A stretch of DNA of 32,179 bases from Candidatus Poseidoniales archaeon. GTDB taxonomy: Archaea > Thermoplasmatota > Poseidoniia > Poseidoniales > Poseidoniaceae. The notes beneath the pieces were generated by a model that was given only the letters and a program-made list of their open reading frames with translations, was not told the origin of the DNA and ran no database searches. Below are positions 1 through 32,179 of this stretch, piece after piece. The DNA is taken from the NCBI GenBank assembly GCA_003602485.1, contig QQSD01000010.1, forward strand, positions 27,215 through 59,393, in the 5' to 3' direction. The position numbers were made by a program, and so were the translations under genes. How positions within the stretch are numbered: position 1 is the first letter of the stretch; each line of letters opens with the position of its first letter.

Positions 1-770
1 ACCATCGTAATCGAATAACCTGCGTCGACGTAAATGCACTGCCCCGTAACGCCGGATGACAGAGGGCTTGAGAGCCAAAGCGTAGCCCCTGCCACATCCG
101 CTTGGCTGACATTCCGTCGCAAAGGAGCATTGGCTTCAACGTGGTCGAGAATCCGGTCAAAGCCCGGTATTCCTCCAGCGGCGATGGTACGAATGGGCCC
201 CGAAGAGATGGCATTGATGCGATGTCCTTCCGGGCCGAGGTGGCAGGCCAATTCACGCGTCCAGCATTCAAGGGCTGCCTTCGCCATGGACATGATACCG
301 TAATTGGGGACATAGCGATTTGAAGCAGCATAGGTGAGCGTGACCGTTGAAGAGCCTGGGTTGAGATACGGCAAGGCGTGTTTGAGACAACGCTGAAGGG
401 AATTCGCCGATATGGTCATCGCAGTGTTGATGTCTTGATCTTCCACAAAGAGGATAGGACGGTCAAAACAGGCGCGAGGTGCAAAACCAATCGCATGAAT
501 GAGAATATCAGCTTTTTTACCCGGGTGGTCTTTTGCAAACGCCGTGAAGAATTCTGCTGTTGATTCGTCTCCTGCGACGTCAAGCGGATAGAAGCCGTCG
601 ATGGCCGGCAACTCATCTTTGAGTTTGAAAACCCGGCTCATGAATCGCTTCTGGTACCCCAGATAGAGCGTCACGCCAGCCGCGGCTAATTGTTTACAAA
701 TGGCCCAGGCAATGGAGTCTTCACTGGCCACCCCGAAAACAAAGGCTGTTTTCCCTTCTAGTCCAATCAT
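1..770 (-). CDS. fabI: Enoyl-[acyl-carrier-protein] reductase FabI, 3' end cut by window
   Basis: Catalyses the last, NAD(P)H-dependent step of the fatty acid elongation cycle, reducing trans-2-enoyl-ACP. The 256 visible codons run from ATG at 770 to the window edge, where the residues VDAGYSI typical of the FabI C-terminus appear, so little is missing. The N-terminus has the FabI version of the Rossmann loop (GVASEDSIAWAI, about residues 13-24). The catalytic pair is Tyr157 and Lys164 in YGIMSMAK, with the FabI spacing of six residues between them; an upstream Tyr147 lies in LTYAAS. This distinguishes it from ordinary short-chain dehydrogenases. A CGGAGTG ribosome-binding site lies close upstream, and a perfect palindrome lies 23-40 bases before the start. 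FabI is bacterial in character and unusual in archaea, so transfer from bacteria is likely (inference). Confidence 0.93.
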   Translation of the reverse strand, partial: MIGLEGKTAFVFGVASEDSIAWAICKQLAAAGVTLYLGYQKRFMSRVFKLKDELPAIDGFYPLDVAGDESTAEFFTAFAKDHPGKKADILIHAIGFAPRACFDRPILFVEDQDINTAMTISANSLQRCLKHALPYLNPGSSTVTLTYAASNRYVPNYGIMSMAKAALECWTRELACHLGPEGHRINAISSGPIRTIAAGGIPGFDRILDHVEANAPLRRNVSQADVAGATLWLSSPLSSGVTGQCIYVDAGYSITM

Positions 771-792
771 GAAAAACACTCCGTAGATAACA

Positions 793-810
793 GGTGTAGT
801 GCGCTACACC
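793..810. promoter_or_regulatory. Perfect palindrome upstream of fabI, possible operator
   Basis: GGTGTAG and CTACACC form a perfect 7-base inverted repeat around a TGCG spacer, 23 bases from the fabI start and about 80 bases beyond the stop of the upstream gene. The position overlaps where a TATA box or transcript start would lie, so a repressor operator is plausible. A transcript hairpin is the alternative. Confidence 0.5.
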
Positions 811-890
811 AAGCCTTTGAGTGTTACCCTTCCAAATGGGGTACATCGGCCGAGTTCGTGACCTTAGAGAAAATGCCGCGATGCTTGTGT

Positions 891-2006
891 TCACAGGTCG
901 GCAAAGGCGGCGTCAAGGTCGTCTTCATCATCATCCTCAGAAAAGAGGTCGTCAAGGTCTGAAAGGTCCAAGTCGTCTTCATCTTCAGGTTCATCCTCAA
1001 CATCAACGGTGGGGACGTACATTGGTTGTGAGTTGGCGCGGCGACGCAATGCACGAGCCATAGCGACCACGAGAATCAAGGCGAAGATGGCTGCACCTGC
1101 AATGCTGCCGTAGAGAACGAGCGTGTCCTTGTTCACTTCTTCGAGTCCGCCTCCCAAACCTCCTGCGGCTGCACTGGCTTCCAGTTGGACTGAAATTGTG
1201 GATTCACTCACTGCAGCATCGGGGTCGTTTTCACTCGATGCTTGAAAAATGAGTTGGTGTCGTGAATCTTCACCAATCGTAGAAGGGGGTCGAATGGTAA
1301 GTTCTCGGACTGTAGAAACGCCGTCTTCACTGACCGTTTCGGCAACGAAGGTGCCGTCAGGGAAACTGAAACCAAGTTCTTCAAGTTCGACCCAGTTGAT
1401 GAGATTAACATTGATTTTGTCATCAGCATTACCGTTGTTTTGGAACTGGAAGGAAACCTTGACTTCCTCGCCTTCACCCATTGTCCTCGTACTTTTATCT
1501 GAAATATCCAAATCAACCATACCGTAGGTTGCGATGTTCAAATCGCCGTTCACAGTTGCGTTGGACGCAAGTGCCTCTGGCCAATCCAACACACCAACGT
1601 TGGTGACAGAGGCTACCAGAGTGAATTCGTAGGAGATGGAGGAGGACATCCGTGTTTGTCCAGTAAAGGTAACGGTGAAATCTTCTTCTTCATCAGGTCC
1701 AAGGTCGAAGGTGTCCTCACCCAGCATCATGTCAACTTCAATACCGTCCCACTCCTTCTCAACGCTGATCGATTCTTGGAAGGAAGAGGGGTTTCTCACC
1801 GTGCATGTGATTTCAATCGAAGGAGTGTTGAGAGGATGTACGTCCAATTCAGGTTGTTTCTCTTCACAGTCAATTTCAACCCCTGGTGCGGTCGGAGTCT
1901 GAGCGGCCACGGGCATTGATGCAAGAAGCAACAGGAGAGTGACGAGAAGCAAACTTCGCCCGTGTTGCATAGCGGCCACAATGGAAGGGTGTGGATTCTC
2001 TTTCAT
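891..2006 (-). CDS. Secreted, C-terminally membrane-anchored surface protein with acidic tail
   Basis: Not assigned to a named family. The 371-residue protein starts with a signal peptide (hydrophobic run about residues 18-35, ending MPVAAQ) and continues with beta-rich, Asn/Asp/Ser/Thr-rich extracellular sequence. The spacing of NNGNADD-type segments resembles CARDB or NEW3-like immunoglobulin-fold repeats. One membrane helix (about 297-319) is followed by three arginines and a strongly acidic cytoplasmic tail (about 335-371) of Asp/Glu runs. The ATG at 2006 is chosen because a TTATTG (CAATAA on the coding strand) TATA-like element lies about 25-30 bases upstream and no ribosome-binding site is visible, as expected of a leaderless transcript. 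ATG at 1970 is an alternative that leaves the signal peptide intact. The layout matches the giant protein at 4301-10144, so both probably belong to the cell envelope. Confidence 0.8.
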   Translation of the reverse strand: MKENPHPSIVAAMQHGRSLLLVTLLLLLASMPVAAQTPTAPGVEIDCEEKQPELDVHPLNTPSIEITCTVRNPSSFQESISVEKEWDGIEVDMMLGEDTFDLGPDEEEDFTVTFTGQTRMSSSISYEFTLVASVTNVGVLDWPEALASNATVNGDLNIATYGMVDLDISDKSTRTMGEGEEVKVSFQFQNNGNADDKINVNLINWVELEELGFSFPDGTFVAETVSEDGVSTVRELTIRPPSTIGEDSRHQLIFQASSENDPDAAVSESTISVQLEASAAAGGLGGGLEEVNKDTLVLYGSIAGAAIFALILVVAMARALRRRANSQPMYVPTVDVEDEPEDEDDLDLSDLDDLFSEDDDEDDLDAAFADL

Positions 2007-2028
2007 GAATGTGATGGGAGATTGGGTG

Positions 2029-2038
2029 CCTTATTGGG
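2029..2038 (-). promoter_or_regulatory. TATA-like element for the 891-2006 gene
   Basis: On the minus strand the sequence reads CCCAATAAGG, centred about 27 bases before the ATG at 2006. This is the usual archaeal TATA-to-start distance and would give a leaderless mRNA. It lies in the short gap after the TatD-like gene, suggesting the 891-2006 gene has its own promoter. Confidence 0.4.
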
Positions 2039-2049
2039 TCAATCTCAAT

Positions 2050-2931
2050 TCATGATGAGGCGGGAGGTTCTCCATAGACCTTCATCGCTAACTCGTGGTG
2101 TGTCGTCCAAAGGACATCCTCTTCAACACCTGCTTCAAGAAGTTGCTTTGTCCGCTTCGGTACCGTCTTTGGCCCCAAAACTGCACCGGGCCTTCTCGGG
2201 TCGTCCATGTAATCTGTTTCCAAAAAAAAGCCATGGCTTGACGAACTTTGTGTTTCAATCAAGCGTTCGAGGGCGCCTTTCCCAATCAATACACTTGGAG
2301 TCAGCCCGTGAGTATGACTTGCACGCACATCGGGAGGGGAATAGTGGCGAACCAGCTTGACCAAATCCATCCCTTGTTTTGTGGCTCTGGCTGCCAGGTC
2401 GGGATAGGTGGCATCGCTCTCACCCTCGACGTGCAATTGTAACGGGATACCCTCCTGGGCGGCAAGATGCATCGTTTCGTCCAGCAGCATGTTGGACAGG
2501 TCCCAAATGTGTTCTGAGACCTTCCAGTGAGGGCGTCCAACCTCTCCAATTGCGTGCGCCTGACCTTCGTGAACAAAATGAAGAGCCGCATCGATGGAAT
2601 GCCGGTAATTCTCAATCGCACGCTCCTGACCTGCATCTCCTTCTTCATCCACCCATCGTTCAAACTGGTGTGCGAATGCAGCAGGATGCGGCCCGAGGAC
2701 GACTCGAACACCCAAACCCACTTCCTGGCGAACTGCTTCAGCCATGGCAAGTGTATCAGCGTAAGATTCAGTATGACTTTTGAGGGTCTCGGGAGGTTGG
2801 CGGAAATCTGGACAGTGAACCAGCACGATATCGGTTCCACCTGCTCGTTGGAAGTCTTTTGCTGCGTCCAAGTAGCGGCCGTTGCGATTGAGATGGAAGT
2901 GATTATCCAGAATCGGACCGTCGTAGGTCAT
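2050..2931 (-). CDS. TatD-like metal-dependent hydrolase, TIM-barrel (COG1099 type)
   Basis: Predicted metal-dependent hydrolase of the amidohydrolase/TatD superfamily, in the archaeal branch described as TIM-barrel metal-dependent hydrolases. Visible ligand motifs in order: HFHL near the N-terminus (His11, His13), GPHPAAF, an IGEVGRPH segment supplying the acidic ligand, LQLHVEGE, SHTHG, and LETDYMDDP near the C-terminus. At 293 residues it has full family length. TatD relatives are DNases or deacylases; the substrate of this archaeal branch is not established, so no reaction is assigned. It is the last gene of a tight minus-strand run, starting 9 bases after the stop of the TBP-like gene, so it is probably cotranscribed with it. 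Confidence 0.85.
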   Translation of the reverse strand: MTYDGPILDNHFHLNRNGRYLDAAKDFQRAGGTDIVLVHCPDFRQPPETLKSHTESYADTLAMAEAVRQEVGLGVRVVLGPHPAAFAHQFERWVDEEGDAGQERAIENYRHSIDAALHFVHEGQAHAIGEVGRPHWKVSEHIWDLSNMLLDETMHLAAQEGIPLQLHVEGESDATYPDLAARATKQGMDLVKLVRHYSPPDVRASHTHGLTPSVLIGKGALERLIETQSSSSHGFFLETDYMDDPRRPGAVLGPKTVPKRTKQLLEAGVEEDVLWTTHHELAMKVYGEPPASS

Positions 2932-2940
2932 GCCATCGCC

Positions 2941-3483
2941 TCAAATTCGCTCAACGAAATATCCGCCCTCAGAGAAGACTGACTTCCAATAGACCGCAGC
3001 CATCGCCACCATGTTGGGGTGACGGGCATCAGCAACAATCCCTTTTCCGTTGGGCCAAAGCTGAACGGTGAGGCTGTGACGTGAATCGTAAATTGTAGTG
3101 CAACCGAGGCGTTGGTCATATTCTGCTTTACCCGAAGTCAATTCGGCAGGAATCGCCTGAAGGTTGATGTTTTGCTCAAATTGGAAGGATGCAACAACCG
3201 GCCCCATCTCCGCTACAAGGCCACTGTCATCCATACCCAAACGCAGCAACAACTCCTTGGCTGCTGCACGAGCGGCTTCAATTCGGTGCGTTCCGTGAAC
3301 AACAATACGGCCTTCTTCATCGATGACCAAGGTTGCACGAGGGCGGTCAAGTGCCTTGATGACGACACCGCTGTTTCGCTGCCCACCGACTTCGCTCACG
3401 ACCTGGTCGTGGTTGACTGGAGTAGGGCACACGAAGCGAACGAGTTGATTTTCGACACGAACATCCATTGAACCGGCTGCCAT
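2941..3483 (-). CDS. Divergent TATA-binding-protein-like factor
   Basis: A 180-residue protein with the two-repeat layout of archaeal TBP. Repeat 1 (about 5-80) has the strand pattern GVVIKALDRPRATLVID followed by GRIVVHGTHR, which parallels the family pattern of strand, SGK, and TGAKS. Repeat 2 (about 88-170) begins VVASFQFEQNINLQAI, as in canonical TBP, then shows NGKGIVADAR. The aromatic residues that kink the TATA box are poorly conserved by eye: the FPG position in repeat 1 reads NSG, and the Phe before SGK is Asp in repeat 1 and Trp in repeat 2. It may be a TBP paralogue with altered promoter choice or a diverged lineage TBP. The start at 3483 is fixed by a strong GGAGGAATGAG ribosome-binding site and a one-base gap from the upstream stop; a longer reading into that gene is unlikely. 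Confidence 0.72.
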   Translation of the reverse strand: MAAGSMDVRVENQLVRFVCPTPVNHDQVVSEVGGQRNSGVVIKALDRPRATLVIDEEGRIVVHGTHRIEAARAAAKELLLRLGMDDSGLVAEMGPVVASFQFEQNINLQAIPAELTSGKAEYDQRLGCTTIYDSRHSLTVQLWPNGKGIVADARHPNMVAMAAVYWKSVFSEGGYFVERI

Positions 3484-3484
3484 C

Positions 3485-4291
3485 TCATTCCTCCTCCGTA
3501 CCAACGGTATCTGTTGGTGTTGATGAAATCTCCTCAGGAGCGGGGTGACCGCTAAGGGCTTCCAATATGCCATGCCTCTGAGGCATGTGGAGCGCTACGA
3601 GGAGTGTTGCCGCATCTCCATGGTCTTCACGCAACGATGCCAACGCCCCGCGTATTCGGCAGGCATAGCGTTCGTCTCTTCGTTGATGAAGAACGGGATT
3701 GCTGAGCCATTCACACATGTCCCACCAAGCGCCTGCTAGCACACTGGCACTCGACAAATCGGTTGATTGACCCTTTGGAGGTGGTTGAGCAAGGAAGAGA
3801 TGTGCCTTGACAAATCGCTTCCATCGCTTCGTAACTCGGATCATTCCCAGCAATTTTCGCCAATGAGAAACCGCTTTGGCTTCCTGTGTGAGATAGTCGC
3901 TCCAATCTTCGTCATCCGCAAGAGGTTCAATGAAGAACACGGGCCGTTCATGACGGTCTGCATTTCGTTGAAGGCGACGTGGTTCGGGGTCCGGAAACCT
4001 ACCGCCTTGGAGTTCCTCAAGTTCGTGAATACCCTCGAGGTATTTTCCAAAAGCCCCACCGGAGAGAAGACCGTGGGTAAGGTTAATTCCTTGGGATTCA
4101 GCCTCATCCTTCTCTTCCTGAACCCATAAATCAACGATATCTGGGGCGTCGAGCAGAGCGAGACCGTGCCATTGATCTCTCGGACGCATCGCGTTGGGGA
4201 AGACCACCGTAGGGAGCGTCCCGTGCAGGATGACTCGGCCACCTTCTGGGTCAGTCCAGACCATGTCGGCCCAGTCGTGCTGGGAAGTCAT
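3485..4291 (-). CDS. Uncharacterised soluble protein in the TBP-like operon
   Basis: Family not recognised. The 268-residue protein has no signal peptide or membrane helix. It is rich in Trp and charged residues, with a mostly helical middle (about 125-235) containing HWRKLLGMIRVTKRWKRF and a basic RRDERYACRIRGALASL segment, and a low-complexity Ser/Thr/Glu C-terminus. Position is its main clue: it starts 9 bases after the stop of the giant surface protein, with GTGAGG as ribosome-binding site inside that junction, and ends one base before the TBP-like gene. The order surface protein, this gene, TBP-like gene, TatD-like gene is probably one transcript. A regulatory or accessory partner of the TBP-like protein is possible but unproven. 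Confidence 0.75.
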   Translation of the reverse strand: MTSQHDWADMVWTDPEGGRVILHGTLPTVVFPNAMRPRDQWHGLALLDAPDIVDLWVQEEKDEAESQGINLTHGLLSGGAFGKYLEGIHELEELQGGRFPDPEPRRLQRNADRHERPVFFIEPLADDEDWSDYLTQEAKAVSHWRKLLGMIRVTKRWKRFVKAHLFLAQPPPKGQSTDLSSASVLAGAWWDMCEWLSNPVLHQRRDERYACRIRGALASLREDHGDAATLLVALHMPQRHGILEALSGHPAPEEISSTPTDTVGTEEE

Positions 4292-4300
4292 TCAGATGCC

Positions 4301-7300
4301 TCACTGGTTGTTGACCCAGTCGTGCAGGGATTCAACATTCCATCCTTGGTCAAAGTAGCCTTGAATTTCTTCTTGAGTCCATTGAGGGAATGCTTCCATC
4401 GCTCGTGCCATTTCTGGATCAACGTTACCTGGAATCTGTGCGAGAACCTTCTGGTCGCCGTAAGCTTCAACCTCATCTTCATCCTCGTATTCATCATCGA
4501 ACATGGATTCATTTGAGCCTCCTCCGCGACGAGCGAAGACAAAGACCAAGGTTCCGAGAACACCGATGACAACGACCAACAAAATAACGATCAGAAGCAT
4601 CGAAGAACTGTCTTCTTCCTGTGCTACCATAACGTTGAATGCATCTCCTCTAACTGAACCGTCATAGAGAGGAGTACTTGACCCGTTGAGAGTGATGACA
4701 TAGTACATTCCTGTTGTTTGAGCACCGAAGGGCTCGAGAGTGACTTCGATCCAATCACTTGTTTCTGCAATACCTAACTCGTCTGATTGAACGACCAGTT
4801 CGAGGACCGGTGTTCCACCATCGGTGACGGATTTAATCACCAAGTCGGCAGTGCCAGCCATACTTCCAGTATTCTTGACCTTGATGCGCAAATCCATGCT
4901 CTCTCCTACTCGTGGCTCTGAATCGATCAGAACATCTTCAATTTCGAACTTCGCTTCTTCACGGATGAAGGTATACTCCGACTTGTATTGGGGTTGGCCG
5001 GAGAAGATGGGAAGTACCGAACCGTCTTCTTGAGGGCCACCGCCCAAACGAACGGTCGAACCTGCGGAATCTGCACCCGAGACCCAGAAGATGAGTTCAA
5101 TGTCGTCCCAGTTACCTTCAGGTTCGTAGATGTCATTCGTGATTGGCCAGAGGTCAACGCACTCTGCTGTGGCGAGGTAGCCACCGCTCATGGTGCTCAA
5201 GGATAGCGTCTGAGAACCCGGTTCTGAATCGAAGTACTTGACGTATTCATTCCATTTGATATCGTTGATATTGTCTTGGTAGAACATCCAATTGACTTGT
5301 AAATCACCGGGGAACATGGCTTCTTGTTCTTTGATTTGAACCTGCATGTCAACACAGTGGTACACCGCTGTCGAGAGGACATTGCTGATGATACGGTCAG
5401 GAGCACTGGCATCCAATGCACCTTTCTGAGCGAGCCATGTATTGGATACAACCTCTGGTGGCGTACGGTCAACCTTGAGGGTGAACGATTCACATCCAAA
5501 GGATGTCGAAGTAGCACAGAAGGCTGAAGTGAAGTCTTCTGCTCCATCGGGTAGGTTGATCAGTCTGAATTCGTATTCATACTCGTTGGTGAAGACCGGT
5601 GCTGTGATGTTGAAGTCAAAGACACCGCCTGTGAAGGTGTGCGTGGTTGTTTGACCTGGTGTTGAAATGTAGCCCTTGCCGAAATCTTCCGCAGCATCTT
5701 TACGGATGATTTCCATTGTGAGTTCGACTTCAGGGTTGATGTAGACGCTGTTGTATATCCCTTCTCTAAAGGCGTATTGTCCGTTGAAGCGGATGGTGTC
5801 GCCTGCAAATACGAATCCTTGACGGACATCTTGAGTCGTTGGTTCACTCATGTCCTCAAAGGTTGGTGTAATCATCAAATTGTTGACTTCATCCGTTCGC
5901 AAATCAAGTTGGATGCCATCGTAGTACCGCCAAATTTGGATATAGCGGCCTGGTACACCCGAGAGCATGGTGTAGAGGGGATTGTCAAGGTCTTGCATCT
6001 GCAATTTGGGCTCGAGGTCCTTACCGTCCATGCCAACAATACCCCAGTTGATACGGATAGGGATGTTGAGTATGAAATCAGATTCAAACGGGTCGATGAG
6101 CGCAAAGCCGTCCATGTTCAGCATGGAAGGGGAAGATGTCCCGTCATCAACAATCTCAATGTGAGGGCTGTTGGTCCATGCCGTTCCGTTTCGAGGGAAG
6201 TAATAGATAATCATATCATCAGATGTTTTGTCGAGGTTTAGTTGGAAGAAATCAACGTCACGCCATCCGTTATCATCACTCGCTTCCATGACGAGATGGT
6301 AGGTATTTCCAGCGTACATGGTTTGGTTCCACGTGCCGTCCCACTGGTTAGCGTTGGAGTTGAGGAAGCCATTGCCCTGAGAGTCTTCGATGAAGAAATT
6401 ACGAATCACCGGTGACTTCGAGGTCATGGAAACGTAGGTGATTCTGTCGTCGTCAAATCCAAACGAGCCCCCATCAATGGGGTTTCCTGCGAGGTCAAAG
6501 CCTTCAATCCACATCGAAACTTTACCTTCGAGCCCTTCGTTTGCGACGTCGTTGTATTCTCCGGTGTAGTTGGCAGTTGGAGCAGCTCCGTCACCGTTCA
6601 TGGTGACGGTGATGTATTCGTCAGCATCAGGTTGCTCGTTGTCGTTGGCGTCGTGATCGTGCTCAACCCAAATATGCAAGTCGAGACTTGCAGGGGGACT
6701 GGGAAGATCCTGACTTGTCATACGAATCTTCTGAGTTTGTTGAGGAACGACCCATGTATCATCAACCAAGGTTCTCCAATTTTCTTCAACATTAGCATCG
6801 GTACCTGGACTCAATACTTGAATGTCAAGGAGATTGGGCTCGTACGTATCAATGGAGATCTCGAAGGGAATACCACAGGTTTCATCAGGATTGTATTCAG
6901 CGGGAGGGCAAAGCAAATCGCCACCCTCATAACCTCGCACTGCAAACCGATACGTTTCGCTTCCTGCAGCGCTTCCGAGATCAATGTTCCAATTGAAATC
7001 GCCACCGATTGCACCCGAACGGTTGGCTACTTCTTCCCATTCGATGGTGATGTTGCCGTCTGTGGTGTTGACATGCTTGATTTCGAGGACCATGAAGTAG
7101 GAGGACGGGTCGGGTGCTTGATTCAAATCTTCAAGACGGATTTGCCCGACGAGATTGATGTCTTGTCCAGATTCTGCTCCAGTCAATGATTGGGTGATAC
7201 CGATGCTGTTTTGAAGCGTGAACATGGTGATACCTGCATCGTTTTCAACCGCATTTCCAACGGCAGGGTCAAGCAATACTGCATCCGGCAAGCCATTGAC

Positions 7301-10144
7301 ATTGTTGGTGGTCGTCAGTCCAGCATACAGTCGAACCGCTTCGGTGTCGTCCCAAGTTGGGTTGACTCGGAAATGCCAAGTGACCTGTTTTCCGTTCGTA
7401 ATGTCGATAGCTGTTGAGGTTGACTCAAGCGTGACGTAATTGTTGACATCGCTGGCTTCGCTGAAGGCCATGAAGTCGGACCATGCGAGTTTGATGTAGT
7501 CTGTTGGTGTCTCAAAGGTTAGCCATGCTTCGGAGAGGCTTGTCCCAGTCAGTGGGTCAACCACGTGAGTGGTGACCACTTCGTAGATATCCCCGCTCGG
7601 GTAGAGGCCCACTGGGTTGTCTGTGAGCGAGATTGTATTGGTGTACCCCGTACTCGAGGAAACAGACAGGTCTGAGAATTTGACACTGCCTCCACTTGAT
7701 GTGTGAACGGCGATGGGCACCGTTGCAATTGCGCCACCGGTCCACAAGGCGACACCTTGATTTAATTCAAGATCCAATCCGTCGTTGGTGTTCAACGTCG
7801 TTGAATAATTGTAAACGATGTCAAGGTCAACCACCTTGAGGCTGGTTCCAGAGGATGCGTTGGGAGAATCAACACCCAAGCGGAACATGACCCAATAGCG
7901 TCCAAACTCGTCTTGGTGAGTTCCTGGCACTGAAGGGTTGGTTAGCAAATTGTTCAAGGAATCTTTCAAAGGCATTGCAGGACTCAACATCTCAGGAAGA
8001 ATCTGTGTTGCATTTGGCATGGTTCCCAAATCTTGGGACTGGGAGCCCGCCATGAGGGAAAGAGCGAATCCTTCCGTATTGTCGCTGTTTGAGCGGATAC
8101 TGACTTGATCAAAACTCAGTTCTGCGCTTGAAACCTCAGCCCCAGTTGGGAGAAGGAAGAACGCGCCTTGCGCCTCTCCATTGACGCCCAAGGTCATGGA
8201 TGCATCGTCACTGCCGTAGTTGATGTTGTCAACTGTGCTGGAGATGAATTGGGTTTGACGGCCGAACATGCCGAAAGCAGGCTCTGTGAATCCGTAGTCC
8301 ACATCTCCGTCGTTAGCGATGTCAATGCGTAGGTCATCTGCATGATGTCCGAATTCGAGGTCAAACCACATTCCACCGACGTCACAGGGGCCCTGGTAGG
8401 ACAATACTGCACTGAAACCAAAGAGAGGGGCTACGAAACTTGTCGTTACGCCGTCGTCAAGTGATACAGAAGATGTAGTTCCTGTTGGGTTGACCTGTAT
8501 ATCAGGGGCTTCTGAACAAGCATCTTGAATGTAAGGCGTTATTGAGGTGATTGGATAACTGAACTTACTTCGCTCAAGTGTTGGTGAGAATTGATGTTTA
8601 ACGAGTTCTGGCGTGTACATCATCGGCTCGCCGCCGCCAATTGTTTGCCACACACCGTCGTCAATAGCAGACGGCCCCATGGCCGTGAAATTGAAGCCTG
8701 TGCCGACCCGGGTACCGATGCTAAACCCGTGCAGGACTGGCGTTGAAAGGCGGTCGGGACCTGAATTGAAATTAAATCGTAGATTGACGGCTCGATTCAA
8801 TTGTGAGTCAATATCCCAAAGTTCGATGATGTCACCGCTCAAACCTTCCATCATATTGCCGTTCTTGTCGGCAATGATGTTGTTTGAGGTGTCGAGGACA
8901 TCGACGGTCAAAATGGCACTTGAAGAGGTTTCTGATTCGAGTGCGAGGATGCCGTATCCGTTCGGATGGTTTTCCCCACCCATGACAGAGGGGGTCATAC
9001 CGCGAACAATCATGCTTCCATTCTGTGGCAATACATCGCCAAGGAGGAAGTTGTCAATGTACCATCCGGACATGTTGTCATCGACGTTGAGTTGGGTGCT
9101 CGCTGTGTGGTGCATCACGAAACGAAGTTGAACATATTCGTCAAGGTAGTCTGTGAGGTCAATACCCAACGACATCCAGCCACTTGGATTGGTTGGAGTC
9201 GTGGATTGCCCTGCAAGTCCATATTCCCAGTCGGATCCGTTTTGTAGACCGCCACAAGCAGAACGGATTTTTCCGTTTTGGCTTCCTGATGCTCCCTGAG
9301 CATAATTGGTTCCGAATTGGATACCAGTACTTGCAGATGTATCAAATGAGATGTGATTGAAGCCACTGTTATCTGGTGGGAAACCTGGATTGGGTGACGA
9401 GCGTATCTCAACGTATGCACAGTCCGAAAATCGAAGTGTGTTGGATTGAGTCCCTGTGGTTGTTTCAAGGTTGTGCCAGGAGTCAAATGTAACCGTCTTT
9501 GACTTAAGCAGCGGATCGACGAAGAGTTCTGCGGAATGCAACGACACCTTGAACCCGCTCACACCGTTATCGTCGGTGTAGTTATTATCAACCAAATTTG
9601 TACCCCAGCATTCGTCACCTGAAGCGCATCCAGCAGGTGTATCGCTGGCACTCAACGACCCGTGGTCCCAGCCGATGCCAGAGAGCGGCATGTCATTAGG
9701 GTCGGTCCTGTCCATGAAGTTCCCAGTAGTTCCCTCAAAGTCGGTAAGGAAACCTTCAGCCTTGAGTGATACTGGCGTAGGCGTGTTGTCCACTTCAATT
9801 TCAAACAATGAGATATCACTGAATTCCGTCAATTGGTTATTGTCGGCTGGGTCCCAAACGTTCTTTCCTTCGGGTGCTCCGTTCTCCAAATCAATTCGTG
9901 AATGTGCTGCGTGCTCGACCATCGAAGTTGAGATGGTCATGGTTGCACCGGTCACTGTTTCTCCGTCCGGGAGATTGATGGCTCCATCATCGACATTCAC
10001 GAGGGTATTCCCGTCACGAATGACGACTTCTGCTTCTCCGTTTCCATTGGCAAAATTCGTTACATTGGCTGCTGCAAAAGGTGCGAGCAGCATCAAAAAT
10101 ACAAGAAATAATGGCGTGCTTTTTCGGGGTGATTTGGTTTGCAT
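4301..10144 (-). CDS. Giant secreted surface protein (about 1,947 aa) with C-terminal anchor
   Basis: Function unknown; probably an envelope, adhesion or S-layer-like protein. The start is ATG at 10144 (MQTKSPRK), giving a clean signal peptide (about 1-26, ending FAAAN) and an AGGTGA ribosome-binding site; an upstream in-frame extension is unlikely. The ectodomain is beta-rich with few Lys/Cys and many Asp/Asn/Gly/Thr. Near residues 120-370 a jelly-roll-like region ends in GWYIDNFLLG, a pattern seen in MAM-like or immune-inhibitor-A-type domains. A CARDB-like immunoglobulin domain (about 1740-1840, FEIEDVLIDSEPRVGES) precedes one membrane helix (about 1848-1871). The 76-residue cytoplasmic tail has an acidic stretch and then a small helical module, PQWTQEEIQGYFDQGW with DWVNNQ at the end. 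It is first in an operon with the TBP-like and TatD-like genes. Confidence 0.85.
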   Translation of the reverse strand: MQTKSPRKSTPLFLVFLMLLAPFAAANVTNFANGNGEAEVVIRDGNTLVNVDDGAINLPDGETVTGATMTISTSMVEHAAHSRIDLENGAPEGKNVWDPADNNQLTEFSDISLFEIEVDNTPTPVSLKAEGFLTDFEGTTGNFMDRTDPNDMPLSGIGWDHGSLSASDTPAGCASGDECWGTNLVDNNYTDDNGVSGFKVSLHSAELFVDPLLKSKTVTFDSWHNLETTTGTQSNTLRFSDCAYVEIRSSPNPGFPPDNSGFNHISFDTSASTGIQFGTNYAQGASGSQNGKIRSACGGLQNGSDWEYGLAGQSTTPTNPSGWMSLGIDLTDYLDEYVQLRFVMHHTASTQLNVDDNMSGWYIDNFLLGDVLPQNGSMIVRGMTPSVMGGENHPNGYGILALESETSSSAILTVDVLDTSNNIIADKNGNMMEGLSGDIIELWDIDSQLNRAVNLRFNFNSGPDRLSTPVLHGFSIGTRVGTGFNFTAMGPSAIDDGVWQTIGGGEPMMYTPELVKHQFSPTLERSKFSYPITSITPYIQDACSEAPDIQVNPTGTTSSVSLDDGVTTSFVAPLFGFSAVLSYQGPCDVGGMWFDLEFGHHADDLRIDIANDGDVDYGFTEPAFGMFGRQTQFISSTVDNINYGSDDASMTLGVNGEAQGAFFLLPTGAEVSSAELSFDQVSIRSNSDNTEGFALSLMAGSQSQDLGTMPNATQILPEMLSPAMPLKDSLNNLLTNPSVPGTHQDEFGRYWVMFRLGVDSPNASSGTSLKVVDLDIVYNYSTTLNTNDGLDLELNQGVALWTGGAIATVPIAVHTSSGGSVKFSDLSVSSSTGYTNTISLTDNPVGLYPSGDIYEVVTTHVVDPLTGTSLSEAWLTFETPTDYIKLAWSDFMAFSEASDVNNYVTLESTSTAIDITNGKQVTWHFRVNPTWDDTEAVRLYAGLTTTNNVNGLPDAVLLDPAVGNAVENDAGITMFTLQNSIGITQSLTGAESGQDINLVGQIRLEDLNQAPDPSSYFMVLEIKHVNTTDGNITIEWEEVANRSGAIGGDFNWNIDLGSAAGSETYRFAVRGYEGGDLLCPPAEYNPDETCGIPFEISIDTYEPNLLDIQVLSPGTDANVEENWRTLVDDTWVVPQQTQKIRMTSQDLPSPPASLDLHIWVEHDHDANDNEQPDADEYITVTMNGDGAAPTANYTGEYNDVANEGLEGKVSMWIEGFDLAGNPIDGGSFGFDDDRITYVSMTSKSPVIRNFFIEDSQGNGFLNSNANQWDGTWNQTMYAGNTYHLVMEASDDNGWRDVDFFQLNLDKTSDDMIIYYFPRNGTAWTNSPHIEIVDDGTSSPSMLNMDGFALIDPFESDFILNIPIRINWGIVGMDGKDLEPKLQMQDLDNPLYTMLSGVPGRYIQIWRYYDGIQLDLRTDEVNNLMITPTFEDMSEPTTQDVRQGFVFAGDTIRFNGQYAFREGIYNSVYINPEVELTMEIIRKDAAEDFGKGYISTPGQTTTHTFTGGVFDFNITAPVFTNEYEYEFRLINLPDGAEDFTSAFCATSTSFGCESFTLKVDRTPPEVVSNTWLAQKGALDASAPDRIISNVLSTAVYHCVDMQVQIKEQEAMFPGDLQVNWMFYQDNINDIKWNEYVKYFDSEPGSQTLSLSTMSGGYLATAECVDLWPITNDIYEPEGNWDDIELIFWVSGADSAGSTVRLGGGPQEDGSVLPIFSGQPQYKSEYTFIREEAKFEIEDVLIDSEPRVGESMDLRIKVKNTGSMAGTADLVIKSVTDGGTPVLELVVQSDELGIAETSDWIEVTLEPFGAQTTGMYYVITLNGSSTPLYDGSVRGDAFNVMVAQEEDSSSMLLIVILLVVVIGVLGTLVFVFARRGGGSNESMFDDEYEDEDEVEAYGDQKVLAQIPGNVDPEMARAMEAFPQWTQEEIQGYFDQGWNVESLHDWVNNQ

Positions 10145-10165
10145 GGTGTCACCTGCAAGGTAGGG

Positions 10166-10187
10166 AGGGGAGCACCCCCTAAAATCT
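10166..10187 (-). promoter_or_regulatory. Putative promoter and small hairpin before the giant surface gene
   Basis: On the minus strand an AGATTTTAG element (10181-10187 region) lies about 40 bases before the ATG at 10144, compatible with a TATA box and a short leader carrying the AGGTGA site. Between them AGGGG (10166-10170) and CCCCT (10176-10180) form a small G+C-rich inverted repeat. Confidence 0.3.
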
Positions 10188-10240
10188 CGTCGCTTTGTGG
10201 TTTCGCCTGAATTACACTTCAAAGTCCTTGATTTTGGACG

Positions 10241-10744
10241 ATGAATTATGAGGGAGAAGGCAGTGGACGCTCCATGGACCCTTACTCAACCGAGCCCGTG
10301 ACGCTAATTGAAGAGGTCTTTCCACAAGACACCAATGCCTACAATACGCTCTTTGGTGGACGGCTTCTCTCGTTGATGGACAAGGCTGGAGGCATCTCAT
10401 GTGCCAAGTTTGCTCATCGCGAATTTGTCACGATTTCCATCGACACGCTTACCTTCATCGCGCCCGCTCGTCAAGGCGACCTGTTAGAAGTCACAGGAAA
10501 AGTGGTATTCACCAGCAGCCATACTGCCTGTACAAAGGTCACTGCCTACACCATGAGCAAAGCAACATGGGAAAAGAACATTATTTGCGAGGGTTACTTC
10601 TTTTTCGTTGCCATTGACTCCATGATGAGGCCCATACCAATCCCTCAATTTTCACCGAGCACTGATGACGAACAAGAAGAGTGGGAAAAAGCAAAGGCAA
10701 TCCGTGAAAACATGCTGGCACAGAAAGCCAAGCGTAAGGAATGA
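10241..10744 (+). CDS. Acyl-CoA thioesterase, hotdog fold (YciA/BFIT type)
   Basis: Hydrolyses acyl-CoA to free acid and CoA in the cytoplasm. The single hotdog domain shows the family features: NAYNTLFGGRLLSLMDKAGG (about 31-50), containing the conserved Asn/Asp-x-N-x-x-G-x-x-FGG-type helix start and Asp catalytic position, then VTISIDTLTFIAPARQGD and a beta-strand end EGYFFFVAID. The C-terminal 30 residues are charged and helical. At 167 residues it is typical of the short single-domain subfamily. The start at 10241 is the first ATG after the divergent surface gene; ATG at 10274 is an alternative, since the ribosome-binding evidence is weak for both. The gene ends about 40 bases before the translation-factor-like gene. 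Confidence 0.88.
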   Translation: MNYEGEGSGRSMDPYSTEPVTLIEEVFPQDTNAYNTLFGGRLLSLMDKAGGISCAKFAHREFVTISIDTLTFIAPARQGDLLEVTGKVVFTSSHTACTKVTAYTMSKATWEKNIICEGYFFFVAIDSMMRPIPIPQFSPSTDDEQEEWEKAKAIRENMLAQKAKRKE

Positions 10745-10786
10745 ATTACCCTATCCTTCATGAAGCCCTGACCGTTGGGTGGAGAT

Positions 10787-11809
10787 ATGGTCGTACTCAA
10801 CATCGCCATCATCGGCTCCGATGACCTCGCCAAAAGCATTGCAAAAGCTGCTGACCAGAGAGACGTACACACCTATGTCCACAAAGAAGCTGGTGATGAT
10901 GGTCCACGCATCCTTTCACTCATACGCCCCGCAAAATATCCTGAGCGTTTACCACCCTTTCTCAACGCACTGTCAACGGCACGTGTCGGAATTGTAGAGG
11001 TCACCGCCATTGATGCCACGCTCGGGGAAGTGTTGGTAGCCTTTGCCAGTGCGGGTATTGAGAACGGACTCGCTGTTCTCAATCCCCCTCAGGGTGGATG
11101 GATCGATGAAGACCAAGCGGCCATGTTGTTCAAGCAAGCAGGATTAGGTGATTGGACCTTTGAAGCCAATGATGGCGTCCATCTGCGTGAGTGCCTCTAC
11201 AAGTTGATGGACGAGAAAAAGCCTGAACTCCTCGCCAATACCCAAGCTCCGCTTGTCCTTCCTGTTGACCAACATTTCAACGTCAAAGGCATCGGCTTGG
11301 TAGCGATTGGGTATGTTCAGGCTGGCAGTGTCAATGTTCACGATGAGTTGATGCTTCTCCCTGCTCGTGGACCTGGCACCGCAAAATCACTGCAAGTCAT
11401 GGACGATGACGTACCCGTTGCCTCAGCAGGTGACCGAGTCGGCCTCGCTCTTCGAAACGCCAAGGAAGAACATCTGACAGGCAGCACCATCGTCGTTCAT
11501 CCTGCCGTTGAAGACAAGCAAACGGGAATCACGCCACCGCTTGCTATTGAGCAACACAACACGTCACTGATTCATCTGAAAACTTCCCCCTTCCAAAAGC
11601 GAGTTTTGGCAAAGGGAGATGTCGTTCACGCCAGCGTTGACTTGCAATTCGTAGTCGGCAGAGTTGAACATGCAGATGGAGAACACGTCACTGTAAAGTG
11701 GGAAAGCCCCCTTTTCATTCGCACAACAGACCCGCCTTCAGTCCTCATAGCCCAGCTTGATTCGCGACCTCGAATTATGGGCTCTGCACGAGCAGAACGT
11801 CAGGAATGA
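10787..11809 (+). CDS. EF-Tu/SelB-like translation factor paralogue with degenerate GTPase domain
   Basis: The 340-residue protein has the domain order of EF-Tu/SelB factors, but its G domain appears dead. The P-loop position reads GSDDLAKS (residues 10-17), where functional factors have GHVDHGKT/S, so the second Gly is Ala. The DxPGH switch position reads IRPAKY and the NKxD/TKAD position reads LNPPQG. The surrounding strand pattern (VGIVEVTAIDATLGE, then an AFASAGIENGLAVL segment) still follows the G domain. Domain II is well kept (about 155-235): GIGLVAIGYVQAGSVNVHDE through VASAGDRVGLAL. A domain III-like barrel follows. ATG at 10787 is chosen over an upstream in-frame TTG because GGGTGGAG directly precedes it. 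The role is unknown; tRNA or ribosome binding without GTP hydrolysis is an inference. Confidence 0.8.
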   Translation: MVVLNIAIIGSDDLAKSIAKAADQRDVHTYVHKEAGDDGPRILSLIRPAKYPERLPPFLNALSTARVGIVEVTAIDATLGEVLVAFASAGIENGLAVLNPPQGGWIDEDQAAMLFKQAGLGDWTFEANDGVHLRECLYKLMDEKKPELLANTQAPLVLPVDQHFNVKGIGLVAIGYVQAGSVNVHDELMLLPARGPGTAKSLQVMDDDVPVASAGDRVGLALRNAKEEHLTGSTIVVHPAVEDKQTGITPPLAIEQHNTSLIHLKTSPFQKRVLAKGDVVHASVDLQFVVGRVEHADGEHVTVKWESPLFIRTTDPPSVLIAQLDSRPRIMGSARAERQE

Positions 11810-11908
11810 TTTGGTCTCGGCGTAGTTCCAACAAGGAAATTTCTCGCCTTAAGAGGCGGAAGTTTTGCGGTGGTTTCTTAACCTCTCACCAATGGACCGA
11901 GGAACGGG

Positions 11909-13378
11909 ATGCACGAAATTGGGCAGCGTTCTGTACCAACGAGTGGGATGGACACGGAAGTGTTCTCGTCACTTCGATTGGCAGAATCATCGGAACGGGT
12001 GAATATTCATCTGGATGAGCGCATGCTGAGCATCCAAGGCCGCCGCACCACCAGCATTGACGTGCGCATGGGTGCAATCGACACTGTCCAACACCACTCA
12101 ACCAATTTGATTCCTGCTTGGCTGGTAGTGCTTGGTGCTGCATTCATTCATATCGGATACCGTTTGATGGAACCGCCGCTGTATCGACTTACCTTCATTG
12201 GCTTGGGTGTATTGTTCATCATGGCTCGCTTTATCACAAAGCAACCAACCTTCACGATTCATGCATCATCCGGAGATTCACACGTTCTTTTTGGAAATGA
12301 GGCGACCCTCCATCGATTGGGTTTCATGGTCAACAAAGTGCTCAAAGGTAAGTCGATTGAAGAAGCACGAACGAATTACGAAGCGATTCTTGCAGCGAGT
12401 TATGGAGGCTGGGACGATTCTGACATCTTACCGGCTCCCGACTTGCCGGTGGTCATCCACCAACCAGCATCCATCAACCGCTTACTCCTTCCAGATGAAG
12501 GCAATGCGGTCGAGAGCCCAGTGACAGAAGATGAAATGGAGTGGCTACCAACAGATGAATCCGCCACACCAACACCCACACTTTTCCCCAGTTTCCTTGC
12601 TACATACCACGGCCAACAAAGTCAGGCTGAGACCTCTACGTACAGCGCTGACCATCGCCCTGGGCCCGTTGCCCATCCGATTCTCCTCCCCCTCCACAGC
12701 GTTGCTCCACCAATGCATCAGGCCATCGGTGTGCCAATCGCAACAGAATCACCTCAACCCCTCCCGTCATTTTGGGGACGTTCGGAAGTTCACATTCCTT
12801 CTCAACAACAACCAAATGAAGATTCTGAAGACAGTACAGAGGGCCTCATGCTAGATGCTGAACTTCTTGATGACATCATTGAGGTCGAAGAAAGCTCCGA
12901 GCCTCAATCCCAGTTACCTCAAGCACCGCAAGTACTCAAAACACGTGAACCTCGGAGGATAGAGGACACACCATTCACGCCACGACGTGTGACTGGATTT
13001 AGGTCTCGACCACCTCAGGGCCGAGGCTTCTTGAGAAGAATCAGAGATGTATCTGCCAGCCTACTAGGGAACTCCATTGGACCATCCCGCCCTTCGCCTT
13101 TCGGCACAAGTGAAACATCTTCTGCACTTCGCGAGCATACTGAGAGCAATACCCCCCCCAATGAGGAAATTTTGGGTCGCTTGTCGGTCGAGAATGGTGG
13201 CTTGTTAGAGCGAGAAGATGCCGATCGTATTGCCGCACGTGGACGCGCCATATTGGCTGCGGCTGAGGACCTCACTGATGATTATCAGGAAAACCTAGAC
13301 GACCTTTCATTTGGTGATTTAACTCCAACAAAATCGGAGGATGAAGCCATTCACGTCCGACGGTTGGATGATGATTGA
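11909..13378 (+). CDS. Uncharacterised two-helix membrane protein with long disordered cytoplasmic region
   Basis: Family not recognised. The 489-residue protein has a short N-terminal domain (about 15-65), two close membrane helices (about 70-92 and 94-112), then a second small beta-rich piece (about 115-150) with a helical segment. The split small domain around a helix pair resembles PH-like membrane proteins, but this is weak. From about residue 180 the sequence is Pro/Ser/Glu-rich and probably disordered, with a basic patch near 350-390 (RRVTGFRSRPPQGRGFLRR) and an acidic C-terminus. The start is uncertain: ATG at 11909 follows AGGAACGGG, and ATG at 11948 is also plausible. The gene ends one base before the convergent PfkB kinase gene. 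Confidence 0.72.
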   Translation: MHEIGQRSVPTSGMDTEVFSSLRLAESSERVNIHLDERMLSIQGRRTTSIDVRMGAIDTVQHHSTNLIPAWLVVLGAAFIHIGYRLMEPPLYRLTFIGLGVLFIMARFITKQPTFTIHASSGDSHVLFGNEATLHRLGFMVNKVLKGKSIEEARTNYEAILAASYGGWDDSDILPAPDLPVVIHQPASINRLLLPDEGNAVESPVTEDEMEWLPTDESATPTPTLFPSFLATYHGQQSQAETSTYSADHRPGPVAHPILLPLHSVAPPMHQAIGVPIATESPQPLPSFWGRSEVHIPSQQQPNEDSEDSTEGLMLDAELLDDIIEVEESSEPQSQLPQAPQVLKTREPRRIEDTPFTPRRVTGFRSRPPQGRGFLRRIRDVSASLLGNSIGPSRPSPFGTSETSSALREHTESNTPPNEEILGRLSVENGGLLEREDADRIAARGRAILAAAEDLTDDYQENLDDLSFGDLTPTKSEDEAIHVRRLDDD

Positions 13379-13379
13379 T

Positions 13380-14303
13380 TCAAAGGCCAAGCATCGCCCG
13401 ATAGCCCAAATAACGGTTGTCAAATTCTTGGATTTTCAACCTACGCAACGCGTCAGTTCCAAAGGCTTCGAGTGTGAAACTCGCCATCACTGTCGCCATC
13501 ATCAAGCCGTCTCGCAATTCAGCCATTTCCAACGCATGGGTGCGTTGGGAAAGATGCGACGCTAAAGCGCCTGCAAAGGTATCTCCGCAGCCCGTGGGGT
13601 CCACGAGAGCGGCAGTGGGGTAGGCGGGGAGTGCAAGCAATTCACCACGATGCAGGGCAAGCACGCCGTGCTCACCACGCTTTACGACAAGCGTAGCAGT
13701 CTCTGTCTGCTTCGCAAGTTCATGCATGGCCAGAACCAAATTATCCTCTTGAGTGAGCATACGGGCTTCACCGTCATTGATTATCACCAAGTCCGCTGCC
13801 GTCATGACTTCAAGTAATTCGGTGCGAGCGATGTCAATCCAGAGATTCATCGAATCAAGCATCGTGATGCGAGCAGGAGATGTTTGCTCCATCACGTTTC
13901 GTTGTATTGCTGGATGAAGATTCGCACAAAACAAAATCACTGGCTGCTTTGCATCCTCGGGAACTTGAGGCTCAAAATGCTCGAACACGTTGAGGTGGGT
14001 TGCTCGTGTTTCTGCCTCAGCCATGGCGCCGTGATAGGCCCCTTCCCATCGGAACGTTTCACCTTCAGCCACTTCAAGGCCACTGAGTTCAAGACCTGAC
14101 TGAGACAAAATATCACGGTCAGCTGCGGTGAAATCAGAACCTACGACACCTACAAGGCTGGCGTTCGGACCGTCGTGAAGACGCTGAATGAATTGGCACG
14201 ATAACCCGCTGTAGGTGGCAGAACCACCCAAGGCGTTGGTTACAGAACCAGCAGGAGATTCAACCGAGTCGTAAGCGATACTTCCAACGATAAGGACACT
14301 CAT
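13380..14303 (-). CDS. PfkB-family carbohydrate/nucleoside kinase
   Basis: ATP-dependent kinase of the ribokinase/PfkB superfamily; the sugar or nucleoside substrate cannot be read from sequence. The N-terminal substrate-side motif is NALGGSATYSG (about 23-33), and the C-terminal ATP/anion-hole signature is DPTGCGDTFAGAL (about 235-247) with Asp241 as catalytic base. Full length at 307 residues. It starts 18 bases after the biotin carboxylase stop, with GGAGATGATG as ribosome-binding site, so it is probably the last gene of the hydroxylase, biotin carboxylase, kinase operon. The first residues (SVLIVGSIAYDSV) match the common PfkB start, which supports the ATG at 14303. Confidence 0.9.
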   Translation of the reverse strand: MSVLIVGSIAYDSVESPAGSVTNALGGSATYSGLSCQFIQRLHDGPNASLVGVVGSDFTAADRDILSQSGLELSGLEVAEGETFRWEGAYHGAMAEAETRATHLNVFEHFEPQVPEDAKQPVILFCANLHPAIQRNVMEQTSPARITMLDSMNLWIDIARTELLEVMTAADLVIINDGEARMLTQEDNLVLAMHELAKQTETATLVVKRGEHGVLALHRGELLALPAYPTAALVDPTGCGDTFAGALASHLSQRTHALEMAELRDGLMMATVMASFTLEAFGTDALRRLKIQEFDNRYLGYRAMLGL

Positions 14304-14321
14304 ACTACATCATCTCCGAGT

Positions 14322-15662
14322 TCAACCAAGAAGCTCTTGGTGCATGTCGATGTATTGGATTGTGATGTCCCCATTATTGAAATCTTTCTCATCCATAATC
14401 CTGCGGTGCAGTGGAATGAGGTGTTCAACACCGGTGATGATCGTCTCGTCAAGTGCTGTCTTCATCCGGGCGATGGCGTCTTCACGATCGCGCCCCCAAA
14501 CGAGTAATTTGGCGAGGAGGGAGTCAAAGCACCCTGGCATTTCATACCCAGGGTGAGCGTGTGTATCACATCGAACACCAAAGCCACTTGGGAAGTGACA
14601 CTCCCACAATCGACCGGGGCTGGGAACAAATTCCCGAGGGTCTTCTGCATTCAATCTGCATTGGATCGAGTGACCACGCCACTTGATATCCTCTTGTGAA
14701 AGCGTCAATGCTTCACCTTGTGCCACCCGAATGCCGAGTTCAACCAGATTGTGACCGGTGATCAATTCGGTAACGGTGTGTTCCACTTGAACACGCGGAT
14801 TGACTTCAAGGAAGTAAAAGTCCCCGTTGGCATCGCGAAGGAATTCAAAGGTTGCAAGACCCTTGTAACCAACGGATTCCGCTCCTCTGCAAACCAAGTC
14901 TCCTATTTCTGCTCGCTTGGCATCATCCAACCAAGGGCCTTCTTCAACCAGCTTTTGATGGCGGCGTTGGATGGAGCAAAAGCGTTCACCGAAATGAATT
15001 GCCTTCTTACCGTCCGCAAGAACCTGAAATTCAACATGCTGGGCACCTTGAATGTATTTCTCAACAAAGACACGCTCGTCGCCAAAGGCTGACCTCGCTC
15101 GTGATTGACAGAGCTTGAGAGCGCCTTCAAATTCATTTGCCTTCTCAACAATTTGCATACCTATACCACCACCACCAGCTGCTGCTTTGATGATGACGGG
15201 ATAGCCGATTTCATCTGCAAGTTCGCTTGCAACATCAGCGCTGGAGATGGGTTCTGACGAGCCCTTTGCAGTTGGAAGGCCAGCAGCCTCCATCGCTGCG
15301 CGTGCTTCAATCTTATCGCCCAGCAAGGTGATGACCCCCGATGCAGGACCAATGAAGGTAATTCCTTCCTCCTCAAGGCGAGCAACAAAAGCGGCATTTT
15401 CTGCCAAGAAGCCATAGCCTGGGTGTACAGCATCACATTCCAATTCCTTTGCGGCCTTGATGACTGATTCGATGTCAAGATAGGAATCCAGAGGGTTGGT
15501 TCGGTAATTTGGATAAGCGATATCCGCCATACGAACGGGGAGCGAGAGGCGGTCTTCACGACCGTGAATAATCGCTGCCTCAATACCCATATCACGCAAG
15601 GTTCGCAGGATGCGAAGCGCAATTTCGCCTCGGTTTGCAATAAGAACACGCTTGAAGCCCAT
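14322..15662 (-). CDS. accC: Biotin carboxylase subunit of an acyl-CoA carboxylase
   Basis: Carboxylates biotin on a carrier protein using ATP and bicarbonate, for acetyl-/propionyl-CoA carboxylase. The N-terminal domain begins FKRVLIANRGEIALRILR, and HPGYGFLAENA follows. The ATP-grasp glycine loop is KAAAGGGGIGM, followed by the VEKYI strand, the RRHQKLVEEGP signature and the metal/active-site segment FLEVNPRVQVEHTVTE. At 446 residues it is a stand-alone biotin carboxylase; no biotin carrier or carboxyltransferase gene is in the window. ATG at 15662 is chosen because the 11-codon upstream extension would start at TTG and has no counterpart in the family. It lies 63 bases after the hydroxylase gene and 18 before the PfkB gene on the same strand. 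Confidence 0.95.
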   Translation of the reverse strand: MGFKRVLIANRGEIALRILRTLRDMGIEAAIIHGREDRLSLPVRMADIAYPNYRTNPLDSYLDIESVIKAAKELECDAVHPGYGFLAENAAFVARLEEEGITFIGPASGVITLLGDKIEARAAMEAAGLPTAKGSSEPISSADVASELADEIGYPVIIKAAAGGGGIGMQIVEKANEFEGALKLCQSRARSAFGDERVFVEKYIQGAQHVEFQVLADGKKAIHFGERFCSIQRRHQKLVEEGPWLDDAKRAEIGDLVCRGAESVGYKGLATFEFLRDANGDFYFLEVNPRVQVEHTVTELITGHNLVELGIRVAQGEALTLSQEDIKWRGHSIQCRLNAEDPREFVPSPGRLWECHFPSGFGVRCDTHAHPGYEMPGCFDSLLAKLLVWGRDREDAIARMKTALDETIITGVEHLIPLHRRIMDEKDFNNGDITIQYIDMHQELLG

Positions 15663-15725
15663 AGCACACTGGCAACCGAAGCAATCTATGAGCAAAGCGG
15701 TGATATCTCACGTAGAAGAACGGAT

Positions 15726-16781
15726 TCAAGATGGATGTTCTACCACGGATTCGTCCTCTCCCTGAACATAGGCAACTGCACGAACAAAGGGCTGACCACG
15801 AGGACGAAACATGGAACGTCTCATCATACCCAGGATACCTCGCAAGGTCACAAGCATCCGTTTGAATGAGCGCCACGGGTGGCGGATGATACGGAAGGGA
15901 TTTCCTATACCTACCAACGGGTATTGCAATTGCTCCATCATGGTCATTGGAATGTGTTCGTCGATCCCGTAAACGGTGGGGCGTTTGTCTTTGGGCATGT
16001 AATAGGTTCCAAAGATAATATCCCACAGTGGCAAGAAGGTCGAATAATTGCACCAAATAGCATCCTCCTCATTGGAATGGTGCCAGTGATGAAATTCTGG
16101 CGTCATGATAATTCTTGAGAGCGGACGCAACCAAAGACGAACGTTTGCATGGAGAAAGAGACCGAGCAAAATTTGAGCGATAGCAATCAATCCAGAAGTT
16201 TCTGCGGAGAATCCAGCCGCAATGAGAAAGAAAAACGCTGGGGCTATCAGCGTCCCATCGAAAGGATGGGCACGAAAACCGCTGGCCCAGTCCATATCCT
16301 CTGGCGAATGGTGAATCGCATGGAAACGCCAGAGTTGGGGCACCTCATGGTAGAAACGGTGGGTCCAATACCCCATCAAATCAAACAACATCACGCCCAC
16401 AATGAGCAGATATGGCTCCGGTATTGACTGAACGTAGGGGCGGAGTAACAATCCAGGAATCCAAGCAAAACTCAACACACCAACAAGAATTGCCGCTACT
16501 AAGCCAATGCTTTGGAGGACGGGTGAGGCCAATGCATAACCTACGTCGAGTTCGAGGTGAGGGCGGCGAAAACCCTGATGGTCGTGACGTGGAAAGAGAC
16601 GCTCAAAGGGCACTACCAATACGAAGAGAACGATAACTGCTCCCAAGCCATCTTGGTTGTTTGATACAGCATAGCCAGCGAGTGCGAGTGCCAGGATTCG
16701 AAGTACAATTGCCCGAGGCCAGCCGCCAACCGGTGGAAGGCGAGGGGCTGCTGGGACGCTTGCATCCGTGGGATGGCTCAT
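15726..16781 (-). CDS. Sterol desaturase / fatty acid hydroxylase family membrane protein
   Basis: Di-iron membrane oxygenase of the fatty acid hydroxylase superfamily, acting in the membrane on a lipid, sterol or carotenoid substrate. The histidine clusters are complete: HRFYH (141-145), HAIHH (154-158), His172, His211 and HHWHH (231-235). About four hydrophobic helices lie at roughly 27-60, 83-110, 122-140 and 178-212. The C-terminus is basic. At 351 residues it is longer than minimal bacterial members. The start is ATG at 16781; six codons upstream a TTG is possible but less likely. It heads a probable operon with biotin carboxylase and the PfkB kinase. Oxygen is required by this chemistry, which suits a surface-ocean organism. 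The exact substrate cannot be assigned. Confidence 0.87.
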   Translation of the reverse strand: MSHPTDASVPAAPRLPPVGGWPRAIVLRILALALAGYAVSNNQDGLGAVIVLFVLVVPFERLFPRHDHQGFRRPHLELDVGYALASPVLQSIGLVAAILVGVLSFAWIPGLLLRPYVQSIPEPYLLIVGVMLFDLMGYWTHRFYHEVPQLWRFHAIHHSPEDMDWASGFRAHPFDGTLIAPAFFFLIAAGFSAETSGLIAIAQILLGLFLHANVRLWLRPLSRIIMTPEFHHWHHSNEEDAIWCNYSTFLPLWDIIFGTYYMPKDKRPTVYGIDEHIPMTMMEQLQYPLVGIGNPFRIIRHPWRSFKRMLVTLRGILGMMRRSMFRPRGQPFVRAVAYVQGEDESVVEHPS

Positions 16782-16899
16782 GGTTTTGTGATGCTCCAAT
16801 CCTTCTTATCATTTCTCTCGGAGTGTGCACATCGATTAACCGAAATACGGAAGAAATACGATTGAAAAAGGGAAGAAATGGTATCAAAAAAGGAAAATA
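16782..16899. promoter_or_regulatory. Divergent promoter region, A-rich
   Basis: This 118-base gap separates divergent genes. It holds an AAGAAATACG-type direct repeat (GAAATACG twice between about 16840 and 16862) and an A-rich run leading to AAAAAGGAAAATA before the SLOG gene. No single TATA box stands out. Confidence 0.3.
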
Positions 16900-17403
16900 A
16901 TGCCGAGATTTGATAACCCCCTACGCCTATGGGCCAACATGAGCGGAGCAGGAGCAACGGGCAGCAGTGTGCTGCGAAAACTAGCGGGAAAGGACCTAAA
17001 TAACGACGGACGAATCATCAATTTGGTCGTATGTGGGAATTCAAAATTTTATGATTACTCCTTCCTTGAAACTGAAATTGAACAGTGGGTGAAGTACCAC
17101 GGCTATCCGGACGTCATCATCTTAGGCGGTGCGAGTGGAGTTGACTTCCTCGCCGAACGCTGGGCTGACAACAACAACATCCCCATTGCGGTTTTTACTG
17201 AAGCCTGGGCTGGCCCGCGTTCATCGGATGGAGTAGACTCAGGTCGCCCAGAAGCGATTGCAGACCTTGGAAAACGCATGCTGAAGCATGCGACGCACAT
17301 GTTAGCATTCCCTGGTCCCGATTCGGTTTGGACCAAGCGAATGGAGGATCTGGCACAAGCCTCAGCCGTCCCAGTGGTCAGTATTCCACTCCCAAAGGAA
17401 TGA
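16900..17403 (+). CDS. SLOG-superfamily nucleotide-binding protein (DUF2493/YspA-like)
   Basis: Small Rossmann-like protein of the SLOG superfamily, whose members are thought to bind nucleotides or nucleotide-derived ligands. A 38-residue Gly/Asn-containing N-terminal extension is followed by NLVVCGNSKFYDYSFLETEI (about 42-61), the strand-turn and helix that open DUF2493, and by IILGGASGVDFLAERWA (about 73-89), which corresponds to the family signature GGARGAD..A..WA. A third block, ADLGKRMLKHATHMLAFPG, matches the RN-x-M...AFPGG region. Full length is 167 residues. The in-frame ATG at 16939 is an alternative start. The stop lies three bases from the convergent reductase stop. Ligand and pathway are unknown. 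Confidence 0.78.
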   Translation: MPRFDNPLRLWANMSGAGATGSSVLRKLAGKDLNNDGRIINLVVCGNSKFYDYSFLETEIEQWVKYHGYPDVIILGGASGVDFLAERWADNNNIPIAVFTEAWAGPRSSDGVDSGRPEAIADLGKRMLKHATHMLAFPGPDSVWTKRMEDLAQASAVPVVSIPLPKE

Positions 17404-17406
17404 GGA

Positions 17407-18654
17407 TCAGTATACGTCTCGAAGGTAGCGCTTTTGTTCCTTCATCATCGTCTTTTCAATGAAATGAGTAGCGTCATCAAGGGACATGCCACCGTGTTCG
17501 ACGGCGATATCGATGAGTGCGCGGTGAACGTCCTTTGCCATGTATTGCTTATCACCACAGATGTAGAAGTAAGCACCGCGCTCAAACCATTCCCACACTT
17601 CTGCACCGTGTTCTTTCAAGCGGTGTTGAACGTAGATTTTCTCTTCTTGGTCGCGTGACCAGGCAGTTGTAAATTTGTACATGTGACCTTCGTCAATCCA
17701 TTGTTCAATTTCATCTTTGTAATAGAATTCAGTTTTGGCAGATTGGTCTCCGAAGAAGAGCCAATTCTTACCTGTACCACCGTCATGGACTCGTTGCTCC
17801 ATGAAGGCTCGGAAAGGAGCAATACCTGTTCCTGGACCGACCATGATGATGTCGGTTTCTTTGTCTTCTGGCAGAATAAAGGATTTGGTTGGCGACATAA
17901 AGACGCCGATAGGGGCTCCTGAAGTATCAATTTCATCGGCCATGAATTGAGTGCAAAGACCACCTCGAGCTCTGCCATTGTATTCGAAGCGAACAATACC
18001 GACGGTCAATTCAACGAAACCTGGGTGTGCATCGTGCGAAGAAGCAATGGAATAGAGACGGGGTTTGAGGCGGTCTGCAAGTTCAAGGAATTCTTCATGG
18101 GAGTATTTGACTTCGAATTCTCGCATGATGTCGACATAATCTCGCGTCCAGAGGTAGTTTTCAATGGCTTTCGCATCTGCAGTGATGGCCTCAACCTGAG
18201 AGGCGGGGTCATCGGAGGGTACTGATGGACGGAGTGGAGTCGATTCCTCTTCAGTAGCTTCCCACGTCTCATTGTTCCTCGACCTTGAGACAATGCTCAT
18301 GGAGATCTTCATGCCGCTCGAAATCACCTTTTCTGTGAGCGATTGTACGAATTTCTTGTTGGCTAGATGTACTTCAAAGTCCTTCTTCAAGGCTTCCCGA
18401 AGGGTGCGGTCTCCTTTGTGAGTCGTGACTTCAGCATCTGGATTCCAGCCTTGAACCTCGATCAGTTCGTCAACAATGTGAGGAGGATTTTCAGCGACCA
18501 CGCCGAGGGCATCGCCGACTTTGTAGTCCAAGCCAGAATCACCGAGTTCGAAAACGATGTGACGGGTTTCTTTTCTCGACCCTTTGCCGTTGAGAATAAA
18601 ATTCTCAGTAATTTTACTCATGTAGGGATTTTTTGCAGACCAACCATCAGCCAT
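17407..18654 (-). CDS. CysJ/P450-reductase-like FAD-NADPH flavoprotein lacking a flavodoxin domain
   Basis: Transfers electrons from NADPH via FAD. The 415 residues cover the FAD-binding, connecting and NADPH-binding domains of the sulfite reductase alpha subunit/cytochrome P450 reductase family. Motifs: an FAD-domain start around DYKVGDALGVV (43-53), RLYSIASS (199-206) for FAD, GGLCTQF (231-237) for the FAD pyrophosphate, GPGTGIAPFRA (273-283) for NADPH, FFGDQSAKTEFYY, and the C-terminal RYLRDVY typical of CysJ. The N-terminal FMN-binding flavodoxin domain of CysJ (about 599 residues in E. coli) is absent, and no flavodoxin gene is adjacent. It may pass electrons to ferredoxin or a separate flavodoxin. 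An AGGTGAAGGT ribosome-binding site supports ATG at 18654. The partner, possibly a sulfite reductase or oxygenase, is not in the window. Confidence 0.9.
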   Translation of the reverse strand: MADGWSAKNPYMSKITENFILNGKGSRKETRHIVFELGDSGLDYKVGDALGVVAENPPHIVDELIEVQGWNPDAEVTTHKGDRTLREALKKDFEVHLANKKFVQSLTEKVISSGMKISMSIVSRSRNNETWEATEEESTPLRPSVPSDDPASQVEAITADAKAIENYLWTRDYVDIMREFEVKYSHEEFLELADRLKPRLYSIASSHDAHPGFVELTVGIVRFEYNGRARGGLCTQFMADEIDTSGAPIGVFMSPTKSFILPEDKETDIIMVGPGTGIAPFRAFMEQRVHDGGTGKNWLFFGDQSAKTEFYYKDEIEQWIDEGHMYKFTTAWSRDQEEKIYVQHRLKEHGAEVWEWFERGAYFYICGDKQYMAKDVHRALIDIAVEHGGMSLDDATHFIEKTMMKEQKRYLRDVY

Positions 18655-18804
18655 ACCTTCACCTCAACCACATAGTGGCGATGGTTTTCCCATCTTCGGT
18701 TGCTTTATCATCATTGGTATGAATTCACATCATCGCTATGGTTCTAATTTTGTCGACCAGCGAGCACCGATGGGAAGAAGAGGGGGGGCGTGTTAGCGCC
18801 CTTC

Positions 18805-19608
18805 ATGGACCACCGCATCGTGATGCTGGGGACCGGAAATGCATTCCTTCCCCACGGCAGACATCATTCGTTTGCGATGTTCGACGGCCAGCACATCATC
18901 GACGCCCCTCCAACTGCCCTCATCGGCATGCGAAGAATCGGTTCTTCGCCGGCCGACCTCCGAACGATCTTCGTGACGCACGTCCACGGTGACCATGTCT
19001 TCGGATTTCCGTTCCTTTTGCTTGAGCGAAAATACATCTCCGATCGAGAGCAATTACTCCCCTTACGCGTGGTGGGCTCACCCATCGTGAGAGAGCGACT
19101 GACTCAGTTGTGCAAACTCGCCTTCCCTGGTTCATTGGAAAGTATCCTTGAGACAGTTGTATGGGACGAACGGGCTGTTGGAACAACCGACGACGGTTGG
19201 ACTTGGGAACGCTTTGAGGTTCATCATGAAGATGCCGTAGACCCTCACGGCTATCGCTTCGAACATCGGAGCGGTGCGAACTTTGTCCACAGCGGAGATT
19301 CGGGCCCATGTGATTCACTTCATGAAGCGATTGAACGGTCTTCTATCGCCGTCCTTGAGATGGGCTTTCCCGATTGGGTTCCCTCAACACATCATCACAA
19401 GCCAAAAGATGTTGAAGCATTGGCGCTACGATGTCCGACCCCGTTAGCCATTACGCACACATTCATCGATGAGGCCACGAAGTTTGAGACCACGCTAACC
19501 AAGGAATTCCCTCAACTCCCTGCCCATGTTACCCAACTTTCAGACGGAGCCACCATCGTGTGGGAAAAAGATGCTTGGAACATTAAGAATTCAACAGACG
19601 TTTTCTGA
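18805..19608 (+). CDS. Metallo-beta-lactamase-fold hydrolase, RNase Z-like
   Basis: MBL-fold metal-dependent hydrolase related to tRNase Z/RNase Z-type proteins. IVMLGTGNAFLPHGRHHS (5-22) is the typical opening, HVHGDH (59-64) is the first metal motif, and further ligands are offered by VHSGDSG (Asp) and AITHTF (His) near the C-terminus. It is 267 residues. The start is probably ATG at 18805, which places the LGTG strand where the family has it. An in-frame GTG at 18790 directly after a G-rich run is an alternative, and GGGCG...CGCCC around it could form a small hairpin. True RNase Z usually has a flexible exosite, which is not obvious here, so a tRNA 3'-processing role is only possible. A T-rich tract follows the stop. 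Confidence 0.82.
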   Translation: MDHRIVMLGTGNAFLPHGRHHSFAMFDGQHIIDAPPTALIGMRRIGSSPADLRTIFVTHVHGDHVFGFPFLLLERKYISDREQLLPLRVVGSPIVRERLTQLCKLAFPGSLESILETVVWDERAVGTTDDGWTWERFEVHHEDAVDPHGYRFEHRSGANFVHSGDSGPCDSLHEAIERSSIAVLEMGFPDWVPSTHHHKPKDVEALALRCPTPLAITHTFIDEATKFETTLTKEFPQLPAHVTQLSDGATIVWEKDAWNIKNSTDVF

Positions 19609-19617
19609 TGGCTTTGA

Positions 19618-19637
19618 ATTGTTCTTTTTTCTTTTCC
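19618..19637 (+). terminator. T-rich putative terminator after the MBL-fold gene
   Basis: A pyrimidine-rich run dominated by T (TTGTTCTTTTTTCTTTTCC type) starts about 10 bases after the stop at 19608. Archaeal polymerase terminates at T-tracts without needing a hairpin. Confidence 0.5.
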
Positions 19638-19639
19638 AC

Positions 19640-19804
19640 CTGCTATCTTTATATCAGCATATGAGCCGTTCCTTGTTCACAAATCACTGCCTTCCAAAGG
19701 AAGTAGTGGACAGGCATATAAGGGGGACTCGGACTCAAGGCACATATGGCGTTGGGTCCGAAATGGACCCTTTGCTGTTAGGTATAAAAGCGAGGTGAAA
19801 TTGA
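19640..19804. promoter_or_regulatory. orc1/cdc6 upstream region; candidate replication origin and promoter
   Basis: The gap holds, in order: an A+T-rich CTTTATATC (about 19647); a dyad CTTCCAAAGGAAG (19691-19703) whose TTCCA-NN-GGAA core matches the archaeal origin recognition box dyad; CATATAAGGGGGA (19715-19727) giving a G-string; a GGACTC tandem duplication (about 19725-19736); a perfect palindrome GGGTCC-GAAAT-GGACCC (19754-19770); TATAAAAG (19783-19790); and GAGGTGA (19792-19798) as ribosome-binding site. In ORBs the G-string normally follows the dyad more closely, so the match is partial. Origins are very often next to orc1/cdc6. The TATAAAAG is too close to the ATG for a leadered mRNA, so CATATAAG may be the working TATA box. 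Confidence 0.5.
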
Positions 19805-21046
19805 ATGGAGGACAACATCTTCGACAAGTTCATTTCGCAGAAAACTCTCTTCAAAAACAAAGAGAATCTCCGCCATAATTACCGTCCGAACCAGCTCCCA
19901 CATCGCAATGAAGAAATTGATACGATTTCCTACAACCTTTGGGAAGCTCTGAAAGGACACATTCCTTCAAACATGACACTCTATGGCGTAACTGGGGCTG
20001 GTAAAACTGCGGTCACAGCATATGTCTGCCATCATCTCAAAGCCAAGGGAGAATCCATTGGGAGCCAGGTTGAATCCATTATGGTGAACTGCCGCCAAAT
20101 TGACACACAATACCGAGTGCTCAGCCACATTGGTAACTCTCTCCTGGAATCCTACGAACAAGACGAGATCCCCTTCACTGGGTGGCCAACCGACCGTGTC
20201 TTCAACGAATTGGTCCGCAGAATGGACCAGCGAGGCGGTGTTTTTGTCATCGTACTGGATGAAATTGACCACTTGGTGCGAAAGGTAGGAGATGACTTGC
20301 TGTACAATTTAACCAGCCTCAACTCCTCGCTCAAGAAGGCACGAGCTTGCGTAATTGGCATTTCAAACGACTTGAAATTCACTGATTTCCTCGACCCGAG
20401 AGTCCGCTCAAGACTTGGCCAATTGGATGTCCTGTTCAAGCCATATGATGCAGAGCAACTCCAAGATATTCTTCGCCAACGCGCCCTCGAAGGGTTGAAC
20501 GAAGGCGTCATCGGACCGGGTGTTATCGAACTTTGCGCCGCCCTTGCTGCTCAAGAACACGGAGATGCACGATGCGCATTGGACCTCTTGAGAATCTCTG
20601 CAGAAAAGGCAGAGAAGGAAGGCGAAAATTCGGTGAATCAAAACCATGTCCGAGTGGCCCAGAGTCAAATTGAAGCCGACCAAATGACACCCGTTATCTC
20701 AACGCTACCGAGTCAACAAAAATTAGTGCTGGCTGCTGTTTTACTCAATGAACAAAATGGACTCAAAAATGTCCAAACCGGACAGGTCTACGACATTTAC
20801 CGTCAAGCCTGCAAACACATCCGACAAAACCCACTCACGCAACGCCGTATTTCAGGCCTCATTTCAAATCTCGATATGCTTGGATTGGTTACTGCCCGAA
20901 CCGTGAGTAAAGGGCGTTATGGACGCTCCAAGGAAATTAATTCCTGCATTCCAGCGAACATCAATGCACCTGAAATCATGAAGGTCGCTGAAGAAGAAAT
21001 GGCACTTGTCTTTAGGGCAGCATACCATCATCAAACCTCGCTCTGA
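19805..21046 (+). CDS. cdc6: Orc1/Cdc6 replication initiator
   Basis: AAA+ ATPase that recognises origin boxes and loads the MCM helicase. The protein is 413 residues, the usual length. A basic N-terminal strip is followed by the family-typical RPNQLPHRNEEI (27-38). Walker A is GVTGAGKT (61-68), Walker B is VIVLDEID (about 148-155), sensor 1 is GISND (185-189), and the sensor 2/arginine region is DPRVRSRL (197-204). The C-terminal winged helix (about 310-400) includes RRISGLISNLDMLGLV and a wing region with GRYGRS. A GAGGTGA ribosome-binding site sits six bases before the ATG. The origin-like elements directly upstream suggest that this gene marks a chromosomal origin and may bind its own upstream region. 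Confidence 0.96.
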   Translation: MEDNIFDKFISQKTLFKNKENLRHNYRPNQLPHRNEEIDTISYNLWEALKGHIPSNMTLYGVTGAGKTAVTAYVCHHLKAKGESIGSQVESIMVNCRQIDTQYRVLSHIGNSLLESYEQDEIPFTGWPTDRVFNELVRRMDQRGGVFVIVLDEIDHLVRKVGDDLLYNLTSLNSSLKKARACVIGISNDLKFTDFLDPRVRSRLGQLDVLFKPYDAEQLQDILRQRALEGLNEGVIGPGVIELCAALAAQEHGDARCALDLLRISAEKAEKEGENSVNQNHVRVAQSQIEADQMTPVISTLPSQQKLVLAAVLLNEQNGLKNVQTGQVYDIYRQACKHIRQNPLTQRRISGLISNLDMLGLVTARTVSKGRYGRSKEINSCIPANINAPEIMKVAEEEMALVFRAAYHHQTSL

Positions 21047-21087
21047 AGCGTCGTCATGGTTGGATTTTCTCTCTTTCCGGTTCGGTG

Positions 21088-21097
21088 TGCTTAAATG
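21088..21097 (+). promoter_or_regulatory. TATA-like element for the 21120-21683 gene
   Basis: TGCTTAAATG lies about 25-30 bases before the ATG at 21120, with no ribosome-binding site between them. This is the standard spacing for a leaderless archaeal transcript, and it starts about 45 bases after the cdc6 stop. Confidence 0.5.
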
Positions 21098-21119
21098 CAT
21101 CTCGTCAGTCCGCAAGAAC

Positions 21120-21683
21120 ATGAGCGACGACAATGTCAGCGTTGATTCGTCTGAAACCTCCAGTGATGGAACGGTTCCATTCTATTCCAACTGGTTCATC
21201 ATCCTCGGTGCTTGGGGGCTTCTGTTGGCTGTTCTCAACATGTTTAGCATGGCTCACCCTACGCAGCATATCTCTTGGGGAGGCTTGTTGACCTTCGAAG
21301 CCACAAATGCAGCATTTGGCGAAGCACGAGATGGTTTTCATTTTGAGGTCCTTGGCGATACGGTTTTCATGGTATTGTGTGTAGCATTGCTCTACTTCGG
21401 ATTCAAGCCAATCAACGATTCTGGCAACACCTCATCGTGGTTCAGTGGCTTGGTCGTCAACGACACATGGACTGCTTTGGGCGACATGAACGTCGGTGGC
21501 GGACAGCGAACCATGGCTGCTTGGTGCCTCTTGCTCGGATTTGTGTTTTATTTCTGGTTCGGCATCAAACACGATGGTTGGATTGATGTCGGTGTTTATT
21601 CAGTGAGCATTGCTTTGATTGCTACAGGGTTCGCTCTCAATCATGCAAGCCGTGTCCCACCCGGTGATGAAAACATCGATTGA
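21120..21683 (+). CDS. Uncharacterised four-helix membrane protein
   Basis: No family recognised. The 187-residue protein has a polar, Ser/Asp-rich N-terminus (1-20) and four hydrophobic segments at about 24-44, 77-95, 131-149 and 153-174. Loops contain several Gly, Trp and His residues (HPTQHISWGG, GDMNVGGGQR, HDGWID) but no known motif. ATG at 21120 is chosen because a TTAAATG TATA-like box sits at leaderless distance and the upstream extension is basic, lacks a ribosome-binding site and overlaps the cdc6 end. The stop directly abuts the stop of the convergent glycosyltransferase gene; the two stops together form TGATCA. Confidence 0.75.
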   Translation: MSDDNVSVDSSETSSDGTVPFYSNWFIILGAWGLLLAVLNMFSMAHPTQHISWGGLLTFEATNAAFGEARDGFHFEVLGDTVFMVLCVALLYFGFKPINDSGNTSSWFSGLVVNDTWTALGDMNVGGGQRTMAAWCLLLGFVFYFWFGIKHDGWIDVGVYSVSIALIATGFALNHASRVPPGDENID

Positions 21684-22808
21684 TCAAGGCTTCGAACGGA
21701 ACAACCTTCGATGCCCATGACGCCCCAACATGGCGTCCATGCAACCCAACAATGTGCCTTGCCAGAGTGCAATGCTCCATCGGATTGTTAACCAACGCAC
21801 ACCGATCATGACTCTCAATTTACCTTTGGTCGAGGAGTTGATCACTTCACGATTCACAACACCCAACGATCCGCGCCACAAGATAGCCTCATGGAGCATC
21901 AACAGAATCCCTGAAAGCAAAATACCCTGGGTTTGCCACAGCTCAAATGAATCAGGCGTATCGATAATGCCTCCGGCCGATGAAAGAAGCATGGGGAGGC
22001 TGAACCCTGCTATCAACAACCAAATCGGAAAGAGTAAGACGACCATTGTTGAACTCCCGAGAAAATCGAATGCAGGACCTTTTCGTTTCCGCCTCGGGTA
22101 GTGACGGAGAATTCGAACGTGAGCTCTTGCATCACGACGGCGTTTGTGGAGGAAGAGAGAGGTTCCTGTTTCAGGAACGTGCCGTACCAAAGCATCTGGA
22201 GCGTAAACGATGGTACCCCCCGTTTCGAGGAGCCGTAAGCTTACCTCCATATCCTCTGCATGATACCAATTAGGGTCAAATCCCCCAATCATACTCAGAG
22301 ACTCACGATGAAACATTGAGCAAGGACCGTTTGCTAAACTCGTTCTTCTCGGTCGCGATTGGTATTTTGAGGCAATTTCGACGGAACGAATACGGCTTAC
22401 GAGGTCTTCTGCTCGTTCAAAGACAGTACGCCCTGTTACGGCGACTACTTTTTCGACATCGTCAACAGGGTTGGCCGCCATGACGAGGTTTGTAATCCAA
22501 TCATGTTCGGGGCGCACATCAATGTCGGTGATGGCCACCCATGTCCCTTTGGCATGTTCAACCGCCCAGCTACGGCCTGCAGACAAACCCAATGCTGCTT
22601 GGTGATGAACACGAACAGGTGGGCCACGTTGACCATCTGGATCGTGCCAATGTTTGGCACGTTCAGACCCACCGTCTGTCGAGCCATCATCGACAAGGAG
22701 AATTTCCACATTTGGATAGGTTTGTGAAATAAGAGCATCAAGGCAACCATCAATCCAATGGTCTCCATTTCGCACACATACAGTGATCGAAACAAGCGGA
22801 TGTTCCAC
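21684..22808 (-). CDS. Family 2 glycosyltransferase with C-terminal membrane helices
   Basis: Transfers a sugar from a nucleotide donor, probably for surface glycans or glycoprotein decoration. The GT-A fold is clear: SITVCVRNGDHWIDGCLDAL (about 7-26), LLVDDGSTDGG (37-47), TDIDVRPEHDW as the DxD metal motif (about 93-103), then NGPCSMFHRESLSMIGGFD and the acceptor-side AEDMEVSLRL. The C-terminal third has two or three hydrophobic helices (about 247-275 and 290-312) that anchor it in the membrane. It uses GTG at 22808, immediately after the TGA of the upstream CoA gene, with GAGGTGG as ribosome-binding site inside that gene, so translation is probably coupled. Donor and acceptor are not readable. 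The giant secreted proteins in the window are possible glycosylation clients (inference). Confidence 0.92.
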   Translation of the reverse strand: MEHPLVSITVCVRNGDHWIDGCLDALISQTYPNVEILLVDDGSTDGGSERAKHWHDPDGQRGPPVRVHHQAALGLSAGRSWAVEHAKGTWVAITDIDVRPEHDWITNLVMAANPVDDVEKVVAVTGRTVFERAEDLVSRIRSVEIASKYQSRPRRTSLANGPCSMFHRESLSMIGGFDPNWYHAEDMEVSLRLLETGGTIVYAPDALVRHVPETGTSLFLHKRRRDARAHVRILRHYPRRKRKGPAFDFLGSSTMVVLLFPIWLLIAGFSLPMLLSSAGGIIDTPDSFELWQTQGILLSGILLMLHEAILWRGSLGVVNREVINSSTKGKLRVMIGVRWLTIRWSIALWQGTLLGCMDAMLGRHGHRRLFRSKP

Positions 22809-23828
22809 TCATTCCACCTCAAAATATTCCAATAAGCGGCGGCATCGTTCTTTGGTGGCCAAGCTTGTCAATTGTACCACGACCCCCTGAGCTGGTTGCC
22901 CGTAGACAACGATGGAGCCGATGGGGGCAAGAAGATGAGCGTAAAGTGGCGCGAGGTCTTCTTCTCCTTCGACATGAATCAAGCAAGGTTCTTCCTCATC
23001 GATTGCTTTTTCAAGCGCCATGAGAAGCGATGGAGTCAATGTACCGGGTGGATTCTCAGCAGAGAGGCTGTGAGCGAAGGAACTGGCGTCAACCAGTTCA
23101 TGTTCAGGAAGTTGTGTTCGTTTTGTCTGTCCGTCAATCAGTGCAATGTCGGGAATGATGTCGATTTCTAGCATGGTTCGTACCGTCACATCTCCTACTG
23201 CAATCAACATGTTCTGGCCCAAAGAACGGTCTTCCAATGCAGCATACATCGCTATGTCCGGAGCATCTTCAGGACCTTCAAAGAGGGTTCCCATTGGCGT
23301 TTTGAGTTCTTGGTCCAGGCCCGGATGCATTAGCAATACATTCTGTGCCATGGTGGAACTTACCCAAGGATGGCCTTCTGTGTCGATTTTCCCATTGCGT
23401 ATTCGAGAAGAACTGATGATACCTCCACAATGATCTGCGAGATGCTCAACTTCGATGATATGCAAGGGTTGTAAGTTGTTGGCTTTTCGTAATACATTGA
23501 TGTGTTCGCATTGGCCACGTGTCTCTGGAGTAGCAACGATGCAGTCTGCGCTGGGATGTTCGGGTGCTGGACCCTGAGAGTCGTTGAGTTCAAACACAGT
23601 TCCACGCCGAGGCGCATGCTGTTCAATCCACTGCAAGAGGTGTTCGCGCCGTGTTTCAAAGGATTCGATATTGGCCGCTTTAGTATCTGCCATGCGATCG
23701 CTTGTAATATGAATCTCAAGATGAGCTGCTTGACGTTCAGCCGCACCGAGTAAGAGACGGTGCCCTGCATGAAAGCGATCAAAGGTGCCACCAACCAAAC
23801 ATCGGTGAAAGCGGTAGGCGTCCTCCAT
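22809..23828 (-). CDS. Fused phosphopantetheine adenylyltransferase and GTP-dependent dephospho-CoA kinase (DUF359)
   Basis: Probably carries out the last two steps of CoA synthesis in one protein. Residues 1-155 form an archaeal CoaD-type nucleotidyltransferase: GGTFDRFHAGH (13-23) is the (H/T)xGH motif region, and ISSSRIRNG near residue 140 is the second family motif. The C-terminal half matches DUF359, shown in archaea to be a GTP-dependent dephospho-CoA kinase: VGDVTVRTMLEIDI with PDIALIDGQTKR, then NPPGTLTPSL, VEGEEDLAPL and VVYGQPAQGVVVQ, in family order. Total length is 339 residues. The start is ATG at 23828; a TTG two codons earlier is less likely. It lies directly downstream of the structured gene-free stretch and is translationally coupled to the glycosyltransferase. 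Confidence 0.92.
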   Translation of the reverse strand: MEDAYRFHRCLVGGTFDRFHAGHRLLLGAAERQAAHLEIHITSDRMADTKAANIESFETRREHLLQWIEQHAPRRGTVFELNDSQGPAPEHPSADCIVATPETRGQCEHINVLRKANNLQPLHIIEVEHLADHCGGIISSSRIRNGKIDTEGHPWVSSTMAQNVLLMHPGLDQELKTPMGTLFEGPEDAPDIAMYAALEDRSLGQNMLIAVGDVTVRTMLEIDIIPDIALIDGQTKRTQLPEHELVDASSFAHSLSAENPPGTLTPSLLMALEKAIDEEEPCLIHVEGEEDLAPLYAHLLAPIGSIVVYGQPAQGVVVQLTSLATKERCRRLLEYFEVE

Positions 23829-24188
23829 GAACAACGGTTAGGACCAACAGCCTTTGAGGTCATCGCAACATGGAAGCATTGAGAAGAGGTTTTGGAAAAC
23901 TGTGCCCCGACACCTAACGGCCTCGTTCATCGTTTCCTCGGAGGCCTGACCCTCGGCATCGGGGCGTTCTGTCCGGTAGGGTGGTTGTCTTGAGGTCATC
24001 CTCTCGTCATCCAAGGACCCATAACCTACCGATGGTTTACCGCATTTGCACCGGGAATCACGCCCCGAAGGGTCATCCCAGTCTTCGATTTGCGGCCGTA
24101 CTCATGGTGTCAGACGTCATAGCAATGTTTCACAGTAGCTCAGCCCGATGTTGCAGGTACGGTAGCATCGGCTCAAGACGACTCTATA
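23829..24188. ncRNA. Gene-free stretch with nested inverted repeats; possible structured RNA
   Basis: No coding gene is credible here, yet the 360 bases contain many perfect inverted repeats. GCCCCGA 23904-23910 pairs with TCGGGGC 23959-23965, enclosing GGCCTC 23919-23924 with GAGGCC 23941-23946. CGGTAGG 23974-23980 pairs with CCTACCG 24025-24031. CGGGGCG 23960-23966 pairs with CGCCCCG 24061-24067, which competes with the first helix. GAGG 23992-23995 pairs with CCTC 24000-24003. AGCCCGATG 24142-24150 pairs with CATCGGCT 24166-24173 with one bulge. G+C content is higher than in the nearby A+T-rich gaps. The strand is undetermined. It could be a stable RNA (RNase P RNA and SRP RNA were considered, but their signature boxes were not found) or a long regulatory leader of the CoA gene. 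Confidence 0.5.
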
Positions 24189-24205
24189 TCACTTCATCGG
24201 TGATA
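24187..24205 (-). terminator. Hairpin spanning the stop of the 24189-26696 gene
   Basis: TATCAC (24187-24192) and GTGATA (24200-24205) form a perfect 6-base inverted repeat with a 7-base loop that includes the end of the reading frame. There is no T-tract, so its use as a terminator is uncertain. Confidence 0.3.
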
Positions 24206-26696
24206 CAGGGGGCATTCTATGGGCAAAACTTCTCCCAAACAGAACGCGCCCAATGGCTTCGTCACCGTGTTGCATGACACTAGGCCCAATTATTGGCCAT
24301 GATTCAATCGGTTGAACGAGCCATGCCCCGTCACCATGCGAGGATAAAATAGGGACAGGAAGTTGATGGTCACGGGCATAAATCGCCTCAAAGAGGTCCC
24401 GTAGCGGTAGTACACCAGGCCCTTCGGGCAACAAATGAACACCGATAAGTTCCTCGGCAGTTAATTGACACCCTTGGTGGCGAATTTCATGACCTGGGAA
24501 ACCGCACCGTTCACCTTCAGTCCGACCAAGAATGGCAAGCCACGGCATCGGATGTTGGCTCAACCAGACTCGCCCGGATGCCGTATTCAATTGATTCACA
24601 ATCCATTCGTTTCCGTAAGGTAGCCACCATGAACTCGGGAGTGAAGTCATGATTTGTCGTTGAAGTTCTGTCGCCCAAGGGAGATTTTGAAGGAGGGCAT
24701 CAACGCCTCGTGACCAAAGATGAAGCAGCGATGATTTTGGATGAATTCGCGCAGCCTTGAGACATGTATCCAAGCGGGTGTCCGTTGACTCATTTTTTGG
24801 TGAACCAAAGAGATGTTCAATGACTTCGACAGCCATGTAAGGCCTATCCAGCCAGGAAAGAAGAGCTTGGTCAAACAAATCACGGTAGGTTTCGTCAGCC
24901 AAATGGAGGCTGGCCACAAGGGCTGTTGCATACCATGGTGCGATGGGCGATTCTTCGAGTGCTTTGGCGAATGAAAGAGCCACTTTAGGCGCATGAGGAA
25001 GGTTTGCCTTGAGCCGTCGTAATGCGAGAGTTTGCCATTGAACTGTACCTTTCGCAATGGCTTCTGGAAGATCAACCAATTCAAGAGCATCAACCTTGAG
25101 CAAATCTGCCCATCCCTCTGGAAGGTCGGTGTGGATGCGCAACCATCGCTGAGCACGTTCACTTTCGGGCGAGGCAATCCATGCTGCCAACGGATGAGAT
25201 GATTCAAGTTCGTTTGCCATACGGGAATCTCCCTTAGGAAAGACATGCAAGCTACGGGAAAGTGCGTCCCCATGCCTTCCTTTTGGAAGTGGAGAGGTGT
25301 ATGTTGATGCCTGATTCAGTGTCAAAGGAGACAATAATTCAGCAGCATTGCTGGGCATGTATTCGCGAGGAGGAGAAGGTGATTGTGCAGGTGAAGAAGG
25401 TGAATTAAGGACAATAGGTAAGGAGATGTCACGACCAATTTGAGCATACACTTCTGCTAGATTTGGAGAGGTTGTGAGGTGCGTTGAGTTTCTCGATACC
25501 GAACGCCCTGTACCTCGCCGAGTCATGAAAATCCTGCATTTTGGGTGGAACGTTAGTCGGTGATGGAAGTCTTCATCTGGTTCATCGAAGGGCCAGTCGA
25601 TGACACACGGCCATTGAGAGTCTTGAACGAGATACAAAATGAGTGCCGATAAACCATTTACAGACATCCCATATGTATCGATGGTGCCTTCGTTGACTTC
25701 ATCAACGGACCAGTCAACGTCCCCAAAGTCGGAAAAGATATCTTTTCTCAGGGATTGAGGAAGTTTTGAAGTATTCTTGAGTAAGTCAGAGCTGATGGAT
25801 GTGTACATTGCTTCAATTCGGTCCGCTGACATCCTTGAATGGCGGAGACTCAACCATTGGCGAAGAAGAGGGATTGGAAGATGACGGTCTCGTCGCCCCT
25901 GTCCGTCGGTCAGGCAAATGGCTCGACTCCCCAAGGCCTCAACCACAAGGGAGCGGTCCAGTTCATGTGGCAAATGTGCAGTAATACCGCTGGGAGGAAA
26001 GTATTGCAGCGCCGTACCTGAAACTTGTCCGAGACAATGACTCCCATTGAGGAGGAACTGTGGTGGATGTTGAGGTTGCGAGGCGTTTGAGAACCATTGA
26101 CCTTCAATCAGAGTGGTCAATGGAGCCTGTTCGAGCACTTTTCCACGGGCTAGTCCGATCTTTGTAGGAGCGTTGCCAAAATCTGCGAGTGTGCCGGATG
26201 TGGTTGCTGAAGGTGGCGTCGTAGGAGAAAAATCATCCAACATATACCACTTGAGTTTGTCAACCGGGAATAAAATCCACGTCCCCCCTTGATTTCCTGT
26301 GGAAGTTTGCCCTTCGTGATTCATGGCATCTGGGATGAAAAAAAGTGAAGATGATGGAGGTTTGACATAACCAAGAAGCACGTTTGATGATTCGGATTGA
26401 ACAACCACCCCCTCGGTATTTGCAGGAATGACACTCACGTGACGCTTCAATTTCTCCAAGCCATCGTTTTCCAAGCGCTCAAGACCCGTTTGACTGAGAT
26501 ACATTGGGGCGTTTCGCAACCCCCCTGATTCATCACGAACAACATAGCCATGGGTACGCAGTTGCCGGCATGCAAGCGAGGCGTGCGGCATCCGCATGTC
26601 GAATTGCTTGGCGATTTCAGAAACCGTGCTCGGCCCTCTGCTCAACCAAAACAGGATCTTCCGGTGTGCTGCCGAACGAATGCTTCCAGACGGCAT
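24189..26696 (-). CDS. Large winged-helix protein with uncharacterised C-terminal region
   Basis: An 835-residue cytoplasmic protein with a DNA-binding N-terminus and no recognised domain beyond it. Residues about 9-85 form a MarR/ArsR-like winged helix: ILFWLSRGPSTVSEIAKQFD, the recognition helix around PHASLACRQLRTHGYVVR, and a wing leading to YLSQTGLERL. Residues 90-400 are mixed alpha/beta. A Pro/Ser-rich linker lies at about 420-450 (SPSSPAQSPSPP), and the C-terminal half is Leu/Ala-rich and helical, possibly with helical repeats (LALRRLKANLPHAPKVALSFAKAL). GAGGTGA eight bases upstream supports ATG at 26696; GTG at 26699 is the alternative. It is divergent from another winged-helix gene, and the shared gap has AGTTA repeats. 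A transcription regulator with a large sensing or scaffold region is the best guess. Confidence 0.75.
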   Translation of the reverse strand: MPSGSIRSAAHRKILFWLSRGPSTVSEIAKQFDMRMPHASLACRQLRTHGYVVRDESGGLRNAPMYLSQTGLERLENDGLEKLKRHVSVIPANTEGVVVQSESSNVLLGYVKPPSSSLFFIPDAMNHEGQTSTGNQGGTWILFPVDKLKWYMLDDFSPTTPPSATTSGTLADFGNAPTKIGLARGKVLEQAPLTTLIEGQWFSNASQPQHPPQFLLNGSHCLGQVSGTALQYFPPSGITAHLPHELDRSLVVEALGSRAICLTDGQGRRDRHLPIPLLRQWLSLRHSRMSADRIEAMYTSISSDLLKNTSKLPQSLRKDIFSDFGDVDWSVDEVNEGTIDTYGMSVNGLSALILYLVQDSQWPCVIDWPFDEPDEDFHHRLTFHPKCRIFMTRRGTGRSVSRNSTHLTTSPNLAEVYAQIGRDISLPIVLNSPSSPAQSPSPPREYMPSNAAELLSPLTLNQASTYTSPLPKGRHGDALSRSLHVFPKGDSRMANELESSHPLAAWIASPESERAQRWLRIHTDLPEGWADLLKVDALELVDLPEAIAKGTVQWQTLALRRLKANLPHAPKVALSFAKALEESPIAPWYATALVASLHLADETYRDLFDQALLSWLDRPYMAVEVIEHLFGSPKNESTDTRLDTCLKAARIHPKSSLLHLWSRGVDALLQNLPWATELQRQIMTSLPSSWWLPYGNEWIVNQLNTASGRVWLSQHPMPWLAILGRTEGERCGFPGHEIRHQGCQLTAEELIGVHLLPEGPGVLPLRDLFEAIYARDHQLPVPILSSHGDGAWLVQPIESWPIIGPSVMQHGDEAIGRVLFGRSFAHRMPPVSPMK

Positions 26697-26969
26697 CACC
26701 AGTCACCTCATCCTTAGCGTAATTTTCATGCTTGATAAATCCTACTCTTTTCAAGTTAATTAGTTACATTTAGTTAATGATTTCCACTCGAGAAGTGTTC
26801 ATTTACTTACTCGCCCCGCCCATGATGTAGAAATAACACCGATATTTTGTCATCAAGTGTAACCAAATCGTCAGTTGAGGGAGGAAGCATTATATCAGCG
26901 GCCTCGCTCCTGTAAACCAGCGGCACATAATCACTTGAGCCACCAATAAAAACGACAGGAGGAAAGAAC
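26697..26969. promoter_or_regulatory. A+T-rich divergent promoter region with AGTTA repeats
   Basis: This 273-base gap separates two divergent winged-helix genes. AGTTA occurs at 26754, 26762 and 26772, twice as AGTTAAT, inside an A+T-rich stretch, and could be a regulator-binding array. GGATTTATC on the minus strand (near 26733-26741) is a TATA candidate for the large gene, and CATTATATC (near 26889) is one for the small gene. An AGGAGGAAAG ribosome-binding site precedes the ATG at 26970. Confidence 0.4.
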
Positions 26970-27290
26970 ATGAAGACAACACGCATCCGTGAAAAAATCA
27001 AGAAATTTTTAGGCGACCGACCACGTAATACCGCTGAGATTTTGGAATACATCAACAGCACCATGCGTCATGGTACAACCAGCCAACAACTTGGCAACGT
27101 ACTCTCCAAAGACAAAGACATTGTCAAGGTTGGATACATCAAGCGCTCCGGGATCCTCTCTGGCGGCTACGATATTTGCGAGTGGGCCACTCGAAACTGG
27201 GTTTCCGAACATTGCCCAGAATGGATTGAAGGCACACCTATCATCGTCGATAGTGAAGGCAATTTCACTACCGGTACGACCAAACTCTGA
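26970..27290 (+). CDS. Small winged-helix DNA-binding protein
   Basis: The 106-residue protein has a helix-turn-helix layout: IREKIKKFLGDRPRNTAEIL (about 6-25), a second helix, then TSQQLGNVLSKDKDIVKVGYI as recognition helix and strand (about 37-57), and a glycine-rich wing (GILSGGYD). The remaining 40 residues are Trp-containing (EWATRNWVSEHCPEW) and of unknown role. A strong AGGAGGAAAG ribosome-binding site fixes the start. It is transcribed away from the large winged-helix gene, which suggests cross- or autoregulation, but no target is visible. It could equally be a nucleic-acid-binding factor that is not a specific repressor. Confidence 0.78.
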   Translation: MKTTRIREKIKKFLGDRPRNTAEILEYINSTMRHGTTSQQLGNVLSKDKDIVKVGYIKRSGILSGGYDICEWATRNWVSEHCPEWIEGTPIIVDSEGNFTTGTTKL

Positions 27291-27308
27291 ACCCACGCCC
27301 GGGAACCT

Positions 27309-27323
27309 GCCTCAACATGAGGC
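27309..27323 (+). terminator. Small perfect hairpin after the winged-helix gene
   Basis: GCCTCA and TGAGGC form a perfect 6-base inverted repeat with a 3-base loop, 19 bases after the stop at 27290. The rest of the gap to 27478 shows only a weak GCTCA/TGAGC pair (near 27425-27450) and nothing coding. Confidence 0.35.
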
Positions 27324-27478
27324 CGTAAGGAAGTTCGACGGATTGTTGTTGCGAAGCTGGAGATTCATGTGCCAGCTCCCAAAATTGACACATCCACATC
27401 GTTTGAGGTATGAACGGATGCTTAGCTCACAACCAACTCACTGAGCGAATCTCCCAAGAATGAGAGTCCTGTATTGAT

Positions 27479-28405
27479 TCAGTTGCCTTCGAAGATGGCC
27501 ATGGCCGTATCGACGGATGCACCATCGCAGATGATAGCATGGCAGGCTGCGGTCATACGCACTGCTTCTTTCGTTTCTTTTTGGTGAATGTTACGTCCAG
27601 TAGCAGCACCTTTGCATCCAGAGATGTTGATTTGGTCATGAAGGCGTTGAAGGAACTCTCGAGGAGGCAGTGTTCCGCCTCCCGAGCAGATAATCCGTGT
27701 ACGGCCTGCAGCCTCAACTGCGATTTTGAAGGACTCTGCCTGTGTCATGCCGTCCCATGCTTCAGGATAGTTGACTTTCGCGAAATCTGCACCGAGGCAG
27801 GCTGCGACGCCTGCAGCTCCAGCGATAAGTTGCGGGTCTTTCTCATTGGGAACTGCTTTCCCTCGAGGGTACATCCAAACAACGGAGATCATGCCTTGTT
27901 CGTGAGCTTGCCGGATGAATTGCGCCGCTTCAGTGAGCATTTCATGCTCGTATTCGCTCCCAATGTAAACGGTGTAGCCAATTCCAACGACGTTGATACC
28001 ATTGTGAATGAGGGACATCACATCGTCCATGTCCCAGAGAGCCTGGGAGACTGGATCGCGCTGTCCAGTTTTGACCATGTGGGATTTTGAGTTGAGCTTG
28101 ACCAAATAAGGAATGTCAGGATGGTCTCGCGCATACATGGAGACAAGGCCAAGTTGGCCTGCAAGGACACCAAGCGTTCCCGCTTCAAGCGTCTTCGCAC
28201 CGATTTCAAACAAATGCGCAGGATCGTTGGAACTGAGCGGGACTGAGTCTCCACCGTCGTAGAAATCATCGTTCAAATGTTCGATTTTTTGATCGCAAGC
28301 AAAGAGGTTCATGGAACCGGTTCCTGCTGTTGCAGCCCGAAGATTGTCGAGATATGTTTCAATCAATTCATCAGGCACATCGCCCGGTACGTGGAATTCA
28401 GACAT
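27479..28405 (-). CDS. Class I fructose-bisphosphate aldolase, archaeal DeoC/LacD type
   Basis: Condenses dihydroxyacetone phosphate and glyceraldehyde 3-phosphate to fructose 1,6-bisphosphate via a Schiff base. The 308 residues form a TIM barrel of the DeoC/LacD (COG1830) group. Visible motifs: LFACDQKIEHLND (34-46), the family's N-terminal D-Q-x-x-E-H; VVWMYPRGK (175-183); Lys210 in ADFAKVNYP as the likely Schiff-base lysine; and CSGGG near the phosphate site. ATG at 28405 is preferred; a GTG overlapping the crotonase stop (28432) would add nine poorly conserved residues. It is last in a minus-strand operon, after crotonase and the FAD oxidoreductase. The related enzyme for aminodideoxyheptulosonate synthesis has the same fold, so the substrate is not fully certain. 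Confidence 0.88.
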   Translation of the reverse strand: MSEFHVPGDVPDELIETYLDNLRAATAGTGSMNLFACDQKIEHLNDDFYDGGDSVPLSSNDPAHLFEIGAKTLEAGTLGVLAGQLGLVSMYARDHPDIPYLVKLNSKSHMVKTGQRDPVSQALWDMDDVMSLIHNGINVVGIGYTVYIGSEYEHEMLTEAAQFIRQAHEQGMISVVWMYPRGKAVPNEKDPQLIAGAAGVAACLGADFAKVNYPEAWDGMTQAESFKIAVEAAGRTRIICSGGGTLPPREFLQRLHDQINISGCKGAATGRNIHQKETKEAVRMTAACHAIICDGASVDTAMAIFEGN

Positions 28406-28428
28406 AGTAGTCAACCCGATTGTTATGT

Positions 28429-29319
28429 TCACTCGCCAGTAAAGTTTGCCACGCGCTTCTCAACGTATGCAGCAATGCCTTCTTTGGCGTCACTGCTGTT
28501 GAAGAGTGCAGCTTGGAGTTCTCGCTCAAGAGCAAGGTGGTACTCAAAGGGAATCTCTGGTCCTGTTTGACATGAGCGCTTGATGTTACCAACAGCCTTG
28601 ACCGCCTTGTTGGGCAGTGTGAATTGGCTGCACCAGTCGAGAATGTCTCGGCGGAACTCAGCAGCGTCGCCTTCCCAGATGTGGTTGATGAGGTTGCAGG
28701 AATGAGCGTCCTCAAAGGACATCAATTCACCAGTGACCATCATTTCGAGTGCCTTTGCCTTACCGATGAGACGGGTGAGGCGGGCCGTACCGCCAGTTCC
28801 AGCGAGAACACCGAGATTGATTTCAGGTAGGCCGACCTTTCCAGAGTTCTTTCGAGCGATGCGGATGTCCGCTGCCATGGCGATTTCAAGGCCACCGCCA
28901 ACGGCGTGACCGTTGATGGCACAAACCACGAGTTTTGCAGTCTGTTCAAGGCGAGACAGAGTCTCGTTCGCGTGAAGGCAGAAATTATACTTGAAACCAG
29001 GTGTGACGCTGTTGAGCATCTGGATGGACGCGCCCGCAGAGAAGAAGGATGCTCCGTTTCCTGTCAAAACGATGCACGTGACGCTGTCGTCGAAACGTGC
29101 ACGGACAATTGCTTCGTCAATATCTCGCATCATGCCGTGCGTGTAGGTGTTGGGTGAGCGGTCGTTGGCCCCTTCAATAGGAGCACCCGCAGAGTTCGAA
29201 GTAAGTTCAATCACAGCGATACCGTTGTCGGTCACTCCGTAATTGACAAGACGGTTCGGCATCGGTTCGAGTTTCAATCCATAGAGGTCGCTCATACCTC
29301 TGCCCACACGGGAAGGCAT
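28429..29319 (-). CDS. Enoyl-CoA hydratase/isomerase (crotonase) family protein
   Basis: Crotonase-fold enzyme acting on acyl-CoA thioesters, probably hydrating an enoyl-CoA. The oxyanion-hole segments are FFSAGASI and the GHAVGGGLEIAMAADIRIA block. The two glutamates expected of hydratases are present, one in GGGLE and one in LPEINLGVLAGTGGTARL. Length is 296 residues with about 20 extra at the N-terminus. Two starts are possible: ATG at 29319, whose first base is the last base of the upstream TAA (TAATG overlap), or ATG at 29295 after GGGCAGAGGT. The coupled start was chosen. It lies between the FAD oxidoreductase and the aldolase in one operon. The pathway (beta-oxidation, amino-acid breakdown or other) cannot be told from this window. 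Confidence 0.9.
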   Translation of the reverse strand: MPSRVGRGMSDLYGLKLEPMPNRLVNYGVTDNGIAVIELTSNSAGAPIEGANDRSPNTYTHGMMRDIDEAIVRARFDDSVTCIVLTGNGASFFSAGASIQMLNSVTPGFKYNFCLHANETLSRLEQTAKLVVCAINGHAVGGGLEIAMAADIRIARKNSGKVGLPEINLGVLAGTGGTARLTRLIGKAKALEMMVTGELMSFEDAHSCNLINHIWEGDAAEFRRDILDWCSQFTLPNKAVKAVGNIKRSCQTGPEIPFEYHLALERELQAALFNSSDAKEGIAAYVEKRVANFTGE

Positions 29320-30602
29320 TATGAAGAAATCGCTGCCTTTTCTTGCGCTTGAACTTCACTTTCGTCATCGTTAGCGAAGGATACATGGCCGCCCTGACGA
29401 CGAACTTGTTTCCACTGCTCTCCAATTGCCTTTGCTTCATCAGAAGGCTCCCAATGGTCTCGCTTCAAGGCAGGCCGAAACGGAAGGCGTCGCACCCCAC
29501 GGCCCATCGCCTTGTTGTCTTTGACCAGCATGAACGGACTCACCAAACGATAGAGAAAACGTTTGAACAGTGTAGGGCGGAATAATTTACCAATCCAAAT
29601 CAAGCCGTCTCCGCGTTTGTTTTGATCCTTCATCCAAGCCTTACACATTCGCTTGTACATACGGTCTCCGACGCGATTCATCAACCAACGATTGGCGACG
29701 CTGGTGCGGACATAGGGCATCAAATGGTGGCGTACATCGCGTTCATAGTCCCCCTCACCCAAAATGTCACGGGCAGCGAGAACCCCCGACCATACCGCCA
29801 TTCGCATTCCGAAACCCCACATGAAATCCTGTAGACCACCGGATTCGCCAACGTAATAGCGGCCGTCCTGTTTGTAGTGCTGATTGATGGTAAAATCTCC
29901 TTTCCCACCCACACGTTTGATGGGTTGACGGTTCAGGTTGGGATAATGCCGCTCGTACCATGCAATGGTCTCGTTGAGAAAACGCTCGCTTTTCCGTTGC
30001 TTTCGCCACAAGCAGGTGCAAATCAAGCCCACTCCATCGATGATAATGAAGTATGAATAGGAGCCTGGAGCCAATTTATCGTTCAATTGAAAGGCGATAT
30101 GATTGGGATGGTCGGTCTTGAAAATCTCTCCATATGCAACAGCTGAAGTTCCTTTAGGACCGCAGGCAATAATGGTACAGTCTTCCTCTTTGACTCGAGA
30201 ACCATAGTGAATCGTTGCTCCGGCTTCAATCGCTTGTCGCTTGAAGCCTTGATCGATGGCGTGGTCCGAAGTTCCACGCTCAACGATTCTGTAAGCCACG
30301 CCCGAGGTCTTGGCTTGAGTGATGACGTCATCGGGGTGAATGAGGTCAACAGTATCAAAGGTAGTGGCTTTGAAGTTCGATGGAGCAAGACCCCATTCTT
30401 CGAGTTGCTCGAAAAAATCTTCGTCCATGCTCCAGTTTTCGAGGGCTTGGAAATCTCCGTCAAAGCGGGCCCCTGAATCTTGTCGAATGTCATGGACGTG
30501 GACTTCACGACCTGCTCGCGCAAGGAGGGTTGCTGCTGCCAACCCTGACAGCCCAGCGCCCATGATGTGGACGGGTGGATACTGGCTTTGAGCGTCGGCC
30601 AT
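29319..30602 (-). CDS. FAD-dependent oxidoreductase, geranylgeranyl-reductase-like
   Basis: Flavoprotein of the p-hydroxybenzoate-hydroxylase fold. ATG at 30602 (MADAQSQYPP) gives a dinucleotide-binding start VHIMGAGLSGLAAATLLARA (11-30) with GxGxxG at 15-20; the 77-residue upstream in-frame extension runs over the divergent moaE gene and lacks homology features. Further family features are the VAYRIVERG region, the mid-protein TIIACG strand, and GESGGLQDFMWGFGMRMA with AARDIL, which corresponds to the GD...GxG...A segment of geranylgeranyl reductases. The C-terminal 90 residues are basic and possibly membrane-associated. Archaeal relatives saturate isoprenoid lipid chains, but the substrate here is not proven. 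It is first in the operon with crotonase and aldolase; moaE starts only 27 bases away on the other strand. Confidence 0.8.
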   Translation of the reverse strand: MADAQSQYPPVHIMGAGLSGLAAATLLARAGREVHVHDIRQDSGARFDGDFQALENWSMDEDFFEQLEEWGLAPSNFKATTFDTVDLIHPDDVITQAKTSGVAYRIVERGTSDHAIDQGFKRQAIEAGATIHYGSRVKEEDCTIIACGPKGTSAVAYGEIFKTDHPNHIAFQLNDKLAPGSYSYFIIIDGVGLICTCLWRKQRKSERFLNETIAWYERHYPNLNRQPIKRVGGKGDFTINQHYKQDGRYYVGESGGLQDFMWGFGMRMAVWSGVLAARDILGEGDYERDVRHHLMPYVRTSVANRWLMNRVGDRMYKRMCKAWMKDQNKRGDGLIWIGKLFRPTLFKRFLYRLVSPFMLVKDNKAMGRGVRRLPFRPALKRDHWEPSDEAKAIGEQWKQVRRQGGHVSFANDDESEVQAQEKAAISS

Positions 30603-30614
30603 GGTGCGCCATGG
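30599..30614. repeat. CCATGG-TGCG-CCATGG repeat at the divergent start
   Basis: Two CCATGG hexamers flank a TGCG spacer in the 27-base space between the divergent FAD oxidoreductase and moaE genes. The left copy contains the oxidoreductase ATG. It may be chance or a shared control site. Confidence 0.3.
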
Positions 30615-30629
30615 AGGCGTGAGGTTTGA

Positions 30630-31079
30630 ATGATGTGTTCTCGTCGTGTGGGCATGGCCGAGCGCATCGTGGTTGAAGAAGCACGGACCGTGCTTGACCC
30701 TGACGCATTGCTTCAGCAACTCTACACCGAAGGTTGTGGAGCCGTGGTTAGTTTTGTTGGACTCACCCGCGGCATTGATGACGGGACAGAGATTCTTCGA
30801 TTGGAATTCGATGCGTGGCATGAACAATTGCATCCAGTCTTGCTCAACCTTGCCACAGTTGCGGCGTCAACCTACGGGCTTTTGGGAGTAGCAATGGCAC
30901 ACCGCACGGGTGCCGTTGGGCCCGGAGAACCAATCGTCGCCATTCATGTTGCCAGTCCACATCGTAAAGAGGCCTTTGAAGCCTGTTCGTGGCTCATCGA
31001 TGAATTGAAGCGCCAAGCACCCATTTGGAAGAAAGAAGTCACACCTTTAGGATCGACATGGAAAGAGGGATTAGGATGA
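30630..31079 (+). CDS. moaE: Molybdopterin synthase catalytic subunit MoaE
   Basis: Large subunit of molybdopterin synthase, which inserts sulfur into cyclic pyranopterin monophosphate together with MoaD. Family blocks are complete: GAVVSFVGLTRG, LEFDAWHEQ, HRTGAVGPGEPIVAIHVASPHR split over two strands, then AFEACSWLIDELK and APIWKKE, the last two with the active-site lysines. Length is 149 residues. The start at 30630 (ATGATG) has GAGGT at good spacing; ATG at 30654 is an alternative. The stop overlaps the moaC start as ATGA, so the pair is translationally coupled. No moaD or moaA gene is in the window. Confidence 0.95.
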   Translation: MMCSRRVGMAERIVVEEARTVLDPDALLQQLYTEGCGAVVSFVGLTRGIDDGTEILRLEFDAWHEQLHPVLLNLATVAASTYGLLGVAMAHRTGAVGPGEPIVAIHVASPHRKEAFEACSWLIDELKRQAPIWKKEVTPLGSTWKEGLG

Positions 31080-31537
31080 ACAAAACAAGCATCGAAGGTA
31101 TCGTTGAAATTGGGGGAAAACCAGTCGTTGAGCGGAGGGCGAAGGCAAAGGGAAGACTTTGCCTCCATGCATCCACCAAGCAAGCCATTGTGGACGGAGA
31201 GATCAGCAAAGGAAATGTTTTGGAAGCCTCGACCATTGCTGCAATTCAGGCTGTCAAGGATACACCACGTATTATTCCACATTGTCATCCAATTCCACTG
31301 GAAGGAACGAAGGTCGAATGGACGTGGGAGGGCAATGACCTCTGGTGCCAAGTTCAAGTTTCTGCCCACTACAAGACGGGCATTGAAATGGAAGCCCTTA
31401 CCGGTGTCGCAGCAGGTCTTCTGTGTGCCTTTGACATGGTTAAATCATTGGAAAAAGACGATGATGGACAATACCCCACTGCCATGCTAAACGACCTCTG
31501 TGTGGTTGAAAAATTCAAAGGAGCATCAACCGTTTGA
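31076..31537 (+). CDS. moaC: Cyclic pyranopterin monophosphate synthase MoaC
   Basis: Converts the MoaA product 3',8-cyclo-GTP into cyclic pyranopterin monophosphate in molybdenum cofactor synthesis. The 153 residues carry the expected motifs: a start with EIGGKPVVERRAKAKG, KGNVLEASTIAAIQAVK, HCHPIPL, GIEMEALTGVAAGLL and MLNDLCVVEK. The Asp-Met near FDMVKSLEKD matches the catalytic Asp/Lys segment. ATG at 31076 overlaps the moaE stop by four bases; a 17-codon longer reading is possible but would run inside moaE. Next to it the bisphosphatase gene begins after three bases, so all three are probably one transcript. Confidence 0.95.
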   Translation: MNKTSIEGIVEIGGKPVVERRAKAKGRLCLHASTKQAIVDGEISKGNVLEASTIAAIQAVKDTPRIIPHCHPIPLEGTKVEWTWEGNDLWCQVQVSAHYKTGIEMEALTGVAAGLLCAFDMVKSLEKDDDGQYPTAMLNDLCVVEKFKGASTV

Positions 31538-31540
31538 TTC

Positions 31541-32179
31541 ATGGCATTGCCGCGAGTCCCTGCGTATATGGGCATGACCACGGACCTATCACACCATTTC
31601 GTCGAAGCGGTTGACCAAGCCGCTATTGCTAGCGCTGCGTGGCGCGGCAAGGGTGACAAAAATGCAGCTGATGATGCTGCGGTTGAAGCCATGCGCCGTA
31701 CCTTTGACACCGTGCCTTTTGACGGACGTGTTGCTATCGGCGAGGGAGAACGGGATGAAGCACCGATGCTCTACATTGGTGAACCCCTGGGTTCATTGAT
31801 TGGGCAGGAAGGAGCACCGAAAATTGATATCGCTGTTGACCCCTTGGAATGCACGAATAATTGTGCGGACAATTCCCCGAATTCAATTGCAGTGCTCGCA
31901 GCAGCCCCCCGAGGAACCTTGTTACACGCACCTGATTGCTACATGGACAAATTAGCAACAGGCCCTCTTTTGGCAGACCATGTTGCCCTCGACGGTGGAG
32001 CCACGTACAACATTGAACAAGCGATGCACGTCCTTGATTGCAAAGCGGAAGATGTTCGTATCGTAGCGTTGGACCGTGAACGCCATCACGACTTATTCAA
32101 AGAAATCCGTGCAACGGGTGCACAACTCCACCTCATGGGAGACGGTGATGTTTCAGGCGCCATCTGGGCAGCCAAGAGC
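31541..32179 (+). CDS. glpX: Class II fructose-1,6-bisphosphatase GlpX, 3' end cut by window
   Basis: Metal-dependent phosphatase that hydrolyses fructose 1,6-bisphosphate in gluconeogenesis. The 213 visible codons include the family blocks AAWRGKGDKNAADDAAVEAM, FDGRVAIGEGERDEAPMLYI, and the metal/phosphate motif IAVDPLECTNN. The last usually reads DPLEGT or DPIEGT, so the Gly-to-Cys change is notable but the Asp and Glu ligands are kept. The LLHAPDCYMDKL and GDGDVSGAIW regions also match. ATG at 31541 follows the moaC stop by three bases; ATG at 31568 is an in-frame alternative. The 3' part lies outside the window. With the class I aldolase at 27479-28405 it forms consecutive gluconeogenic steps. 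Confidence 0.93.
   Translation, partial: MALPRVPAYMGMTTDLSHHFVEAVDQAAIASAAWRGKGDKNAADDAAVEAMRRTFDTVPFDGRVAIGEGERDEAPMLYIGEPLGSLIGQEGAPKIDIAVDPLECTNNCADNSPNSIAVLAAAPRGTLLHAPDCYMDKLATGPLLADHVALDGGATYNIEQAMHVLDCKAEDVRIVALDRERHHDLFKEIRATGAQLHLMGDGDVSGAIWAAKS

Follow-up and report, generated by a model that had tools for sequence, protein, structure and literature searches.

A probable HgcG/Pab40-type H/ACA guide RNA gene, divergent and rebuilt, upstream of coaD in Poseidoniales

Members of the Poseidoniales, an order of the phylum Thermoplasmatota, are abundant in the surface ocean. The window analysed here, the whole stretch of 32,179 nt from one such archaeon, contains a gene-free stretch (23829-24188) between two minus-strand genes, one at 24189-26699 and the other encoding a CoaD-DUF359 protein. 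What does this stretch encode, if anything? A sequence-only reading had described it as the longest gene-free stretch of the segment, holding at least five perfect inverted repeats and two helices that share one strand, and had suggested a switching or otherwise undescribed structured RNA. The description was accurate: no longer gap was seen in the ORF lists of the window, five 7-nt perfect inverted repeats (I5-I9) are present, and the two helices, 23904-23910/23959-23965 and 24061-24067/23960-23966, are exact.

The best explanation, which we hold with high confidence, is an RNA gene in its own right, whose product is an H/ACA guide RNA with four hairpins, an orthologue of HgcG/Pab40. This RNA is very likely to guide pseudouridylation of two or three positions in the ribosome core. 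The grounds are the structure, its conservation, the family link, complementarity to the targets, co-change in relatives, and the presence of genes for Nop10 and Cbf5 (DKCLD domain) in the same genome; from these we infer transcription, RNP assembly, and modification. The features of the locus are as follows.

24184..24199, minus strand: promoter-like motif read as BRE/TATA, with consensus CGATGnnTTCAAAA, spanning -35 to -22 relative to the RNA start
23900..24164, minus strand: very probable HgcG/Pab40-type H/ACA guide RNA gene with a length of 265 nt, the 5' end being approximate
24096..24162, minus strand: hairpin H1, K-turn-like, guide-like loops 24154-24148 and 24110-24102, stems covarying in 41 sequences, without ACA
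24040..24095, minus strand: hairpin H2, guides 24091-24083 and 24049-24044, K-turn-like element 24075-24057, ACA missing; predicted unit for 2496
23970..24031, minus strand: hairpin H3, guides 24024-24016 and 23988-23981, ACA 23972-23970; best predicted target A-loop U2554/2555
23901..23965, minus strand: hairpin H4, guides 23954-23947 and 23918-23915, ACA 23903-23901; predicted unit for U1915 (helix 69)
22809..23828, minus strand: CoaD-DUF359 gene (Pfam), likely ATG at 23828, immediately downstream of the RNA and outside it

The covariation check that had been proposed was run on a fold of 55 base pairs. Among the 18 sequences of alignment A1, 96.9% of the cells are paired and 21 pairs changed on both sides, against at most 43.1% and 6 pairs in slid controls. 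In alignment A2 (41 sequences, aligned to the model R1 described below and hence leaning to its structure), 94.2% of the cells are paired and 49 of the 55 pairs changed on both sides, against at most 49.2% and 27 pairs in the slid controls. Owing to G-U pairs, 955 of 986 cells pair when read on the minus strand and 878 when read on the plus strand, which places the RNA on the minus strand, and a plus-strand RNA was rejected on this ground. The fold comprises four covarying hairpins, and by eye every one of them carries a GA element that resembles a K-turn or a K-loop; repeats I6 and I9 form part of it, and I5, I7, and I8 lie outside. The distance between the ACA box and the pocket-closing pair, taken by eye on the fold, is 16 nt in H3 and 15 nt in H4, and the available text of PMC4652768 gives 14-16 nt as the rule for archaeal H/ACA RNAs. 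H3 and H4 thus combine pocket, K-turn or K-loop, and correctly spaced ACA, but not every unit carries an ACA box: it is absent on H2, and none was seen by eye after H1.

The limits of the gene follow from abrupt edges of conservation, at 24164 and 23900 on the minus strand, where the 3' end reads GGGGCACAG, and the stretch scores 305.5 bits with R1, a model in which its own copy is included. Searches with a 376-base query around the gap gave matches in 34 of 59 genomes, its own genome counted. Across 40 upstream regions, column information is highest at -35 to -22, and we take the consensus found there to represent BRE and TATA box, as it sits where these are expected in archaea. The 16 nt past the 3' end of the RNA are T-rich (T fraction 0.40 versus 0.24 farther downstream), with TTT no more than 14 nt past the end in 25 of 41 sequences. 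A coaD motif lies 47-136 nt downstream of the RNA in all 40 Poseidoniales loci with enough sequence (one of the 41 was too short); the CoaD-DUF359 gene is a conserved neighbour and not part of the RNA. An element CGATGA...TCAAAGG (window 23872-23829, minus strand) resembles by eye the promoter motif of the RNA, and its position about 37 nt before the coaD ATG suggests that coaD mRNA is leaderless. On the other side, the 836-aa protein encoded directly upstream of the RNA gene (24189-26699, minus strand) has no Pfam match, and the window also encodes a DUF3860 protein (26970-27290, plus strand, E 2.6e-34).

At the gathering threshold, Rfam gave no match in the window. A sensitive scan of 23700-24300 matched RF00064 (HgcG) over its full length at 24143..23896 on the minus strand, with 23.4 bits (E 1.6e-4) against a gathering cut-off of 77 bits; none of 18 other Poseidoniales loci reaches the cut-off, three of them (L134, L136, and L137) matching at E<=0.01, and an RF00064 search of the whole genome of origin did not find the RNA at E<=0.001. 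Across the phylum, RF00064 was found in 57 of 292 genomes at E<=0.01 under stricter filters, once above the cut-off, and a locus from another family of the phylum (L031) scores 92.7 bits. None of these phylum-wide matches falls in f1 or f2, the two Poseidoniales families searched (f1, f2, f16, and the like are anonymous family labels); RF00064 matched 0 of 14 control genomes, which makes these controls uninformative on sensitivity. The model R1 was built from 18 Poseidoniaceae sequences only and run on 40 sources, with E-values that are rough. Of the best 30 RF00064 loci elsewhere in the phylum it picks up 28, at the same places and at E<=1e-6, missing L059 and L060, and it finds the RNA in 133 of 145 Poseidoniales genomes and all 21 genera, at one place per genome except for pieces in two (G003 and G321).

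On the strength of the 57 phylum genomes with RF00064 and the 28 loci recovered by R1, the RNA is best classed as a divergent, rebuilt member of the HgcG/Pab40 family, its homology traced through intermediates. The notion of an undescribed structured RNA therefore survives in part: the RNA is real, structured, and conserved with covariation, but its class is known, as HgcG matches in Rfam indicate. The strong match to a known family that would have told against novelty came by way of the intermediates, the window itself staying far below the Rfam cut-off, which left this RNA gene unannotated. Rfam also gave weak matches in the window, to toga_FSE, sR32, sR36, and PhotoRC-I, and one to SgrS in L133; all of these were treated as chance. 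No report of HgcG in Poseidoniales, Thermoplasmatota, or Marine Group II was found in a literature search that covered few subscription papers, and a search on sR-h45 found nothing.

Targets were sought in rRNA as uridines flanked by complements of both guide strands. Neither rRNA of the genome of origin was found by pattern; H2, H3, and H4 each match 23S rRNA best, and their three top sites lie in the 23S of G015 and of G073. The RNA stretch of G015 shares 98% identity with that of the window. E. coli numbering was obtained by alignment to E. coli 23S (L169). The top match of H4 is GUAAC[UA]UGACCCUC in helix 69, at E. coli 1915, with 4+8 = 12 perfect pairs. H2 best matches UUGC[UA]CUUCGAU in the peptidyl transferase centre, at E. 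coli 2496, and H3 best matches GGUUGU[UC]GCCCAU in the A-loop, at E. coli 2555, or 2554 if the right guide begins one base later. Null searches on 2000 random rRNA sets and with 2000 shuffled guides, respectively, reached the score of H4 in 0 and 0 cases, that of H2 in 5 and 11, that of H3 in 26 and 22, and that of H1, whose best rRNA target is ordinary, in 433 and 446. By these counts the predicted target is firm for H4 (U1915), good for H2 (2496), moderate for H3 (2554/2555), and unsupported for H1. For H3 we would prefer U2554 over U2555, because CAACC as the guide core places ACA at 15 nt; a lower-ranked second candidate in G015 is the site equal to U2586. The predicted pairing of H4 agrees with the guiding of the 1915-equivalent uridine by the last hairpin in HgcG/Pab40.

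Among the 41 sequences, H4 keeps GGGUCA and GUU in all and GUUA in 36 (the other five differ in the last base), and H2 keeps CGAAG followed by GCAA in all. An H3 guide deviates from GGGUC in eight, and the H3 core CAACC is kept in 32, with CTACC in six, CCACC in two, and one not parsed; the right guide of H3 reads CUACC or CCACC in L126, L127, L129, L131, L132, L135; L097, L136. In five f2 genomes with a changed H3 guide the A-loop itself is unchanged, and the site ranks 1 to 3 with low scores; in G057 the site equal to 2586 ranks first, and G045 has too little 23S for ranking. The H3 guide may be undergoing retargeting or decay within one family. Guide-like motifs of H1 occur in all 41 sequences of A2, and searches with them gave tentative leads: among seven 23S genes, a site at offset number 700-705 led or shared the lead in four, each of them from f2 (L162-L165), and stood outside the top six in the remaining three, and sites at 2599-2606 recur.

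Relatives provide natural tests of guide/target co-evolution, in a compensatory change at 2496 and in the loss of the 1915 guide together with its target base. The 2496 site is CUCCG in G064 against CUUCG in the other readable genomes, and the G064 guide has CGGAG in place of the common CGAAG; this compensatory change supports the predicted target of H2. Helix 69 was readable in 118 of 292 phylum genomes, with U at 1915 in 106 and C in 12. The latter are all ten readable f16 genomes (G072, G120, G123, G136, G142, G197, G226, G235, G244, and G261, the last with a U1915 copy besides its C1915 copy) and two f29 genomes (G109 and G113). All three HgcG loci found in f16 (G197, G221, and G244) lack the H4 motif and keep H2 and H3; in G197 and G244, C1915 stands in the same assembly as the H4-less RNA, and helix 69 of G221 was not readable. 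That the hairpin guiding 1915 is lost in a family without its target base supports the predicted target of H4. There are, however, contrary cases. The f5 RNAs (six checked, and others inspected besides) are without H4, yet the only readable f5 23S, that of G283, has U1915, and four genomes (G063, G091, G263, and G277; loci L036, L052, L055, and L059) have an intact 2496 site CUUCG but no recognisable H2 guide; in G097 (L054) the guide is only partial beside a CUUCG site.

Two further observations concern the architecture of these relatives. At the f16 loci L060, L091, and L092 another conserved hairpin replaces H4, CCC(A/G)(A/G)CA...UGUUGGG followed by UGACAGCG, and at L041 (G130, f5) the HgcG RNA apparently lies, by eye, directly downstream of tRNA genes.

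In the mechanism that we propose, L7Ae would bind the K-turns or K-loops and Cbf5-Nop10-Gar1 the stems and ACA boxes, each pocket would base-pair with the stretches of pre-23S rRNA that flank a single uridine, and Cbf5 would convert this uridine to pseudouridine. For H4 the modified uridine would be the equivalent of E. coli 1915 in helix 69, and for H2 that of 2496 in the peptidyl transferase centre; for H3 it would most likely be U2554 or U2555 in the A-loop.

Other explanations of the locus have to be weighed against this one. That the stretch is spacer DNA whose inverted repeats arose by chance, or a coding region missed in annotation, would agree with the 58-aa minus-strand ORF inside the stretch and with its folding energy, which the proposed thermodynamic check on both strands found unremarkable (z -0.32 on the minus strand and -1.56 on the plus strand); whole-stretch folding energy is uninformative here. 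We consider this explanation extremely improbable, given covariation beyond slid and shuffled controls, the strand asymmetry of pairing, and the occurrence of the RNA at a single place in almost all genomes of the order. A riboswitch or other cis-acting leader of coaD-DUF359, switching between alternative helices as the sequence-only reading had envisaged, would account for the position just upstream of coaD in all 40 Poseidoniales loci with enough sequence and for the perfect 7-bp alternative that the second helix offers in the window. Nevertheless, the helix 23904-23910/23959-23965 keeps all seven pairs in 17 of 18 aligned sequences, whereas the alternative 24061-24067/23960-23966 is fully formed in only two. 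Mutually exclusive helices are thus not conserved, and the switching leader was rejected. The RNA also has its own promoter-like motif at -35 to -22 and T-rich sequence past its ACA end, its loops match 23S rRNA, and no coaD motif occurs in the 400 nt (144 nt for one locus) that follow the 30 RF00064 loci from outside the order. A leader role is accordingly very improbable, and of the claimed relation to the CoaD-DUF359 gene it is position and strand that stand.

Within the guide RNA reading, it may be asked which hairpins still guide. In Poseidoniales the H2 ACA is found in 0 of 41 sequences (one has ATA; in L125 the search pattern caught a wrong GCAA, and the true site, located by eye, is also without ACA), whereas outside the order it stands at the expected distance in all 23 parsed loci (7 of 30 were not parsable). 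Together with the lack of an ACA seen by eye after H1, this would suit a scheme that leaves H4, and perhaps H3, as the only guiding units, with H1 and H2 serving as an rRNA-folding chaperone or having lost their function; chaperone roles for archaeal sRNPs are raised in the available part of PMC3608112. We judge this scheme unlikely, though worth keeping in mind. The H2 guides are kept in 41 of 41 sequences while the H2 stems vary freely, and for this reason pairing with the 2496 site seems to be still under selection; PMC4652768, in the portion available, names the Cbf5-ACA contact and leaves ACA-less units unsettled. By eye, H1 was seen neither in the f3 loci, which fall in the same class, nor in the phylum's other families; it appears to be a Poseidoniales-specific addition and may make up for the ACA box that H2 has lost. 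A composite unit, in which the ACA-less H2 works only with the abutting K-turn hairpin H1 and H1 replaces ACA as the RNP anchor, is a tentative proposal with rather low odds of being right. The arrangement raises the question of whether an ACA box can be dispensed with.

The guide RNA reading supplies a predicted guide for pseudouridines at the ribosome core in Poseidoniales. Judged from sequence comparison, the RNA appears to add to a known guide-RNA family a new member of altered structure, whose targets are well supported and whose first hairpin is unexplained. What is new here is its presence in Poseidoniales, the added 5' hairpin, the loss of ACA from the 2496 unit with guides intact, and a possible A-loop target for H3.

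For comparison with known systems, we take Haloferax Psi2621 to correspond to E. coli 2586 and yeast Psi2923 to E. coli 2554, and provisionally place P. abyssi U2588 at E. coli 2496 from its offset to other P. abyssi positions. According to the accessible portions of the literature, Pab40 guides P. abyssi 23S U2588 in vitro (PMC6138745); Pab40 and Afu4 each form, in vitro, P. abyssi Psi2016, which equals Haloferax 1956, Pf7 has three hairpins, and Haloferax HP1 could target 2621 (PMC2584109); L2016 is given as the target of Pab40.3 and L1932 as that of Pab40.2 (PMC4652768). The literature assigns 1915, and probably 2496, to Pab40. As in HgcG/Pab40/Pf7 of Thermococcales, the last unit would target the E. 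coli 1915 equivalent, and H2-H3-H4 align to consecutive hairpins of the Rfam model; unlike them, the Poseidoniales RNA adds H1, has an H2 without ACA, and is divergent (23.4 bits). H3, too, differs from its counterpart in Pab40, as it best fits the A-loop, whereas Pab40.2 targets L1932 in the text available from PMC4652768.

Haloferax HP2 and Archaeoglobus Af4.3 (Afu4) also target the 1915 equivalent, and HP1 is described as a homologue of Pf7 stem II, in the accessible text of PMC2584109 and PMC4652768. HP1 differs in targeting Psi2621, a site that is only a lower-ranked H3 candidate in the genus of the window. If the A-loop call of U2554 is right, H3 would hit the equivalent of yeast 2923, where Psi2923 depends on snR10 according to the part of PMC9045821 available; eukaryotic H/ACA architecture differs, and the two are likened by target site alone. 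Finally, Tan1 is an abundant 229-nt ncRNA of MG-II Thalassoarchaea with unknown function, as far as the accessible text of PMC5069720 describes it. By that description alone, it resembles the present RNA in coming from the same broad group (marine group II), in similar size, and in being structured, and the RNA described here offers a candidate identity for it.
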